DNA of 64,000 nt from Pontibacter mucosus (lineage in GTDB: Bacteria > Bacteroidota > Bacteroidia > Cytophagales > Hymenobacteraceae), in NCBI RefSeq assembly GCF_003054055.1, contig NZ_QBKI01000004.1, positions 124,001-188,000 on the forward strand, given 5' to 3'. A program made the translations under genes and the position numbers. The notes under the pieces are model-generated. The model was given only the letters and a program-made list of their open reading frames with translations. It searched no databases and was not told where the DNA came from. Of this stretch, positions 1 to 64,000 are shown one piece after another; within the stretch, counting starts at the first letter, position 1, and the number at the start of each line of letters is the position of its first letter.

Positions 1-219
1 GACCCAACCCTGCGGCCCCTGCGCCTCATAAAAAGCGATGTTGGGTTTGTACGCCACGCAAAGGTCGGCAGTGGCCTCTATGATCTGGCGGTTAAACTCG
101 AAAACCGGGTCTTCCAGGTCCAGCAGGTGCTGCGGCAGTTTCAACGGGTCGGTGTCGAGGCCGATGCACAGGTATGATTTCTTGTTGAGGATCTGCTCGA
201 AAAGCTGCTCTCTTGTCAT
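1..219 (-). CDS. pyrF: Orotidine 5'-phosphate decarboxylase, N-terminal part
   Basis: Catalyses OMP to UMP, the last step of UMP synthesis. The first 73 codons are visible; the gene runs off the window start. The reverse-strand ATG at 217-219 opens [20 protein letters not shown], then [25 protein letters not shown] and [10 protein letters not shown]. These match the N-terminus of the longer (type 2, PyrF2-like) family: the GLDTD substrate-binding aspartate and the AYKPN lysine. Pyrimidine neighbours pyrD (4.1-5.1 kb) and cdd (12.8 kb) are near but not in one operon. The catalytic core lies outside the window, so integrity cannot be judged. Confidence 0.9.
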
Positions 220-657
220 GGCTTGCAGGGAAATGGTTTATGCAAAAGTATGAATTTGCCCCAGAGCCCGAAACTTTCCACCTCATTTCCTGCCTGCACT
301 CCCTTATTTATACTTTAAACTTAAGTTGCGACGAACCCACCTCGCTGAGAAGGCAGGGCTGTTAAGTTCTACAGAAGACTGTCCCCTTGAGGGGACTATA
401 GGGGTGTAAAGCTAGAGGCAAAGGCCTTCCCTAAAAGTAAACACCCCTCTATGAACTGTGTTCGCAAACTACGCACTCCCGTGCTCGTTTGTCCTCAAGG
501 GGAGACTCTAGCTCTTACTATCTTCAGCTTTACTGCCAAGAACTTGTGCTTTAAGTAAGAACTTAACAGCCCTGCCCGCTCGGAGGGATAGGGCTGGGTT
601 TATACCTGCACAAAAAATAGCAAATCGCACTTGAGTATAAGCAAACTATAAAACAAA
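220..657. repeat. Intergenic repeat region with nested inverted repeats
   Basis: About 440 bp without a credible gene. A perfect 19-bp inverted repeat (352-370 and 558-576) encloses a 16-bp palindrome GTCCCCTTGAGGGGAC (381-396) and a 70-bp element at about 441-512 (CACCCCT ... GTTCGCAAACTACG ... TTGTCCTCAAGGGGA). The latter recurs at 27418-27484 (opposite strand) and 39896-39963. One TATACTT heptamer lies near 309. The function is unknown; the arrangement resembles a dispersed REP-like element. Confidence 0.7.
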
Positions 658-685
658 ACAGGCTGCCCCAAACGGAGCAGCCTGT
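658..685 (-). terminator. Rho-independent terminator of ftsK-lolA
   Basis: Arms ACAGGCTGC (658-666) and GCAGCCTGT (677-685); on the minus strand the hairpin is followed by TTTTGTTTT. It lies 23 bp past the lolA stop codon. Confidence 0.8.
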
Positions 686-708
686 CTCATTATCATAAAG
701 GGTTAGGT

Positions 709-1353
709 TTATCTTAAATCTACCACGCTCACGCCTTTATACTTGGCCTTGTTAAAGGTGAAGGCATCGGGAGCAAGCGTCGGGTTTGCCTGGAAATTGC
801 TGATGGTGTAAGTATAGCGGTTGCCGTTGTTGCGGAACATCTGCCAGCTTCTCAGGGTCTTGTCTTTCTGGTTAATGTACAGGCGCACCTTGTAGATCGG
901 GTTCTTACGGTCTTCAGGGGCCAACTCAATCACGTCATACTTCACGCCGCTAATCGTCTCCGTGCCGGCATGCGCATACTTATAGCCTTTTTTATACATG
1001 TCGAAGATCTTGCTTGGTGCCATCGCCTCTGCTTCTTCGTCTGTCTCGGTAATCGTCACCTCGTTGGCATCCTTCAGGAAAGTATACATGGTTTTGCCAT
1101 CGCTGATGACCTCCTGGCCACTTACTCCCAGTCTATACTTGTCGCCGCTCACGGTAACGCTGCCGTTCATGGTTTCCTTTACATTGGCCGAAGGGTTCTC
1201 CATTGTCTGGGAAAAATCAGCTTTAAAGGCTTTCATTGAGCGGTACTTCTGGCTCATGGCGTTCAGCACCTTGGCCGCCTCCGGGTCTTGCTGTGCATGG
1301 GCCACAGACGCAATCATCAACACTGCCAGCAGAAGAGAGAGTAACTTTTTCAT
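709..1353 (-). CDS. lolA: LolA-like outer-membrane lipoprotein carrier protein
   Basis: A periplasmic chaperone that ferries lipoproteins from the inner membrane to the outer membrane. The 214-aa product has a Sec signal peptide at 1-20, with a likely cut after AHA before QQDPEA. The mature part matches the LolA fold: KAFKADFSQTM, VTVSGDKYRL, ISDGKTMYTF, and a C-terminal NPTLAPDAFTF strand. It lies 29 bp downstream of ftsK on the same strand, so the two are probably cotranscribed, an order seen in other Bacteroidota. A LolB partner is not visible here and is usually not recognised in this phylum. Confidence 0.88.
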   Translation of the reverse strand: MKKLLSLLLAVLMIASVAHAQQDPEAAKVLNAMSQKYRSMKAFKADFSQTMENPSANVKETMNGSVTVSGDKYRLGVSGQEVISDGKTMYTFLKDANEVTITETDEEAEAMAPSKIFDMYKKGYKYAHAGTETISGVKYDVIELAPEDRKNPIYKVRLYINQKDKTLRSWQMFRNNGNRYTYTISNFQANPTLAPDAFTFNKAKYKGVSVVDLR

Positions 1354-1382
1354 ATCAGGTTTACGTGTACTTGTTTCTTGGT

Positions 1383-3986
1383 TTACCCAAGCGTATTCAA
1401 TAACTGTTCCAAACTGTACTCATCCTGAATCAAAACTTCGCGGGCCTTGCTTCCCTCAAACGGTCCTACCACTCCGGCTGATTCCAGTTGGTCTATCAGG
1501 CGGCCGGCGCGGTTGTAGCCCAGCTTCAGGCGGCGCTGCAGCAGCGAGGTGCTTCCCTGCTGGTGCTGCACAATCACGCGGGCGGCCTCTTCAAACAACG
1601 GGTCGCGGTTGCTCGGGTCAAAGTCTGCTTTCTCGTTACCACCGTCATCGCCTACGAACTCCGGCAGCAGGTAAGCATCGCTGTAGCCCTGCTGCTCGCC
1701 GATAAAGTCGCAGATGCGGTCCACTTCCGGCGTATCCACAAAGGCGCACTGGATACGGATCATGTCCGAGCCAATCGAGAAAAGCATATCACCCTGTCCA
1801 ATCAGCTGGTCGGCGCCGCCGGCATCGAGAATGGTGCGGGAGTCAATCTTAGAGGTTACCTTAAAGGAAATACGCGCCGGGAAGTTGGCCTTGATGATAC
1901 CCGTGATCACGTTTACCGACGGACGCTGCGTAGCCACGACCAGGTGTATACCAATGGCACGGGCCAGCTGGGCCAGACGGGCAATCGGCGTTTCCACCTC
2001 TTTACCGGCTGTCATCATCAGGTCGGCCAACTCGTCTATCACCAGCACGATGTAGGGCATAAAGCGGTGGCCCTTCTGCGGATTCAGCTTGCGCTCCACA
2101 AACTTGCGGTTATACTCTTTCAGGTTACGGCAGCCCGCATCCTTCAGCAAATCGTAGCGCATGTCCATCTCCATACACAGCGAGTTAAGCGTGTTCACCA
2201 CCTTTTTGGTGTCGGTGATGATGGCCTCGTCGGTGTCGGGCAGCTTGGCCAGGAAGTGGCGCTCAATCTTGTTAAACAGCGAAAGCTCCACCTTTTTCGG
2301 GTCCACGAGCACAAACTTGAGCTGCGAAGGGTGGCGCTTGTAGAGGAGCGAGGTCAGAATCGTGTTCAGACCAACAGACTTACCCTGGCCCGTGGCACCC
2401 GCCATAAGCAAGTGCGGCATCTTGGCTAGGTCAGTGATAAACACCTCGTTGGTGATGGTCTTACCGAAGGCAATCGGCAGATCCATCTCGCTCTTCATAA
2501 ACTTCTCCGTGGAAAGTATGGAACGGATGGAAACCATCTCCTTCTTCGTGTTCGGCACCTCGATACCGATAGTACCTTTGCCCGGAATCGGCGCAATGAT
2601 ACGTATACCCAGGGCTGCCAGGCTCAGGGCAATGTCATCCTCCAGGTTCTTGATTTTGGAGATACGCACCCCGGCGTCCGGCACAATCTCATAAAGCGTA
2701 ACGGTAGGACCAATCGTGGCCTTAATGCTGGCGATGCCAATGTTATAGTTGGCCAGCGTGTCTACAATCTTGTCCTTGTTGGCTTCCAGTTCCTCTTTTG
2801 TCACTGACACTTTGTTGGCGCCATAGTCGTTCAGCAGCTCGATGCTAGGGTATTGGTAGCGGGCCAGATCCAGCGTCGGGTCGTAGTTCTCCATCTCCCC
2901 AATGGCAGGCGCCTCCTCGGGTACTTCTTCTATCTCCAGGGCCATTTCCGACTCTTCTTCCTCGGGCATCACCTCATCCAGGTAGGCATCCTCCGGCAGG
3001 TCAATGTCCAGCTCCAGGGCAGGAGATTCTGTTTTGGCAGGCGGCGCTTGCTTCTTCTGGTCCTGCAACGACTGCAGTTCCATCTCCAGCGCCCGGTTTA
3101 TCTCCTCGTCCTCCTCATCAAACGGCGGTTCCTCTTCCTCATAGTCCAGTGAGGCCGTTGGATCGGTGTTATGGTTGATGCTGTTCGTCTTCTTACCCAG
3201 CACATCGCCCAGGTTCTCGGCGTAGTTTTTATCGGCTCTGCCCGCGCCCGCCGCTGCGGCGGCAGGTTTGGAGCTACTCCAGTTTATACTTGTGATGTTA
3301 AAGAAGCTCACCACGAACACCAGCAGCAGGAAGCCCAGCAGCAGCCAGGAGCCCCAGCCAATCAGGCTATTGATCCAGATAGCCGCCTCCACACCGATGG
3401 CACCGCCCAGAAAGCCCAGCCCGCCGATCGTTTTGGTGGAGAAAACGATATAGCCCATCGTCAGGCTCAGCCACAGCATGCTAAAGCTGCACAGCCCCAG
3501 CACATAGCTCAGCGATACCTGCAGGCGTTTGAATACGATTTTGGCCCCTGTAAAGAAAAGTACCGGGATCAGGAAGAAAGCCCCGATTCCCACCAGATCG
3601 TTTATAAAGAAGTGCGAGATCCAGGCACCCAGCAGGCCCAGCCAGTTCTCCGCCTCCTGCCCCGACTCTTTCAGACCGGTGCCGCTCACGGTTTCCACCA
3701 CGCTCTGGTCGGCGTTGCCGGTGAAGAGGTAGGATACAAAGGCAATGGTCAGGAAAAAGGAAAGGAGCAGGAACGTAAAGCCCACCGTCAGCTTAAAGCG
3801 GCGGTCGTGCAGAAAGCCTATTCTTAGATTTATCCGGGGAGTCGGAATCCGGAAAGACCATTTCTTCTTTTCTTTCTTCGGTTTCTGTCCCTTCGGCATA
3901 TTTGCCCCACGTGGCTCATTCTTACCACGCACCTCGTTCTTCCGCCCTGCTTGCAGCGTGTCGTCTCTGTAAGTGTTCTTGGCCAT
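1383..3986 (-). CDS. ftsK: DNA translocase FtsK/SpoIIIE
   Basis: A septal ATPase that pumps chromosome ends apart and activates XerCD at dif. The 867-aa protein has a basic N-terminus, about four or five membrane segments between residues 67 and 230, and an acidic Glu/Asp-rich linker (about 281-360). A RecA-like motor follows, with Walker A ATGQGKS at 531-537 and Walker B IVLVIDELAD near 646-655. A C-terminal gamma winged helix includes QRRLKLGYNRAGRLIDQLE. Upstream of lolA and 75 bp from pyrD. The tyrosine recombinase it would activate may be the xerD at 6.0 kb. Intact and of normal length. Confidence 0.96.
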   Translation of the reverse strand: MAKNTYRDDTLQAGRKNEVRGKNEPRGANMPKGQKPKKEKKKWSFRIPTPRINLRIGFLHDRRFKLTVGFTFLLLSFFLTIAFVSYLFTGNADQSVVETVSGTGLKESGQEAENWLGLLGAWISHFFINDLVGIGAFFLIPVLFFTGAKIVFKRLQVSLSYVLGLCSFSMLWLSLTMGYIVFSTKTIGGLGFLGGAIGVEAAIWINSLIGWGSWLLLGFLLLVFVVSFFNITSINWSSSKPAAAAAGAGRADKNYAENLGDVLGKKTNSINHNTDPTASLDYEEEEPPFDEEDEEINRALEMELQSLQDQKKQAPPAKTESPALELDIDLPEDAYLDEVMPEEEESEMALEIEEVPEEAPAIGEMENYDPTLDLARYQYPSIELLNDYGANKVSVTKEELEANKDKIVDTLANYNIGIASIKATIGPTVTLYEIVPDAGVRISKIKNLEDDIALSLAALGIRIIAPIPGKGTIGIEVPNTKKEMVSIRSILSTEKFMKSEMDLPIAFGKTITNEVFITDLAKMPHLLMAGATGQGKSVGLNTILTSLLYKRHPSQLKFVLVDPKKVELSLFNKIERHFLAKLPDTDEAIITDTKKVVNTLNSLCMEMDMRYDLLKDAGCRNLKEYNRKFVERKLNPQKGHRFMPYIVLVIDELADLMMTAGKEVETPIARLAQLARAIGIHLVVATQRPSVNVITGIIKANFPARISFKVTSKIDSRTILDAGGADQLIGQGDMLFSIGSDMIRIQCAFVDTPEVDRICDFIGEQQGYSDAYLLPEFVGDDGGNEKADFDPSNRDPLFEEAARVIVQHQQGSTSLLQRRLKLGYNRAGRLIDQLESAGVVGPFEGSKAREVLIQDEYSLEQLLNTLG

Positions 3987-4061
3987 ACCCTCAGCTAAGT
4001 TAGAATCTCAAATTTACACTTTTTCGTGGCATTGCCTCAGCCTTTCAACCTGAAAGTGTCT

Positions 4062-5093
4062 CTACCGGGAGAGTATTTTTTTATTGATCTGGCTTATCAG
4101 GGAAGGCCCCTCGTAAATAAAGCCGGTATAGAGCTGTACCAGGTCCGCGCCCGCATTCAGCTTGTCAATCGCGTCCTGCGCTGTCATAATGCCCCCCACT
4201 CCAATCAGGCGGATCTCCGGCGGTAGGTAAGTGCGCAGGTGCTGTATGATCTGGGTTGATTGTATTGTCAACGGCTTGCCGCTCAGGCCACCCATGCCAA
4301 TCTCCTGCACCCGTGCCTCCGGTGTTTGCAGTCCGGCGCGGCTCACGGTGGTGTTGGTGCCGATGATGCCGCTCAGTTTCGCCACTTGGGCAATTTCGAT
4401 GATGTCGTTGAGCTGGTCGAGGTTCAGATCCGGGGCGATTTTGAGCAGCAGCGGCTTGGGCGTGCCCATCCTCTGGTTCTCCTCCTGCAGCGACACCAGC
4501 AGCTTCTGCAGCGGCTCCTTGTCCTGCAGCGCGCGCAAGTCCGGCGTGTTGGGCGAGCTGACATTCACCACAAAGTAATCCACCACGTGGAACAGCGCCC
4601 GGAAACAGTATAAATAGTCGCTCAGCGCCTCCTCGTTTGGCGTTACCTTGTTTTTGCCGATGTTACCGCCTACGATGATGTTGCTCTTGCGCTTCTCCAG
4701 CCGGCGAACGGCTGCATCCACGCCCTCGTTGTTAAAGCCCATGCGGTTGATGATGGCCTGGTCCTGCGGCAAGCGGAACAGACGCGGCTTATCATTTCCC
4801 GCCTGTGGCTTGGGTGTCAGGGTGCCAATTTCCACAAAGCCAAAGCCCAGTTCTGCCAATTCATCTACCAATTTGGCATCTTTATCAAAGCCTGCGGCCA
4901 GTCCTACAGGGTTCGGAAACTTCAGTCCGAACAGCTCCCGCTCCAACCTCGGGTCCGTTACCTTAAACATACTTTCGGTGATGCCCTTGGCAAAAGGCAG
5001 CTTTAGCGAAGCGCGCAGGGCATCGGTCGTCAGGTAATGTACTTTCTCGGGGTCGAGTTGAAACAGCAAAGGGCGAAGCAGGCTTTTGTACAC
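4062..5093 (-). CDS. pyrD: Dihydroorotate dehydrogenase (quinone), class 2
   Basis: Oxidises dihydroorotate to orotate with FMN, passing electrons to the membrane quinone pool. The 343-aa length and N-terminal membrane-associating segment (about 1-40) are typical of class 2. Seen: [13 protein letters not shown] (61-73), NRMGFNNEG, the catalytic-serine motif [11 protein letters not shown] (177-187), and C-terminal GVGGI and [16 protein letters not shown] for phosphate binding. The start appears to be GTG at 5091-5093, which gives [20 protein letters not shown], the expected family N-terminus. Probably its own transcription unit or at the head of the ftsK-lolA run. Confidence 0.95.
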
Positions 5094-5258
5094 GGCGTAG
5101 AAGGTTAGGTTATACTTGCCTGCAAAGATAGGATTAGCTTTTGATGATTGCTGCGGGTAGTGGATTTTTTAAGCACGTCTCCGCAGGCGCTTATACTTAT
5201 ACTTATACTTGCCTTGTAGCCAGCTTAAGCCAGTATAACCAAAGGCCGATGCGCATGC

Positions 5259-5978
5259 TTACCTGAAAAGGTTCTCCAGAAAATCGCCGGCGAAGTAGGC
5301 AAGTATAGCTGCAATCCCTCCCAGAAACAGCGTCTCAGCCACGCCCTGCAGCACGTTTTTGTTGTTTACCGTGCTCTTCAGCACCCCGATAATACTGAGC
5401 GCCACTCCCGTCAGGATGCAGGCATAGAGAAAGAGGTTGTCTTTGCTGGTGTCGAAGATCAGCGCGAACACGTAGGCGGCCAGGGGTATAAAGCCAATCA
5501 ACAGGAAGGAGAAGAAGGTCATGCCAGCGGTCTGGTACGGGGATTTCTGATCTTTCGACAGCTCCAGCTCCTCCTTCATCATCGTATCCACCCATACTTC
5601 CTTATTCGAGGTAATCACAGCTACCACTTGCTCCAGCAGCTCTCCTTCGAAGCCTTTTTTGCGGTAGATTTCGCGAATTTCCTCTACCTCTGTTTCACGC
5701 AGGTTGTCGATCTCCCAATGCTCTGTCGCCTTGTGCTTTTCATAAGCATCAACACTAGCTTTGGACGAGAAGAAGTTCCCCACCGACATAGAGAAGCCAT
5801 CCGCAATCAGGTTGGCGAAACCAAGTACAATCACCACCGGAATATCGAAGCTGGCGCCTGTGGCACCGGCCACCACGGCAAAGGTAGTGATGGCCCCGTC
5901 GATGCCCCCATACACAAACTCTGGCAGGAAATCCCTGCTCAATAAACCAGTTTTTCCTGCTGCATGTGGCTCTTCCAT
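5259..5978 (-). CDS. VIT1/CCC1 family transporter
   Basis: An integral membrane protein of the VIT1/CCC1 (DUF125) family, whose eukaryotic members move Fe2+ or Mn2+. Bacterial members are usually assigned the same role by homology. The 239-aa sequence opens with EFVYGGIDGAITTFAVVAGA, the family signature in the first helix, and continues NLIADGFSMSVGNFFSSKA. A soluble Glu-rich stretch near 80-145 (EVEEIREIYRKKGFEG, MKEELELS) corresponds to the metal-binding domain. Three further C-terminal membrane segments follow. It sits 35 bp downstream of xerD, probably cotranscribed. The metal cannot be told from sequence. Confidence 0.85.
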   Translation of the reverse strand: MEEPHAAGKTGLLSRDFLPEFVYGGIDGAITTFAVVAGATGASFDIPVVIVLGFANLIADGFSMSVGNFFSSKASVDAYEKHKATEHWEIDNLRETEVEEIREIYRKKGFEGELLEQVVAVITSNKEVWVDTMMKEELELSKDQKSPYQTAGMTFFSFLLIGFIPLAAYVFALIFDTSKDNLFLYACILTGVALSIIGVLKSTVNNKNVLQGVAETLFLGGIAAILAYFAGDFLENLFR

Positions 5979-6013
5979 AGCTTTTACATTTCAGCTATAC
6001 TTATACTTGATTT

Positions 6014-6913
6014 TTAGCTTCTTGGGTGGAAGTCGCGGATCACCTGTTTGAGGTAATCGCGGTCGAGGTGGGTATAAATCTCGGTAGTAGTAATGGACTC
6101 GTGGCCCAGCATCTCCTGCACGGCACGCAAATCAGCGCCACCCTCTATCAGGTGCGTGGCAAAGGAGTGGCGGAAGGTATGGGGGCTCACTGTCTTCTGG
6201 ATGCCTGCCTTGGCCGCCAAATCCTTGATGATGGTGAACACCATCACCCGCGTCATTTTAGCGCCGCGCCGGTTGAGGAACAGGATATCCTCGTGTCCTT
6301 TTTTGATGTTGAGGTGGCAGCGCACCCCTTCGCGGTAGAGTTGAATGTGCTTCAGGGCATCCCGGCCAATGGGCACCAGTCGCTCTTTGTCGCCTTTACC
6401 GGCAATTTTCAGGAAACCGGCATCGGCATATAGGTTACTGATGCGCAGGTCCAGCAACTCAGATACACGCAGTCCGGAGCTGTAGAGCGTTTCCAGCATG
6501 GCGCGGTTGCGGGTGCCCTCCGGCGTGGAGAGGTCGATGGCTGAGAGCAGCTGCTCAATCTCGTGGAAGTCCAGCGTATCGGGCAGTTTGCGGCTCAGCT
6601 TAGGCGGCTCGATAGTGTCCGTGGGGTCGGTCTGCATCATGTCCTCCATAATCAGGAACTTGTAAAAGGCGCGAATGCCGGACAGGGTGCGGGCCTGTGA
6701 GTGCGCCGTCATGCCCAGTTCGTTTATCCACTCCAGGAAATCCCGAAGTATGGCCGGCTTCACGTCCTGTGGGGAAACTTGCAGTCCCTTGAGCTCCAGA
6801 AACTCCACCAGCTTGCGCACATCCCGCCCATAGGCTTCCACGGAGTGGCGCGAGAGCGACTTCTCCAGTTTCAGGTATTCCTCAAATTGCTTTAAACAGA
6901 TGCGCCAGTTCAC
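6014..6913 (-). CDS. xerD: Site-specific tyrosine recombinase XerD
   Basis: Resolves chromosome dimers at dif with FtsK. The 299-aa length equals the normal XerD length. Catalytic residues are all present: R149 (SSGLRVSELL), K173 (GKGDKER), H245 and R248 (SPHTFRHSF), H271 (LGHESI) and the nucleophile Y280 (TEIYTH). The N-terminal SAM-like core-binding domain spans about 5-90. XerD rather than XerC is suggested by SPHTFRHSFATHLIEGGADL, but the two are close. Nothing nearby suggests a mobile-element integrase. Its upstream spacer carries an unusual 9-bp tandem repeat. Confidence 0.92.
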   Translation of the reverse strand: MNWRICLKQFEEYLKLEKSLSRHSVEAYGRDVRKLVEFLELKGLQVSPQDVKPAILRDFLEWINELGMTAHSQARTLSGIRAFYKFLIMEDMMQTDPTDTIEPPKLSRKLPDTLDFHEIEQLLSAIDLSTPEGTRNRAMLETLYSSGLRVSELLDLRISNLYADAGFLKIAGKGDKERLVPIGRDALKHIQLYREGVRCHLNIKKGHEDILFLNRRGAKMTRVMVFTIIKDLAAKAGIQKTVSPHTFRHSFATHLIEGGADLRAVQEMLGHESITTTEIYTHLDRDYLKQVIRDFHPRS

Positions 6914-6918
6914 GGTTG

Positions 6919-6990
6919 GAAGTTAGAGAGTTAGAGAGTTAGAGAGTTAGAGAGTTAGAGAGTTAGAGAGTTTGGGAGTTAGAGAGTTTT
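6919..6990. repeat. 9-bp tandem repeat upstream of xerD
   Basis: About eight head-to-tail copies of TTAGAGAGT (with one TTTGGGAGT variant) lie directly before the xerD start, followed by GAATGAGCGGATGAGTGAA. The same words occur in other spacers (8745-8775, 13281-13350, 9419-9483). Not a CRISPR: there are no unique spacers. Confidence 0.85.
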
Positions 6991-7107
6991 GAATGAGCGG
7001 ATGAGTGAATTTTGATTCTGCCCACCTTAAAATTCTGTAAACCCTGACCCAACAATTTAACCATCCAACAATTAAACAATTTTCACTGTGCAAAGATAGT
7101 TAATCCT

Positions 7108-7115
7108 TACCTTTG
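7108..7115 (+). promoter_or_regulatory. Probable -7 box of aroQ
   Basis: TACCTTTG matches the Bacteroidota -7 consensus TAnnTTTG, 29 bp before the aroQ ATG. No clear TTTG -33 box is seen at the usual distance. CAAAGATA at 7091-7098 is a TATCTTTG on the opposite strand and could serve xerD. Confidence 0.5.
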
Positions 7116-7144
7116 TAGCCTTGGAAATCTGCATTCGCTGAACT

Positions 7145-7591
7145 ATGAAAGTACTTATTCTAAACGGCCCCAACCTGAACCTGCTGGGTGTGCGCGAGAA
7201 GTCCGTGTACGGCAACCGCTCCTTCGAAGACTACTTTGAGGAGCTGAAGGAGGCCTTTCCCGTGCTGGAGCTATCCTACTTCCAGTCTAACACGGAAGGC
7301 GTGCTCATCGACAAGCTGCACGAGGTTGGCTTCAGTTACAAAGGCATCGTCTTCAACGCCGGGGCTTATACCCATACTTCGGTGGCTATTTCGGACGCCA
7401 TCCGCGCCATCGACGCGCCTGTGGTGGAAGTGCACATTTCCAATGTATTCGCCCGAGAGGCCTTCCGGCATAAAAGCATGATTGCCCCTTACTGCAAAGG
7501 CAGTATCAGCGGGTTTGGGCTGGACAGTTACCGCCTGGCCCTGCAATATTTCGAGCGCCTGAAGCCGAAACAGATAGGTTTTAATGTATAA
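7145..7591 (+). CDS. aroQ: 3-dehydroquinate dehydratase, type II
   Basis: Dehydrates 3-dehydroquinate to 3-dehydroshikimate in the shikimate pathway; type II enzymes are dodecamers. The 148 residues show LNGPNLNLLGVREKSVYG with catalytic Y22, the FQSNTEG loop (46-52), NAGAYTHTSVA (71-81), catalytic H97 in EVHISN, and the FRHKS substrate-binding arginine R109. Full length. It is followed on the same strand by a SerC-like aminotransferase after an 81-bp gap. Confidence 0.96.
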   Translation: MKVLILNGPNLNLLGVREKSVYGNRSFEDYFEELKEAFPVLELSYFQSNTEGVLIDKLHEVGFSYKGIVFNAGAYTHTSVAISDAIRAIDAPVVEVHISNVFAREAFRHKSMIAPYCKGSISGFGLDSYRLALQYFERLKPKQIGFNV

Positions 7592-7672
7592 CTTTTGCAA
7601 CCTGGACCGTTATCAGATCGTTTAAGAAACTCCGTTAATATAGTTAGATAGCTATATAAAAATTCCTGCATT

Positions 7673-8734
7673 ATGCTCAACTTCTATCCCGGCCCTTCCA
7701 AAGTATACCCTGAAGTACGCTCCTACTTGCTGGATGCGTACGACGAGGGCTTTATGAATACACCGCACCGGGGTGAGCAGTTTGTGCAGATGTCGCGCAC
7801 GGTGGTAAACTCCATCAAGCGTAAAATCAACATCCCGCAGGATTACTACATCTTCTTTGCCTCCTCGGCCACCGAGTGCTGGGAGATCCTGATCCAAAGC
7901 CTGACCAGGCACAAAAGCTACCACATCTACAACGGCTCCTTTGGGGAGAAATGGTATGAGTATGCCAAAAAGCTGCGCCCCAACGCCGAGGGCTTTCAGT
8001 TTGACCTGAACGAGCCCATGCCGGTGTCGGACCTGCAGGTGAGCGCCGATACCGAGCTGATTTGCTTTACGCAGAACGAGACCTCCAACGGCACACAGGT
8101 CAGCCCTACTACCATCCTGAACCTGCACAACCGCTACCGCGACACCCTGATTGCCGTGGATGCGACTTCATCTATGGCGGGCCTCAACCTGAAGCTGATT
8201 AAAGCCGATATCTGGTTTGCCTCGGTGCAGAAGTGCTTCGGCCTGCCCCCGGGGCTGGCCGTAATTGCCTGCTCGCCGCGCTCTATTTTCCGGGCCAAGA
8301 AGCTGGCCGAGCGCAGCCACTACAACAGCCTGGTGCCGATGTACGAGAAGATGCTCAATTACCAGACCACTCATACGCCCAACGAGCTGAACATTTACCT
8401 GCTCAAGCGCATGCTGGAGGACCGCCCTTTTATCAAAGGCATTGAGCAGCACCTGACCGACCGGGCCCAGGATCTGTATACGTTCTTTGAGCAGTTCGCT
8501 GACTTTAAGCTGCTGGTTGAGAATGAGGAAGTGCGATCTAAGACGGTGATAGCTGTGCAGGCCAACGAGAAACTGGTGGAGGACGCCAAGAAGCGTGCGC
8601 TGCACCATAACATCCGGCTGGGCAACGGCTACGGCCCCTGGGCACGCAACACGTTCCGCATCGCCAACTTCCCGGCCATACAAGACGAGGAGTACGAAGA
8701 ACTAAAGCGCTTTTTCCTGCATTACTACGCCTAA
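7673..8734 (+). CDS. Class V aminotransferase, phosphoserine aminotransferase-like
   Basis: A PLP enzyme of fold type I, class V, 353 aa. Near the PLP site are D163 (VDATSSMAG) and K187 (FASVQKCFG), which should form the Schiff base. The N-terminus NFYPGPSKVYP resembles the SerC family (FxxGPxxLP), as does the serine-rich SSATECW segment. Phosphoserine aminotransferase for serine synthesis is the most likely role, but some Bacteroidota have several such paralogues and serine-glyoxylate or alanine-glyoxylate activity cannot be excluded. No serA or serB lies next to it in this window. Confidence 0.75.
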   Translation: MLNFYPGPSKVYPEVRSYLLDAYDEGFMNTPHRGEQFVQMSRTVVNSIKRKINIPQDYYIFFASSATECWEILIQSLTRHKSYHIYNGSFGEKWYEYAKKLRPNAEGFQFDLNEPMPVSDLQVSADTELICFTQNETSNGTQVSPTTILNLHNRYRDTLIAVDATSSMAGLNLKLIKADIWFASVQKCFGLPPGLAVIACSPRSIFRAKKLAERSHYNSLVPMYEKMLNYQTTHTPNELNIYLLKRMLEDRPFIKGIEQHLTDRAQDLYTFFEQFADFKLLVENEEVRSKTVIAVQANEKLVEDAKKRALHHNIRLGNGYGPWARNTFRIANFPAIQDEEYEELKRFFLHYYA

Positions 8735-8744
8735 GCCGAGTTAA

Positions 8745-8845
8745 AGAGTTTGGGAATTAGAGAGTTTAGGAGTTTTTTTGTACTCAAAAACTGTAACCTC
8801 TCAAACTATAAATAACTCTCTAACTCCTAAACTCATTAATTCTCT
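8745..8845. repeat. Spacer hairpin built from repeated words
   Basis: GAGTTTAGGAGTT (8762-8774) is the exact reverse complement of AACTCCTAAACTC (8822-8834). Both arms extend with degenerate TTAGAGAG/CTCTCTAA words. It sits between two plus-strand genes and is not a normal terminator. Confidence 0.8.
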
Positions 8846-8853
8846 AACTGTCT

Positions 8854-9414
8854 ATGTTTAGCATCAAAGAGATAGCTTCTGTTACACTTACGCTGTTTGC
8901 GGTAATTGATATCCTTGGCTCTATCCCGATCATCATCAACCTGCGCAAGCGCGAAGGGCGCATCGAGTCAGAAAAGGCCACCATTATCTCAGGTATACTG
9001 ATGATCGCCTTCCTGTTTCTGGGGCAGTCCATCCTAAAACTCTTTGGCATCGATTTCCAGTCTTTTGCCATGGCCGGTGCGATCATTATCTTCCTGATCG
9101 GCCTGGAAATGATTTTGGGCAAAGATTTCTTCCATACCGACCCGGAGAGCAAAAGCGGCTCTATTGTACCGCTGGCTTTCCCGCTTATTGTGGGTGCCGG
9201 CACCATGACCACGCTGCTCTCGCTGCGGGCCGCCTACTCGCTGCCCAACGTGCTGGTAGGTATCGTGATTAACCTGATATTTGTATACATCGTGCTCAAA
9301 TCGAGCAGCTGGATTGAGGCTAAACTGGGCAAAACCGGCGCCGATGTGCTGCGCAGGGTGTTTGGTGTCATCCTGCTGGCCATCGCCATTAAACTGTTTA
9401 AGACTAATCTGTAA
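8854..9414 (+). CDS. MarC family membrane protein
   Basis: A 186-aa integral membrane protein with about six hydrophobic segments. It matches the MarC/UPF0056 family: VTLTLFAVIDILGSIPIIIN at the start, GILMIAFLFLGQSIL, FAMAGAIIIFLIGLEMILG, and VPLAFPLIVGAGTMTTLLSL, the family hallmark PLAxPLIAGPG region. The role of MarC proteins is unsettled; a transporter function has been suggested, and the old link to multiple antibiotic resistance was not upheld. It is flanked on both sides by word-hairpin spacers, so cotranscription with its neighbours is uncertain. Confidence 0.85.
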   Translation: MFSIKEIASVTLTLFAVIDILGSIPIIINLRKREGRIESEKATIISGILMIAFLFLGQSILKLFGIDFQSFAMAGAIIIFLIGLEMILGKDFFHTDPESKSGSIVPLAFPLIVGAGTMTTLLSLRAAYSLPNVLVGIVINLIFVYIVLKSSSWIEAKLGKTGADVLRRVFGVILLAIAIKLFKTNL

Positions 9415-9418
9415 TTTT

Positions 9419-9483
9419 GAATGAGTGGATGAGCGAATGAGTGAATTGAATAAAAAATCACTCATTCGCTCATCCACTCATTC
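9419..9483. repeat. Perfect 26-bp inverted repeat between marC and rnhA
   Basis: The left arm 9419-9444 and right arm 9458-9483 are exact reverse complements with a 13-bp loop. Each arm is made of 8- to 9-bp words of the form GAATGAGTG, GGATGAGCG. There is no T-tract on the plus side, so it is unlike a Rho-independent terminator. Confidence 0.9.
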
Positions 9484-9497
9484 ACTCATTTAAGTAC

Positions 9498-9962
9498 ATG
9501 ATCGAATTATATACTGACGGAGCCTCGCGGGGAAATCCGGGACCGGGCGGCTACGGCACCATTCTGCGCTGGAGGCAGCACGAGAAAGAACTGACAGAAG
9601 GCTTCCGCAAAACCACCAACAACCGCATGGAGCTGCTGGCCGTGATCAAGGGGCTGGAAGCGATTACCAAGCCGGGGATGCCGGTTACCGTTTACTCCGA
9701 CTCGAAGTATGTGGTGGATGCCGTGGAGAAGGGCTGGGTGTTTGGCTGGCAGAAAAAAGGCTTTAAAGGCAAGGCCAACGCTGACCTGTGGGCCCGCTTC
9801 CTGCGCGTGTACCCGAAGCACCAGGTAAAATTCGTGTGGATACGCGGCCACGCCGGCCACCCCGAAAACGAGCGTTGCGACCAACTGGCCGTCGCCAGCG
9901 CCCTCTCCTCCAACCTGCTCGTAGACCAGGGCTTTGAGTCAGGTGCTTATTTGCCGAGTTAA
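9498..9962 (+). CDS. rnhA: Ribonuclease HI
   Basis: Degrades the RNA strand of RNA-DNA hybrids (Okazaki primers, R-loops). The 154-aa protein has the complete DEDD site: D7 (YTDGASRGNPG), E45 (NNRMELLAV), D68 (YSDSKYVV) and D128 (NERCDQLA), plus the catalytic-loop histidine H121 (GHAGHPENE). The basic protrusion KKGFKGKANADLW is present, so it is a full E. coli-type RNase HI. A word-hairpin spacer separates it from trmN6. Confidence 0.96.
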   Translation: MIELYTDGASRGNPGPGGYGTILRWRQHEKELTEGFRKTTNNRMELLAVIKGLEAITKPGMPVTVYSDSKYVVDAVEKGWVFGWQKKGFKGKANADLWARFLRVYPKHQVKFVWIRGHAGHPENERCDQLAVASALSSNLLVDQGFESGAYLPS

Positions 9963-9972
9963 TTCAATGAGC

Positions 9973-10119
9973 GAATGAGTGATTGAATGAATGAGTGAAT
10001 GTAGTTCTCAGTATCAGTTATAAAGTAGCTTTGGTTGAGAGTAAGACTGCGGATTCCAAATAAAATCTTCCTAAAGTATAAACATCAAATTATTCACTCA
10101 TTCACTCAATCACTCATTC
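9973..10119. repeat. 28-bp inverted repeat between rnhA and trmN6
   Basis: Arm 9973-10000 pairs with 10092-10119 with one mismatch in 28 positions. It uses the same GAATGAGTG-type words as the preceding spacer. The 91-bp interior has no gene and holds one AAGTATA heptamer near 10075. Confidence 0.85.
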
Positions 10120-10137
10120 AAAACTCCCCCACTCCTC

Positions 10138-10854
10138 ATGCCCAACACCTACTTCCAATTCAAGCAGTTCCGGGTGGAGCAGGACAGGTGCGCCATGAAG
10201 GTATGCACCGACTCCTGTGTGTTTGGGGCCTATGTGGAGGTTGGTGAGGCGCAGCGGATACTGGACATTGGCACGGGCACGGGATTGCTCGCGTTGATGG
10301 TGGCGCAGCGCAGCGGGGCCAGTATAGATGCCGTAGAGATAAACCCGGAAGCGCAGCAGCAGGCGCAGGAAAACTTTGCCGCCAGCCCTTGGGCCGACCA
10401 GCTGCACCTTCACCCCATGCCGCTTCAGGTCTACGCCCAGAAACAGCTCCCCAAGTATGATGTTATACTTTCCAACCCGCCTTTCTTCCTGAGCTCGCTT
10501 AAATCCGCGGATGCAGCCAAGAACATGGCTAAACATACCGGCGAGCTGCTATTCGAGGATATTTTATACTTCGCCCAGCAGCACCTCACGGAGCAGGGGA
10601 AGTTATACTTGCTGCTGCCGCCTGCCGAGGCTTTATACTTTGCCGGGCTGGCCAAAGCATCAAATTTATACTTGGCGGAGGTGCTGCAGGTGTATACTTA
10701 CCACGGCGGCAAGTGCATCCGCCACATTCAGACGTATACTTATACTCCCGTAACAGCGCCTGTGGCAAAAGATTTCTTCATCCGGGAGGCCGACAAAACC
10801 ACCTATACTTCGGAGTTCAGGCAGCTGCTGCAGCCGTACTATCTATACCTTTGA
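10138..10854 (+). CDS. trmN6: tRNA1(Val) adenine(37)-N6-methyltransferase
   Basis: A SAM-dependent methyltransferase of the YfiC/TrmN6 family, which makes m6A37 in tRNA-Val. The 238-aa sequence shows FKQFRVEQDRCAMKVCTD (substrate region), motif I LDIGTGTGLLAL (42-53), acidic motif II DAVEINPEA (64-72), and the N6-adenine catalytic motif NPPFF (113-117). The gene is odd in base use: it holds eight TATACTT heptamers in 717 bp, all in the sense orientation, encoding runs such as LYL, LYF and YTY. Confidence 0.9.
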   Translation: MPNTYFQFKQFRVEQDRCAMKVCTDSCVFGAYVEVGEAQRILDIGTGTGLLALMVAQRSGASIDAVEINPEAQQQAQENFAASPWADQLHLHPMPLQVYAQKQLPKYDVILSNPPFFLSSLKSADAAKNMAKHTGELLFEDILYFAQQHLTEQGKLYLLLPPAEALYFAGLAKASNLYLAEVLQVYTYHGGKCIRHIQTYTYTPVTAPVAKDFFIREADKTTYTSEFRQLLQPYYLYL

Positions 10855-10867
10855 AAGTATAGCCGGC

Positions 10868-11254
10868 TTAGCTAATATCCTGCAGCCGGATAATTTTATC
10901 GCCGGAGAAATGGAAGATGGATTTCCCTTCCATACTTACCTTGTCGCCTGCCTGCATGCCGTTGGGTAGCTCAAAGGCCACGGTACCTTCGTAATCAATC
11001 TCCACCTCGGCAACGCCATCCTTGAAAGTTATACTTTTGATCCGTTGCTCCCGCTCCTGAAAAAACTCTGTGGCCTGCTCGGCCTGCGTCCGGAAGCCCG
11101 AAATGCCTTGAATTTTAAGGTTAGTCATCCCGTCGGAGATGTTCTCAAACACCACATCAGGGTGCAGGTCCTTCACCATACCTGCCACGTCGAAAGAGTT
11201 ATAAGCCTGGATATAAGCTTCTATGATTTGCCGCTGGCGCGTTTCGTCTGTCAT
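10868..11254 (-). CDS. SnoaL/NTF2-like domain protein
   Basis: A 128-aa single-domain protein of the NTF2-like superfamily. It opens with RQRQIIEAYIQAYNSFDVAG, the usual first helix, followed by DLHPDVVFENIS and a C-terminal sheet (VEIDYEGTVAFELP, SIFHFSGDKIIRLQ). These small alpha+beta barrels act as isomerases, hydrolases or binding modules; nothing visible fixes the substrate. No signal peptide. Its 3' end faces that of trmN6 with only 13 bp between them and no obvious terminator hairpin. Confidence 0.8.
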   Translation of the reverse strand: MTDETRQRQIIEAYIQAYNSFDVAGMVKDLHPDVVFENISDGMTNLKIQGISGFRTQAEQATEFFQEREQRIKSITFKDGVAEVEIDYEGTVAFELPNGMQAGDKVSMEGKSIFHFSGDKIIRLQDIS

Positions 11255-11318
11255 ACTGCAAAGTATAAATTTTAAGGCACTACTTAAATTTTGAGTCGGC
11301 TAAGTATAAATTTAAGGT

Positions 11319-12671
11319 TTACCCTACCCGCTCGACTACCTTCTCCGTCTCCACAAACCGGATACCGTACTCCTCCAGCTCGTCCAGCACCGGCTCATAT
11401 AGCTCCGGGTGAATCGGGATGACAACGCCGCGGTGCGTGATTTTGTCCTGCAGGAGCAGCCTGGCCAGCATGCCTACCGGCAAGCCCACGGTTTTGGCCA
11501 TAGCCGTCTGTACTTCGTCTTCGCCCAGCACCACTAAGGTAGAGCATACTTCGCGCTGCTCCCCGTGCAGTTCATAGGCAAACAGGTGCTGCATCACAAT
11601 CATGTCTTTGTCGCCGGGCGTCAACGTCCATTTGGCTTTCAGGATCTTCTCCAGCACCTGCGCTGGTGTAGCCGCTTCCAACTCCACGGGAGTTTCGTCA
11701 AACAGCCCCAGCCACTCCAGCTTCTGCATTACCTCCCCTTCCTGCGGAATCCCCAAGTATACACTTACCCGCTCGGCCATACTTTGAGCGGATGAGGTCG
11801 CGGCCGGCAGAAAGGCCTCTACAAAACTGCGGTGCGTCATGCGCTCCGAGCCCTCTAACGTATAGCTGTCGTCGGTGAGGCCCAGTTGCACGAAGGCATC
11901 CCAGGCCTCGCAGTAACCCGGACGGCGCAAAGTGCCGCGCAGCATGGTGGGGATGGTGAGCAGGCCGTAGGGCTCGCGGTAGCTCAGGGAGTCGCGGTTG
12001 GCGTAGCCCTCGAAGGGGCCGTAGCCATCCACGTAAAGCGTTTCGGTGCGCTGAAAGAGCTGGTGGTAGGGGATATACTTGTACTGGCCCTCCCGGATGT
12101 ACTTGGCCGTGCCCTGGCCTGCCAATACCACGTTGCGTGGGTTCCAGGTAAACTTATAGTTCCAGGGGTTGTTATCTGATTCAGGGGCCACCAGTCCGCC
12201 CGTGTAGGATTTAAAGGAAGTGAGTGTTCCGCCGGCCGCCTGTATACTTTTTATCACGCGCATGGCCGACATGTGGTCGATGCCCGGGTCCAGGCCTGAC
12301 TCCATCAGGAACGTCAGGTTTTTCTGCTGAGCCTCCGCGTGCAGCGCCAGAAACTCCGGCGACACGTAGCTGGCCGTAATCAGGTGCTTCTCTTGCTTGA
12401 GGCATTCTTTGGCTACTTCGATATGGAAAATGGCCGGCAAGAGCGAGATCACCAGATCTGCCTGGCCTACTTCTTTCGCCCGTTGCGCCGAATCGTGCAC
12501 ATTAAAAGTGATGACCTCCGCAAAGGAGAGGCGCTCTACAAGCGGCTGCAGGTGCGTAATACTGATGTCGCCGATGGTGATGTGCCAGCTTTCGGCGGTG
12601 GCGTGGTCGAACAGGTAGCGGATAAGCGAGGAGGCCGAACGACCGGCACCAAGCAGGAGAATCTTTTTCAT
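11319..12671 (-). CDS. Saccharopine dehydrogenase family protein
   Basis: An NAD(P)-binding oxidoreductase of the saccharopine dehydrogenase family, about 450 aa. With the start at 12671 it opens MKKILLLGAGRSASSLIRYL, a Rossmann GxGxxxS turn at residues 8-13. An in-frame ATG seven codons upstream (12692) is also possible. Seen further on: DLVISLLPAIFH, SYVSPEF, ESGLDPGIDHMSAMR and SYTGGLVAPESDNNPWNYKF, characteristic of the lysine-forming/reductase branch. It could be saccharopine reductase-like in lysine metabolism or a carboxynorspermidine-type paralogue; the neighbours do not decide it. Confidence 0.82.
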   Translation of the reverse strand: MKKILLLGAGRSASSLIRYLFDHATAESWHITIGDISITHLQPLVERLSFAEVITFNVHDSAQRAKEVGQADLVISLLPAIFHIEVAKECLKQEKHLITASYVSPEFLALHAEAQQKNLTFLMESGLDPGIDHMSAMRVIKSIQAAGGTLTSFKSYTGGLVAPESDNNPWNYKFTWNPRNVVLAGQGTAKYIREGQYKYIPYHQLFQRTETLYVDGYGPFEGYANRDSLSYREPYGLLTIPTMLRGTLRRPGYCEAWDAFVQLGLTDDSYTLEGSERMTHRSFVEAFLPAATSSAQSMAERVSVYLGIPQEGEVMQKLEWLGLFDETPVELEAATPAQVLEKILKAKWTLTPGDKDMIVMQHLFAYELHGEQREVCSTLVVLGEDEVQTAMAKTVGLPVGMLARLLLQDKITHRGVVIPIHPELYEPVLDELEEYGIRFVETEKVVERVG

Positions 12672-12797
12672 AGGATTATCGGGTTCCGGCATAAGTTATA
12701 AATTAGCTGGTGCAAGGCAAAGATTAAGTATGGTTTTATCAGAATTATGCGCTAGATTTATACCCCTTTTCTCATTTTCAGACCTATTTATACTCAG

Positions 12798-13280
12798 ATG
12801 GCAAGTAAACTGGAAGTACAAATCAGCGTGGATGTGCTGGAGCCGCAGGAACTGACACCGCAGGAACAGCAAGCCATGCAACTGGCGCAGGAGGCGGCCA
12901 ATGATGCCTATGCCCCCTACTCTAACTTCCTGGTGGGCGCGGCGCTGCTGCTCGAGGATGGCTCCTTCTTTAAAGGCAGTAACCAGGAAAACGCCGCCTA
13001 TCCTTCCGGGCTTTGCGCCGAACGCACGGCCCTTTTTGCCCTGAGCGCGCACCATCCCAAATCGAAAATAAAGCTATTAGCTGTGACGGCCCGCCGGCGC
13101 CAGGAAGAGCACTTTCTGCCCGCCATGCCATGCGGCGCCTGCCGGCAGGTAATGGCCGAGTATGAGTTCCGGCAGCGCGAGCCCATTCCGGTACTCCTGC
13201 AAGGGCCGGATGGCCAGTTCTACCGCTTCCAGTCTGTGGGCGACCTGCTGCCGTTCCAGTTTACGCCGGACAACCTGTAG
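12798..13280 (+). CDS. cdd: Cytidine deaminase
   Basis: Deaminates cytidine and deoxycytidine to uridine forms in pyrimidine salvage. The 160-aa protein has the zinc site complete: C73 and catalytic E75 (GLCAERTAL) and C112, C115 (MPCGACRQ). The substrate region YSNFLVGAALL (41-51) and the NQENAAYPSG stretch are also present. The N-terminal 30 residues (MASKLEVQIS ... LTPQEQ) are slightly longer than in the minimal tetrameric enzymes. It diverges from the saccharopine-dehydrogenase-like gene. Confidence 0.95.
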   Translation: MASKLEVQISVDVLEPQELTPQEQQAMQLAQEAANDAYAPYSNFLVGAALLLEDGSFFKGSNQENAAYPSGLCAERTALFALSAHHPKSKIKLLAVTARRRQEEHFLPAMPCGACRQVMAEYEFRQREPIPVLLQGPDGQFYRFQSVGDLLPFQFTPDNL

Positions 13281-13350
13281 GGAGTTAAAGAGTTTGGGAG
13301 TTAGAGAGTTAAAAAGTTAGAAGGTTAGAAAGTTGAGAAGTTAGAAAGTA
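13281..13350. repeat. Degenerate AGTTAGAG word tract
   Basis: About seven degenerate copies of the word AGTTAGA(G/A)(A/G) follow cdd. The same vocabulary occurs in the spacers at 6919-6990 and 8745-8845. Only one arm is seen here; no complementary arm is found before the next gene. Confidence 0.7.
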
Positions 13351-13509
13351 TGGGTTTGGCGCGGGTTTGTAACTTTTGGCTTCGTGGGGAGTTGGGTTGG
13401 TAATTAAACTGGTTATACTGCCGCCTATACTTTGCACCAGGTATACTTATACTTCATAAACATTCCGGGTAAAGGTGGCAGAAGTATAAATCCTGAAAGC
13501 ACTTTTTTG

Positions 13510-14160
13510 ATGATGAACGAACACAGCCTTACTGTACCCCGCACGGCCCGCTACTATACGTTGGGCACGCCTTCTGAAAGTATAACCGACCTCTGGATTG
13601 TGTGCCACGGCTACGGCCAGTTGGCGCGTTTCTTTCTGCGGCATTTCAGTGTGCTGGATAACGGGCGGACGCTGGTGGTGGCCCCGGAGGCGCTGTCAAG
13701 GTTTTACCTGGAGCGGTTCTCGGGCCGCGTGGGCGCCACCTGGATGACAAAAGAAGACCGCCTTTCTGAGATTGATGACCAGGCGAGTTACCTCAACCTG
13801 CTGCTAGAGGAGCAACTGCGCCAGTTGCCGCAAAACGTTCGCCTTACGGTGCTGGGCTTCTCGCAGGGCGGGGCTACCGTAAGCCGCTGGCTGGCTACGC
13901 AGCAGGTACCGGTGCACCGGCTTATACTTTGGGCTGCCTCCTTCCCCGAAGACATCGACTTTGCCACCGGAAAAGCTGCCTTTGCTAATTTGCCTGTGGC
14001 CATGGTCTACGGCACTCAGGACGAGTTCATCACACCCGAAGTCCTCCAACGCAAGCATCAACTGATGCATGAGTTAGGCATCAACCCACAAATTTATACT
14101 TTCGAAGGCGGCCATACCTTGCACCCTGAAACGCTGGCGCTGGTGGACAGGGAGTTGTAG
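13510..14160 (+). CDS. Alpha/beta hydrolase, phospholipase/carboxylesterase family
   Basis: A 216-aa hydrolase of the acyl-protein thioesterase-like/dienelactone hydrolase type. It shows LWIVCHGYGQLARFFLR (oxyanion region), the nucleophile elbow GFSQGGATVSRW, an acid in YGTQDEFITPE, and a catalytic histidine in FEGGHTLHPE. I chose the ATG at 13510 (MMNEHSLTVPRTARYYTLG); the frame is open further upstream, but that part contains AAGTATA heptamers and reads like spacer. Substrate unknown; short-chain esters or lysophospholipids are typical of the family. Confidence 0.8.
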   Translation: MMNEHSLTVPRTARYYTLGTPSESITDLWIVCHGYGQLARFFLRHFSVLDNGRTLVVAPEALSRFYLERFSGRVGATWMTKEDRLSEIDDQASYLNLLLEEQLRQLPQNVRLTVLGFSQGGATVSRWLATQQVPVHRLILWAASFPEDIDFATGKAAFANLPVAMVYGTQDEFITPEVLQRKHQLMHELGINPQIYTFEGGHTLHPETLALVDREL

Positions 14161-14308
14161 GTGAATTGCGGTTTTACTATATTACTCTTCTTATATTATC
14201 GCAAGATAGAGTTCTCCCCAAAGCTTCTATGCAGAACTCCGCACATAGTGCAGATAAACGGAATAGAGTAACGTTTATACTTTAGTTGGCAGTTATAAAA
14301 AGACAAAT

Positions 14309-15121
14309 ATGAAACATGTACTCTTCATTTTTATAGGAGTCTTTCTTCTATCAAGCCTTAAGCAAAAGAACAGGTACGCTATTGAAGTGGAAATCTTAGG
14401 CTGTGAAACCAGCAGAAAGTATAGTGACTGGGTCTACCTTATGAAAGGAGAAAAAAAAGTAGATTCAGTCAATACCTATACATACAGAGACTTTGTTCTT
14501 TTCCAGTCATGGGTTCGGAAAGATAAGTTCAGGTTCAAAGGTTTAAGCCCAGGCGAATACCAAATTAAGTATACCCCGAGATACAATTTTGATTCTGTAG
14601 CTACGGTACAGGTTATCGGCAGCGACATCAAACACAGAATCTGTTTTGATGAAATCCCTACAAATGCATATAAACAACTTACCCTGATTGATAAGCTTTC
14701 CTCTGGTGATACCCTGTATGTAAACGGATACATTGCTGCTGGCGGAGAGTTCGGAGGATATGATGAAGGACTGTGGATTTGGAAGGCAGAAAACCAACTT
14801 AAAGGACAATTCTACGCTCTCGCCAATTCTTACGGTATAGGATGGGAAACGAATCGGCAGGAGTTTTATAGGCAAAATATGAGTAAGGCTAAAGCTATTT
14901 CTCAGGTGTTTGTGCTAACTGAGAACCAAATTCAAGATATAAAGCGGTTTTTAGTCGAGACAAGGAATTACAGGAAAAGAAATGCTATTAGTAATGCTCC
15001 TGAGTTCATAGCAGTTTATAGCAATAGCGGAGGTTATCAGATTATTGAGCACGACTTTAAGTGGCGCCCTTTTTTGAGCTTAAAAGAGAAAATTACAACT
15101 GCCAACAAAGTGTATGAATAA
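14309..15121 (+). CDS. Hypothetical exported protein
   Basis: A 270-aa protein I do not recognise. The N-terminus (KHVLFIFIGVFLLSSLKQ) is a signal peptide or anchor. The mature part has a beta-rich stretch with FKGLSPGEYQIKY, which resembles a carboxypeptidase-regulatory-like or prealbumin-like fold, then FGGYDEGLWIWKAEN and a C-terminal helical segment. The base composition is clearly more AT-rich than the flanking genes, suggesting acquisition. The stop codon sits inside an imperfect palindrome (15110-15153) leading to the next gene, a cassette-like arrangement. Confidence 0.65.
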   Translation: MKHVLFIFIGVFLLSSLKQKNRYAIEVEILGCETSRKYSDWVYLMKGEKKVDSVNTYTYRDFVLFQSWVRKDKFRFKGLSPGEYQIKYTPRYNFDSVATVQVIGSDIKHRICFDEIPTNAYKQLTLIDKLSSGDTLYVNGYIAAGGEFGGYDEGLWIWKAENQLKGQFYALANSYGIGWETNRQEFYRQNMSKAKAISQVFVLTENQIQDIKRFLVETRNYRKRNAISNAPEFIAVYSNSGGYQIIEHDFKWRPFLSLKEKITTANKVYE

Positions 15122-15172
15122 CAGCATCCTTTGGAATGCTCCATTTCATACACCAGCACGTTGCCATTAATT
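15110..15172. repeat. attC-like nested palindrome between accessory genes
   Basis: GTGTATGAA (15110-15118) pairs with TTCATACAC (15145-15153), and an inner AGCAT (15123-15127) pairs with ATGCT (15136-15140). It is followed by CAGCACGTTGCC. The spacing and the AAC...GTT edges recall integron attC sites, but the consensus GTTRRRY is not met. Confidence 0.4.
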
Positions 15173-15178
15173 GTAATC

Positions 15179-15943
15179 ATGAAAGAAGTACTATTAGGAA
15201 TGATTATGCTGTCATTTTTGGGTTGCAACTCGACCAATCCAGAAACAGGCACTTTAGACGCTCAAAAAGAAATCTTATCACATGCTGACTACAACATAAT
15301 CTTCGACAATGATACAGTTGAAGGAACAGCTATTGAGATACTTAATGCAGGTAATTTGGAAGTTACATCAGGGCAGATTGTTGTATGCGACCCGCTTGTT
15401 ATGCCCAATAGCAAGCCACTGGCCAGAAGTGTAAAAACTGGTAGCTATCCTGTTAAACTCTATGTTGCTAAGACTGAAGACGCTGGCGATAGATTCGCCA
15501 TTGCCAAACTTGAGTTCAACAGCAATAAAGCAGTGAAATGGGTACTTGCCTTAAAGGCAGGTGAAGATGTTACTGAATTGAAACAAGGAGACTTCTTCGG
15601 ATTTCCTGTTGACGCTGGCTTAGGGGCTTTCTTCGACTATGAATCAGGAATCGCTTACAACAAACTTTATGAAGGCATTATGCGTGCCAACCCTGATGGC
15701 AACATTTATGATGACTTGCTTGCAGCAGAGTTTAAGAAAAGTGCTAAAAACCCTAATGACCCAAACGACTATGGTGACTGGGTAAATTTCAAAGTCCCAA
15801 AGAGCAATTCAAATATTATCATGTTTCAATCAGGCTATGGCGATGGGACGTACCCAGCCTATTGGGGAATAGATGAAAATGGAGAAGTTACATCCTTAGT
15901 TATTGACTTCTTTGTCTTGCTTGCATCAGAAAATGAAGAATAA
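15179..15943 (+). CDS. DUF4241 domain lipoprotein
   Basis: A 254-aa protein with a lipoprotein signal (MIMLSFLGCNST; lipobox cysteine at residue 16). The body matches DUF4241: IVVCDPLVMPN, GSYPVKLYVAK, RFAIAKLEFN, FPVDAGLGAFFD, and C-terminal FQSGYGDGTYPAYWGIDENG then LVIDFFVLL. The domain has no settled function. The start chosen is the ATG at 15179; an in-frame ATG at 15131 would place 16 residues before the signal. AT-rich like its upstream neighbour, and flanked on both sides by attC-like inverted repeats. Confidence 0.8.
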   Translation: MKEVLLGMIMLSFLGCNSTNPETGTLDAQKEILSHADYNIIFDNDTVEGTAIEILNAGNLEVTSGQIVVCDPLVMPNSKPLARSVKTGSYPVKLYVAKTEDAGDRFAIAKLEFNSNKAVKWVLALKAGEDVTELKQGDFFGFPVDAGLGAFFDYESGIAYNKLYEGIMRANPDGNIYDDLLAAEFKKSAKNPNDPNDYGDWVNFKVPKSNSNIIMFQSGYGDGTYPAYWGIDENGEVTSLVIDFFVLLASENEE

Positions 15944-15949
15944 CTTATG

Positions 15950-16018
15950 GCAACAAGGTATAAAAGTCATACTTCAGCTACGCTTTGTCCGCCTTTTATA
16001 CAAGACGTTGGATTGTAC
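15950..16018. repeat. attC-like inverted repeat after the DUF4241 gene
   Basis: GGCAACAAGGTATAAAAG (from about 15950) pairs imperfectly with CTTTTATACAAGACGTTGGA, ending near 16013. The right edge GTTGGAT fits the integron R' consensus GTTRRRY. A candidate recombination site; no integrase is present in the window. Confidence 0.4.
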
Positions 16019-16185
16019 CCCTAATTGCCGCCCTTGTTAGTATTTTCACTAACAAGCAGCGCTTCGATAATCTTAAAATAGCTTACTTCCATCCCCCCGT
16101 TTGTTCCTTCAACTCAAGAGCCCTATGTTTGTACTCAAAGTATAAACTGCCCGGAACAATTGCCAATTCAGCGGGTTATTCCAAA

Positions 16186-16575
16186 ATGCTACACGAAGTA
16201 AGAGTAAAAACAGCACATATCCTCCACAGCTTCCTCCCTTTGGCGCTGCTGGTGGGCTTGTTGCTGTTCTCTTCTTGTAAACTGCGTGTACCGCTCCAGG
16301 AGTACTTCCAAACCCCTGTCTCAGCTTCCCTTAACCTTGCCAAGGCGACCGTAGGCACACAGACCCCCTGTTATGTTGTTTCGGAGACCACGCCAGCCAA
16401 GAGCATTCAAAAGAAGTACCACCTTCTTCCCCTGCTCGCGGTCCTCCGGCAGGAAATAACTTTGCCAGTCGCGGGTACGGCTTGCCGAAGTATAAGCCAA
16501 TACTTCTCCAGAGGAAGCCTCTCGGAGCCTATCCCCCTCTACATACTTTATAGAAAGATGAAGCTCTCGTGCTAG
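16186..16575 (+). CDS. Small lipoprotein-like hypothetical upstream of doxDA
   Basis: A 129-aa protein with a hydrophobic leader SFLPLALLVGLLLFSSCK that ends in a lipobox-like LFSSC, then LQEYFQTPVSASLNLAKATV and a C-terminus IPLYILYRKMKLSC. I believe similar short proteins occur beside DoxX/DoxD genes in other Bacteroidota, but this is from memory. It precedes doxDA by 116 bp on the same strand. The start chosen is ATG 16186; the frame is open back to 15985 without protein-like content. The second half overlaps an antisense frame, so confidence is moderate. Confidence 0.55.
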   Translation: MLHEVRVKTAHILHSFLPLALLVGLLLFSSCKLRVPLQEYFQTPVSASLNLAKATVGTQTPCYVVSETTPAKSIQKKYHLLPLLAVLRQEITLPVAGTACRSISQYFSRGSLSEPIPLYILYRKMKLSC

Positions 16576-16691
16576 GGTTTCCCGGTCCTGCATTGGGTCC
16601 CACACCTTAGCCCCTGGTACTACCATGTACCAGGCCACTTCAACTATTTCGCTGGCACACTGCCAAGCGCCATCTTTCTATTGCTCAACGT

Positions 16692-17729
16692 ATGAAACAT
16701 CAACACATCGAAAATACGCAGTACCAGCCGCACCACATGGCTGGCTTGTTTACCCTAGCCCTACGCCTGGTAGTTGGCTGGACCTATTTCTCGGCCTTCT
16801 GGCGGAGGCTTATACTTGAAAATAAACTGGACCCCGAAGCGGCGGGATACATCGGCGAAAAATTTAACCACTTTCTGCCAAATGCCCTGGGCATCGGCCC
16901 GTTGATAGAGTACCTGGTCACGCACCCCGAAGCCCTTTGGTGGGCAATGACGGCTTTTACGATTATAGAGGCTATCGTCGGGCTGTTTATGATGCTGGGC
17001 CTGTTTACCCGGCTGATGAGCATTGGCGTGTTCGGTCTGGCGATGGGCATCTTGCTCGGCTCGGGTTGGCTGGGCACCACCTGCCTGGATGAGTGGCAGA
17101 TTGGCGTACTGGGCATTGCGGCTGGCTTCACCATCTTTTTGTCCGGCAGCGGCAGGCACTCCCTGGATTACTGGCTCAGCACTCGAGCTACCAAAGTTAC
17201 CAAGCAGAAGTGGTTTGCCTGGATAGGATCCGGCGCCCTGCCCGTTCACCCCAGGCCCTTGCACAAGTTCGTTTTTGGCGGCGCCCTGTTTATCCTGTTC
17301 ATCACCCTGTTTACAAACCAGTACTTCCATGGTGGGGTATGGGGCACGCTGCACAATAAGTCGGTGAAGCCAAAAATTGAGATTGCGGATGCGACCATTC
17401 AAACGGGAAAACTCTCTTTTGAAGTATACCGGGTAGAGGGGGCGGATGTGTATGGCTCCTTCCTGATCGGCATTACCCTGCGCAACAGCAACGGGGAAGT
17501 TATACTGGACAGAAACGGCACCGACCTTTCCAACTTCCCGGTCAGCAACATCCACAACCGGTATGTTACAAAGGTGAAGCCCGGTGCACATAGCCTAGTA
17601 ATTCCTCTGGGCGCCAGGGCCACGCTGGCTGTTCAGGATGAGGCGCTGCAGGGTTTACCGGCAGGAAACTACCACCTGCTGCTAACCGATATCAACGGAC
17701 TAACCTGGTCAGCCACCATCCGCATCTAG
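16692..17729 (+). CDS. DoxD-DoxA fusion, thiosulfate:quinone oxidoreductase-like membrane protein
   Basis: A 345-aa protein. Residues about 18-160 form a four-helix DoxD/DoxX-type membrane domain (TLALRLVVGWTYFSAFWRRL, GLFTRLMSIGVFGLAMG, WLGTTCLDEW, SGSGRHSLDYWL). One more membrane segment follows at about 197-209, then a periplasmic DoxA-like beta domain (210-345, FEVYRVEGADVYGSFLIGI, PAGNYHLLL). In Acidianus DoxD and DoxA are separate subunits of thiosulfate:quinone oxidoreductase; here they are fused. Enzymatic activity in this organism is an inference. No sulfur-oxidation genes lie nearby. Confidence 0.85.
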   Translation: MKHQHIENTQYQPHHMAGLFTLALRLVVGWTYFSAFWRRLILENKLDPEAAGYIGEKFNHFLPNALGIGPLIEYLVTHPEALWWAMTAFTIIEAIVGLFMMLGLFTRLMSIGVFGLAMGILLGSGWLGTTCLDEWQIGVLGIAAGFTIFLSGSGRHSLDYWLSTRATKVTKQKWFAWIGSGALPVHPRPLHKFVFGGALFILFITLFTNQYFHGGVWGTLHNKSVKPKIEIADATIQTGKLSFEVYRVEGADVYGSFLIGITLRNSNGEVILDRNGTDLSNFPVSNIHNRYVTKVKPGAHSLVIPLGARATLAVQDEALQGLPAGNYHLLLTDINGLTWSATIRI

Positions 17730-17746
17730 CGTAGTGCTCCTGTTAC

Positions 17747-17785
17747 AGGCACGCTTCGTAGCTGCAGCAGTTGCGAAGCGTGCCT
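17747..17785. terminator. Bidirectional terminator-like hairpin
   Basis: AGGCACGCTTCG (17747-17758) pairs perfectly with CGAAGCGTGCCT (17774-17785) between the converging doxDA and VOC genes. There is no long T-tract on either side. Confidence 0.6.
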
Positions 17786-17795
17786 TGCCGGGGCT

Positions 17796-18191
17796 CTACC
17801 CCCGCTCCCACATGCCTTCCATGATGATCTCCAGCAGGTGCTCGTCCGGATCGCGGAAGTAGAAGGAGAGAAAGCCGCCGCCCCAGTTATACTCCTGCTC
17901 GATAGGGATGCCCAGGTTCTGCACTTTCTGTTTCCAGGGCCTGTACTGCTCCTTCTCCACCTCAAAGGCCAGGTGCAACTGCCCTGCCCCAAAATGCGGC
18001 GGCAGTGTGCCGGGTTTCTCCGATACCTCCGCAATAAAGCAGAGCAGCACAGAGCTGCCCACTCTGAAGAACACATGGCGCCCCTCCAATTCTCCAATCA
18101 CCTCAAACCCGAGCCTTCGGTGGTAGAAGTCCTTACTTTTCGTAATGTCTTTTACATAGAGGCAGGTTTCCTTAATCTTCTTTATGTTCAT
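17796..18191 (-). CDS. VOC (glyoxalase/bleomycin-resistance) family protein
   Basis: A 131-aa metal-dependent vicinal-oxygen-chelate domain with paired beta-alpha-beta-beta-beta modules: the first opens IKETCLYVKDITKSKDFYHRRLGF, the second HLAFEVEKEQYRPWKQKVQNLG. Candidate metal ligands are H in QLHLAFEV and E in EHLLEIIMEG. The family includes glyoxalase I, extradiol dioxygenases and fosfomycin-resistance proteins; DPDEHLLEI near the C-terminus is general to VOC proteins and does not prove any of these. Confidence 0.82.
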   Translation of the reverse strand: MNIKKIKETCLYVKDITKSKDFYHRRLGFEVIGELEGRHVFFRVGSSVLLCFIAEVSEKPGTLPPHFGAGQLHLAFEVEKEQYRPWKQKVQNLGIPIEQEYNWGGGFLSFYFRDPDEHLLEIIMEGMWERG

Positions 18192-18309
18192 ATCTACAGT
18201 GGGTCTGGTGAACGTATAAGCCAGGATTTTATACAGGAATTTATACTTTCTAGCTTAACGTGCATACGTGCTTCTCGTTTATACTAGCACCGCACTATCT
18301 ATTTACTAC

Positions 18310-19152
18310 ATGAAGCTAATGATAAAAATCTCTATTATTTTTCTGGCTATCATCGGGGTGGCCATTTACTTTTCCCGCGATTTCCTTTTTGAAGAGGCGC
18401 CTGCAAGCCCTGCCGGACTGGAGCGCCTGGCGCCGCTCTCGGGGCAGGTACAGGAAAGCTCCGGGATAGCCGTGCTGGGCCAGGGCGAGTACCTGACGCA
18501 CAATGATGCGGGCAACAGACCCGAACTTTATAAAATAGACGCAAAAGGCAAGGTACAGCAAACGATCAAACTGAAGGTGCCGAACGTGGATTGGGAGGAT
18601 CTGGCGCAGGACCCGGAAGGAACTATTTACATAGCCGATACGGGCAACAACGACAACAAACGCCGCGAGCTGGCCGTGTACAAACTAAACCCAGATGCGC
18701 CGGAGCAGGTGCAGGCCATTCGTTTTACCTACGAGGACCAGAAGGAGTTCCCGCCCAAGAAAAAGGATCGCAACTTCGATTCTGAGGCTCTTTTCTGGAG
18801 CGACGGCAACCTCTACATCATCTCCAAGGATCGCGGCCAGGGGCAGACCGCCAAAGTATACCAGGTACCCGACCAGCCCGGCACTTATAAGGCTAAGCTA
18901 ATCGGAAGCCATAAAATAAAGGCACAAATAACCGGGGCCACCATCAGCAGAAATGGTGAAATCGTAGCCTTGCTCAGCGAGGAGGCCCTGCACTTGTTTC
19001 GGGACTTCGACAGCCCCGACAAGTTTTATGAAGGCAAGTATGAGAAGCGGGCGTTGAAAGGCGCTGGACAGACCGAAGCCGTGGCGTTTGAAACTGACGA
19101 TGTGCTCATCATCACCAGCGAGGGCGGAAACCTGTACCGTTATGCGTTGTAA
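18310..19152 (+). CDS. Membrane-anchored beta-propeller-like protein
   Basis: A 280-aa protein. An N-terminal membrane anchor or signal (IKISIIFLAIIGVAIYF) is followed by repeated beta-propeller-like strands: ESSGIAVLGQGEYLTHNDAG, VDWEDLAQDPEGTIYIADTG, DSEALFWSDGNLYIISKDRG, TGATISRNGEIVALLSEEA, TEAVAFETDDVLIITSEGG. Each has the D/E-x-hydrophobic pattern of SMP-30/NHL-type blades, and together they recall SdiA-regulated-like extracellular proteins. The start chosen is ATG 18310. Function unknown; periplasmic or exported. Confidence 0.7.
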   Translation: MKLMIKISIIFLAIIGVAIYFSRDFLFEEAPASPAGLERLAPLSGQVQESSGIAVLGQGEYLTHNDAGNRPELYKIDAKGKVQQTIKLKVPNVDWEDLAQDPEGTIYIADTGNNDNKRRELAVYKLNPDAPEQVQAIRFTYEDQKEFPPKKKDRNFDSEALFWSDGNLYIISKDRGQGQTAKVYQVPDQPGTYKAKLIGSHKIKAQITGATISRNGEIVALLSEEALHLFRDFDSPDKFYEGKYEKRALKGAGQTEAVAFETDDVLIITSEGGNLYRYAL

Positions 19153-19166
19153 ACACTCCACAAAAA

Positions 19167-19202
19167 AACCTCCCCTTCTGCCAATCAGCCAAAGGGGAGG
19201 TT
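19167..19202. terminator. Bidirectional terminator
   Basis: AACCTCCCCTT (19167-19177) pairs with AAGGGGAGGTT (19192-19202) between converging genes, with an A-tract on the left and a TTTTATACTT tract a little to the right. Confidence 0.8.
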
Positions 19203-19223
19203 CCGGGATAGTTTTATACTTGC

Positions 19224-20063
19224 TTATACTTTGCTGCTTTCCTTCAGGCGGCCGCCCGGCAATGCTGGCTTCGGATTTTGCCATACTCTGAAAAGTATAA
19301 CCAGGCCGGCAATAATCAGCGGGATACTCAGCTGCTGCCCGATGTTCAGGGCCATGGTTGCCTCTTTGGCTACCTGGTCCTCTTTGAGGAACTCCACCAG
19401 GAAACGGAAAGTGAACAGCGCCGTCACGAAAATACCGAACAGCAGTCCCTTCGGCAACGCCTCCTTATACTTCTTCCAGAGCCAGTAAAGCAGCACAAAC
19501 AGCAGGAACACGCTCAGCGACTCATACAGCTGGGTGGGGTGGCGCGGCACATGCGAGTACTCATTCTGACGCACGAAAATAAAGCCCCAGGGCAGGTTGG
19601 TCGGGTGGCCGAAAATCTCGGAGTTCATCAGGTTGCCCAGTCGGATGAGGGCGCCGCCCAGGGCCACCACAATCACGATGCGGTCCAGCACCCACATGTA
19701 GTCGAATTTATACTTGCGGCTGAACATCCACAGCGCCAGCAAGATACCGATGGTCGCCCCATGGCTCGCCAGTCCGCCCTCCCATATTTTCAGTATCTCG
19801 ATGGGGTTGCTCAGGTAGTACTCCGGCGAGTAAAACAACGTATGGCCCAAACGTGCGCCCACGACGGTGCCCACAATCATGTAAATCGTGATGATGTCCA
19901 CGTCGCCTTCGGTGCGGCCTTCAGCTACATATATTTTAGAGAGGATGCGTTGCCCGATGATGAAGCCCAGTGCGAAAAGCAGGCCATACCAGCGAATACT
20001 GAGCGGCCCGATGTGGAATATCTCGGGGTCAACGTTCCAGGTGATGTAGTTTAGTAAGTTCAT
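19224..20063 (-). CDS. lgt: Prolipoprotein diacylglyceryl transferase
   Basis: Attaches diacylglycerol from phosphatidylglycerol to the lipobox cysteine of prolipoproteins at the inner membrane; it would serve the many lipoproteins in this window. The 279-aa protein has seven hydrophobic segments. It contains the Lgt signature RLGNLMNSEIFGHPTNLPWG (141-160), conserved H101 in EGGLASHGATIG, and HPTQLYES (175-182). The C-terminus (LPGGRLKESSKV) is slightly extended. It sits 206 bp downstream of nadE behind a strong terminator, so it is probably transcribed alone. Confidence 0.95.
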   Translation of the reverse strand: MNLLNYITWNVDPEIFHIGPLSIRWYGLLFALGFIIGQRILSKIYVAEGRTEGDVDIITIYMIVGTVVGARLGHTLFYSPEYYLSNPIEILKIWEGGLASHGATIGILLALWMFSRKYKFDYMWVLDRIVIVVALGGALIRLGNLMNSEIFGHPTNLPWGFIFVRQNEYSHVPRHPTQLYESLSVFLLFVLLYWLWKKYKEALPKGLLFGIFVTALFTFRFLVEFLKEDQVAKEATMALNIGQQLSIPLIIAGLVILFRVWQNPKPALPGGRLKESSKV

Positions 20064-20218
20064 AAGGGTGGTGTTATCTCACAAAGTTAAGATAAATCAG
20101 CCACTGAAAAAACGGAAGCGGTATTGCCGGTAAAGCTGATGCGGCAACAAGTTGGTGGCAGCCAGGATAGAAAACCATGCAAACGGTCCTCTCGGTTAGA
20201 TTTTACCATAAAAACGAA

Positions 20219-20250
20219 CAGCGGCGCCCCCTATCCGGGGAGCGCCGCTG
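20219..20250 (-). terminator. Terminator of nadE
   Basis: CAGCGGCGC (20219-20227) pairs with GCGCCGCTG (20242-20250), with inner CCC/GGG pairs. On the minus strand the hairpin is followed by TTCGTTTTTA. Confidence 0.85.
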
Positions 20251-20269
20251 TAGCCTTAATTTATCCTTT

Positions 20270-22156
20270 CTACTGCTGCTGTAGCTTCTCCAGTTCAGCC
20301 TTAAAGCCCCCGCTCAGGATTGGGAAGCGCAGCCAGCTGCGTGGGTCCACGTTGTAATCATCCAGGTGGAAGGCCGGGGCATAGCGCTCGCGTTTCCATT
20401 GGTTGCGGCTCCACATGGTATAAAACTTCGTGATCCATGCTTTCAATTGCTCCGGTGTCCCTTTCTGCTGCTCCAGTAGGATGGCGTATACTTCCTCCGG
20501 GGCGTAGCGATCGTAGAAGGCCAGCCGTTCTATCTGGTTCAGCACCTCATACGGCATTAAGTCTTTCTCGTCGGTCTGCGTCTGCTCCTGCGGGCGAAGC
20601 TCCGCGCTTGGCTGCAGGTTGTTCACGTACTGCAAACCTATGTAGCCCAGCTCCTGCTGCGCCCAAATAAGAAACTGCCGGATAAAGGCCTTATCGATGC
20701 CCGCGATGGGGGAAATGCTGCCGGCCGTGTCGCCATCCATGGTGGCGTAGCCCACGGAGGCCTCGCTGCGGTTGGAGGTGGCCAGCAGGAGCGCATACTT
20801 GATGTTGGCCAGCATCCAGATAGCAGGGGCACGCACCCGGGCCTGAATGTTCTGCAGCGTCACGTCATCCTGCTGCCAGGTTAGCTGGCGACCAAGGGCA
20901 TGCTCCACTTTAGAAGTATAGCCCTGCACCTCCTCGTCAATTGTCCAATTATAGAAGGTAGCCCCGATAGAATCTGCCAGTTCTTTGGCTGAAGTATAGG
21001 TATCGTCGGAGGAGTTGACCGTGCCCTGGTAGGCGCAGGTCAAGAGTTTACCAACAATCGCTTTCCGTGCCGCCTCCTTGGGAAGTTGCGCCAGTTCTGC
21101 CATTTCTTCCTCTGTAAAGAACAGGGCCTTCTCCAGGAAAGCCTGCAAGCCTATACTTTCCACGCCGCGGCGCACCATTTCAGCCACAGCCACTGCGCAT
21201 AGCGAGGAGTCGGCACCACCGCTCAGCGAGAGCACAAAGCCACGGCTGCGGCTCTTGCGCATGTAGTCGAACAGGGCCAGGCTGAGGGCAGCAATCAGTT
21301 CCTTGTTCTCGTCAATGGGGGGCAGGTACTCGATTACTTCCGCTATTTCCGGGTTGGCCGAAAAACACACTTCCGCATACTCCAGGTCCACGTCTTTAAA
21401 GCAGAGCAAATCGTTTCTTCGGATTAGTTTCCCGTTCTGGGCAATCAGCACCTCCCCGTCGTAAATCATCTTGCCCGCTTCGTTGCCCAATAGGTTGGCG
21501 TACATGTAGGCGCACTGGTATTTCTTAGAGGCATCCACCACCAGCCGGTAGCGCACATCGGTTTTGCTCAGGGCAAAGTGGCTGGCGCTGGGGTTAAGTA
21601 TAAGTTGCACGCCCTTGGCCATATGGCGCTCAGCCGGCCGGTTCGGTCGCCAGGCATCCTCGCAAATCTCAAACGCATACTTTACGCCCTGCTCCTCATA
21701 TACAATATCGCCGATCTGATACTTCTGGCCCCGCATCTCAAACTCCTGTACCTCGTTGGCCGGCCACGGCGCAAACCAGCGCGGCTCGTAATGCACGCCG
21801 TCGCTTGCCAGGAACTGCTTGGCCGTAAAGCCGATGATCTCTTTGTTCTTAATCACGCAGGCCGTGTTATACACCTGCTTGTTCAGAAAGACAGGCAGGC
21901 CAACAGCCACCGTGATGCCGTCGCACCACTCCTTTACCTCCAGCAGTTTCCCGAAGGCCTCCTCTGATACCCAGGGGCTCAGGAACAGGTCTTCGCAGCC
22001 GTAGCCGGTGATGCAGAGTTCAGGGAGTAACAGGATGTGGGCGTTTTGCCGCTTTGCCTCCTGAATGGCAGTCTGGATATGTTGCAGGTTGCCGGCCCAG
22101 TCCATAGGGGTTTGGTTAAGGGCAGCGGCGGCCAGGGTCAGTTTCGTTTCTTTCAT
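20270..22156 (-). CDS. nadE: Glutamine-dependent NAD+ synthetase
   Basis: Converts nicotinic acid adenine dinucleotide to NAD with glutamine-derived ammonia. The 628 residues carry an N-terminal nitrilase-type glutaminase domain with the catalytic triad E46 (LLPELCI), K113 (TAKQFL) and C165 (FEICEDAW). A C-terminal NAD synthase domain follows, with the ATP pyrophosphatase P-loop SGGADSS (312-318) and substrate-binding RSEASVGYATMDGDTAGSIS. It is of the long type (over 600 aa) found in Bacteroidota. Intact. Confidence 0.96.
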   Translation of the reverse strand: MKETKLTLAAAALNQTPMDWAGNLQHIQTAIQEAKRQNAHILLLPELCITGYGCEDLFLSPWVSEEAFGKLLEVKEWCDGITVAVGLPVFLNKQVYNTACVIKNKEIIGFTAKQFLASDGVHYEPRWFAPWPANEVQEFEMRGQKYQIGDIVYEEQGVKYAFEICEDAWRPNRPAERHMAKGVQLILNPSASHFALSKTDVRYRLVVDASKKYQCAYMYANLLGNEAGKMIYDGEVLIAQNGKLIRRNDLLCFKDVDLEYAEVCFSANPEIAEVIEYLPPIDENKELIAALSLALFDYMRKSRSRGFVLSLSGGADSSLCAVAVAEMVRRGVESIGLQAFLEKALFFTEEEMAELAQLPKEAARKAIVGKLLTCAYQGTVNSSDDTYTSAKELADSIGATFYNWTIDEEVQGYTSKVEHALGRQLTWQQDDVTLQNIQARVRAPAIWMLANIKYALLLATSNRSEASVGYATMDGDTAGSISPIAGIDKAFIRQFLIWAQQELGYIGLQYVNNLQPSAELRPQEQTQTDEKDLMPYEVLNQIERLAFYDRYAPEEVYAILLEQQKGTPEQLKAWITKFYTMWSRNQWKRERYAPAFHLDDYNVDPRSWLRFPILSGGFKAELEKLQQQ

Positions 22157-22330
22157 AGGTGTTTTTAACGCATGTAATCAGGGGCAAGTTAATTTTAATT
22201 GTTGGATTGTTAAATGGCGGCTGCCCATTGTAGGCGGTGTTACGACAAGGCTATACTGGCAAAGTATACAGCCCAGGGATAAACCGGTCTTTCCATACTT
22301 TCACCACGCTGTTGGCTGCAGGTTTAAAAC

Positions 22331-22359
22331 AAAAAAGCCGCAAAGTATACTTCACGGCT
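22331..22359 (-). terminator. Terminator of the acpP-fabF-rnc operon
   Basis: On the minus strand AGCCG...CGGCT encloses AAGTATACTT and is followed by TTTTTT. The loop is the perfect palindrome formed by two overlapping AAGTATA/TATACTT heptamers. Confidence 0.7.
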
Positions 22360-22384
22360 GGCAGCGAACAACGGATAACATTAA

Positions 22385-23125
22385 TTAGGTGATATTCAGG
22401 AACTCAAGCCCTTTTTCGGCAGCGGCCTGATCGGCTTTTTTCTTGGAGAGGCCTACGCCAATGGCAATAGGTTTTTCATCGATGTATACTTCTGAGGTAA
22501 ACTCGGTGGTGTTGCCCTGCTGCTTCCGCTTCACGATGTCGAACCTAATTTCCAGGTTCTGGCTCTGTGCCCACTCAATAAGCTTGCTCTTGAAGTTGGC
22601 GGTGGTGTTAACCAGGGTATGAATGTCTACGTGCGGCTTTACGAGCTTGCCAAGTATAAACTGGCGGGTGGTGTTATAGCCCTTGTCTAGGTAAATGGCT
22701 CCTACCAATGCCTCCAGCGCGTTCCCGTTCACAGACTTATGCCGCATACTATGGTTCGAGCTGTCTACCTTCACCAACAGGCTGAGGCCTATCTTCACGG
22801 CAATATGGTTGAGCGACTCCCGGTTAACGATGCGCGAGCGGATTTCGGTCAGGAACCCCTCGTCTTCATAAGGGAACTTCTTGAACAAGTGCTCGGCCAC
22901 TACAGCACCCAGTACGGCATCTCCCAGAAACTCCAGGCGCTCGTTTGTCTCATGCTTGCCGGCAGAGGTCTGCCGCGCAAAGGACGTGTGCGTCAGGGCG
23001 AGCTTGTACAGTCGCAGGTTATCGGGTGTGCTGCCAATAATGCCAGCAAGAGCGCGTACTAATGCTTTATCTCTGTTGAATAATATGTGGTACGCGCGCC
23101 GGACTGGTTTAAAAGGGCCAAACAC
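22385..23125 (-). CDS. rnc: Ribonuclease III
   Basis: A double-stranded RNA endonuclease for rRNA and mRNA processing, 246 aa. The RNase III signature ETNERLEFLGDAVLG spans 59-73 with the catalytic acidic residues E65 and D69. The second acidic motif appears in NALEALVGAIYLDKG. A C-terminal dsRNA-binding domain covers about 170-246 (NFKSKLIEWAQSQNLEI, IAIGVGLSKKKADQAAAEKG). The start is GTG at 23123-23125, whose first base is the last base of the fabF stop codon, so translation is probably coupled. This acpP-fabF-rnc order is common in bacteria. Confidence 0.95.
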   Translation of the reverse strand: MFGPFKPVRRAYHILFNRDKALVRALAGIIGSTPDNLRLYKLALTHTSFARQTSAGKHETNERLEFLGDAVLGAVVAEHLFKKFPYEDEGFLTEIRSRIVNRESLNHIAVKIGLSLLVKVDSSNHSMRHKSVNGNALEALVGAIYLDKGYNTTRQFILGKLVKPHVDIHTLVNTTANFKSKLIEWAQSQNLEIRFDIVKRKQQGNTTEFTSEVYIDEKPIAIGVGLSKKKADQAAAEKGLEFLNIT

Positions 23126-24378
23126 TAATCGTTCAGTTGACGGAATATAACAGAGGTATTGTGTCCACCAAAACCAAAGGTGTTGCTCATGGCAACCTTC
23201 ACTTCACGCTCCTGCGCCTTGTTGAACGTGAAGTTCAGGCGGCTGTCGAAGCTATCATCATCGGTGAAGTGGTTAATGGTTGGCGGCACGATGTTGTTTC
23301 GAACAGCCATGATAGAGGCGATGGCCTCAATGGCACCGGCGGCACCCAGCAAGTGACCCGTCATGGACTTAGTAGAGCCAATGTTCAGCTTGTAAGCATG
23401 GTCTCCAAATACCGACTGTATCGCTTTTACCTCGCTAATGTCGCCCAGCGGAGTAGAAGTGCCGTGTACGTTGATGTAATCCACTTCCTCCGGCTTGATG
23501 TTGGCGTCGCGCAGCACGTTTTTCATTACGTTCAGCGCACCCAGGCCTTCCGGGTGAGGAGCGGTCATGTGGTAAGCGTCAGCAGACATGCCACCGCCGA
23601 TGATCTCGGCATAGATCTTAGCGCCACGCGCCTTGGCATGCTCATACTCTTCCAGGATAAGGGCACCGGCTCCTTCACCCAGCACAAAGCCGTCGCGGTC
23701 TTTGTCGAATGGGCGGGAGGCAGTTTCCGGAGAGTCGTTGCGCTCAGAAAGGGCTTTCAGAGCGTTAAAGCCACCGATACCGGCCTCTGTTACAGCTGCT
23801 TCAGAACCACCGGTCACCACCACATCAGCCATACCCAGGCGGATATAGTTAAAGGAGTCGATGATGGCGTTGGTGGCAGAGGCACAGGCAGAAACAGTCA
23901 CGAAGTTAGGCCCGCGGAAGCCATGCTTCATGGAGATGTGTCCGGCACTGATGTCGGCAATCATTTTAGGGATGAAGAACGGGTTGAAGCGCGGTGTGCC
24001 ATCGCCGTTGGCGAAGTTCACGCACTCTTCCTGGAACGTGCGGAGACCGCCGATGCCAGAACCCCATATTACCCCGACACGGTCCGGATCGTAATTTCCC
24101 TCAGTCAGTTTAGAGTCGGCTACGGCCTCATCGGCCGCCACCATGGCAAACTGGGAGAAGAGGTCCATTTTGCGGGCCTCTTTCCTTTCAAAGTAATTCT
24201 CAGGGTCGTATCCTTTTACCTCACAGGCAAACTGGGTCTTAAACTTACTCGCATCAAAGCGTGTGATAGGTGCAGCGCCACTCACGCCATTGACCAGACC
24301 GTTCCAGTACTCCGAAACGGTATTTCCAAGTGGCGTGAGTGCGCCTAGCCCAGTAACTACGACTCTCTTAAGCTCCAT
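23125..24378 (-). CDS. fabF: Beta-ketoacyl-ACP synthase II
   Basis: Condenses malonyl-ACP with acyl-ACP in fatty-acid elongation. The 417-aa protein has the thiolase-fold Cys-His-His triad: C165 (VSACASATN), H305 (NVHGTSTPLGD) and H342 (SMTGHLLGAAG). GFGGHNTS near the C-terminus is also diagnostic. It lies 57 bp after acpP and overlaps rnc by one base. It contains no TATACTT/AAGTATA heptamer, unlike most genes around it. Confidence 0.97.
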   Translation of the reverse strand: MELKRVVVTGLGALTPLGNTVSEYWNGLVNGVSGAAPITRFDASKFKTQFACEVKGYDPENYFERKEARKMDLFSQFAMVAADEAVADSKLTEGNYDPDRVGVIWGSGIGGLRTFQEECVNFANGDGTPRFNPFFIPKMIADISAGHISMKHGFRGPNFVTVSACASATNAIIDSFNYIRLGMADVVVTGGSEAAVTEAGIGGFNALKALSERNDSPETASRPFDKDRDGFVLGEGAGALILEEYEHAKARGAKIYAEIIGGGMSADAYHMTAPHPEGLGALNVMKNVLRDANIKPEEVDYINVHGTSTPLGDISEVKAIQSVFGDHAYKLNIGSTKSMTGHLLGAAGAIEAIASIMAVRNNIVPPTINHFTDDDSFDSRLNFTFNKAQEREVKVAMSNTFGFGGHNTSVIFRQLND

Positions 24379-24435
24379 AAGCTGTTAGTAGAGGGATAGA
24401 TAGTAGAAATTCTTGATAAAAAAGGGACGTGTATA

Positions 24436-24672
24436 TTACTTCGCGTGCTCTTCCAGGTAGCTGATAGCCTGACCTACAGTAGCAATGTTTTCAGCCTGAT
24501 CATCCGGAATAGATACATTGAATTCTTTTTCGAATTCCATGATAAGCTCAACTGTATCCAGTGAATCGGCGCCAAGGTCGTTAGTAAAGCTCGCCTCCGG
24601 AGTAACCTCTGACTCTTCTACACCCAGCTTATCAATGATGATAGCTTTTACTTTTTCTGCGATTTCTGACAT
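24436..24672 (-). CDS. acpP: Acyl carrier protein
   Basis: A 78-aa carrier of growing fatty acyl chains on a 4'-phosphopantetheine arm. The attachment serine is S37 in [14 protein letters not shown]. The acidic four-helix profile and length are standard. First gene of the acpP-fabF-rnc unit; the upstream spacer is shared with the divergent IPExxxVDY-pyk unit. Confidence 0.97.
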
Positions 24673-24701
24673 TTTATCTTATAGTTTATTAAAACACTGT
24701 G

Positions 24702-24733
24702 CAAAGAAATAGCTTTTAACAGACAATGTCAAA
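24702..24733 (-). promoter_or_regulatory. Possible promoter of acpP
   Basis: On the minus strand a TTTG (24730-24733) is followed 18 bp later by TATTTCTTTG (24702-24711), close to but not an exact TAnnTTTG. Confidence 0.4.
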
Positions 24734-24826
24734 AAAATTTACTCTATTCGCTCCATCACAAAAGTTTTATACCTTACGCTCCCAATTACGGGCTAAGGTT
24801 CTTATTTTAGCGTTCCGTCCAGAAAC

Positions 24827-25255
24827 ATGAAAACGCACCACCTGCAAATAGAGTACGACTATAGCTTTGACTTGTACGGCATGGTTACGGCTGCCAGGGA
24901 TTACAAGTTGGCCTGGGCACTGAACAGGCTGCTGGACCTGCGCCTGACCCGCCAGAAAGACCTGTGCTTTGACCTGCTCGACAAGGACCGCCTGATTATA
25001 GCTAATTACAGGCATCTTACGGAGCATAGCGAGGTGCGGTTATTTCGCAACAGGGGGCTGGGCGGCCACACGCTAAAAAAACCTTTTTTGCTTCCGGACA
25101 TTAAAGAGTATGACTATGTGCTGCAAATAACCGGGGCCATGCAGCAACTTCACCCGCAGGAGCTAATCAGAAACCTGATGCGCGCACCGCTCGTGCAGTA
25201 TGTAAAACAGTTAGACCCGCTCACTTTAAAATTTAAAGAGAACCTGATTTTCTAA
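24827..25255 (+). CDS. IPExxxVDY family protein
   Basis: A 142-aa protein of a small Bacteroidota-specific family named for a conserved C-terminal motif; here it reads LPDIKEYDYVL, so the IPE and VDY positions are conservatively changed. No enzyme motif, signal or membrane segment is visible. Its stop codon is 2 bp before the pyk start, so the two are almost certainly cotranscribed, an arrangement I associate with this phylum. A role in controlling or assisting pyruvate kinase is possible but unproven. Confidence 0.82.
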   Translation: MKTHHLQIEYDYSFDLYGMVTAARDYKLAWALNRLLDLRLTRQKDLCFDLLDKDRLIIANYRHLTEHSEVRLFRNRGLGGHTLKKPFLLPDIKEYDYVLQITGAMQQLHPQELIRNLMRAPLVQYVKQLDPLTLKFKENLIF

Positions 25256-25257
25256 GT

Positions 25258-26685
25258 ATGAAAGTTACATTTAACAAAACTAAAGTTCTGGCTACCGTAG
25301 GGCCTGCCAGCGATTCGTACGAGCGCCTTACAGCTCTTGTGCAGGCAGGTGTTAATGCATTTAGACTTAATTTCTCGCACGGGGCCTACGAGGCGCACAA
25401 GCAGGTAATTGACAACGTGCGCGAGGTTAACCGCAATTACAACACCAACATCTGCCTGGTGCAGGACCTTCAGGGGCCAAAAATCAGGGTCGGGGATGTG
25501 GAGAACGGTGGCGTTGAGATAAGAGAGGGCGAGATCATCAGAATTCTCTGCGACGGCTCGATGAGCGTACCAGGGCAGCTTGCCACCAACTATACTCAGC
25601 TCGCTAAAGATGTAAACATAGGCGACCATATCCTGCTGGATGACGGTAAGCTGGAGGTGGTGGTTACCAGCACCGACAAGCAGAACGTGGTGGAGGCCAA
25701 GGTGAAGTATGGCGGCATCGTGAAGCCACGCAAGGGCATCAACCTGCCAAACACAAGGGTATCGGCCCCGTCCCTCACCGAGAAGGATATCAAAGACCTG
25801 CACTTCGGGCTGGATAACGATGTAGAGTGGGTAGCGCTTTCTTTTGTGCGCAAGGTGGAAGACATCTACGAAATCAAACGCATTATACAGGAGCGCGGCA
25901 AAGACACCCGCGTAATCGCCAAGATTGAGAAGCCCGAGGCGATTGAGAACATCGATGAGATCATCGAGGCAACGGATGCCATCATGGTGGCCCGCGGTGA
26001 CTTGGGCGTGGAAGTAGGCATGGAGAAAGTGCCGATGATTCAGAAGATGCTGATCGATAAGTGCAACATGGCCGCCAAGCCCGTGATTGTGGCGACGCAG
26101 ATGATGGAAAGCATGATCGTGAACCCCCGCCCTACCCGCGCCGAGACAAACGACGTGGCCAACGCGGTAATCGACGGCGCGCACTGCCTGATGCTGAGTG
26201 CCGAGACAGCCGTGGGAGCCTACCCGGTTGAGACCATCCAAAGCATGACGCTGACCATCCGTACGGTTGAAGATCACCAGGAGGGATTCCACAAAGTATA
26301 CTCCCCGAACCCAGCCTCTGAGACTTTCCTGAGCGACATCCTGGTAGCCAACGCCTGTAACCTGGCCCGCGACACCAATGCCAAGGCTATCATCGGCATG
26401 ACCAAGTCAGGATACACGGCTTTCCAACTGGCCAAATACCGTCCGCAGGCGCACATTTTTGTCTTCACCGAGAACCACCGCCTGCTCAACACCCTGAACC
26501 TGGTGTGGGGCGTGCGCGGCTTCTTCTACGACAAGTTTGAGTCTACGGACAATACAATCGCTGACATCAAGGAGACCCTGCTACAGGAAGGCCACCTGCA
26601 GAAAGGCGATGTGTTCATCAACACGGCCAGCATGCCGATTAACGAGCAGAAGCGCACCAACATGATTAAGCTGAGTGTGGCTTAG
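25258..26685 (+). CDS. pyk: Pyruvate kinase
   Basis: Makes pyruvate and ATP from phosphoenolpyruvate and ADP. The 475-aa protein has RLNFSHG (36-42), the catalytic lysine region AKIEKPEAIENID (K222), the metal and substrate motif MVARGDLGVEV (243-253), and ATQMMESM. The C-terminal regulatory domain is present (TKSGYTAFQLAKYRP). A strong terminator follows 25 bp after the stop. It contains a single AAGTATA heptamer. Confidence 0.97.
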   Translation: MKVTFNKTKVLATVGPASDSYERLTALVQAGVNAFRLNFSHGAYEAHKQVIDNVREVNRNYNTNICLVQDLQGPKIRVGDVENGGVEIREGEIIRILCDGSMSVPGQLATNYTQLAKDVNIGDHILLDDGKLEVVVTSTDKQNVVEAKVKYGGIVKPRKGINLPNTRVSAPSLTEKDIKDLHFGLDNDVEWVALSFVRKVEDIYEIKRIIQERGKDTRVIAKIEKPEAIENIDEIIEATDAIMVARGDLGVEVGMEKVPMIQKMLIDKCNMAAKPVIVATQMMESMIVNPRPTRAETNDVANAVIDGAHCLMLSAETAVGAYPVETIQSMTLTIRTVEDHQEGFHKVYSPNPASETFLSDILVANACNLARDTNAKAIIGMTKSGYTAFQLAKYRPQAHIFVFTENHRLLNTLNLVWGVRGFFYDKFESTDNTIADIKETLLQEGHLQKGDVFINTASMPINEQKRTNMIKLSVA

Positions 26686-26705
26686 GCTATAACTTTCTAT
26701 AGTAT

Positions 26706-26740
26706 AAAAAACGCCCGGGGCTTTGGCTTCGGGCGTTTTT
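26706..26740 (+). terminator. Terminator of pyk
   Basis: ACGCCCG (26711-26717) pairs with CGGGCGT (26730-26736), followed by TTTTTGTTT. Confidence 0.9.
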
Positions 26741-26849
26741 GTTTATTTATACTTGTGGTAATGAAGGCAGGCTATAGTACTTCGTTTCTCGTTCTTGTTT
26801 GCCTCTGCCGTCTTGGTTTATACTTTTGGCTATAGTTTACACTTACTCC

Positions 26850-27385
26850 TTCTGGCGCAAGTTTTCAGACTTGTGTCTAACAATGATGTCGAGTCTCTGA
26901 CTCGACTGGCTTGAAAAGCCATACTTGCTCTGGCTATACTTTATAATTCAGCTATACTTTTATACTTGCTGATTTATACTTCCCTAGCCGCTGCTTCCCA
27001 CAACTGTAGCTAAGCTATCCTTGCTAGCTGCCGTTCATCCTCCTGCTGTTCCGGACATCCTTGTCCGGAACCATTTCTGCTGCGGACTCCCTAGTCCGCG
27101 TAAGTAATACCCCTATACTTGTCTGTTTATATATTCATAGCCACTGCTTCCCGCAACTGGACGCAAGTTCTCCTTACTAGCTGCCGTTCCTCCTCTAGTT
27201 CCCACAAACGTCTCGTTGCATCTCCAGCTTTCTGCCCTCAAGGCCGGGAGGCCTCGCCTTCGGGCATCGCGCGGTGTACATTTCTTTTGCTACCCTTCAG
27301 TCGCAATGCCGCTAAGGCGAAACCAGAAATCTACAAGGCGCTCAACCCAAAGGCTGGGAAGCGTTCGATAGCTACGGCCTTTGCT
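26850..27385 (+). repeat. Dispersed repeat, copy 1
   Basis: Matches copy 2 (39500-39868, minus strand) block by block: CTGGCG-hairpin-GTGtCT, ATGATGT-hairpin-ACTGGCTTGAAAAGCCA, CCGTTCATCCTC, GGGAGGcCTCGCCTTCGGGC and GAAATCTACAAGGCGCTCAA. Copy 1 is about 150 bp longer through a partial tandem duplication (two TAGCC(G/A)CTGCTTCCC units) and two added hairpins at 27048-27071 and 27082-27099. Confidence 0.85.
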
Positions 27386-27417
27386 ACTAGAAAGGAAAGT
27401 ATAAATTAGTAATTCAG

Positions 27418-27484
27418 AACTGTCCCCTTGAGGACAAGTGAGAGCGGCAGTTCGAAACTTGCGAGCAAAGCTCAACAGGGGGGT
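27418..27484 (-). repeat. 67-bp dispersed element
   Basis: Read on the minus strand it gives CCCTGTTGAGCTTTGCTCGC ... TTCGAACTGCCGCTCTCA ... GTCCTCAAGGGGACAGT. It is nearly identical to 39896-39963 and related to 441-512. Confidence 0.8.
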
Positions 27485-27871
27485 AATCACCTGCAGGCAA
27501 TTCCCCTCCTCGGAGGGGCTAGGGGTGGGTTTATACTTGTAGGGACAGGTCGCGACCTGTCCGCACGAGACAGCAGCTACAAAGCTTATACTTCAGCCAA
27601 AGCAGCTACAGGCTCCCCGCCTAAGACAAGGAGAGGTTAGAGGTGGTTGGGCCCGTCACTGTAACTCTTCCCCTGTTCATAAGAGAGAGCTGAGGAGTGA
27701 GTTAATCGCAACTTATACTTGCTGTGCAGCTATTCTTACTCTATGACGACTTGTGTAGCCATAGCGTCACCATCATACTTGCTACACCTTACTCGAAAAA
27801 AGTAACTCTTAGTACCGAAACGACATCGACCTCCGATATCACTAAAAACCAGGCACCACCACAAACGCAAA

Positions 27872-27896
27872 AGCCCTGCACGGTGGGTGCAGGGCT
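27872..27896 (-). terminator. Terminator of rpsT
   Basis: AGCCCTGCAC (27872-27881) pairs with GTGCAGGGCT (27887-27896); on the minus strand it is followed by TTTTGCGTTTG. It lies 25 bp past the rpsT stop. Confidence 0.85.
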
Positions 27897-27920
27897 CTCA
27901 CAAGTATGGTTTCCCAAAAA

Positions 27921-28178
27921 TTAAGCAGCGATGCTGTTAACCAGCTTAGCCAGTTTAGACTTGTTGTTGGCCGCTTTGTTTTTGTGGATGATGTTTTTCT
28001 TAGCCAGACGGTCAAGCATAGAAGAAACTGTCTTGAACAGTTCCTGCGCCTCGGCCTTGTCAGTTGTAGTTCTCAGCTTCTTGATGAAAGTACGAGTAGT
28101 TTTCGCCTGGTATCTGTTACGAAGACGTTTAGCGTTGTTCGCTCTGATTCTTTTTAATGCCGACTTATGGTTAGCCAT
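27921..28178 (-). CDS. rpsT: 30S ribosomal protein S20
   Basis: An 85-aa basic protein that binds 16S rRNA during small-subunit assembly. It opens MANHKSALKRIRANNAKRLR and ends LAKLVNSIAA, both typical of S20. Monocistronic: a strong promoter (28227-28258) and a terminator bracket it. No TATACTT heptamer within it. Confidence 0.97.
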   Translation of the reverse strand: MANHKSALKRIRANNAKRLRNRYQAKTTRTFIKKLRTTTDKAEAQELFKTVSSMLDRLAKKNIIHKNKAANNKSKLAKLVNSIAA

Positions 28179-28226
28179 GTTATTCTATAATATTAATTCT
28201 TTCTGATGCTTTTATCAATGAGTTTG

Positions 28227-28258
28227 CAAAGGTAAACCCTTTAACATTAATTTCCAAA
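28227..28258 (-). promoter_or_regulatory. Promoter of rpsT
   Basis: On the minus strand TTTG (28255-28258), a 20-bp spacer and TACCTTTG (28227-28234) match the Bacteroidota -33/-7 consensus, 49 bp before the start codon. Confidence 0.75.
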
Positions 28259-28429
28259 ACACCCCTGCCAAAAATATTTTTGGATGTCAGAGAGCCACAA
28301 ATATAACGAAATCAGCGGGTTTACTACAACTTGCACCATGCAAATTTCAGTTTGTTTCCCCTTAGTTTTTGGGTTCGCCTGCACAGGCCGCATCATGGCC
28401 GTTTCACCCTCCCCTGGCTTGTAAAAAAT
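28259..28429. other. Spacer upstream of rpsT
   Basis: Together with the promoter and terminator this fills 28179-28483. Nothing else is recognised: no repeats of the dispersed families, no RNA structure I can name. Confidence 0.6.
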
Positions 28430-28461
28430 AAATCCGCTGCAGTAGCTACCGCAGCGGATTT
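28430..28461 (-). terminator. Terminator of the downstream-facing lipoprotein gene
   Basis: AAATCCGCTGC (28430-28440) pairs perfectly with GCAGCGGATTT (28451-28461); on the minus strand ATTTTTTAC follows. It ends the gene at 28484-28915. Confidence 0.85.
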
Positions 28462-28483
28462 AGTAGAATGACAGCTGATACGC

Positions 28484-28915
28484 TTAGTTGTTATCGCGGT
28501 TTACATCCACGTCCACGTCGATGTCATCGATCTTGCCTAAGCGTTTTTGTACTTTGTTCTCAAACTCGTTCCACTCGGCCTTGGTGTTCTCCCAGGCACG
28601 GCGGGTTTCATCGTCCCAGGTAGAGGACTCTGCTTCTACCTCCGCTTCACGGCGCTTGTACTCGGCGCGCATCTCGCGGTACTCGTCCTTGGTTACCGTT
28701 TCAGCACGCTCTGTGTTGGTGTCTACCCAGGCCGAAAAGTCATCGTAGGCTGTTCTGGTCTCCATTTCAGCCTCGTCAATTTCGGCGTTCATTTCGGTCT
28801 GTGCCTCATTTACTTCTGCGTTTGTTTCGTTCTGTGTTTCCTGGCTACAGGCAAACATAAACGCACCTAGTACAAACGCATATCCTATTGTTTTAAACTT
28901 TGATGTAATTTCCAT
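28484..28915 (-). CDS. Acidic coiled-coil lipoprotein, hypothetical
   Basis: A 143-aa protein with a lipoprotein signal (YAFVLGAFMFACSQ; lipobox FMFAC, cysteine 23). The mature part is highly charged and probably helical: long stretches rich in Glu, Asn and Arg (TNAEVNEAQTEMNAEIDEAE, YKRREAEVEAESS), ending in the repeated IDVDVDVNRDNN. No domain is recognised. Possibly an envelope stress or periplasmic spacer protein; this is a guess from composition only. Flanked by its own terminator. Confidence 0.75.
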   Translation of the reverse strand: MEITSKFKTIGYAFVLGAFMFACSQETQNETNAEVNEAQTEMNAEIDEAEMETRTAYDDFSAWVDTNTERAETVTKDEYREMRAEYKRREAEVEAESSTWDDETRRAWENTKAEWNEFENKVQKRLGKIDDIDVDVDVNRDNN

Positions 28916-29063
28916 AGTTGTATTAATTTGGTACTTTTGCCATTTTATACGACCAAACCGAAATATTGATATATAACATCCTAGTTCAAGGCCTTTTTCC
29001 TGTTTTTTTCGTATTTATTATTACACAAGTATAGTATTAGTAAATATATTATTGTTACATACC

Positions 29064-30020
29064 ATGCCTCTCTTACCTTCCAAACACCGCCCTCCCTTTT
29101 ACCTTTTCAACGGACACTTACAAACCATTGTCCCAAGCTTGTTCAGGCAGGTGGAGGGCGTGCAGTACGAGCGGGAGCGCCTGCTCACCCCGGACGACGA
29201 TTTTATAGACGTGGACTGGTCACGGGTGGGATCTGACGCGCTGCTGGTGCTCTCGCACGGGCTGGAGGGCGACACGGGCCGGCCCTACATTACGGGTATG
29301 GTAAAAGCTTTTAACGCAGAGGGGGTGGATGCCATGGCCTGGAACTACCGCAGTTGCAGCGGCGAACCGAATAAGCTGCTGCGCTCCTACCACCTGGGCG
29401 CCTCCGACGACCTGGACTTTGTGCTGCAGCACGCGCTGGCAAGCGGAAAGTATAAAGAAGTGTACCTAGTAGGCTTTAGCGCGGGCGGCAACATTACCCT
29501 TAAGTACTTGGGCGAGGCTCCGGAGCAGGTTCCGCCTCAGGTAAAACGCGCCACCATGTTCTCCACCCCCATCGATTTGAAAACTTCGGCCATGAAAATC
29601 TCTAGGGTCTACACGCAGCGCTTCCTCAAAACGCTGGGCGAGAAGTTGGAGCAAAAGCGCCAGATGTACCCCGATGAGCTAGACCTGACGGACTACAGCA
29701 TCTTCTGGAGCTTTCCTGAGTTTGATGACCGCTACACGGCGCCCATACATGGGTTTAAGAACGCCGACGAATACTACGCCCGCGCCAGCTCCAAGCAGTT
29801 CCTGAAGCACATCCGCATCCCCACGCTGCTGGTGAACGCCAAAAACGACCCTTTCCTGTCACAGGGTTGCTACCCGGTGCAGGAGGCGGAGGATAACCCA
29901 TACTTTTATCTGGAGATGCCGGACGAAGGCGGCCACGTGGGGTTTGCAGAGGACTTCCGGAAAAACCGCTATTACTCAGAGGAGCGGGCGTTGCAGTTTA
30001 TACTTCATGACAAGGTTTAG
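29064..30020 (+). CDS. YheT-type alpha/beta hydrolase
   Basis: A 318-aa hydrolase of the YheT/ABHD1-3 family. N-terminal FNGHLQTIVPSLFR is diagnostic, then LSHGLEGDTGRPYITGMVKA (oxyanion region), MAWNYRSCSGEPN, the nucleophile elbow GFSAGGN with S139, an acidic residue in NAKNDPFL, and histidine in DEGGHVGF. The substrate is unknown; members act on lipids or esters. The start is ATG 29064. Its last four bases overlap the end of the converging DUF4269 gene, so there is no room for a terminator. Confidence 0.85.
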   Translation: MPLLPSKHRPPFYLFNGHLQTIVPSLFRQVEGVQYERERLLTPDDDFIDVDWSRVGSDALLVLSHGLEGDTGRPYITGMVKAFNAEGVDAMAWNYRSCSGEPNKLLRSYHLGASDDLDFVLQHALASGKYKEVYLVGFSAGGNITLKYLGEAPEQVPPQVKRATMFSTPIDLKTSAMKISRVYTQRFLKTLGEKLEQKRQMYPDELDLTDYSIFWSFPEFDDRYTAPIHGFKNADEYYARASSKQFLKHIRIPTLLVNAKNDPFLSQGCYPVQEAEDNPYFYLEMPDEGGHVGFAEDFRKNRYYSEERALQFILHDKV

Positions 30021-30547
30021 AGCCGCTCCTCGAGCCGCAGCAGGGCCTCGTAGGGGTCGCCGGGCAGGTTTAGCAGGCGGGCAAAGGCTGGCTCTGTCTT
30101 TACGCCCCGCTTTTTCAGGTGCACTACCTGCTGCCTAAGCGGCTCGCCATACGTTTGCAGCAGGTCATACTCTACCAGCATGTGCCTGTAAGCGTGCTGC
30201 TCCCGCGACGGTGTGCTTTGCCCGAACACCTCCACTTCAAAAGTATCCAGCCAGAAGCGCGCCACCATACTTTCCTGCCCCCTTACCGCACATTCCTTTA
30301 ACGCAAAGCCTGGGTAACCTGAAAAGTATAGAAGCAGGGTTTGCCGAAAGTCGGCTTTTGATTTCCAGCAGCAGATAATGTCCAGGTCGCTCCGCTCCAC
30401 ATCTATCCCGATAGGAATGGTGCCTGCCAACAACGGGTCGAAGGAAGCCAGCTTCTGCATGACTTCATACTTCAGGAGCACCTCATAAGCCGCCCGCTGC
30501 CGCTGGTTGCCAGCCTGCAGGTAAGCTATGTCCTTGAAGTTAGGCAC
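30017..30547 (-). CDS. DUF4269 protein, nucleotidyltransferase-like
   Basis: A 176-aa protein matching DUF4269. GTIPIGIDVERSDLDIICCW contains a G-(x)n-D-x-D pattern (SDLDI) like the active site of the polymerase-beta nucleotidyltransferase fold, followed by a second acidic strand FEVEVFG. The C-terminus (VHLKKRGVKTEPAFARLLNL) is helical. Function unknown; a minimal nucleotidyltransferase is a reasonable inference. Ends overlap the YheT-like gene by 4 bp. Confidence 0.8.
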   Translation of the reverse strand: MPNFKDIAYLQAGNQRQRAAYEVLLKYEVMQKLASFDPLLAGTIPIGIDVERSDLDIICCWKSKADFRQTLLLYFSGYPGFALKECAVRGQESMVARFWLDTFEVEVFGQSTPSREQHAYRHMLVEYDLLQTYGEPLRQQVVHLKKRGVKTEPAFARLLNLPGDPYEALLRLEERL

Positions 30548-30582
30548 GGATTTATACTTTTTAACAGGGCTACAGGGAGTTC

Positions 30583-31224
30583 CTACCGCTTCAACGGCAC
30601 GTACACCACCTTCTTGGTTTCGAAAAACTCCTCGCTGAAGTAGTCGTTCAGGTTGTAGAGTTGGGTGATGAGGCCAGACTCTTCGAGCTCCTCCTGCAGG
30701 TCGCCGCCTTTGAGGTAGTATAGCCCCTCGTGCGCCAGACCGGTCTTCTTAAAGCTGTTCATCACCCAGGGCCAGAAGTTGGCCAGGCGGGTCACGGCAC
30801 GGCTCACCACAAAGTCATACTTGTCACGGACCTGCTCGGCGCGGGTGTGGGTAGCGGTTACGTTGTGCAGGTGCAGCTCGCGGGCAATCTCCTGCACCAC
30901 GTGTATTTTCTTGCCGATAGAGTCCACCAGGTGGAACTTCACGTCCGGGAACATCACTGCCAGGGGCAGCCCCGGCAACCCGCCGCCTGTGCCCACGTCC
31001 ATCACCGAAGTATGCTGCGGAAACTGCACTACCTTGGCAATGCCCAGCGAGTGCAGGATGTGGTGCACCCCCAGCATATCCACGTCCTTGCGCGAGATGA
31101 CGTTGATCTTCTGGTTCCAATCTTTATACAGTTCGCCCATTTGTTCGTACTTCTGCAGCTGGTCTTCGGTCAGCTCCGGGAAATAGCCGGAGAGCAGCGT
31201 ACGGATGGCGTTGGAGTGCGGCAT
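30583..31224 (-). CDS. rsmG: 16S rRNA (guanine(527)-N7)-methyltransferase
   Basis: Methylates G527 of 16S rRNA using SAM. The 213 residues show the GidB/RsmG signature: NQKINVISRKD near 40-50, the SAM-binding VMDVGTGGGLPGLPLAVMFP, FHLVDSIGKKIHVVQEIA, and VVSRAVTRLANFWPW. Loss of this enzyme in other bacteria gives low-level streptomycin resistance. Downstream of a small membrane protein gene on the same strand (gap 24 bp). Confidence 0.95.
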   Translation of the reverse strand: MPHSNAIRTLLSGYFPELTEDQLQKYEQMGELYKDWNQKINVISRKDVDMLGVHHILHSLGIAKVVQFPQHTSVMDVGTGGGLPGLPLAVMFPDVKFHLVDSIGKKIHVVQEIARELHLHNVTATHTRAEQVRDKYDFVVSRAVTRLANFWPWVMNSFKKTGLAHEGLYYLKGGDLQEELEESGLITQLYNLNDYFSEEFFETKKVVYVPLKR

Positions 31225-31248
31225 ATGTGGTAGTAGGGTGTTAAGAAG

Positions 31249-31479
31249 TTAGGCGGATATTTTGAGCGACAGGTACAGAATAGCGGTGCCTGCAAAGGCA
31301 AACACAACCACTCCGATCGCCATCAGGAAATCGAACAGCAGCATCAGCCCGGCGTTGCGGTACTGGCCCTCATACTTTATACTTAGCTCGCGCTTAATCT
31401 TCTGAGGCGCGCGCAGGCGCAGGTATAAGTATAGCTTTCCAACTTTCGATAAAAACCTGTTCGCTAAAGCTTGTTTCAT
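31249..31479 (-). CDS. Small membrane protein, hypothetical
   Basis: A 76-aa protein: a basic N-terminal part (KQALANRFLSKVGKLYLYLR) then one long hydrophobic region (MLLFDFLMAIGVVVFAFAG ... LYLSLKISA) that could form one or two membrane helices. The start is ATG 31477-31479; the frame opens 20 codons earlier but that part overlaps spacer heptamers. It precedes rsmG by 24 bp and may be cotranscribed. Family not recognised. Confidence 0.6.
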   Translation of the reverse strand: MKQALANRFLSKVGKLYLYLRLRAPQKIKRELSIKYEGQYRNAGLMLLFDFLMAIGVVVFAFAGTAILYLSLKISA

Positions 31480-31548
31480 GATAGGTGAAATGTATATGGA
31501 TTTGCAAAAGTATAAAATAAGTATGGTATAGTCACACAAAGTATAAAA

Positions 31549-31574
31549 CCCCTGTTGCTTACGGGCAACAGGGG
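31549..31574 (-). terminator. Terminator after the sigma factor gene
   Basis: CCCCTGTTGC (31549-31558) pairs with GCAACAGGGG (31565-31574); TTTTATAC follows on the minus strand. Confidence 0.75.
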
Positions 31575-31667
31575 CTTATCACATAATCAATATATTAACC
31601 TTAATTTAATACTTGATAAAAGCACTTGCTTGTCGGATTTGCGGGTTAGCAGCCCCTTAGCCAATAA

Positions 31668-32276
31668 TTAAATCAGGTGCTTTTTGTTCTTCACCATGTC
31701 GTAGAGCAGCTCGCGGGCGCGGTGAAGTTGCGCCTTTACGGTGCCGAGCGGTGCATTCAGTTCGGTGGCGATTTCCTCGTAGCTCAGCTCGTTGAAATAG
31801 CGCAGCGTAACCAGGCGCTGGTATTTTTCGGGCAGCTTGCCCACCACATACTGCATGATCTCGATCTTCTGATTCTTAATGGCCTCTTCCTGCGGGTTGA
31901 GGTTCTTGTCCTTGAAGTCGATCGTAATCTCATCGCCGTTGTCGATTTTGATGGCCGAGTCGATGCTCATGGTCTTGATCCGGTTTTTGCGGATGAAGTC
32001 GATGCAGTTGTTGGTGGCGATGCGAAACAGCCAGGTACTGAAGGCGTACTCCGGGTTAAATTTGTGCAGGTTCTTGAAGGCCTTGGCGAAAGCCTCTATG
32101 GTCAGGTCCTCTGCATCGTCTGGGTTGCGCACCATTTTAAGCACTACGTGGTACACCGGTTTTTTATAGATGCTCATGAGCTCGGCATAAGCCTTCTCAT
32201 CGTTCTCTTCCACCGCAGCCTGTATAAGCTTAAAATCGTGCTTTGCTTTCGCAGAGAATTGTTTGTTTACTTCCAT
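31668..32276 (-). CDS. RNA polymerase sigma factor, ECF-like sigma-70 family
   Basis: A 202-aa sigma factor with region 2 (YAELMSIYKKPVYHVVLKMV, NPDDAEDLTIEAFAKAFKNL, FSTWLFRIATNNCIDFIRKN) and region 4 (YQRLVTLRYFNELSYEEIAT, LGTVKAQLHRARELL). No region 1.1 or 3, so ECF-like. No anti-sigma gene is adjacent. Its start lies 10 bp inside the end of the preceding glycosyltransferase gene, so the two are probably translationally coupled. The -10 recognition helix sequence is intact. Target regulon unknown. Confidence 0.92.
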   Translation of the reverse strand: MEVNKQFSAKAKHDFKLIQAAVEENDEKAYAELMSIYKKPVYHVVLKMVRNPDDAEDLTIEAFAKAFKNLHKFNPEYAFSTWLFRIATNNCIDFIRKNRIKTMSIDSAIKIDNGDEITIDFKDKNLNPQEEAIKNQKIEIMQYVVGKLPEKYQRLVTLRYFNELSYEEIATELNAPLGTVKAQLHRARELLYDMVKNKKHLI

Positions 32277-33370
32277 CTGAATTGTTTATACAGTAACACA
32301 GATATCCCTAGGAATAAGTAGTTCACAAAGTAAACCAGATCCAGCACGGGCATCAGCAGTAAGGATATCTTATCATCGAGCCTACGGGCGGCCGCCAGGT
32401 ACACCGGGAAGACCGCCAGGTAACGAACACCTGCAAGCGCTCCTAATATAGCTAAATGGCTATTTAGAACAAGAAGAATCAAGAAAAGTATGTAAAAAAG
32501 TATATTAGCACCTATAAAAGCCCCTATCCTTCTTCTGTCTGCTGCTCTGTAGCGCCCCCCGACCGACAAGTGTCTCCTTTTCTGAACGACCCACTCCCGA
32601 AACGTCTTTTTGGGAATACTGGCTGTCTGCGCCTCTTTGTCTATAACTATGGTAACTTTACTATTGCTGGCGGCATCGCGGACAAAAAGATCATCGTCGC
32701 CGCCGGTCAGTTTGATATGAGATGCAAACCCCTTGTTCTTAAAGAAACAAGACTTCGTGTACGATAAGTTTCGGCCCACGCCCATATATGCGCGGCCCGC
32801 ATTTGCTTGTGACAAATACTGAATTCCGGTCAGTAAGGTTTCATACCGGATAAGCTGATTCAAAAATCCTTTTAATTGTACATACGGAGAATAGCCAAGT
32901 ACCACTTCTGTCCCCGAATCGTAACCAGCCTGCATCTTCGCAATCCAGTGCGGGCTGCAGGGACGGCAGTCGGCGTCGGTAAAAAGCAGGTGCTCGTAGC
33001 GTGCCGCGCGGATGCCCAGGGCCAGGGCATACTTCTTCGAGTTGAGGTAATCGGGCGTTTTCTTCACCGTCACCACCCTGAAGTTGGGGTACTGCCGCTC
33101 GAGCTCGTAAGTATAAAACTCGGTGTCGTCGTCGGAGCGGTCGTTTACCAGCAGCACCTCAAACTCGGGATAGTCCTGGTCCAGCAGCTGGGGCAGCAGC
33201 TCAAACAGGTTGTCCTGCTCGTTATGCGCCGCCACTATCACCGTCACCGGCCGCTGTGTGACGGGCACGGGATCCTGGTAGCGGGTCAAGGGCAAAAATC
33301 TGAAGAAGGCAAAGTATAACTGCACCAGCACACATACTGCCAGCACACCGAGAAGTATAAGTGTTACCAA
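32267..33370 (-). CDS. Membrane glycosyltransferase, family 2
   Basis: A 367-aa GT-A enzyme. An N-terminal membrane helix (1-25) is followed by the nucleotide-sugar fold: VTVIVAAHNEQDNLFELLPQ (42-61), EVLLVNDRSDDDT, the metal motif TDADCRP (DAD at 132-134), the acceptor GGDDDLFVRDA, and a QKRRH motif that replaces the usual QxxRW. At least three C-terminal membrane segments follow. Likely builds an envelope glycan or glycolipid; donor and acceptor unknown. Transcribed ahead of, and overlapping by 10 bp, an ECF-like sigma factor gene. Confidence 0.88.
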   Translation of the reverse strand: MVTLILLGVLAVCVLVQLYFAFFRFLPLTRYQDPVPVTQRPVTVIVAAHNEQDNLFELLPQLLDQDYPEFEVLLVNDRSDDDTEFYTYELERQYPNFRVVTVKKTPDYLNSKKYALALGIRAARYEHLLFTDADCRPCSPHWIAKMQAGYDSGTEVVLGYSPYVQLKGFLNQLIRYETLLTGIQYLSQANAGRAYMGVGRNLSYTKSCFFKNKGFASHIKLTGGDDDLFVRDAASNSKVTIVIDKEAQTASIPKKTFREWVVQKRRHLSVGGRYRAADRRRIGAFIGANILFYILFLILLVLNSHLAILGALAGVRYLAVFPVYLAAARRLDDKISLLLMPVLDLVYFVNYLFLGISVLLYKQFRWK

Positions 33371-33722
33371 ATTCTGTTACTTGTTATCCTGGTCGAAAAA
33401 CGCGTGCAGCCTGCCTGCACCGGGGCTTCCCTTCAAAATTAGGCAAACTACCGCCATTTACGAAGCAAGTACGGCTTTAAAGTATGATAATTTTTGGTTT
33501 CTCCTTTTGCACAGATTCCCACCGCCCGCCTGCCGCGCAGAGCCACAGCAAAGTACATTTTTTTAAGTATGAGCGGCAGGCAGGTGATGATTTGTGCCGG
33601 CACAGTTCGTATCTTTGCCGGTTAATTAGATTTTTACAGAACTTAAAGAAATAGAAGCCCTTAGCGGGCAGGCCGGTTCTGGTGTTGTTTTTGCAAGATG
33701 ATGCACCGGCAAAGTATAAACC
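33371..33722. other. Divergent spacer between the glycosyltransferase and tgt
   Basis: About 350 bp. TATCTTTG at 33610-33617 fits the -7 consensus for tgt (106 bp before its start). An AAGTATA heptamer lies 7 bp before the tgt start. No gene, RNA or dispersed repeat is recognised. Confidence 0.55.
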
Positions 33723-34853
33723 ATGCAGTTTAACCTAGTAGCGACAGACCCGCAGTCCAAAGCCCGCGCCGGGGTGGTACAAACCGACCACGGCGCCATC
33801 GAAACGCCTATTTTTATGCCCGTTGGCACGGCCGGCTCGGTAAAGGCGGTGCACCAGCGCGAGCTGAAGGAGGACATAAAAGCCGAGATTATACTTGGCA
33901 ACACCTACCATTTATACTTGCGCCCGGGCCTGGAGGTGCTGGAGAAGGCAGGCGGCCTGCACAAATTCAACGGTTGGGACCGCCCTTTGCTTACCGACAG
34001 CGGCGGCTACCAGGTGTTCTCGCTGGCCGGCACGCGCAAGATTAAGGAGGAAGGCGTGAAGTTTAAGTCGCATATTGATGGCTCTACGCTCAACTTCACC
34101 CCGGAGAACGTGATGGATACGCAGCGCACCATCGGCGCAGACATCATCATGGCCTTCGACGAGTGCACCCCCTACCCTTGCGATTATACTTACGCCAAGC
34201 AATCCATGGAGCGCACCCACCGCTGGTTGCAGCGCTGCGTGGACCGCTTCGACAGCACCGAGCCCAAGTATGGCTACTCCCAAACGCTCTTCCCGATTGT
34301 GCAGGGCAGCACCTACAAAGATCTGCGCATGCAGTCGGCTGAGACCATAGCCAGCTTCGGCCGCGAGGGAAATGCCATTGGCGGTTTATCCGTGGGAGAG
34401 CCGGCCGAGATGATGTACGAGATGACGGAGGTGGTGTGCGACATACTGCCCAAGGACAAGCCGCGTTACCTGATGGGCGTGGGCACGCCGGCCAACATCC
34501 TGGAGAACATCGCCCTGGGCGTGGACATGTTCGACTGCGTGCTGCCGACCCGCAACGCGCGTAACGGCATGCTGTTCACCACGCAGGGCATCATCAACAT
34601 AAAAAATAAAAAGTGGGCCGAGGACTTTAGCCCGATTGATGCGGAGCTGGGCGGCTATGTGAGCACGTTTTATACCAAAGCGTACCTGCGCCACCTCATC
34701 CACAGCACCGAGTACCTGGCCGGGCAGATTGCCAGCGTGCACAACCTTACGTTTTTCCTGTGGTTGGTAAAGCAGGCCCGCCAGCAAATCCTGAACGGAA
34801 CTTTCCGCGACTGGAAAGACCTGATGGTAAAGAAATTAATGACGAGGCTCTAA
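33723..34853 (+). CDS. tgt: tRNA-guanine transglycosylase (queuine tRNA-ribosyltransferase)
   Basis: Exchanges G34 for preQ1 in tRNAs with GUN anticodons. The 376-aa protein has D92 in TDSGGYQVFSLA, the substrate loop GGLSVGEP (220-227), and nucleophile D271 in FDCVLPTRNAR. The region that usually carries the zinc ligands CxCxxC reads DAELGGYVSTFYTKAY (306-321): all three cysteines are absent, though the following histidine (H340, SVHNL) remains. I recall the same loss in other Bacteroidota Tgt, so it may be a clade trait. Two heptamers in the first 200 bp of the gene. Confidence 0.94.
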   Translation: MQFNLVATDPQSKARAGVVQTDHGAIETPIFMPVGTAGSVKAVHQRELKEDIKAEIILGNTYHLYLRPGLEVLEKAGGLHKFNGWDRPLLTDSGGYQVFSLAGTRKIKEEGVKFKSHIDGSTLNFTPENVMDTQRTIGADIIMAFDECTPYPCDYTYAKQSMERTHRWLQRCVDRFDSTEPKYGYSQTLFPIVQGSTYKDLRMQSAETIASFGREGNAIGGLSVGEPAEMMYEMTEVVCDILPKDKPRYLMGVGTPANILENIALGVDMFDCVLPTRNARNGMLFTTQGIINIKNKKWAEDFSPIDAELGGYVSTFYTKAYLRHLIHSTEYLAGQIASVHNLTFFLWLVKQARQQILNGTFRDWKDLMVKKLMTRL

Positions 34854-34860
34854 AGAGCCA

Positions 34861-34976
34861 GTTAAAAGTTAAGAGTTTAAAGTTAATAGTTGGTTTGATT
34901 TATCATTATTTGCCTGCTTCTAACTATCATCACACAGAAACTCTTAACTCATAACTCTTAACTCTAAACTAAAGCG
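34861..34976. repeat. Word hairpin between tgt and the LptF/G gene
   Basis: The left arm (GTTAAAAGTTAAGAGTTTAA, from 34861) pairs imperfectly with AAACTCTTAACTCATAACTC and its repeats up to 34970. The unit is TTAAGAGT/ACTCTTAA, the same word as in the atpD-atpC spacer. Confidence 0.75.
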
Positions 34977-34981
34977 TAGCG

Positions 34982-36058
34982 TTGAAGCTCCTCGATAAGT
35001 ACATACTGAAGAAGTTCCTGACCACCTATGTGTTCACGGTGCTGATCATGGTGGCCGTTATTCTCGTGATTGATTTCACCGAGAAAAACGACGACTTCAT
35101 CAAGACCAACCCAAGCATAGGCGAGATCATCTTTGACTACTACCTCAACCTGATCCCGTTCTACGCCAACATGCTCAGCCCGATCACGGTGTTTATCGCC
35201 ACGGTCTTTGTGACGGCCAAGCTGGCCTCGCACACTGAGATTGTGGCTATCCTGAGCAGCGGCATCAGCTTCAGGCGCTTTCTGGTGCCCTACATCATCG
35301 GTTCTACTCTGATCGGGGCCATCATCTTTGTGCTCATCGGCTGGGTCATCCCGAACGCAAATAAGAAGAGTGTGGCTTTCCAGGTGAAGTATATCAAGAG
35401 CCCCTTTACCTACGACAGCCGCAACATCCACATCAAAATCGGGCCGGAGACCTATGTGTACATGGAGAGCTACAACAACTCGGCGCACATCGGCTACAAC
35501 TTCGCCATGGAGACGATCAACGGCACCAACCTGCGCCAGAAGCTCACCTCCAGCAGCATCTCCTGGAATGCCGAGAAAGAGAAATGGCACATCAACCAGT
35601 ACACGCTGCGCACCTTCGACGGCGAGAAAGAGACCATCTACAAAGGCACCAACCTGGACACCACGCTGAACATGTGGCCCAAGGATTTTGAGAGCACCTA
35701 CAAGCTGGAGCAAACCCTGACGCTGACGCAGCTCAACGACTACATAGACGAGAAAATATCGCGCGGGGCCGACGACATAGAAACCTACCTGATAGAGAAG
35801 TATGAGCGCTTCAGCTACCCGTTTACCATCATCATCCTTACCGTTATCGGTGTGATAGTGAGTGCGCGCAAGGCACGCGGCGGGGTGGGCTTCCAGATTG
35901 CGCTCGGCTTCCTGCTTGCCTTTATTTTCATCATCTTCGTGATCACGAGCCGAAGTCTGGCGCAGGTGGGCGATATTGCCCCGCAGATCGCCGCCTGGAT
36001 TCCGTCTATTGTGTTTACGGGCATTGGTTTCCTGTTATACCGTTACATTCCGCGCTAA
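34982..36058 (+). CDS. LptF/LptG family permease
   Basis: A 358-aa inner-membrane subunit of the lipopolysaccharide exporter (YjgP/YjgQ family). It starts with TTG at 34982, giving MKLLDKYILKKFLTTYVFTV, the family N-terminus. Three N-terminal membrane helices, a periplasmic beta-jellyroll domain (about 125-260, with GPETYVYMESYNNS and FDGEKETIYKGTNL) and three C-terminal helices (TIIILTVIGVIVSARKARGG, IALGFLLAFIFIIFVITS, IVFTGIGFLLYRYIP) are visible. LptG is slightly favoured over LptF. The stop codon directly abuts the DMT transporter start codon. Confidence 0.88.
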   Translation: MKLLDKYILKKFLTTYVFTVLIMVAVILVIDFTEKNDDFIKTNPSIGEIIFDYYLNLIPFYANMLSPITVFIATVFVTAKLASHTEIVAILSSGISFRRFLVPYIIGSTLIGAIIFVLIGWVIPNANKKSVAFQVKYIKSPFTYDSRNIHIKIGPETYVYMESYNNSAHIGYNFAMETINGTNLRQKLTSSSISWNAEKEKWHINQYTLRTFDGEKETIYKGTNLDTTLNMWPKDFESTYKLEQTLTLTQLNDYIDEKISRGADDIETYLIEKYERFSYPFTIIILTVIGVIVSARKARGGVGFQIALGFLLAFIFIIFVITSRSLAQVGDIAPQIAAWIPSIVFTGIGFLLYRYIPR

Positions 36059-37003
36059 ATGCCACGTCTTAAAGATTTTATTGAGCTCCACTTCGTCATT
36101 TTCCTGTGGGGCTTCACGGCCATACTTGGCAAGCTGATAACAATACCCGCAGTAGAGTTGGTGGCCCTGCGCACGATTATCACGGCCCTGGCGTTAGGGG
36201 CTATTGTTTACAGAACCGGCGCCCCGCTTTGGATAAACCGCAGCGTGGCCTTAAAACTGATGGGGATTGGCGTGATCATAGCCGCTCACTGGATACTGTT
36301 CTTTGCCGCAGCGCGGGTAGCTTCTGTTTCCATCAGCCTGGTGGGCTTGGCTACCAGCAGCCTCTGGACGGCCATTCTGGAACCAGTGTTTAATAAGGGA
36401 AGGATAAAGCCGCACGAGATTTTCCTGGCGCTGCTGGTCATCATGGGGCTCTACATCATCTTCCAGCACGAAACCAGCTTCGACAGTGTACTGGGCATTA
36501 TCATGGCGATTACGGCGGCCTTGATGGGCTCCATTTTTACCATCCTCAACGCCAACCTGGTAAAGAAAATCCCTTCTACGACCATTACCATGTACGAGAT
36601 GGGGGGCGCCTTTCTGGGCACGGTGCTGTTCTTCCCGCTATACACGGCCTACCTGACTGACACGGGCAGCCTGGACTTCAGCCTGAACCTGGTAGACTGG
36701 ATTTGCCTGCTTATACTTTCGCTGGTGTGTACGGTATATGCCTATACAGCCTCTGTGCGCCTGATGCAGCGCATCTCGGCCTACACGGTTAACCTGACCG
36801 TGAACCTGGAGCCGGTGTATGGCATCATCCTGGCCTGGTTTATCTTTAACGAGGGCGAGCAGATGTCGGGAGGATTTTACATAGGCACTGCGGTTATCCT
36901 GCTGAGCGTGTTTATCTACCCGGTGCTGGACATCCTGGAGAAACGCCGCAAGAAAAGACTACAGCAGCCCCTGCCAGACAGCGTAATGGGCGGGAAAAAT
37001 TAA
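36059..37003 (+). CDS. DMT superfamily transporter (EamA domains)
   Basis: A 314-aa protein with ten predicted membrane helices arranged as two EamA repeats: the first from FVIFLWGFTAILGKLITIPA, the second from SVLGIIMAITAALMGSIFTI. YTVNLTVNLEPVYGIILAW is the usual end-of-repeat motif. Likely exports or imports a small metabolite; substrate unknown. It starts immediately after the LptF/G stop (no gap), so translation is coupled. Its 3' end overlaps the converging ispE by 45 bp, an unusual overlap for two clearly functional genes. Confidence 0.88.
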   Translation: MPRLKDFIELHFVIFLWGFTAILGKLITIPAVELVALRTIITALALGAIVYRTGAPLWINRSVALKLMGIGVIIAAHWILFFAAARVASVSISLVGLATSSLWTAILEPVFNKGRIKPHEIFLALLVIMGLYIIFQHETSFDSVLGIIMAITAALMGSIFTILNANLVKKIPSTTITMYEMGGAFLGTVLFFPLYTAYLTDTGSLDFSLNLVDWICLLILSLVCTVYAYTASVRLMQRISAYTVNLTVNLEPVYGIILAWFIFNEGEQMSGGFYIGTAVILLSVFIYPVLDILEKRRKKRLQQPLPDSVMGGKN

Positions 37004-37765
37004 GTTAGCCGGAGCCTCCTTAAACAAGCCATACACCGCAGAGCCCGAGCCCGTCATGGCAGCATAAGAGGCCCCGGCCTCATACAGCTGCTCCTTTAGC
37101 CGCGGCAGCTCCGGGTACTTCGGGAACAGGGCTTCCTCGAAGTCATTCTTCAGCACCTCCTTCCATACTTTCACATCCTGCTTCAGAAGCATCTCCATAG
37201 TGCAGGACGGCTGTTGCGGTTTTATACTTCCGTAAGCCTCTGCCGTGGTAATATGAATGCCGGGATGCACTATCACGCAAGTATAACCGCTTAGATCCAG
37301 GCTAATCGGCGTGAAAATGTCGCCCCGCCCGGTGGCCACCACGGGCTTGTTGCGGATAAAGAAGGCGCAATCAGAGCCGAGCTGGCGGGCATAGTCCTCC
37401 AGCGCCTCCTCCTCAAGCCCCAGTTCAAACAACTGGTTCAGGATGCGCAGCGCAAAGGCGGCATCGGCGGATCCTCCCCCTAACCCCGCTCCCATGGGAA
37501 TTACTTTGTGCAGGTGCATGTGCACGGGCGGCAGGTCATAATCCTGCTGCAGCAGCTTGTAGGCTTTCAGGCACAGGTTCGTATCGGGATTTCCCGGCAC
37601 AGGCAGCCCCGTCATATCAAACTGCAGTTGCTCCGAGGGCAGTATTTCCAGGGCATCACACCAGCGCACCGGGTAGAAGCAGGTTTGCAGGTTATGGAAG
37701 CCGTCAGGGCGTTTCTCCGTTACATACAGGCCAAGGTTTATTTTAGCGTTCGGGAAGTTGAGCAT
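36959..37765 (-). CDS. ispE: 4-diphosphocytidyl-2-C-methyl-D-erythritol kinase
   Basis: Phosphorylates CDP-methylerythritol in the non-mevalonate isoprenoid pathway. The 268-aa GHMP kinase opens FPNAKINLGLYVTEKRPDGF (catalytic lysine and aspartate region), has the ATP-binding glycine-rich loop PMGAGLGGGSADAAFAL, LGSDCAFFI, and the C-terminal GHMP motif MTGSGSAVYGLF. No other isp gene is near. Its last 45 bp lie antisense to the DMT transporter end. Confidence 0.94.
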   Translation of the reverse strand: MLNFPNAKINLGLYVTEKRPDGFHNLQTCFYPVRWCDALEILPSEQLQFDMTGLPVPGNPDTNLCLKAYKLLQQDYDLPPVHMHLHKVIPMGAGLGGGSADAAFALRILNQLFELGLEEEALEDYARQLGSDCAFFIRNKPVVATGRGDIFTPISLDLSGYTCVIVHPGIHITTAEAYGSIKPQQPSCTMEMLLKQDVKVWKEVLKNDFEEALFPKYPELPRLKEQLYEAGASYAAMTGSGSAVYGLFKEAPANLIFPAHYAVWQGLL

Positions 37766-38005
37766 TGTCTGAGTGGTGCATTACAGGTTGCAATCTATAA
37801 AATTACGCTGAAAAGGTGGTGAAGGCTAAAACCTCTTCGCATTTATATAGTATAAATCGATTATAGCGTACACATAATCTGTATCTTGAGAAAGCGGTAA
37901 CACGCCCCCTATGAGTAGCGGCATCGCCTCAGGCAAGAATCAGTGTATGGCAACACTTAATCCAAAGCTTCAGGTTACAGAAGCCACAAGCCACAATTTA
38001 TACTT

Positions 38006-39139
38006 ATGAACTACAGGCCAGGACGTATTTTCCTTTCGGCGCCGCACATGGGCGGGCACGAGAAAAACTATGCGCTTAAAGCCATAGAAGACAACTGGGT
38101 GTCGACGACTGGCCCTAACCTGCCTGGCTTTGAGCACGATATCTGCCAGCACACCAATGCCCGCCATGCCGTTGCCCTCAGCTCCGGCACCGCCGCCCTG
38201 CACCTGGCCCTGCAAGTGGTGGGGGTTAAACCCGGCGACGAGGTGCTCTGCTCTACCTTTACCTTCGTGGCATCGGCCAACCCTATTTTATACTTGGGAG
38301 CTAGCCCCGTGTTTGTAGAGAGCGAGCCCGACACGTGGAACATGGATCCTGAAGCATTGCGCGCAGCCATTACCGACCGCCAGCGCCAGGGCAAACGACT
38401 AGCTGCTATTGTGCTTGTGCACCTTTATGGCATGCCTGCCAAGCTGAAGGAGATTATGGCAATAGCGGATGAGTTTGGAATACCGGTGATTGAGGATGCG
38501 GCAGAGGCCCTGGGCTCGCGCTACAGCGGCCATCAGGTGGGCACTTTCGGCAAGGCGGGTATCTTCTCCTTCAACGGCAACAAAATCATCACCACCTCCG
38601 GAGGCGGCGCGCTTATCTCGGAGGATGAGCAACTCGTAGAGCAGGCACGCTTTCTGGCCACCCAGGCCAAAGACCCGGCTCCTTATTACGAGCACTCCCA
38701 GATGGGCTATAACTACCGCATGAGCAACATCAGCGCCGGCATCGGGCGTGGGCAACTGGAGGTACTGGAGAAGCGCATTAAGCAGCGTCGCGATATTTTC
38801 CACTTCTACAAGCAGCAACTGGGCCACATAGAAGGACTGGAATTTATGGCGGAGCCTAAAATCTGCTACACCAACCGCTGGCTTACCACCGTGCTGCTAC
38901 CCGAGCCGCACACGCCCGAAAGTATACGCCTGGCCCTGGAGGAGGAGAACATCGAAACGCGCCCACTCTGGAAGCCCATGCACCTGCAGCCGCTCTTCCA
39001 GCACCACCCTTACACAGGCAATAACCTCAGCGGAAAGCTCTTCGAGCGCGGCCTCTGCCTGCCCAGCAGCAGCAACCTGACGGAGGAGGAACTGGATAAG
39101 GTAGTGAAGCACCTGAGGCGGCTGCTGGAGGTAGTGTAA
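38006..39139 (+). CDS. DegT/DnrJ/EryC1/StrS family aminotransferase
   Basis: A PLP-dependent sugar aminotransferase, 377 aa. It shows SAPHMGGHEKNYALKA (11-26), SSGTAALHLAL, CSTFTFVASANPI, the PLP-ring aspartate D164 (VIEDAAEALGS), and the Schiff-base lysine K193 in FSFNGNKIITTSGGG. These act on nucleotide-linked 4- or 3-keto sugars for O-antigen, capsule or glycoprotein glycans; some Bacteroidota use such enzymes for N-glycans such as bacillosamine. No sugar biosynthesis cluster surrounds it, so the product is unknown. Confidence 0.92.
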   Translation: MNYRPGRIFLSAPHMGGHEKNYALKAIEDNWVSTTGPNLPGFEHDICQHTNARHAVALSSGTAALHLALQVVGVKPGDEVLCSTFTFVASANPILYLGASPVFVESEPDTWNMDPEALRAAITDRQRQGKRLAAIVLVHLYGMPAKLKEIMAIADEFGIPVIEDAAEALGSRYSGHQVGTFGKAGIFSFNGNKIITTSGGGALISEDEQLVEQARFLATQAKDPAPYYEHSQMGYNYRMSNISAGIGRGQLEVLEKRIKQRRDIFHFYKQQLGHIEGLEFMAEPKICYTNRWLTTVLLPEPHTPESIRLALEEENIETRPLWKPMHLQPLFQHHPYTGNNLSGKLFERGLCLPSSSNLTEEELDKVVKHLRRLLEVV

Positions 39140-39327
39140 GGAAGTATGTGGGGGATATAGTGGATATTATGTCAGCTGTTTTTGCAGTACCGGGTCCAAC
39201 CACCCCTACACCTCCTTAGCTAAGGCGGGGAGTTTGTGACAACTTTGGCCGGAGTACAAGTTTTATAGTTAGAGTGTAAACACCCCTATGGTCCCCTCGA
39301 GGGGACAGTCTGGTCTTTAATCATTCC

Positions 39328-39399
39328 CTGTCATCTCGAGCAGCGCGAGAGATCTATCGGGAATTATAGTCAGATCTCTCCCGAAGGTCGAGATGACAG
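39328..39399. repeat. Nested palindromic REP-like element
   Basis: CTGTCATCTCGA (39328-39339) pairs perfectly with TCGAGATGACAG (39388-39399); inside it GAGAGATCT (39347-39355) pairs with AGATCTCTC (39372-39380). Elements beginning GTCAT(C/T)TCGA are familiar from other Bacteroidota genomes. Confidence 0.85.
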
Positions 39400-39499
39400 C
39401 ATTAGCCGTAGCGGGCTAGTCTGTTCCTAGCCCTCTTCTCGGCAAGCGACTATCATCCCCCTACCCCCTTCAAAGGGGGACTTTTGCTGAAGCTCCGTC

Positions 39500-39868
39500 A
39501 GCAGGAGCTATCGAATGATTCCCAGCCTTTAGGTTGAGCGCCTTGTAGATTTCCGGTGCCCGCCAAGGGCATTGCGACCGAAGGGCAGCAAAGGAAATGT
39601 AGACAGCGCGATGCCCGAAGGCGAGACCTCCCGGCCTGGGAGGGTAGAAAGTATGCTATGCAACTGTAGGTTGGTGGGAACTAGAGGATGAACGGTGGTT
39701 TGGAAGTATAGCTTGTTTCAAGCTGAAGGAAACAGCGGCTATGAAAGTATAAACCGGCAAGTATAAAAGTATAGCTGAAAGTATAGAATATTGGCTTTTC
39801 AAGCCAGTTGGGTTACAAACCCAACATCATAATAGGCACGAGTTGCAAACTCGCGCCAGCGAGGGCTG
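39500..39868 (-). repeat. Dispersed repeat, copy 2
   Basis: Reverse-strand counterpart of 26850-27385. Shared blocks include GAGCGCCTTGTAGATTTC, GCCCGAAGGCGAGACCTCCC, GGCTTTTCAAGCC and the two variable hairpins at 39807-39825 and 39839-39853. It lacks the tandem duplication and extra hairpins of copy 1. Confidence 0.85.
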
Positions 39869-39895
39869 AAGTATAAGTTTCATAGCCAAAGTATA

Positions 39896-39963
39896 AACAC
39901 CCCTATTGAGCTTTGCTCGCAAGTTTCGAACTCCCGTTCTCACTTGTCCTCAAAGGGACAGTC
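39896..39963 (+). repeat. 68-bp dispersed element
   Basis: Begins AACACCCCTATTGAGCTTTG, then CTCGCAAGTTTCGAACTCCC, and ends TCCTCAAAGGGACAGTCT. Near-identical to the reverse complement of 27418-27484. Confidence 0.8.
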
Positions 39964-40023
39964 TATACTTGCTGTATAGCAAAGGCACAAGCCTACGCTT
40001 ACGCCAGAGATAGCTTCTCCCTG

Positions 40024-41154
40024 CTATACTACCGCCAAGGCAGTCTCCAGCTCCGCAATCAGCTCCTCCAGCTCCTCAATCCCTGTCGAAAAACGAATCA
40101 CCCCCACTGTTATACCCAATTTCTGCTGTTGCTCAGGGGTTAGGGATCGGTGCGAGGTTCCTAAGGGATGCGAAATAGAAGTGTTCACGCCCGCCAGCGA
40201 CGGGGCGAAAGGAACGGTTGGCAGCGCCTGCATAAAACGATTTACGGCCTCTGCCTCGTCTTTAATCCGGAAACTGAGCATGCCACCGAACAGCCCCTGT
40301 CCCTGTTGTTTGGCCAGTTCGTGCTGCGGATGCTCTTCCAACCCCGGATACCATACTTTTTCCACTTTCGGGTGTTGCTGCAGGTACCGGGCAACCTGCA
40401 GGCCGTTGCTGCTGTGCTGCTTCATGCGCAGGCGCAGCGTCTTCAGCCCGCGGGCGGCCAGCCAGCCTTCAAACGGACTCAGGTTAAGGCCATACACCAT
40501 CATGACCTTCTGCACGCGCTGCAGCACCTCCTGCGCCCGGCATATTACTACACCCGCTGTTACATCGCTGTGCCCGGAGAGGTACTTGGTTACACTGTGG
40601 ATTACGATGTCCGCGCCTAAAGTAAGCGGCTTGGTGAGTATGGGTGAGGCAAACGTGTTGTCGATGACAAGTTTTATACTTTGCCGGCTCGTTTCCTGGG
40701 CCAGCCTGGCGATATCGAGCACCTGCAGCAGGGGGTTGCTCATGGTTTCGGCCAGCATCAGGCGCGTGTTTGGTCGCACGTAGCTGTCTAAAGTGTACGT
40801 ATCGGCAGTAGGCACAAAACTCACTTCTATGCCCACCCGCGTTAGTTCCTGCGTCAGCAGCGCCGACGAGCCACCGTAAATCTCCTCCGCACACAGCACA
40901 TGGTCGCCGGCCTGGCAAACGGCAAGTATAGCCGCCAGTATAGCCGACATACCCGAAGAGGTAACCACAGCTCCCACGCCGCTTTCCAGTTTGTTCACCT
41001 CCTGCGCCAGCTCATCGGTATTGGGGTTGCCGTAGCGGGTGTACATGTAGCTTTGCCCCGGCTGCCCGAAGTATAACTCCAGCTCGTTCAGGTCGTCGAA
41101 AGTGAAAACAGAGGTCTGGTAAATCGGGGTGGTTTTCGGGTGAATGTTCGGCAT
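40024..41154 (-). CDS. Trans-sulfuration PLP enzyme (Cys/Met metabolism family)
   Basis: A 376-aa PLP enzyme of the cystathionine gamma-synthase/lyase, methionine gamma-lyase and O-acetylhomoserine sulfhydrylase family. Features: YTRYGNPNTDELAQEVNKLE (38-57), SSGMSAILAAIL, YGGSSALL, the aspartate in VIDNTFASPILTKPL, the Schiff-base lysine K190 in IHSVTKYLSGHSDVTAG, and RFSTGIEELEELIAEL near the end. Members cannot be told apart safely by sequence; cystathionine gamma-lyase or gamma-synthase is most likely. No met or cys gene is adjacent. Confidence 0.88.
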   Translation of the reverse strand: MPNIHPKTTPIYQTSVFTFDDLNELELYFGQPGQSYMYTRYGNPNTDELAQEVNKLESGVGAVVTSSGMSAILAAILAVCQAGDHVLCAEEIYGGSSALLTQELTRVGIEVSFVPTADTYTLDSYVRPNTRLMLAETMSNPLLQVLDIARLAQETSRQSIKLVIDNTFASPILTKPLTLGADIVIHSVTKYLSGHSDVTAGVVICRAQEVLQRVQKVMMVYGLNLSPFEGWLAARGLKTLRLRMKQHSSNGLQVARYLQQHPKVEKVWYPGLEEHPQHELAKQQGQGLFGGMLSFRIKDEAEAVNRFMQALPTVPFAPSLAGVNTSISHPLGTSHRSLTPEQQQKLGITVGVIRFSTGIEELEELIAELETALAVV

Positions 41155-41325
41155 GGGTAAAAGTATAAGTATGGCTAAATGTAAGGATGAATTTTTATAT
41201 TGTAAAGGTATAGCGGTTAGTTAGGACTTTAATTTTATACTTATAGACTAGGTATAGACTCCTTATATAAGGCGGATAAGTGTAAGCTTGCTGCTATGTT
41301 ACAGTTGCCATTTATGAGTAGATTA

Positions 41326-42099
41326 ATGAAAAAAAAACTCTACCTATTTCTCCTGATTGGAGTTTGCTTTTCTTGTAACACCGCGCAGGAGTTAGAAAAA
41401 GAAGGTATCACTTTTATCTACACCGACTCGGTAAGTAAAGAGTTGGCAGACTCCATCTCTGACTACTTCGCGCGCTGTAAACGAAAAAAAGACATGAATT
41501 GGGTGGGGCTCGATAAGGTAAAGAGTGTTAAAATTGATTCTGCCTACTATTCCTATTTACTTTATCTCAATCTATCAAATTTAGATTCTGTGCTAACTGA
41601 TAAGCAGAAGAAGGTAAGTTATCAAGCTTTTGCAAAATTTCTTTCAGTTGATAGATTCGATAGTGCAAGGGTACATATCTTTTTAACGGATGACAATTTT
41701 GAAGTGAAAGAAGGATTGCCTTATGACCCGAAATCCTATACTGTAATTGAAAGTAATTATACATACCACAACGCTGAAACTAAAATACTGGTTAAGGGTG
41801 AATTTATTGACATGGTAGCCAAAGGACTGTACCATGAGTTCCGCTTAAACAAGCCAGAGCTCTTCAAGTCGACAGATTCGCTTTACATAGAACTCAGCAA
41901 AAAGGATGTTGAAGTAGGAGTGAATATTTTCATCGACCCAAAGCAAATCAACTTGGCTACATTAGTTAATCAATTTGAGAAAAGCGACCCTTTAATTTAT
42001 GATATCCTCTTCTCATACTACCCAACATACTTTAATATCATTGACAAAGACACACAAGAAAAATTGAAAGTTATCGCCCATCGCATTTCGGAAGAATAA
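41326..42099 (+). CDS. Hypothetical lipoprotein (AT-rich accessory gene)
   Basis: A 257-aa protein with a lipoprotein signal (KKLYLFLLIGVCFSCNT; cysteine at residue 16). The body is not recognised: EGITFIYTDSVSKELADSIS, DLNLSNLDSVLTDKQK-like helical parts, and ELSKKDVEVGVNIFIDPKQI. In-frame ATGs at 41296 and 41314 are alternatives; 41326 best fits a signal peptide. Base composition is AT-rich, as in the genes at 14.3-15.9 kb. A perfect TTGCTAAC/GTTAGCAA inverted repeat follows it, suggesting a mobile cassette. Confidence 0.7.
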   Translation: MKKKLYLFLLIGVCFSCNTAQELEKEGITFIYTDSVSKELADSISDYFARCKRKKDMNWVGLDKVKSVKIDSAYYSYLLYLNLSNLDSVLTDKQKKVSYQAFAKFLSVDRFDSARVHIFLTDDNFEVKEGLPYDPKSYTVIESNYTYHNAETKILVKGEFIDMVAKGLYHEFRLNKPELFKSTDSLYIELSKKDVEVGVNIFIDPKQINLATLVNQFEKSDPLIYDILFSYYPTYFNIIDKDTQEKLKVIAHRISEE

Positions 42100-42107
42100 T
42101 TGCATTT

Positions 42108-42166
42108 GCTAACAAAATTCAGGCTGTATGCTCTGCTTCCTTCATCGGATGCTCGATAAACGTTAG
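42108..42166. repeat. attC-like inverted repeat
   Basis: TTGCTAAC (about 42108-42115) pairs with GTTAGCAA (about 42159-42166), enclosing a GCTGTATGCTCTGC...GGATGCTCG core with short internal pairing. AAC and GTT edges and the 60-bp span recall integron attC sites. Confidence 0.45.
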
Positions 42167-42214
42167 CAAGCCAGAGCACGATACCACCTTCAACTACGAA
42201 CCAAACAAATACCT

Positions 42215-42643
42215 ATGGCAAAAAACAAGACGACCGTAACTGGGATAAGTGTCTTTGACTTTATCAACTCCTTCGTGGACAATGAGCAAAAGAAGGCCGA
42301 CAGTTTGCGCCTGGTTGAATTGATGCAGGAATGGTCCGGGTTTGAGCCCAAGATGTGGGGGCCTACCATTATTGGGTTTGGCAACTATCATTACAAATAC
42401 GCCAGCGGACATTCAGGGGAAGCCCCTCTGATTGGTTTCTCGCCCCGTAAAGCAGCTTTCTCGCTTTATGTCTACACTCCGGGCGAGGAAAGTGAAAACC
42501 TGTTGGCAGACTTAGGCAAGTATAAAATGGGGAAATCCTGTATCTATGTTAAAAAGCTCTCAGACATCCACCTCCCGACGCTGGAGAAGCTCTGCAAGGC
42601 AACATTTGCCTACCTGGAAGATCATCCTGAATGTGCCTGTTAA
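42215..42643 (+). CDS. DUF1801 (YdhG-like) protein
   Basis: A 142-aa protein of the DUF1801/YdhG family: DFINSFVDNEQKKADSLRLV at the start, MWGPTIIGFGNYHYKYASGH, PLIGFSPRKAAFSLYVY, and GKSCIYVKKLSDIHLPTLEK. Members are small soluble alpha+beta proteins, some annotated as iron chaperones by homology to the Fur-regulated YdhG, but this is not proved. GC content is closer to the chromosome than that of the hypothetical upstream. Confidence 0.85.
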   Translation: MAKNKTTVTGISVFDFINSFVDNEQKKADSLRLVELMQEWSGFEPKMWGPTIIGFGNYHYKYASGHSGEAPLIGFSPRKAAFSLYVYTPGEESENLLADLGKYKMGKSCIYVKKLSDIHLPTLEKLCKATFAYLEDHPECAC

Positions 42644-42816
42644 ACTTATTGAGTGGCAACGATGGATTTCACCTCTCTAAAAGTATAAACCAGATAGTTT
42701 CTGCCTTGTTCCTGTAAAGCAGTTACGACAGCATCCTGCCGCTTCCGCAGTACTTGTTTTAACTACTTATACTTTACTGCAGGCCTCAGCCACTTACCAC
42801 TTATACTCATAAAACA

Positions 42817-42853
42817 CCAAGGCCTCCTGCTCACAAAGAACAGGAGGCCTTGG
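42817..42853 (-). terminator. Terminator of atpD-atpC
   Basis: CCAAGGCCTCCTG (42817-42829) pairs perfectly with CAGGAGGCCTTGG (42841-42853), with a TGTTTTA tract on the minus strand. Confidence 0.9.
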
Positions 42854-42874
42854 TTTATACTTTGTTACGGGCTG

Positions 42875-43120
42875 TTATGCTGATACAGACTCAGCCAGTA
42901 CAATAATCTTGTTGTTGAGCACTTCTACCACACCACCGTCCACGGTAAAGAACTCCTGCCCTTTGTTGGTAGTGATACGGATGCTTCCTTTGTCAAGGGT
43001 GCTGATGAGCGGGGCGTGCATGTCCAGCACCTCGAAAGAGCCATTGCTTCCCGGGAATTGAGCGGCCTCTACCTCACCGGCGTAAACCTTCTTGTCAGGT
43101 GTGATTATCTCTAAATACAT
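42875..43120 (-). CDS. atpC: F0F1 ATP synthase epsilon subunit (short form)
   Basis: An 81-aa central-stalk subunit. MYLEIITPDKKVYAGEVEAA and GSNGSFEVLDMHAPLISTLD are the N-terminal beta-sandwich of AtpC. The C-terminal helical hairpin present in E. coli (139 aa), which inhibits ATP hydrolysis, is missing: the protein ends at KIIVLAESVSA. Short epsilons are usual in Bacteroidota. Cotranscribed with atpD across an unusual word-hairpin spacer. The rest of the atp operon is elsewhere. Confidence 0.95.
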   Translation of the reverse strand: MYLEIITPDKKVYAGEVEAAQFPGSNGSFEVLDMHAPLISTLDKGSIRITTNKGQEFFTVDGGVVEVLNNKIIVLAESVSA

Positions 43121-43212
43121 CTTTATTAGTTAAGAGTTTAGAGTTAAGAGTTATGAGTTATTGTAGCAGAACCAACTTTTAACTCTTAACTCTTAACTTT
43201 TAACTATAAAAC
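43121..43212. repeat. Word hairpin inside the atpD-atpC operon
   Basis: AGTTAAGAGTTTAGAGTTAA (from 43129) pairs with TTAACTCTTAACTTTTAACT (to 43205); both arms are TTAAGAGT words in tandem. It fills almost the whole gap between atpD and atpC. Confidence 0.85.
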
Positions 43213-44760
<1,548 letters not shown>

Positions 44761-44773
44761 TTATTTCAGGGTG

Positions 44774-44781
44774 CAAAACTA
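44774..44781 (-). promoter_or_regulatory. Possible -7 box of atpD
   Basis: TAGTTTTG on the minus strand fits TAnnTTTG, 50 bp before the atpD start. No exact TTTG -33 box. Confidence 0.4.
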
Positions 44782-44923
44782 ATGTATAAATCTCTTATAT
44801 CCATGCAAGCACCTGAAAACTTTTGCACTGGCTGCCTAGGCCGCTCGGAAAGGCACAATACGAAAAAACCAGATAAAACATACAAGCGCAGGCACGCCTT
44901 ACGATTGCGCAGCAAGCGACCTG

Positions 44924-45421
44924 TCAAAGCTCAACACGCACTACCCAACTCCCGGCCTCGTTTATCCTGAAGTTTATCACGCGCTCATAAATAACGGTGT
45001 TCATTTTGTTGGGAGACTTGAACCGCACGGTTCCCTCAAAAGGCAGTACGAAGTTCTCGAAGATAATGCGGGAACCGTCGCTTATCTGGCTGCCGCTGCT
45101 GCCTATCATCTGCAGGTCCTGGGGGTTGCGGACGGCCAGGCCGCCATCCATGATTACCAACTCGGCAAGATAGCCATCCGGGCTGCGCTGTGTGACAGAT
45201 GCCCTTACCACATTGCGTGTGGAGGTAACGGCCGCGGCGGCGGGCTCGCGCTCATCTTTAGACTTGATTTTCTTTCTTTTCTCTTTTGCCGTTTGTGTCT
45301 GGCGGGAGTTGGAGGCTTGCTCCTGCGCAACGGCAGGTACTTGCTCCATAGTGGCTTCCGATGGACCGGAAGCCACGCCTGCGAAGCTGCACAGGCTGAT
45401 TAAAAGTATAGAACGTAACAT
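44924..45421 (-). CDS. Hypothetical exported protein
   Basis: A 165-aa protein with a Sec signal (LRSILLISLCSFAGVASGPS). A Lys/Arg/Glu-rich linker (KEKRKKIKSKDEREPAAAA) is followed by a beta-rich domain with YLAELVIMDGGLAVRNPQDL, GTVRFKSPNKMNTVIYERVI and INEAGSWVVRVEL, which could be a small immunoglobulin-like fold. No family recognised. Start at ATG 45419-45421; an upstream in-frame ATG adds nine residues. Confidence 0.65.
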   Translation of the reverse strand: MLRSILLISLCSFAGVASGPSEATMEQVPAVAQEQASNSRQTQTAKEKRKKIKSKDEREPAAAAVTSTRNVVRASVTQRSPDGYLAELVIMDGGLAVRNPQDLQMIGSSGSQISDGSRIIFENFVLPFEGTVRFKSPNKMNTVIYERVINFRINEAGSWVVRVEL

Positions 45422-45505
45422 GGCACACTGTTTAAAGAAACAGGCCAATGTACTACTTACTTACCTGATTATAAAGCGATAACCTTAGTAAATCAGCACT
45501 TTCAC

Positions 45506-45775
45506 CTACAAATTCTTCAGCATTTCTATTTGCTCGTCATTTAGCAGGATGTACCTGTTGTTAAATGGGTTAGCGTAGAATTTCTCCGCGATGATATACT
45601 CCCCCGTTTTCAGCTTATGAATGTTGTAGCTGAACAAGCTGTTAGATCGCTCTATCACCAGTTCAGTACTACTCAGGTCTAGCTCTCGTCCACAAGTGGT
45701 TGTAATCATGTCAGGGTTAATGGTAGTCATAAGCTGAAGCATAGAATAACAGTTAATGCGAATATCTCTACGCAT
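45506..45775 (-). CDS. Small hypothetical protein
   Basis: An 89-aa protein with no signal or membrane segment. It contains LDLSSTELVIERSNSLFSYN and KLKTGEYIIAEKFYANPFNN, and ends YILLNDEQIEMLKNL. The C-terminal helix-like DEQIEMLKNL is common in small regulators, but nothing identifies a family. AT-rich. A downstream start (MLQLMTT or MTTINPD) is possible. It may be real but low-ranking. Confidence 0.5.
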   Translation of the reverse strand: MRRDIRINCYSMLQLMTTINPDMITTTCGRELDLSSTELVIERSNSLFSYNIHKLKTGEYIIAEKFYANPFNNRYILLNDEQIEMLKNL

Positions 45776-46227
45776 AAAACCTGCCCGGGTGTCACTTCAT
45801 TTAAATAAAATAATATATATCAAAAGCCTGCCTATAAAATCCAACTTAGGCTTCTCACTTCTTATACTTTATTCCAAGTACATGAGTAGAACTCGCTTGC
45901 TCTGATGATGAAAATATAGAAAGGGCGCCCCTCCTATTCTATGGTAGTCTCAGCAAAAAAAGCGTCTTCTTCAGGAATGACGCAGGAAAGTTTACAGAAA
46001 TAACTACAGCACTGCGGAAAAGTTTTACTGCTCCTGCAAAGCAGCCGGTTTATGAATGAGCCCTGTAAAATAAGGCCATGAACCTCACGAAATTAGGCAG
46101 GCAAAAAGGCCTAAGTCAGCCCGCAAAAGAAGCGCTTTCAGGGGGTGTTACGGGGCCGAAAAAACACCATGATAGGGCCCTGAAGCAGATTTCGGAGTAA
46201 AAATTTCTAAAAATTTTGAGGCAATTG
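45776..46227. other. Spacer upstream of tRNA-Gln
   Basis: About 450 bp. One TATACTT heptamer (45866), a short GCGTC...GACGC hairpin near 45963-45983, and an AGGCC...GGCCT pair near 46071-46116. No reading frame looks like a gene and none of the dispersed families occurs. A small RNA cannot be excluded. Confidence 0.5.
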
Positions 46228-46258
46228 TTTGCAGTTTAAAATCGTCTCTCTATCTTTG
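46228..46258 (+). promoter_or_regulatory. Promoter of tRNA-Gln
   Basis: TTTG (46228-46231), a 19-bp spacer and TATCTTTG (46251-46258) match the Bacteroidota housekeeping promoter exactly. It is the clearest promoter in the window. Confidence 0.85.
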
Positions 46259-46307
46259 CATCACCAAACGACAAAAGAACCACGGTTCCGATGTCAGACA
46301 GGGAGAT

Positions 46308-46380
46308 TGTCCGATGGTGTAACTGGCAACACGTCTGATTTTGGTTCAGAAGAGTCCAGGTTCGATCCCTGGTCGGACAA
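46308..46380 (+). tRNA. tRNA-Gln (anticodon TTG)
   Basis: A 73-nt cloverleaf. Acceptor TGTCCGA/TCGGACA, D-arm GTGT...ACAC, anticodon arm TCTGA-TTTTGGT-TCAGA with TTG at 34-36 (reads CAA, and CAG by wobble), variable loop AGAGT, and T-arm CCAGG-TTCGATC-CCTGG. Discriminator A at 46380. The CCA end is not encoded, as is common in this phylum. A terminator follows after 6 bp. Confidence 0.96.
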
Positions 46381-46386
46381 CTTGAA

Positions 46387-46422
46387 AAGAACAACACTCA
46401 AACCGGGTGTTGTTCTTTTTTT
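46387..46422 (+). terminator. Terminator of tRNA-Gln
   Basis: AGAACAACAC pairs with GTGTTGTTCT, followed by TTTTTTT. Confidence 0.9.
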
Positions 46423-46490
46423 ATACCTGTAAGGCAAGTGTAACTGGTTAAAAATCAGAAATATTTAATGCCTACCATCAGGATTTTTGG

Positions 46491-46498
46491 TAGCTTTG
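46491..46498 (+). promoter_or_regulatory. Probable -7 box of prs
   Basis: TAGCTTTG matches TAnnTTTG, 53 bp before the prs start codon. Confidence 0.55.
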
Positions 46499-46551
46499 CG
46501 GGCATAATCAACTAAACCCAATACAACCGTTATTATAGTTTTAGCACCATT

Positions 46552-47481
46552 ATGCCACAAGTAAAAATCTTCTCTGGTTCAGAATCCCGTTACCTGGCTG
46601 AGAAAATAGCTGCCTCTTATGGCACTCCACTCGGCGACCTGACCATCTCCCGCTTTATCGACGGGGAGATTGGTGTGCATTACAATGAGTCAGTGCGTGG
46701 CGCAGAGGTGTTTATCGTACTTTCTACGTTTCCGCCTGCCGATAACCTGATGGAACTGATGCTGCTGGTGGACGCCGCCAAGCGTGCCTCGGCCCATAAA
46801 GTGATTGTGGTGGTGCCTTACTACGGTTATGCCCGCCAGGACAGGAAAGACAAGCCGCGCGTGTCAATAGGCGCTAAAGTGGTGGCTAATGCCATCCAGT
46901 CTGTGGGCGCCGACCGCCTGATGACCTGCGACCTGCATGCCGGCCAAATCCAGGGCTTCTTCGACATTCCGGTAGACCACCTGGATGGTTCAGCCATCTT
47001 TGTGCCTTACCTGCGCAGCCTGAACCTGGGCAACGACCTGATCTTCGCTTCGCCTGACGTGGGCGGTGTGGTAAGAACAAGAGCCTTTGCCAAGAACTTT
47101 GGCGCCGAAATGGTTGTTTGCGACAAACACCGTAAACGCGCTAACGAAATCGCCTCGATGCAGGTGATTGGTGACGTGGAGGGCATGGACGTGGTGCTGG
47201 TAGACGACATGGTGGATACGGCCGGAACGATAACCAAGGCAGCCGAGCTGCTGAAGGACAAGGGCGCCAAAACCGTTCGCGCCATTGCCACGCACCCGTT
47301 ACTCTCAGGCCCTGCCTACGAGCGTATCGAGAACTCGGTGCTGGAGGAGCTGGTAGTGTCGGACACGATTCCGCTGAAGCAGCAGAGCTCCAAGATCAGA
47401 GTGCTGTCTTTTGCAGACCTGTTCGCAAGGGCGATCAACAACGTGGTAACGCACGAGTCGATCAGCTCGCTGTTTATTTAG
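46552..47481 (+). CDS. prs: Ribose-phosphate pyrophosphokinase
   Basis: Makes PRPP from ribose 5-phosphate and ATP for nucleotide, histidine and NAD synthesis. The 309-aa protein has FSGSESRYLAEKIA near the start, the catalytic-flexible loop YYGYARQDRKDKPRVSIGAK, CDLHAGQIQGFF, and the PRPP-binding motif VVLVDDMVDTAGTITKAAEL. Class I enzyme. It contains no heptamer. Followed on the same strand by rplY after 115 bp. Confidence 0.97.
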   Translation: MPQVKIFSGSESRYLAEKIAASYGTPLGDLTISRFIDGEIGVHYNESVRGAEVFIVLSTFPPADNLMELMLLVDAAKRASAHKVIVVVPYYGYARQDRKDKPRVSIGAKVVANAIQSVGADRLMTCDLHAGQIQGFFDIPVDHLDGSAIFVPYLRSLNLGNDLIFASPDVGGVVRTRAFAKNFGAEMVVCDKHRKRANEIASMQVIGDVEGMDVVLVDDMVDTAGTITKAAELLKDKGAKTVRAIATHPLLSGPAYERIENSVLEELVVSDTIPLKQQSSKIRVLSFADLFARAINNVVTHESISSLFI

Positions 47482-47560
47482 TTGTTTGTTACCCGTTATC
47501 CGTTATTCGCTCTCAGAATACGATCAACGGTTAACCAGCAACGCTTAACGAAAAAGGCTA

Positions 47561-47568
47561 TACTTTTG
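47561..47568 (+). promoter_or_regulatory. Probable -7 box of rplY
   Basis: TACTTTTG fits TAnnTTTG, 28 bp before the start. It overlaps a TATACTT heptamer (CTATACTTTTG), showing that the heptamer can form part of a -7 box. Confidence 0.55.
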
Positions 47569-47596
47569 TAGCGATATATTTTAACAAAACAATTTT

Positions 47597-48181
47597 ATGA
47601 AAACGTTAGAGATTATAGGGTTTAAAAGAGCAAATCTCGGCAAGCAGCAATCCAAAGAACTGCGCAATGAGTCTTATGTACCAGGCGTGCTGTATGGCGG
47701 CAAGGAGCAAGTGCACTTCTACACTCCTGCCATCATGTTCCGCGAACTGATCTACACACCAGAGGTACACGAGGTAGACCTGAACATTGAGGGTACTCAC
47801 TACCGCGCTATCCTTCAGGATGCTCAGTTCCACCCAGTGAACGAGATGCTGCTGCACGTTGACCTTCTGGAGCTGCAGGACGACAAGGAAGTAAAAATCG
47901 ATGTGCCTGTTAAGTTTGTTGGTGTTTCTCCTGGTGTATTGGCCGGTGGTAAGCTGGTAACGAAGCTGCGTTCTATCAAGATCAAGGCGCTTCCTGCTAA
48001 CCTGCCAGATTTCGTAGAGGTAAACATCTCTGACCTGGAGCTTGGTAAGTCTATCAAGGTTTCTAAAATCCAGCCGGAGAACTACGAAATCCTAACAAAC
48101 CCGAACGCTCCAATCGCTACAGTAACGATTCCGCGTGCCCTTAAGAGTGCACAGGCTGAGGAAGCTCGTGGCAAGAAGTAA
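47597..48181 (+). CDS. rplY: 50S ribosomal protein L25 (CTC form)
   Basis: A 194-aa 5S-rRNA-binding protein of the long, general-stress type: an N-terminal L25 domain (GFKRANLGKQQSKELRNESY, VPGVLYGG) and a C-terminal TL5/CTC beta domain (VDLLELQDDKEVKIDVPVKF, LPANLPDFVEVNISDLELGK). Ends in a charged tail AQAEEARGKK. Upstream of pth, an order common in bacteria. Confidence 0.95.
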   Translation: MKTLEIIGFKRANLGKQQSKELRNESYVPGVLYGGKEQVHFYTPAIMFRELIYTPEVHEVDLNIEGTHYRAILQDAQFHPVNEMLLHVDLLELQDDKEVKIDVPVKFVGVSPGVLAGGKLVTKLRSIKIKALPANLPDFVEVNISDLELGKSIKVSKIQPENYEILTNPNAPIATVTIPRALKSAQAEEARGKK

Positions 48182-48215
48182 TTTTTTGAGCCACAGCTCA
48201 GAATATTCTCAAAAG

Positions 48216-48248
48216 TCCTGTCCTGCGCTATGCGGGGCAGGATTTTTT
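48216..48248 (+). terminator. Terminator of rplY
   Basis: TCCTGTCCTGCGC pairs with GCGGGGCAGGA around a TAT loop, followed by TTTTTT. Confidence 0.85.
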
Positions 48249-48370
48249 GTTAAGGTATATTGTTAATTGGCTAAATTGCCGGACCGGTGATGGTATAGAA
48301 TTACCCATCACAAAGGATTTACAGGCCCCCCGGATCAGTGGGATTTGTAGTTCAGACCACCGTTTAGTCA

Positions 48371-49045
48371 TTGAGCAATAAAACAATTAGCAATCAACAA
48401 TTGAGCAACTCAACCTTTCAAAGTATAAAAAAGTGGCTGGGCCTCTCCCCTGCGGCTCCCGCCACGGCTGAAGATACAAGTATGAAATACCTGATCGTGG
48501 GCCTCGGTAACATCGGCCCGGAGTATGCAGAGACACGCCACAACATTGGCTTTATGGTGCTGGACTACCTGGCCAAAAAACATGAAGCCAGCTTCGACTC
48601 AGGGCGCCATGCCTTTGTAACGGAGATTAAAACCAAGGGCCGCACCTTTGTACTGGTAAAGCCCACTACTTACATGAACCTGAGCGGGAAAGCAGTTGGC
48701 CACTGGCTAAACTCCCTGAAGCTGCCTGTAGACCAGATGATGGTGATTACCGATGACATTGCCCTGCCTTTCGGGAAGATGCGCATACGTGCCAAAGGCA
48801 GCGCCGGCGGGCACAACGGCTTGAAGCACATTGAGCAAACGCTGGGGCACAACAACTACCCGCGCCTGCGCTTCGGTGTCGGCGACTCCTTCCACAAAGG
48901 CAAGCAGGTAGACTATGTGCTGAGCAAGTTCGGTGAGGACGAGCTCCCCGAACTACAGACGCTGATTGAGAAAGCCGCGGAGTCGGTGGTCTCCTTCGGT
49001 ACCATCGGGCTGGAGCGCACCATGAACCACTTTAACACCAAGTAA
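48371..49045 (+). CDS. pth: Peptidyl-tRNA hydrolase
   Basis: Releases peptides from drop-off peptidyl-tRNAs. The enzyme core starts at MKYLIVGLGNIGPEYAETRH (ATG 48482) with catalytic His in TRHNIGF, VKPTTYMNLSGKAV, ITDDIALPFGKMRIRAKGSA, GGHNGLKHIE and RLRFGVG. The frame is open back to a TTG at 48371, and the stretch SIKKWLGLSPAAPATAEDTS looks like the short N-terminal extension found in other Bacteroidota Pth, so I give the longer form; the core alone is 187 aa. Confidence 0.92.
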   Translation: MSNKTISNQQLSNSTFQSIKKWLGLSPAAPATAEDTSMKYLIVGLGNIGPEYAETRHNIGFMVLDYLAKKHEASFDSGRHAFVTEIKTKGRTFVLVKPTTYMNLSGKAVGHWLNSLKLPVDQMMVITDDIALPFGKMRIRAKGSAGGHNGLKHIEQTLGHNNYPRLRFGVGDSFHKGKQVDYVLSKFGEDELPELQTLIEKAAESVVSFGTIGLERTMNHFNTK

Positions 49046-49137
49046 GCATTGGGGAGCGGAGGATCACAACAGCGTTAGTTGTGTTCAATCTCCTCCTCAA
49101 TTTGCTACCGCTCTTAGTGTTCAGTTAAGCACCACAA

Positions 49138-49170
49138 AAGCCCCTCCTGGTTTATACTTGCGAGGGGCTT
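49138..49170 (+). terminator. Terminator of pth with a heptamer loop
   Basis: AAGCCCCTC (49138-49146) pairs with GAGGGGCTT (49162-49170); the loop is TGGTTTATACTTGC. A second heptamer follows the stem. Confidence 0.75.
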
Positions 49171-49250
49171 ATACTTTTAGGTGAGCAGCAACTAGAATAT
49201 CCCGCCGAACCCATACATTTGCCATCTCCCCATTCGTTGGGGCCACTGCT

Positions 49251-50516
49251 ATGAAAAAAGTTCTTCTCCTCTACCGCAATGCCTTCGGCGGCCTCTCCCG
49301 CCCTGCCTGGATGCTCTCGCTCATTATGTTCATCAACAGGAGCGGTGCCATGGTAATACCTTTCCTGGGGGTTTACCTCACAGAGTCGCTTGGTTATACT
49401 TTAAAGGAGGCCGGTATTATACTTAGCATTTACGGGCTTGGCGCCGTGAGCGGCTCGTTCCTGGGGGGCTGGCTAACCGATAAGATCGGGCATTTTAAGG
49501 TGCAGCTGTTTAGCCTTACCGTGGGGGGCAGTTTATACTTCATGTTCCTGTTTCTGGAGGAGTTCCAGTACATTGCGGCGGGCGTATTTATACTTAGCCT
49601 GGTAAACGACATGCTTCGCCCCGCCAACTCCGCCTCCATTGCACATTACGCCAGGCCCGAAAACGTAACCAGGGCTTTTTCCTTAAACCGGATGGCCCTG
49701 AACTTGGGCTTCTCCATCGGCCCGGCGATTGGCGGCCTGGTGGCTGCCATCTCTTACAAATATCTGTTTATCGGAGATGGGGTCGCCTCCATGATGGCGG
49801 GCCTGTTCTTCTTTATTTACTTCCGGAAACGGCAGGGGCACAAACCGCAAAAGGCAGCAGCTACCGCTGCGGCTGTCACAGAAAAGGTGCGCTCGCCTTA
49901 TACCGACGGCATGTACCTGGTCTTCATTCTGCTTAACTGCGGCTTTGCCATCCTGTTTTTCCAGTTGCTCTCCACGCTGCCCTTATACTACCGCCAGGTG
50001 TATGTGCTGCCGGAAGGACGCATCGGCACACTGCTGGCCCTAAACGGGTTCATTGTTTTCCTGTTCGAGATGATCCTGGTGTACCTGCTGGGCGATAAAA
50101 TAAAGAAGGCGTGGCTGATTCCGGCGGGGGTGCTGGTGCTGGGCTCGTCTTTCGTGGTCCTTAACCTGGGGCACCATACTTCCCTGCTCTACATGGCCAT
50201 GGTGCTGCTTAGCTTCTCGGAGATTCTGGTGATGCCTTTCATGGCTACTATTTCGGTGGAACGCTCCAACGACCGGAACCGCGGCTCTTACCTGGGGCTT
50301 TATACTATATCCTATGCGGCAGCGCACGTGGTGGCCCCTTACCTGGGCACTACCATTGCCTCCCGGTATAGCTTCGATACACTTTGGTGGACACTAAGCG
50401 TGTTTGCCATAGCGGTAAGCATCGGTTTATACTTTGTAGTACAGCACATGGAGCGGGAGCGACTAAGCGGGAAAACCAGAATAACAGCAAACGAGGCAGG
50501 CGTGACGGTGAGCTAA
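49251..50516 (+). CDS. MFS transporter
   Basis: A 421-aa major-facilitator protein with twelve predicted membrane helices. The loop 2-3 motif reads GSFLGGWLTDKIGHFKVQLF (GGxLxDRxG type, motif A), and SLNRMALNLGFSIGPAIGGL marks helix 5 (motif C-like), typical of drug:H+ antiporters of the DHA1 group. Substrate unknown. Five in-gene TATACTT heptamers, mostly encoding LYF or ILS. Confidence 0.9.
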   Translation: MKKVLLLYRNAFGGLSRPAWMLSLIMFINRSGAMVIPFLGVYLTESLGYTLKEAGIILSIYGLGAVSGSFLGGWLTDKIGHFKVQLFSLTVGGSLYFMFLFLEEFQYIAAGVFILSLVNDMLRPANSASIAHYARPENVTRAFSLNRMALNLGFSIGPAIGGLVAAISYKYLFIGDGVASMMAGLFFFIYFRKRQGHKPQKAAATAAAVTEKVRSPYTDGMYLVFILLNCGFAILFFQLLSTLPLYYRQVYVLPEGRIGTLLALNGFIVFLFEMILVYLLGDKIKKAWLIPAGVLVLGSSFVVLNLGHHTSLLYMAMVLLSFSEILVMPFMATISVERSNDRNRGSYLGLYTISYAAAHVVAPYLGTTIASRYSFDTLWWTLSVFAIAVSIGLYFVVQHMERERLSGKTRITANEAGVTVS

Positions 50517-50559
50517 ATCTCTATCTAAGCCGGTTATACTTTTGATAAACGGGGTACTT

Positions 50560-52548
50560 CTACCTGCGCTGTGACCGCGGCAAGTTAGGGGAATTCATTT
50601 TATCCAGCAGCCTCTGGTAGCGCGGGTCCGCCCGGACGGCATCGGAAACCCAGTGCTCGTGCCTGAGCGAGACCAGCAGGGGGTCGTGCTCCCGGTAGCC
50701 TCTCTCAAAGTAATGAAAAGCCTCATCCAGGCTGTCGTTTACCCAACCGGCCGCAATCCCGATTACGGTGCACACAATGTACTCCTTTTCAGCCCGATCC
50801 TTGAGGTTGCTCAGTTCCAGGCGTGCGCGCTCCAGGTCTCCCATTTTGCTCAGTGTCATCACCAGGGCCCCGTGCACGAAGTTATGCCTGTCTGAAAGCA
50901 CCATCAGCCGCTCAAAACAGGCCAGCGCCTTCTCATATTGCTTCATGAAAAGGTAAGAGTAGCCCTCATAAAGCAGGCACAGGAAGGAATTGCCATCCAG
51001 TTCCAGCCCCGTTTTACAGGCTTCGAGCGCCTCTTCGAACTTGCCGGCCGTGTGCAGAATCTGGGCATAGATACCGAAGCAGATGGCGCTAAGCGGCTCC
51101 AACTTGATGGCCTTCCGACCATGCTCCTCCGCTTTGGCGAAGTCTCCTTTTATCCAGGCCAGGTAATTCAGCCCGTAGCGGACGTGCGCCGGCGCGTAGC
51201 TTGGGTTGAGCTCCAACGACTTGAGGAAATGCCTCTCCGCCTCTGGTAAGTCCCAGACGTAGCAATAGTAGGACCCAAGGGCACAGTAGGTCTCGCACAG
51301 CAGGGGGTTCAGCTTAAGGGCCGTTTCAGCTGATCGCCTGGCTTTGAGCATCACCTTGTTGGGCGGCACCAGCCCGTAGAGGCCGGCCATAAGGTTGGCG
51401 TCGGCGTATTCGGCATGTGCCAGGGCAAAATCCGGATCCAGTTTGATGGCCTGCTGCAGGTATGATATACCTGTTAAGATGTAAGTGCCCCTCCTGTTGA
51501 GGTAGAACCTGCCTTTCAGGTATAGCTCATAGGCCTCTGAGTTATGGGTAGAGGTTTTGCGTAACTTGCTCTTGCCTTTTCCCAGCAGCGTCACCTTCAT
51601 TTTCTCTGTTATTTCTGTCGCGATCTGGTCCTGCACCGCAAAAATATCATGCATGTCCCCGTCATAACGCTCCGACCAGATATGAAACCCATCCTCTACC
51701 TTGGTCAGCTGAACGGTGATGCGGAAGCGCTCGCCCTGCTTGCGCACGCTTCCTTCCAGCACTGTGCTCACGCCCAGCTTCTCGCCCACTTCCCGCAGGT
51801 CCACGTTATTCCTGTCGAACCTGAAGGAGGAGGTGCGGCCGGCCACTTTCAGGTCCTTCAGGTTCGACAGTGAGTTGATGATCTCCTCGGCAATGCCATC
51901 GCTGAAATACTGCTGTTCCGGGTCGTTGCTCATATTTACCAGGGGGAGCACGGCTATACTTTTGGGGGGCGGCCTTTTAGAGGTTCTCAGGGAAGCTTTC
52001 TTCTTTATTTCCGTCTTCCCGTTTAGGGAGTCTGGCGCTGGTCTCACCAAGCCTTCGTGGTCCAGGGCAAACACCTCCACTTTCCGCTCCACGTTCTTGA
52101 ACTGATAAGCCCCCACAGAGTATGTCTTGATATTCGGGTGGTTCAGGACTTCGTCCCGGATCTTGTCCGAGATCAGCACGCTGCCGGCCACGCCCAAAGA
52201 CTCCACGCGGGAAGCCAGGTTCACCCCATCGCCAAAGAGTTGCTCCTCATCGAAAACCACGTCCCCCATGTGCAGGCCCATGCGCACCGGAACCTGCGGC
52301 GCTTGCCGGTATGCCAGCTGCATGGCCAGGGCACACTCTACCGCATTCACAGCGCTCTGAAACATACTTAGCGCTCCGTCTCCATAGTACTGCACAATGC
52401 GGCCATTGTATTGCTGATGACAGCGCTGCAGCACCTCGCGGTGCCGGTTTTTAAGAGCCAATGCCTGCTGCTCATTCTGCTGCATGATAGCAGTGTACCC
52501 TTCGATATCGGTAAACATGATAGCGGCAAGTTGTCTTTTTTGGCTCAT
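50560..52548 (-). CDS. Class III nucleotide cyclase with TolB-like and TPR domains
   Basis: A 662-aa protein. An N-terminal CHD (adenylate/guanylate cyclase) domain (1-165) has metal aspartates D14 (MFTDIEGYT) and D57 (QYYGDGALSMF), and the transition-state pair N110 and R114 (FGDGVNLASRVES). Residues about 197-325 form a TolB-like segment (SIAVLPLVNMSNDPEQQYFS, GTSSFRF region, WSERYDGDMHDIFAVQDQIA). The remainder is a TPR array (about 337-640). Such proteins are common; the nucleotide made is not known. It diverges from an HD-PycTM effector gene 408 bp away, which makes a Pycsar-like or cNMP signalling role worth testing. Confidence 0.9.
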   Translation of the reverse strand: MSQKRQLAAIMFTDIEGYTAIMQQNEQQALALKNRHREVLQRCHQQYNGRIVQYYGDGALSMFQSAVNAVECALAMQLAYRQAPQVPVRMGLHMGDVVFDEEQLFGDGVNLASRVESLGVAGSVLISDKIRDEVLNHPNIKTYSVGAYQFKNVERKVEVFALDHEGLVRPAPDSLNGKTEIKKKASLRTSKRPPPKSIAVLPLVNMSNDPEQQYFSDGIAEEIINSLSNLKDLKVAGRTSSFRFDRNNVDLREVGEKLGVSTVLEGSVRKQGERFRITVQLTKVEDGFHIWSERYDGDMHDIFAVQDQIATEITEKMKVTLLGKGKSKLRKTSTHNSEAYELYLKGRFYLNRRGTYILTGISYLQQAIKLDPDFALAHAEYADANLMAGLYGLVPPNKVMLKARRSAETALKLNPLLCETYCALGSYYCYVWDLPEAERHFLKSLELNPSYAPAHVRYGLNYLAWIKGDFAKAEEHGRKAIKLEPLSAICFGIYAQILHTAGKFEEALEACKTGLELDGNSFLCLLYEGYSYLFMKQYEKALACFERLMVLSDRHNFVHGALVMTLSKMGDLERARLELSNLKDRAEKEYIVCTVIGIAAGWVNDSLDEAFHYFERGYREHDPLLVSLRHEHWVSDAVRADPRYQRLLDKMNSPNLPRSQRR

Positions 52549-52956
52549 CTGTAAAGCAATTACATACTATTGGTATAATTCAGATTGATATTTTATACTT
52601 CATATTTACGTCAACAGAGATAAAATGAATGCTGTCGGATAGCACATTGTTTGCAGTTCTGTCCAATGTTTTCTGCTGCGTCGGCTTACTTTATAATAGT
52701 CGAAAAAAGACCTGTCTGTCTGGTAGAAGGAAGACTTTAAGCCCTGAATACGATCAGCATGGAGGTGGGTGCGAAGAAGAGCACCAGTACACTTTAAAAA
52801 CCTCGCCACCCGCTAAATATACTGGATCACACCTATGACCAAAGAAACCGTATACATAAATTACCTAACAATCATTTATACTTTACTTATTCCTTATAGT
52901 GGCAGTTATGGACCCTGAGTGATTTTGAACAAGTACTAACCTAATGCCGTGCGACC
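52549..52956. other. Divergent spacer between the cyclase and HD-PycTM genes
   Basis: 408 bp. Heptamers at about 52590 and 52875. No clear TAnnTTTG box, RNA or dispersed repeat. It should hold both promoters. Confidence 0.5.
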
Positions 52957-54141
52957 ATGATAGAGGATGATATTCTGGATAGGGCGAATGTCTTTGTGGG
53001 ACACCACCTTCCGATAGAGGGCACCAACGAGTCGGTGGGGTTTGACCTGCAGCACACCAAAAGTCTGGTTGCCGTGGCAGAGTCCATCAGCAGGTTCTGT
53101 GACTTCAATGAGCGCGACAACAGGCTGCTGATGCTGGCGGCATGGCTCCACGACCTGTACTGCAATGAGGACGGGGATCTGCTGGAGGAGCAAAAGATCC
53201 TGCCTGTTACCGAGTTCCTGGTGAGCTGCGGCCTGACCAAAGCCGAGATATTGCGGATCTCGCAGAGTATAGCCGCCACACGCTATCCCCAACAGCCACG
53301 GGACCTGCTGGAGGAGGCGCTCTGCGATGCCGTTGCCAGTTTCCTGGCGGCAGACGACTACGTGACCAGGGCCGAGAAGAAAGCGGCGGACCCGAGCTCG
53401 AAGCTTGGCCAGTATGACTGGATAGACAGGCACATCGCCCTCCTGAAAAAGCATTATTACTTTACCAGGTACGCTAAGCGCGCTTTCTCCGGTGGCAAAG
53501 AGAGCAACCTGAAGCTCCTGAAGAAGAAGCGAAAGGAATTGAGTAAAGAAAATGCGGAACTAGAGACTTTGTGGGAGGAAAACAAAAGCCTGAAGAAGGA
53601 CCTGCGCAAGGAGAAGGAGCAGAAAGTGAGCAAAGGGATAGAGACCATGTTCCGGACCACCATGGCCAGCCACCTGCAGCTGAGCGTGATAGCCGACAAC
53701 AAGGCCAACATGCTCATTTCGGTGAATGCCATCATCGCCTCCATCATGATATCGTCCTTCTTCAGCAAATTCCAGGACGTGCCGCACTTACTTCTCCCCT
53801 CCATCCTGCTCACGGTAGTTTGCCTTGTCACCGTCATCCTGGCCATACGCTCCACCCGCCCCAACATCAAGAACACCGTGATGCCCGACAACAAGATCGA
53901 CTTTCTCTTCTTCGGAGACTTCGTGCAGCTGGACCCGGGCACATACAGGGATGGCATCCGCAACATCATGCGCGACCATAACCTGCTCTACAACAGTATG
54001 GCCGACAACATCTACCTGCAGGGGAAAGTGCTGTCCAGGAAATACCGCCTGCTCAAGCTGGCCTATACTGTTTTTGCGCTGGGTGTGGGACTTGTGCTGG
54101 TTAGCTACGTACTGGCATGGCTGTTCTTCAGCAATTCCTGA
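52957..54141 (+). CDS. HD phosphohydrolase fused to a Pycsar transmembrane effector domain
   Basis: A 394-aa protein with three parts. Residues about 25-175 are an HD domain: H33 (LQHTKSL), H65-D66 (AAWLHDLYC) and D124 (LCDAVASF). A charged coiled coil spans about 181-228. The C-terminal PycTM domain (DUF5706-type) has RTTMASHLQLSVIADNKANM before membrane helices at about 251-271, 279-297 and 369-391, with FLFFGDFVQLDPGTYRDGIR between. PycTM domains are the membrane-damaging effectors of Pycsar phage defence (Tal et al. 2021), activated by cCMP or cUMP. The HD part could hydrolyse or sense the nucleotide; this is inference. Confidence 0.88.
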   Translation: MIEDDILDRANVFVGHHLPIEGTNESVGFDLQHTKSLVAVAESISRFCDFNERDNRLLMLAAWLHDLYCNEDGDLLEEQKILPVTEFLVSCGLTKAEILRISQSIAATRYPQQPRDLLEEALCDAVASFLAADDYVTRAEKKAADPSSKLGQYDWIDRHIALLKKHYYFTRYAKRAFSGGKESNLKLLKKKRKELSKENAELETLWEENKSLKKDLRKEKEQKVSKGIETMFRTTMASHLQLSVIADNKANMLISVNAIIASIMISSFFSKFQDVPHLLLPSILLTVVCLVTVILAIRSTRPNIKNTVMPDNKIDFLFFGDFVQLDPGTYRDGIRNIMRDHNLLYNSMADNIYLQGKVLSRKYRLLKLAYTVFALGVGLVLVSYVLAWLFFSNS

Positions 54142-54185
54142 GCAGGGAGTTGAAGGTCTAACTACGACGCCTTGTATCAAAAGTA

Positions 54186-54220
54186 TAAACCTCACCCGCT
54201 TTACAGGCAGGTGAGGTTTA
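54186..54220. terminator. Bidirectional terminator
   Basis: AAACCTCACC (54187-54196) pairs with GGTGAGGTTT (54210-54219) between the converging HD-PycTM and metG genes, with AAAGTATA and TTTTATACTTT tracts at either side. Confidence 0.8.
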
Positions 54221-54248
54221 GTTTTATACTTTGAACTTAGGCTATACT

Positions 54249-56294
54249 TTAGCTAACCGTGCCGCCATTCTTAATAGACTTGCTTGGTTGCACAAATGCC
54301 AGCGAACCATCTGCGTTCTCGGCCATCAGGATCATGCCCTGGCTGGTGATGCCTTTTATCTCGCGCGGCGCCAGGTTTACAAGTATACTTACCTGCTGCC
54401 CGACGATCTCCTCCGGGTTAAAGAACTCGGCAATGCCACTCACTACCGTGCGCTGGTCAATGCCGGTATCAATGGTCAGTTTCAGGAGCTTTTTGGTTTT
54501 GGCTACTTTTTCAGCGGCAAGTATGGTTCCGATACGGATATCCATTTTGGAGAACTCGTCGAACGTGATGTCCTCTTTGGCTGGGGCTACAACAGCGTTT
54601 GCCGCCTCGTTTGCCTTCTTGGTATCCAGCAGCTTCTGCACCTGCGCCTCTACTGCGGCGTCCTCTACCTTCTCGAACAGCAGTTCCGGTTTGCCAATTA
54701 CGTGGCCTTCCTTCAGCAGATCGGCAGCGCCGGCATCAGCCCAGCTGTTGCCTAAAGCCAGGTTCAGCATGTTGCGCAGCTTTGTGGCAGACTCTGGCAG
54801 GAATGGCTCCATCAGGATGGCAAGGCTACCGGAAATCTGCAGCGCGATGTTCATGATCGTCTTCACCCGCTCTTCATCCGTTTTGATCAGCTTCCAGGGC
54901 TCGGTGTCGGCCAGGTACTTGTTGCCCAGGCGCGCCAGGTTCATCAGCTCGGCCAGTGCATCGCGGAAACGGTAGCGCTCTATATAAGTGGCGATTACCA
55001 TCGGCATGCCTTCCAGTACCTCCAGCACTTGCTTGTCGTAGTCGGTCAGCTCGCCGCGTGCAGGCACGGCGGCCTCATAATATTTTTGGGTGAGCACCAC
55101 CGCCCGGTTGATGAAGTTGCCAAGTATAGCCAGCAGTTCGTTGTTGTTGCGGGCCTGGTAATCTTTCCAGGTAAAGTCGTTGTCTTTCGTTTCGGGCATG
55201 TTGGCGGCCAGTGCATAACGTAGCACGTCGCCTTTGCCCGGGAACGCCTCCAGGTACTCGTGCAGCCACACGGCCCAGTTGCGCGAAGTAGAGATTTTAT
55301 CGCCCTCCAGGTTCAGGAACTCATTGGCCGGCACATTGTCCGCCAGAATATAGTCGCCGTGCGCCTTTAGCATGCTCGGGAAGATGATGCAGTGGAACAC
55401 GATGTTGTCCTTGCCGATAAAGTGCACCAGCTTGGTTTCCTCGTCTTTCCAGTATTTCTCCCAATCATCGGTAAGCGCCTTAGTGGCCGAAATATAACCG
55501 ATAGGCGCATCGAACCACACGTAGAGCACTTTGCCCTCGGCACCTTCTACCGGCACCGGCACACCCCAGTCCAGGTCGCGGGTTACAGCGCGCGGCTGCA
55601 GGCCCTGGTCTATCCAGCTCTTGCACTGGCCGTACACGTTTGGTTTCCAATCGCCTTTGTGGCCCTCTACAATCCACTCACGCAGCCATGGCTCGTACTC
55701 GTTCAGGGGCAGGTACCAGTGCTTTGTCTCGCGCATTACCGGCACGGCTCCGCTCAGGGTGCTTTTCGGGTTTATCAGGTCAGTCGCGTTGAGGGAAGTG
55801 CCGCAGCTTTCGCACTGGTCGCCGTAAGCGTTCTCGTTGCCGCACTTGGGGCAGGTACCCACAATGTAACGGTCGGCCAGGAACTGCTGGGCCTTCTCGT
55901 CGTAGTACTGCTGCGTGGTCTGCTCTATAAACTTGCCGTCGTTGTAGAGCTTCAGGAAGAAGTCGGCGGCTGTCTCGTGGTGTATTTTAGACGAGGTGCG
56001 ATCGTAGATATCAAAGGAGATATTGAAATCGGCAAACGACTTCTTTATCAGCTCATGATACTTATCCACGGCCTGCTGAGGCGTAATGCCCTCTTTCTTG
56101 GCCCGAATCGTGATCGGCACACCGTGCTCATCTGATCCGCAGATAAATTTCACGTCGCGGTTCTGCAGGCGCAGGTAGCGCACATAGATATCAGCCGGCA
56201 GGTATACCCCGGCCAGGTGGCCGATGTGCACCGGTCCGTTGGCGTAAGGCAGCGCCGCTGTTACAGTATAGCGTTTGGGAGTAGTTGTTGTCAT
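54249..56294 (-). CDS. metG: Methionyl-tRNA synthetase
   Basis: Charges tRNA-Met. The 681-aa class I synthetase has HIGH at 23-26 ([10 protein letters not shown]), a zinc knuckle C148-C151-C161-C164 ([17 protein letters not shown]), and KISTS as the KMSKS motif ([11 protein letters not shown]). The C-terminal tRNA-binding OB domain (about 575-681: [20 protein letters not shown]) makes it the dimeric form. Intact; no adjacent partner. Confidence 0.97.
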
Positions 56295-56481
56295 TTTTCG
56301 TCTTAAAAAAACAAATATACAAATACAGCGCGGAATGAATGGCCAAGCGACGGCAAACCCGCTGCAGGAAATACGGCTACGCCCCCGGGTTTTCCGTAAA
56401 ACAGGGCAGGCAATGCACCCATACTTTACTTTCAGGCGCTGCAGGGCCTTTGTTTCGGAAACAAAATCATCCTTAAACTAT

Positions 56482-56712
56482 ATGAAGAGCAAAGATAATT
56501 TCAAAACCACGAAGCACGATGGCGACACTTTAGGTGAACGTGACAGCAAGCAGAAGGTGACAAAAAACCCGGCCCCGCGCCAGGCCGATCGCGAATCGAT
56601 GAACACCCCACCCGAGAACGAGGTTTACGTGGACCTGGAGCCAGACGAGCTGCACCTGGGCGATGACGAGCAGCCCGAGGAGGTTGGTAAAAAAGAGAAA
56701 AACAAAAAATAG
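56482..56712 (+). CDS. Small charged hypothetical protein
   Basis: A 76-aa, very hydrophilic protein with no signal. KSKDNFKTTKHDGDTLGERD at the start, then ENEVYVDLEPDELHLGDDEQ and a lysine-rich end VGKKEKNKK. Likely disordered. The start is ATG 56482; the frame is open upstream but without protein character. It diverges from metG and ends at a strong hairpin. Function unknown. Confidence 0.6.
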   Translation: MKSKDNFKTTKHDGDTLGERDSKQKVTKNPAPRQADRESMNTPPENEVYVDLEPDELHLGDDEQPEEVGKKEKNKK

Positions 56713-56733
56713 GCCTCTGGTTTACCTGAAGAA

Positions 56734-56764
56734 GCGGCCCGAAGTAAGGTATACTTCGGGCCGC
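56734..56764. terminator. Bidirectional terminator
   Basis: GCGGCCCGAAGTA (56734-56746) pairs with TACTTCGGGCCGC (56752-56764) between converging genes; GTCTTTTA follows on the plus strand. Confidence 0.85.
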
Positions 56765-56769
56765 GTCTT

Positions 56770-57108
56770 TTATCGCTGATCAACCGGCGGCAAGGGTCTC
56801 ACCTCGGATTGTTGCGGCCAGTTAATGTTATGCCTCGAGGAGTCTACGGGCGCATTGGGCAACAGCTGCGGGCGCATGCTTTCGGGCGTCATGGCCGGGC
56901 GGTTGGAGTCGAACTGCTCTATGTTGCGCTTGCGGTTTATCTCGCTGGCCTGGTTATTCATCCGCTGCCGCAGGTTTTGGCTGGCGTCGGGGCGCAGCCT
57001 CACCCGCTCTACTGTTGGCGCTGCCGGGATTGTCTCCTGCCCCTCGCTCAGCGATGTACAGCCGGCCAGCAGCACTATACTTATACTATATCCATACTTT
57101 ATTTTCAT
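56770..57108 (-). CDS. Small hypothetical lipoprotein
   Basis: A 112-aa protein with a lipoprotein signal (YGYSISIVLLAGCTSLSE; lipobox LLAGC, cysteine 17). The rest is Pro/Arg/Asn-rich (RLRPDASQNLRQRMNNQASE, SNRPAMTPESMRPQLLPNAP) and probably extended. Not recognised. It may be anchored in the outer membrane. Confidence 0.65.
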   Translation of the reverse strand: MKIKYGYSISIVLLAGCTSLSEGQETIPAAPTVERVRLRPDASQNLRQRMNNQASEINRKRNIEQFDSNRPAMTPESMRPQLLPNAPVDSSRHNINWPQQSEVRPLPPVDQR

Positions 57109-57193
57109 AGCTGCTTATACTTAATCCCCTCTTATCTAGGGTATTTTTGTATACGCACAGGTGCAAGCTATGGCTTATAGTTATGGCAGCAAC

Positions 57194-57242
57194 GCAAACA
57201 GCCCGCACCCAAAGTATAGCTTATACTTTGGGTGCGGGCTGT
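57194..57242 (-). terminator. Perfect 23-bp inverted repeat ending a minus-strand gene
   Basis: The arm 57194-57216 is the exact complement of 57220-57242, with a 3-bp loop GCT. The apex of the stem is AAGTATA-GCT-TATACTT, so the heptamer and its complement form the tip. It follows the gene at 57274-57543. Confidence 0.85.
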
Positions 57243-57273
57243 TTATACTTGTACTATAGTATAATCAGGGATT

Positions 57274-57543
57274 TCAGGCCTCACTTTCTCCCCAAACATA
57301 CGCATCGCCGACCTGCGTCAGCATCAGGCCGTCGGGTGCCGGGTTCACATAGCCTTCTTTGGTAAGGTGATGCTCGGCCTCTTTCTGCACATCTTTGTAG
57401 TGCGGGTAGCGCTCCTGCAGGTAGGGGTACAGCTGCTGGTAAGGCAGCACATCCCCTGCCCGGATGTCGAATTGCTTAAAGGCCTCTACAATGCACTGCG
57501 CGGTATTTTCTATATTGTCGGCTTCAGAACGTATTTCTGCCAT
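57274..57543 (-). CDS. Small hypothetical protein
   Basis: An 89-aa soluble protein with a winged-helix-like profile: NIENTAQCIVEAFKQFDIRA, VLPYQQLYPYLQERYPHYKD, VQKEAEHHLTKEGYVNP and LMLTQVGDAYVWG. The helix, helix, then beta-hairpin (LTKEGYV...LMLTQVGDAYV) could bind DNA or protein, but no family is recognised. A strong inverted-repeat terminator follows. Upstream is a word-hairpin spacer. Confidence 0.7.
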   Translation of the reverse strand: MAEIRSEADNIENTAQCIVEAFKQFDIRAGDVLPYQQLYPYLQERYPHYKDVQKEAEHHLTKEGYVNPAPDGLMLTQVGDAYVWGESEA

Positions 57544-57589
57544 AATTCTATACTTTTTGGTTTAGAGTTTAAGGTACGGCAGAGGGTAG

Positions 57590-57744
57590 TTGTTAGTTAG
57601 TTATAGTTATTGGTTGATAGTTATTCGTTGTTAGTTATTAGAGGTGGCCGGTTTATACTTGGTAAGGGACGAACAAAGGGTAACCTCCCCTACTCATTTC
57701 GATAGAGAACCCAATAACGAATAACTATCAACCAACAACTAACC
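57590..57744. repeat. Word hairpin between the small gene and msrB
   Basis: A perfect 20-bp pair: 57610-57629 and 57716-57735. The left arm extends as tandem TTAGTTA/GTTATTGG words from 57589. The interior has one TATACTT heptamer (57653). Confidence 0.9.
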
Positions 57745-58302
57745 TCACTTCTTTTCTGTGAAGCTAAGGGCGGCGGAGTTGAGGCAGTAGCGCAGGCCGG
57801 TTGGCTCGGGGCCGTCCTCAAACACATGCCCGATGTGGGAGCCGCAGCGGGCGCACTCCACTTCCGTTCTCACCTCGCCAGGGAAAGACCTGTCTTCCAC
57901 CTCTTTTATGCGATCTTTGGCTAAGGGCGCGTAAAAGCTTGGCCAGCCGGTACCGGAGTCGAACTTAGTCCGGGAGCTGAACATGGGGTTGCCACAGGCC
58001 GCACAGGCGTAAATACCTTTCTTTTTATTGTTGTTATACTTGTTTTTGAAAGGAGGCTCGGTGCCCTCCTGCCGCAGCACATAATACTGCTCCGGCGTCA
58101 GGATTTTGCGCCACTCGGCCTCTGTTTTCACCACGGTATCCTGCAGGCTCGCGTCTTGCAGCGCCTGCCTTTCCTCCTCCTCCAACTGTACGTCGCCGGT
58201 TATACCTGTTGTGGCCACGTTCGCTGCGGCATCCTGCTCGGAGCATGCAAACATGCCCACGGATGCAAGCACTATAAAAAACTGCGCTACTCTCATACTC
58301 AT
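57745..58302 (-). CDS. msrB: Lipoprotein methionine-R-sulfoxide reductase B
   Basis: Reduces methionine R-sulfoxide in oxidised proteins. The 185-aa protein has a signal with lipobox GMFAC (C20), so it is probably membrane-anchored in the envelope, then a linker rich in Glu and a full MsrB domain. Zinc cysteines C100, C103 (YACAACGN), C150, C153 (ECARCGSH); resolving or recognition region SGTGWPSFYAP; catalytic C173 (RYCLNSAAL). Reductant partners (a periplasmic thioredoxin) are not in the window. Confidence 0.93.
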   Translation of the reverse strand: MSMRVAQFFIVLASVGMFACSEQDAAANVATTGITGDVQLEEEERQALQDASLQDTVVKTEAEWRKILTPEQYYVLRQEGTEPPFKNKYNNNKKKGIYACAACGNPMFSSRTKFDSGTGWPSFYAPLAKDRIKEVEDRSFPGEVRTEVECARCGSHIGHVFEDGPEPTGLRYCLNSAALSFTEKK

Positions 58303-58471
58303 ACTTTTAAGGCAGGCACCTTGCTCGCAAAATACCTAACCAATTAGGAAACAAACTTTAATATAACAATGTTTGGCTCCTGAACCGTGCCATTGCGGCC
58401 CTCAAATTAATTTAATACAACCATAACCTGTTTATTTCGAAGCAAATACTAAAAGTGTGAAGGCTTTTTTG

Positions 58472-58479
58472 TATTTTTG
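58472..58479 (+). promoter_or_regulatory. Probable -7 box of typA
   Basis: TATTTTTG fits TAnnTTTG, 20 bp before the typA start codon. No clear -33. Confidence 0.5.
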
Positions 58480-58499
58480 CGCCTCGAAAAACCAATTCA

Positions 58500-60305
58500 A
58501 TGCAAAATATCCGGAATATTGCGATTATCGCACACGTTGACCACGGCAAGACGACGACCGTGGATAAGATCATCCACGCCTCTAAGCTGTTCGCAGAGCA
58601 CCAGCAGTTCGACGACCTCATTCTCGACAACAACGACCTGGAGCGCGAGCGCGGCATCACGATCGTTTCCAAGAACGTGTCGGTTCGCTACAAAGGCGTT
58701 AAAATTAACGTTATCGACACCCCTGGTCACGCCGACTTCGGTGGCGAGGTGGAGCGCGTGCTGAAGATGGCCGATGGCGTACTGCTGCTGGTAGACGCTT
58801 TTGAGGGTGCCATGCCGCAGACCCGCTTCGTATTGGGCAAAGCCATCCAGCTCGGTCTCAAGCCCATTGTAGTAGTAAACAAAGTAGACAAAGAAAACTG
58901 CCGTCCAGACGAGGTGCACGAACAGGTGTTCGACCTGATGTTCAACCTCGACGCTACGGAAGATCAGCTGGACTTCGTTACCCTGTACGGTTCCTCTAAA
59001 AACGGCTGGATGAGCCGCGACTGGAGAGAGAAAACCGAAGACATCACCCCGCTGCTGGATGCCATTATCGAAGAGATTCCGGCCGCGCCATACCAGGATG
59101 GTACCCCGCAGATGCAGATCACGTCGCTCGACTACTCTTCTTTTGTGGGCCGTATCGCCATTGGCCGCGTAAACCGTGGTACCCTGAAAGAAGGTATGCC
59201 GATTAGCCTGTGCAAGGCCGATGGCAGCATCAAGAAGGGCCGCATCAAAGAGCTTCATGTATTTGAAGGACTTGGCAAGCAAAAAGTTGCCGAGGTGAAG
59301 GCAGGTGAAATCTGCGCCGTGACAGGCATCGAAGGCTTCGATATCGGCGACACGATTGCCGATGCGGAGAACCCGGAGGCCATGGAGCGCATCTCGATTG
59401 ACGAGCCGACTATGAACATGCTGTTTACGATCAACAACTCTCCTTTCTTCGGCAAAGAGGGCAAGTTCGTAACCTCCCGCCACCTACGTGACCGCCTGTT
59501 CAAGGAAACAGAGAAAAACCTGGCCCTGCGCGTGCAGGAGACAGACCGTGAGGACTCTTTCCTGGTGTTTGGACGTGGTATCCTGCACTTGTCTGTACTG
59601 ATTGAGACCATGCGCCGCGAGGGCTATGAACTGCAGGTAGGTCAGCCGCAGGTAATCTATAAAGAAATTGACGGACAGCGCCACGAGCCAATCGAGCAAC
59701 TGGTGGTGGACGTACCGGAGGAGACAGCCGGTAAGGTAATCGAGCTGGTATCGATGCGCAAAGGCGAGCTGAACGTGATGGAGCCGAAAGGCGACCTGCA
59801 GCACCTGGAGTTCACGATTCCTTCGCGCGGTCTGATCGGCCTGCGTAACAACGTGCTGACGGCCACTGCCGGCGAGGCCATCATGAACCACCGCTTCCTG
59901 GCCTATGAGCCATACAAAGGCACCATCCCTGGCCGTAACAACGGTTCCATCATCTCTATGGAGACTGGTCCGGGCACTGCTTACTCTATCGATAAGCTGC
60001 AGGACCGCGGCGTGTTCTTCGTGGATCCAGGCGAGGATGTGTACATGGGCATGGTAATCGGCGAGCACAACCGCCAGAACGACATCACGGTAAATATCCA
60101 GAAAGGCAAGAAGCTGACAAATATGCGTGCTTCCGGTTCTGACGACAACGTGAAGATCGCCCCTGCCAAGCGTTTCTCCCTGGAGGAAGCCATGGAATAC
60201 ATCCAGAAAGATGAGTACCTGGAAGTAACGCCAAAGAGCATCCGCATGCGCAAAATTTACCTTGACGAGAACGAGCGTAACCGCATGTCCAGAGCGGATG
60301 CGTAA
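58500..60305 (+). CDS. typA: Translational GTPase TypA/BipA
   Basis: A ribosome-associated GTPase of the EF-G family, needed for stress adaptation and 50S assembly in other bacteria. The 601-aa protein has G1 AHVDHGKTTTV (11-21), G2 ERGITI, G3 DTPGHADFGGEV and G4 NKVDK, then EF-G-like domains II, III and V and the TypA-specific C-terminal domain (GSDDNVKIAPAKRFSLEEAM). Intact. No heptamer occurs within it. Confidence 0.97.
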   Translation: MQNIRNIAIIAHVDHGKTTTVDKIIHASKLFAEHQQFDDLILDNNDLERERGITIVSKNVSVRYKGVKINVIDTPGHADFGGEVERVLKMADGVLLLVDAFEGAMPQTRFVLGKAIQLGLKPIVVVNKVDKENCRPDEVHEQVFDLMFNLDATEDQLDFVTLYGSSKNGWMSRDWREKTEDITPLLDAIIEEIPAAPYQDGTPQMQITSLDYSSFVGRIAIGRVNRGTLKEGMPISLCKADGSIKKGRIKELHVFEGLGKQKVAEVKAGEICAVTGIEGFDIGDTIADAENPEAMERISIDEPTMNMLFTINNSPFFGKEGKFVTSRHLRDRLFKETEKNLALRVQETDREDSFLVFGRGILHLSVLIETMRREGYELQVGQPQVIYKEIDGQRHEPIEQLVVDVPEETAGKVIELVSMRKGELNVMEPKGDLQHLEFTIPSRGLIGLRNNVLTATAGEAIMNHRFLAYEPYKGTIPGRNNGSIISMETGPGTAYSIDKLQDRGVFFVDPGEDVYMGMVIGEHNRQNDITVNIQKGKKLTNMRASGSDDNVKIAPAKRFSLEEAMEYIQKDEYLEVTPKSIRMRKIYLDENERNRMSRADA

Positions 60306-60328
60306 GCGTCTGAAAGTATAAACACACT

Positions 60329-60363
60329 ATAGCCCCATGCGATGATGAATTGCATGGGGCTAT
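60329..60363 (+). terminator. Terminator of typA
   Basis: ATAGCCCCATGC (60329-60340) pairs with GCATGGGGCTAT (60352-60363), followed by TTTTTTT. Confidence 0.9.
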
Positions 60364-60555
60364 TTTTTTGGTTAGAACATTAGCGTACGAATGCAGGCAC
60401 CTCTCCTACTTTCAACCTGACCAACCTCAGCCCGGCAACCCGGTAAAAGCGCCTGCTTACCTGAGCCGGCCCGAAAACATTACGTGCGATAAACTAGTTA
60501 GTCGAAGAACAGCCTGTGGCAAGCAGAATGTAACATCCACCTATAAAAGTATACT

Positions 60556-61518
60556 ATGAACAAACGAAAATTAGGAAACACGACCTTACAAACATCGCCT
60601 ATCGTGGTAGGAGCCAATGTTTTTGGCTGGACCTTGAATGAAAAGGAGTCCTTTGCCATTTTGGATGAGGCGTTTGAGGCTGGCTTTAACACCATCGACA
60701 CCGCCGACGCCTATTCCCGCTGGGCCGAAGGCAACAAAGGAGGCGAGTCTGAGACCATTATTGGCAAGTGGATGAAGGATCGCGGTAACCGGGAGCAGGT
60801 AGTCGTCATCACCAAAGTGGGATCAGACATGGGCCAGGGCCACAAGGACATTTCGGAAAAGTACATCCTGAAAGCAGCGGAAGACTCGCTCAGAAGGCTG
60901 CAGACGGACCATATCGATTTATACTTCACGCATTGGGACGATGATAAAACCCCGGTGGAGGAAACGCTCGGCGCTTACCAGAAACTGATCCAGGCCGGGA
61001 AAGTGCGTTACATCGGCGCCTCCAACCTTTCGCCGGAGAGGCTGCGCGCCTCCCTTAAGGCCAGCCAAGCGCACGGGCTGCCGCGTTACGAAGTTTTCCA
61101 ACCAGGGTACAACCTCTACGACCGCCAGGAGTACGAGCAGGGCGTGGCCCCCATCTGCCAGGAGGAAGGGCTGGGCGTGATTACCTATTATGCGCTGGCA
61201 AGCGGTTTTCTGAGCGGCAAATACCGTAGTGAGGAAGACCTGAGCAAGAGCGTTCGCGGGGGTGGCGTCAAAAAGTACCTCGACGCCCGGGGCCAGCGCA
61301 TTCTGGCCGCGCTCGATTCTCTTTCCGAAAAGTATGCTGTTTCGCAAGCAAGTATAGCGCTGGCCTGGCTCATGCACAATCCGCTGGTGACAGCGCCCAT
61401 CGCCAGCGCGACCAAAAGCAAGCATGTACAGGCCTTTACGGAGGCTACGCAGGTAGTGCTCAGCCCTGAGGACATGCAACTGCTCGATAAGGCCTCGGCC
61501 TATACAACATCCTCCTAA
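60556..61518 (+). CDS. Aldo/keto reductase
   Basis: A 320-aa NADPH-dependent TIM-barrel oxidoreductase. The catalytic tetrad is D48 and Y53 (TIDTADAYSRW), K87 (ITKVGSDMG) and H126 (YFTHWDDD). The C-terminal cofactor loop is APIASATKSKHVQAF. The sequence is close to the YajO/Gcy-type group acting on sugars and other aldehydes. Substrate unknown. Its 5' spacer (60364-60555) has nothing notable except one heptamer just before the start. Confidence 0.93.
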   Translation: MNKRKLGNTTLQTSPIVVGANVFGWTLNEKESFAILDEAFEAGFNTIDTADAYSRWAEGNKGGESETIIGKWMKDRGNREQVVVITKVGSDMGQGHKDISEKYILKAAEDSLRRLQTDHIDLYFTHWDDDKTPVEETLGAYQKLIQAGKVRYIGASNLSPERLRASLKASQAHGLPRYEVFQPGYNLYDRQEYEQGVAPICQEEGLGVITYYALASGFLSGKYRSEEDLSKSVRGGGVKKYLDARGQRILAALDSLSEKYAVSQASIALAWLMHNPLVTAPIASATKSKHVQAFTEATQVVLSPEDMQLLDKASAYTTSS

Positions 61519-61541
61519 ATAGCACTACACCAGGTACCCAC

Positions 61542-61577
61542 AACCTTCTCCGGCTATTCGCCAGAGAAGGTTTTTTA
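61542..61577 (+). terminator. Terminator of the aldo/keto reductase gene
   Basis: AACCTTCTC (61542-61550) pairs with GAGAAGGTT (61564-61572), followed by TTTTTATT. Confidence 0.85.
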
Positions 61578-61763
61578 TTGGGTTATACTTTCACAGCAAA
61601 ACAAGTACAAACTACCTGGCCCCCACCTTGTATTTTAACCACCCTACTTGCGGTTTTCAGCCTTTTGCTAATGGCATACTATTAAACATGTATAAATTCG
61701 TGCAATTTTTTATAGTTTAAACAAAATTTTATACGTTTGTTCCACTACTCAACCAAGGAAACC

Positions 61764-62978
61764 ATGAAAAAAAGAATCTTGCTGTTTATTGGAACAATCT
61801 TGTTAGCCGCGGGCACACTTCCTGCTCAGGCCCAGTTTAACGTTGCCAACAAGATCAAAAACAAGGTTAACCAGAAAATCGATCAGAAGATTGACAAGAC
61901 CATTGATGAGTCGCTGGAGGGTAAGAAGAGTACGAACAATAAAAACGCTGCCACGACAGATGAAGCCGCTACCAACGGCGGCGCCGGCAGTGCTCCCGAA
62001 ACGGAAGCAGGCAGAATGAAAGCCTGGACCAAGTATGATTTTGTGCCGGGAGATAAAGTAATGTTCTCGGATAACCTGGCCGGCGAGGAAGTAGGTGAAT
62101 TTCCGTCGCGCTGGGACCTGAAACACGGTAATGCCGAAGTAGCCGTGCTTGGAGACGAGAAAGTGATCAACCTGGTGCAGAGCAGCACAAGCATCACCCC
62201 GCTGATGAAAGGAGAAAACTGGTTGCCTGAAACCTTCACCATAGAGATGGATGTGTTCTTCGACAGCGACAACGGCAACGTGGCTTATGAGATATTCCTG
62301 GTAAGCGACCAAAAAACGTACAAAGAAGAAGTACATGGCGATTTCTGGAACCCCATCGACATCCGGGCCAACCAGTTAAGGTTCAAAACCTTCGGTTCCG
62401 AGTCGGAGGAATTGGCTGCCAAGGAGGTAAAAAACCAGTGGCGGCACGTGGCTATCTCGTTTAACAAGCGCAGCATGAAAGTATACCTCGACGAGCACCG
62501 CCTGATCAACATCCCGAACGTAAACGGCAAACCAACCGGCCTGCGCATTGAAGTGGACAAGCGCATTGATGCCAACACGATGATAAAGAACGTGATGATT
62601 GCCCAGGGCGGCAAGAAGCTCTATGACCAGGTTCTGGCCGATGGCAAAATCGTTACCTACGGCATCAAGTTCGACGTGAACAAGGCTACCATCCGCCCGG
62701 AGTCGGTAGGCACGCTGGCAAGTATAGCCAAGCTCATGCAGGAGCAGCCGGAGCTGAAATTTAGCGTAGAGGGACACACCGACAGCGACGGCGACGATAC
62801 CTCCAACCTGAAGCTGAGCCAGCAGCGCGCGGAAGCGGTGAAAACATACCTGGTGGATCAGGGCATTGCCGCTGAACGCCTGGCCGCCAAAGGCCACGGC
62901 GAGGCGAAGCCCATCGACAAGAACAATACTCCCGAGGCCAAGTCGAATAACCGGCGGGTGGAGTTTGTAAAACTATAA
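61764..62978 (+). CDS. OmpA-family protein with a LamG-like region
   Basis: A 404-aa envelope protein. Signal peptide (KRILLFIGTILLAAGTLPAQ), a charged coiled-coil-like stretch (KIKNKVNQKIDQKIDKTIDE) and a Thr/Ala/Gly linker come first. A beta-sandwich that resembles a LamG/concanavalin fold follows (VINLVQSSTSITPLMKG, FTIEMDVFFDSDNGNVAYEI, WRHVAISFNKRSMKVYLDEH). The C-terminus is an OmpA peptidoglycan-binding domain (KFSVEGHTDSDGD, LSQQRAEAVKTYL, AKGHGEAKPI, NNRRVEFV). The start is ATG 61764. Likely tethers an outer-membrane or extracellular glycan-binding module to the cell wall. Confidence 0.9.
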   Translation: MKKRILLFIGTILLAAGTLPAQAQFNVANKIKNKVNQKIDQKIDKTIDESLEGKKSTNNKNAATTDEAATNGGAGSAPETEAGRMKAWTKYDFVPGDKVMFSDNLAGEEVGEFPSRWDLKHGNAEVAVLGDEKVINLVQSSTSITPLMKGENWLPETFTIEMDVFFDSDNGNVAYEIFLVSDQKTYKEEVHGDFWNPIDIRANQLRFKTFGSESEELAAKEVKNQWRHVAISFNKRSMKVYLDEHRLINIPNVNGKPTGLRIEVDKRIDANTMIKNVMIAQGGKKLYDQVLADGKIVTYGIKFDVNKATIRPESVGTLASIAKLMQEQPELKFSVEGHTDSDGDDTSNLKLSQQRAEAVKTYLVDQGIAAERLAAKGHGEAKPIDKNNTPEAKSNNRRVEFVKL

Positions 62979-63038
62979 TCACACCGGCAGCGCCCGCCCG
63001 GGTTCTGCCACCCAATTATTCTTTCAGTATCTTTTACC

Positions 63039-63066
63039 AAGCCTGTTACTTAACTGTAACAGGCTT
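63039..63066 (+). terminator. Terminator of the OmpA-family gene
   Basis: AAGCCTGTTAC (63039-63049) pairs with GTAACAGGCTT (63056-63066), followed by TTCGGTTT. Confidence 0.8.
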
Positions 63067-63102
63067 TTCGGTTTACAGATACCTGTGTTTGAACAAAGAA
63101 TA

Positions 63103-63125
63103 TTATTTAGATTTATTTTAAATAA
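63103..63125 (+). promoter_or_regulatory. Candidate iron-responsive (Fur-like) operator
   Basis: Inverted repeat TTATTTA (63103-63109) and TAAATAA (63119-63125) with a 9-bp centre, 76 bp upstream of the TonB-dependent receptor start. A second half-site GTCTAAATAAG occurs at about 63175-63185. It resembles Fur-box variants before iron-uptake genes; assignment to a specific regulator is inference. Confidence 0.45.
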
Positions 63126-63200
63126 GACTTGCATGGATGCTCCCCCTCCTATACTTTTGCCCTAATTATAATCAGTCTAAATAAGAACACCTAACCATCC

Positions 63201-64000
63201 ATGCGCAAGTTTCTACTCCTCTTCATATGGCTATTTGCCTTGTCCGAAGGACAGGCGCAAAGCAACGCCACCATTGCCGGCAAAGTAACCACATCACAGG
63301 GCCAGCCGGTTGAGCTGCTCACCGTTGCCCTGGAAGGGACCGTGCTGGGCACGAATACCAACGCTGCCGGCGAGTTTATACTTAACAACATCAAGCCGGG
63401 CAGTTATACCTTGCGTGTGGGCGGAATCGGCTACAAGTCCTTGCGCCAGCCCATCACCCTTGGCAGCGGCGACAACCTGAACCTGCAGCTAACCATACAA
63501 GCAAGCACCAGCACCCTGGATGAGGTGGTGGTATCGGCCAGCCGCAGCGTGGAAACCCTGGACGAGACACCTGCCTCCGTACATGTGATCGATTCGCGAA
63601 CCCTGCAGATTCAGTCGCAGATAAGCACCGACATTTCTAACATCCTGGCGAACTCGGTCCCCGGCCTGGCCTTCAACAGCAACACCACCAGCAACGTGGG
63701 CCAGACGCTGCGCGGCCGCAACGCCCTGGTAATGGTAGACGGGATACCGCAGTCCACGCCGCTGCGCAACGGTAGCCGCGACATCCGCACCATCGACCCT
63801 ACCGCTATTGAGCGAGTGGAGGTGGTAAAAGGCGCCACCGCGGTGTATGGCAACGGCGCTGACGGCGGCCTGATCAACTACATCACCAAGCAGGCTAACA
63901 CCAGCCAGCCTTTCAGCGCCTATACTTCCGTTACCGGCACGGGCAACCTTTTCCATGCTGATGGCACCCTGGGTGGCCGCATCTCGCAGCAGTTTACCGG
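63201..64000 (+). CDS. TonB-dependent receptor, N-terminal part
   Basis: The first 266 codons of an outer-membrane active transporter; the gene runs off the window end. Signal peptide MRKFLLLFIWLFALSEGQAQ, then a carboxypeptidase-regulatory-like domain (ATIAGKVTTSQGQPVELLTV, FILNNIKPGSYTLRVGGIGY). Next comes the plug domain: a TonB-box-like LDEVVVSAS, LRGRNALVMVDGIPQS, RDIRTIDPTAIERVEVVKGA and AVYGNGADGGLINYITKQAN. The plug is of the siderophore/haem receptor type. With the AT-rich inverted repeat upstream an iron-uptake role is likely, but the ligand is not visible. Confidence 0.93.
   Translation, partial: MRKFLLLFIWLFALSEGQAQSNATIAGKVTTSQGQPVELLTVALEGTVLGTNTNAAGEFILNNIKPGSYTLRVGGIGYKSLRQPITLGSGDNLNLQLTIQASTSTLDEVVVSASRSVETLDETPASVHVIDSRTLQIQSQISTDISNILANSVPGLAFNSNTTSNVGQTLRGRNALVMVDGIPQSTPLRNGSRDIRTIDPTAIERVEVVKGATAVYGNGADGGLINYITKQANTSQPFSAYTSVTGTGNLFHADGTLGGRISQQFT

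Follow-up and report, generated by a model that had tools for sequence, protein, structure and literature searches.

Within the 64,000-nucleotide stretch of the Pontibacter mucosus genome analysed here (the window), two clusters of hairpins raise the question of how a structure is retained while its sequence is rewritten, and of what kind of element would require this. The first-pass annotation of this DNA had described the clusters as a structure kept while its sequence changes, and had ascribed this to selection or to a templated process. On re-reading the sequence we confirmed the coordinates and the compensated stem changes that it gave for both clusters. Copy 1 (26852-26924, plus strand) and copy 2 (39789-39859, minus strand) are the same three-hairpin unit, consisting of H1, H2 and H3.

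H1 was located by sequence and frame scan in both copies and additionally by alignment in copy 1, where it occupies 26852-26877 (+) as CTGGCGC-stem-loop-stem-GTGTC with a fixed G.T wobble. The H1 of copy 2 lies at 39834-39859 (-) and reads GGCGCGAGTT-TGC-AACTCGTGCC. The frame CTG[G/C]CGC-stem-loop-stem-GTG occurs exactly twice in the 64 kb, both times as H1. H2, placed by sequence and covariation, reads GTCGAGTC-TCT-GACTCGAC in copy 1 (26888-26906, +) and GTTGGGTT-TGT-AACCCAAC in copy 2 (39807-39825, -); three stem positions differ between the two, and all three are compensated in the other arm. H3, placed in the same way, follows at 26907-26921 (+) as TGGCTT-GAA-AAGCCA and at 39792-39806 (-). 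When 74-nt stretches were folded as DNA, each copy scored better, whichever strand was taken, than all of 200 dinucleotide shuffles (copy 1, z = -5.2/-4.5 and copy 2, z = -8.0/-7.6 on the two strands). A covariance model built from dispersed copies of the unit (R1) yielded two strong matches in the window, copies 1 and 2 (E = 8e-23 and 6e-21), and weak matches at 39974-40007 (E = 0.03) and at 26843-26879 on the minus strand (E = 0.3). A further weak match to the model was observed at 13356-13430 (+) (21.6 bits, E = 0.001).

The unit forms the 5' end of a longer element. Copy 1 as a whole spans 26852-27390 (+), between pyk (pyruvate kinase, 25258-26685, +) and a converging gene that we named rpsT by eye (about 27924-28178, -), while copy 2 spans 39490-39859 (-), between convergent genes at 38006-39139 (+) and 40024-41154 (-). 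The 109 distinct elements that have both parts measure 302-592 bp and show a constant order of 5' unit, TATACTT-rich spacer, optional hairpins and 3' structured domain, with gaps that vary from -2 to 301 bp. The extra hairpins reported in the first-pass annotation are present, as is its H1, and we place them at 27049-27070 (+) (H4, TTCCGGAC-ATCCTT-GTCCGGAA) and 27082-27099 (+) (H5, GCGGAC-TCCCTA-GTCCGC); their patterns recur in 12 and 10 of the 109 elements, respectively. The core of the 3' domain, a hairpin AGGCC/GGCCT plus nested long-range helices, lies at 27238-27359 (+) in copy 1, with a tip that is mismatched by eye (TGCC vs GAAA), and was placed by alignment and covariation at 39520-39640 (-) in copy 2.

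Other repeats were observed around the two elements. A dispersed module, ACTGTCCC-TTGAGGACAAGTGAGA-..-AACTTGCGAGCAAAGCTCAA-AGGGG, adjoins both of them (27419-27484, +, and 39897-39962, -; 92% alike), and a C-rich/G-rich module, CTCCCCGCCT...GGTGGTTGG, lies at the far end of both clusters (27577-27664, +, and 39182-39268, -), covered by 55-69 blast pieces among loci of the same genome. An inverted repeat, CTGTCATCTCGACC...CTCGAGATGACAG, at 39328-39399 (-) is matched by many loci of this genome (~50 overlapping blast pieces). The commonest 7-mer of the window is TATACTT/AAGTATA, with 154 occurrences on both strands vs ~2.7 expected per strand; its density is 5.4 per kb outside ORF-like stretches and 1.8 per kb within them, a threefold difference.

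The unit is abundant. R1 detected at least 98 copies in the 5.23-Mb genome, and blastn with the 74 nt, in which the best 40 of 102 candidates were scored, gave at least 42 matches in this genome, including one that covers no more than 25 nt. At E<=0.001, R1 has matches in 48 of 50 genomes of the genus, and at the stricter E<=1e-5 in 98 of 150 genomes of the family, from all six genera. With blastn, matches were obtained in 15 relatives within Pontibacter and in none of 14 genomes of other families, and all 52 named stretches carrying the H2-H3 pattern were Pontibacter records. The plasmid collection gave no match to the repeat, and no tandem repeats were found. Protein coding was rejected, as no overlap with a coding ORF exceeded 120 bp in any of 96 elements; with its at least 98 copies, the unit is thus a high-copy intergenic palindrome, as REPs are.

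The covariation test on copies collected genome-wide that had been proposed in the first-pass annotation strongly supports a retained structure. From 119 copies of the 5' unit in this genome and its relatives, two without H1 were dropped and 117 aligned. Across H1, H2 and H3, 97.5% of 2666 base-pair cells were paired, and double changes occurred in 16 of 23 pairs (237 cells vs 56.7 expected; 0 of 500 shuffles reached the observed values). Sliding the partner by one base reduced pairing to 41-47%. Since the copies share ancestry, which shuffling does not keep, it is this slide control and the size of the effect that carry weight. Stems that differ without compensation, named beforehand as evidence to the contrary, account for the remaining 67 cells (2.5%), so that some copies are imperfect.

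The constant parts of the unit are its foot, CTG, a spacer around ATGATG between H1 and H2, and a wobble: one pair of H1 is fixed as G.T in 113 of 116 distinct rows, and the pair next but one to it is G.T in 67 and G.C in 43. Outside these two regular wobble pairs, departures from Watson-Crick pairing on the H1 strand were G.T in 65 cells vs A.C in 26. The original alternative of selection or a templated process can therefore be narrowed, because pure palindrome copying would perfect the stems, yet the wobble is kept.

Matching the R1 model to 30 loci, some of them overlapping, in seven genomes of five other genera yielded 54 matches, some weak or partial, and 46 distinct rows. Here, double changes affected all 23 pairs (covariation score 0.609 vs 0.169 shuffled) and 96.8% of cells were paired, compared to 34-40% with the partner slid by one, in an alignment that was fitted to R1 and hence leans towards the structure. 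The plan and the spacer of the unit are common across genera. The pair fixed as a wobble in Pontibacter was G.T in 31 of the 46 rows, a flipped T.G in 6, Watson-Crick in 7 and A.C in 2; outside it, G.T and A.C departures numbered 11 vs 9. Inverted units with their 5' ends outward were found in 11 of the loci (12 pairs, some with a weak second unit).

The 3' domain also covaries, which is new here. In 54 representatives of 128 copies, 92.9% of cells are paired and double changes occur in 15 of 27 pairs, a count reached by 4 of 500 shuffles; the structure counted was derived from the same sequences, which favours it. None of 500 shuffles reached the percentage paired, the number of double-change cells or the covariation score, and the number of further pair types was no more than chance (179 of 500 shuffles). 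Pairing is lower in helices 5 and 6 (73% and 82%). Departures were G.T in 25 and A.C in 16 cells, and swaps between GC and CG are common without G.T intermediates (in one pair GC 30, CG 20, GU 1). The 3' part folds more stably on the strand opposite to H1 (-111.9 vs -94.8), with z = -3.7 on that strand vs -2.8 on the H1 strand in copy 2. In several copies (loci L043, L045, L056 and others), one arm of this domain contains an additional, optional stretch, GGGGGTAGGGGCCCTCGATAAGGG or a close variant of it, and some other copies carry the complementary insert GAGGGCCCCTACCCCC in the other arm.

Which enzyme could spread such a unit is suggested by the genes beside its relatives. The family PF01797 (Y1_Tnp) is present in 43 of 50 genomes of the genus, with eight matches in the P. 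mucosus genome, and all four proteins of this genome that were tested pass the model NF047646, 'REP-associated tyrosine transposase' (RAYT), at 89.9-107.7 bits (cut-off 80). In nine aligned RAYT proteins, HxH, the tyrosine and N-P-V are invariant: H[VIL]H occurs in all nine (preceded by N in five and by S in four), WQ in eight, and Y[IL]H.NP in nine, five of which read exactly YIH[QN]NP. One of them, P0001, is 182 aa long. A search of solved structures by sequence gave a transposase as the best match at E = 0.07, which was too weak to be used.

The RAYT flanks that we read carry hairpins that have the same frame but different stems and that stand on both sides of the gene in loci L174 and L178, and the broken RAYT gene of L176 is flanked by a pair like H4-H5, in which H4 is of the same type. 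In L178, we also observed two-hairpin units at 1266-1324 and 1328-1393 (H1 and an H2-like GCGAATC stem), with no clear H3 by eye. R1 matches at E<=0.001 lie within 450 bp in 25 of 37 RAYT loci, on both sides in 16, and are 20-fold denser near RAYTs (53 in 33.3 kb) than further out (6 in 75.5 kb), with modest E values of 4e-7 to 1e-3. In 101 kb of control loci, R1 gave five matches at E<=1. Two of them share a locus, one being a true copy (E = 1.4e-16); the remaining three, from other (pyk) loci, are weak (E = 3e-4 to 0.01). The H1 frame adjoins 17 of 32 placed RAYT loci and occurs 33 times in 28.8 kb near them vs 6 times in 64.8 kb further out; the same controls contain two, one of them in L149, which holds a true copy. 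Among the 12 of 37 RAYT loci without a nearby R1 match at that threshold, the H1 frame is present in L174, L182-L184, L201, L207, L208 and L210, and L176, L179, L204 and L206 have neither. Twelve pairs of neighbouring units at RAYTs are inverted, with the 5' ends outward in 11.

Stem type follows the RAYT tree: nine changes are needed (minimum 7), compared to a mean of 21.7 after shuffling, with 0 of 200 shuffles as low. In this count, a locus received its stem label from the patterns present up to 800 bp from its middle; 4 of 32 loci are unlabelled, and 10 of 29 inner branches of the tree are open. Types from RAYT flanks also recur inside the 109 elements (the L174 type in 15, the L173 type in 7, and H4, which is the L176 type, in 12); the flank types of L177 and L178 are absent from all 109. 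The identical types are all optional modules; H1-H2-H3 shares the plan. Independent palindromic insertions, which the first-pass annotation had named as an explanation that would refute its reading, therefore fit the optional hairpins (27049-27099, and others in other copies): transposase genes at other places in the genome are flanked by hairpins of their type, so that they appear to be REPs that inserted separately. Such insertions do not fit the core H1-H2-H3, since spacer, order and wobble are common to copies whose stems differ stepwise.

It is likely, in our judgement, that the two clusters are the 5' units of a composite repeat, dispersed between genes, which acts in the manner of the REPs, REPINs and BIMEs of RAYTs. 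This reading draws on the covarying structure, the plan that it shares with RAYT flanks, the stem type that follows the RAYT tree and the reassorting modules. RAYT-type small transposases flanked by similar units probably spread the repeat. We infer mobilisation by a RAYT, and that the main H1, H2 and H3 types had a cognate one; the commonest H1 types (AAGTC, GAGTT, GGGTT) flank none of the RAYT loci scanned, so their cognate enzyme may have been lost. Against a role of RAYTs, a RAYT-like motif was found in none of the 30 sister-genus loci, partly overlapping stretches with 1.5 kb on each side. Neither insertion with target duplication nor excision was seen.

By analogy with the published biochemistry of E. 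coli TnpA-REP, a RAYT (HuH-type TnpA-REP) would bind the folded unit as single-stranded DNA, reading its foot, its wobble and the shape of its hairpins, and would cut and rejoin it, so that copies could spread between genes. Any one base in a stem would then be free to change if its partner changed too, and each RAYT lineage might drift to stems of its own. Copies would further exchange hairpin-sized modules and take up additional REPs, which could give rise to mosaics.

Modules do reassort. With module types assigned by pattern, no pair of the five typed modules was associated in the 50 elements of the P. mucosus genome (permutation counts 124-500 of 500), and two pairs were associated in all 109 elements, H1-H6 (16 of 500) and H6-S (3 of 500). 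The two arms of the S stem, which lie tens of bases apart, match in 102 of 106 typed copies (V = 0.95; 128 copies, 14 of which were untypable for each arm). The hairpin that they enclose is less coupled to them (V = 0.65), and V falls to 0.43 for the tip hairpin and to 0.36 for the adjacent one.

We identified 20 pairs of sites with both flanking genes shared between this genome and a relative, drawn only from loci already holding elements on both sides and with some loci of this genome serving in two or three pairs; orientation agrees in 19. Copies at the same site are nevertheless no more alike than unrelated ones, which is new here: in 17 pairs with both 3' cores, mean identity is 83.1%, a value reached or exceeded in 970 of 2000 permutations, and in 7 of 14 the two copies have the same H1 type. 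This reflects either the overwriting of one copy by another or the independent filling of gaps. The pyk-rpsT gap holds an element in 3 of 26 species by blastn, one of the three with the 3' part only, and the weak R1 matches mentioned above (E = 3e-4 to 0.01) come from three more loci of this kind. We would advance only tentatively the stronger proposal that what is read is shape (the foot, one wobble and the three-hairpin layout, with stems that can be rewritten between genera), combined with continual piecewise overwriting at fixed sites. If overwriting holds true, the lack of likeness at matching sites would measure the exchange between repeats.

The alternative that survives best is that the repeat is a different sort of non-autonomous mobile element, namely a modular MITE, and that the RAYT REPs in it are no more than insertions. 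BOX elements of pneumococcus are modular, structured and intergenic in this manner. The 3' domain, with covarying helices of its own, speaks for such an element: at E<=0.001, its core had no match in 38 RAYT loci, and it may for this reason belong to another element. The constant order of parts across variable gaps and the absence of a GTAG tag point in the same direction. The 5' unit, however, occurs on its own beside RAYTs and in sister genera, and we consider this alternative unlikely.

Less probable still is that the repeat is a structured RNA, be it an element of a 3' UTR, one for processing or stability, or a non-coding RNA of its own, in which folding of the transcript drives the covariation. 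Such covariation is strong in the genus, in the 3' domain and in sister genera, and the excess of G.T over A.C in the genus and in the 3' domain points the same way, yet this excess is all but gone in the sister genera. Gene context can be read both ways. Of 96 elements with enough flank, 95 lie between two called genes, the calls being made from codon usage by a script rather than by an annotator; 39 are in convergent, 6 in divergent and 50 in same-direction gaps. Divergent gaps are thus rare, and the strand opposite to H1, which is sense in most same-direction gaps, is the one that folds more stably over the 3' part; the H1 strand itself is antisense to the genes in 39 of these 50 gaps. An initial reading of gene orientation, in which the 3' neighbour faces the element (78 of 95), reduces to the 39 convergent vs 6 divergent gaps plus these 39 of 50. 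The patchy presence at the pyk-rpsT site argues against an RNA, as does Rfam: tRNA was the only family at gathering score in the window, and a relaxed search of the element gave matches all well below gathering scores. Very improbable, finally, is a purely mutational process in which template switching in quasipalindromes matches the arms without selection, for although whole stems change together and GC-CG swaps in the 3' domain lack G.T intermediates, the wobble stays uncorrected in the genus and in 37 of 46 sister-genus rows (flipped in 6), the long-range S arms are matched more tightly than the hairpin that they enclose is coupled to them, and plan and spacer are common to several genera.

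Among known systems, an integron attC was considered and rejected: the GTTGGGT of the repeat is similar to a core site of attC, but the order is the reverse and the motif is missing from many copies. In the open-licence literature, we met neither the three-hairpin plan nor its family-wide covariation, and nothing relevant on Pontibacter repeats. The REP/REPIN-like reading that we prefer can be compared with three published accounts. REP sub-families with alternative complementary stem residues and frequent G.T pairs have been described, located between same-direction and convergent genes and near gene 3' ends (PMC3733652). The Pontibacter repeat resembles these GTAG and CGTC REPs in its complementary stem alternatives, its frequent G.T pairs and its same-direction and convergent gaps, and differs from them, as they are described there, by three hairpins in a set order, by stems that change across genera and by the lack of a tag. 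GTAG was present within 12 nt upstream of H1 in 1 of 119 copies and within 20 nt downstream in 4 of 119, and CGTC within 12 nt upstream in 3 of 119. As the tag is absent, the unit falls outside the GTAG- and CGTC-tagged superfamilies.

E. coli TnpA-REP is reported to cut single-stranded REP and to need a conserved irregularity of the stem (PMC8266576). A conserved irregularity, a conserved foot and mosaics of REP types are shared with the E. coli REPs and BIMEs of that account; the irregularity there is a bulge of two mismatches together with GTAG, whereas the Pontibacter unit has one wobble pair and a CTG foot. That the wobble is kept as a wobble, even when flipped, is a direct and testable prediction about recognition, and the copies, about 100 in some genomes and spread over six genera, form a natural covariation data set for what a REP transposase reads. 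The inverted doublets beside RAYTs and in sister genera are like REPINs, unlike the main Pontibacter copies, which are single units followed by the 3' domain.

There is also a likeness to the subclass 2.6 TnpA-REP of Bacteroidetes, whose genes are described as flanked by structures that are copied elsewhere in the genome, called 'atypical' and found by hand, and whose proteins of about 179 aa carry the motifs NH[LIV]H, WQ and YIH[QN]NP (PMC6006769). By motifs, the Pontibacter transposases are similar to these (~180 aa, with HxH, WQ and YIH[QN]NP-like motifs). The main text of that account does not contain the word Pontibacter, and the three-hairpin plan, the wobble and the covariation are described here, so that the apparent 'atypical' REPs of these transposases now have a defined anatomy and can be searched for with a model. 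With REP stems of alternative complementary residues and atypical Bacteroidetes structures in print, the underlying phenomenon is of a known kind; the anatomy of the unit and its family-wide covariation are new here.
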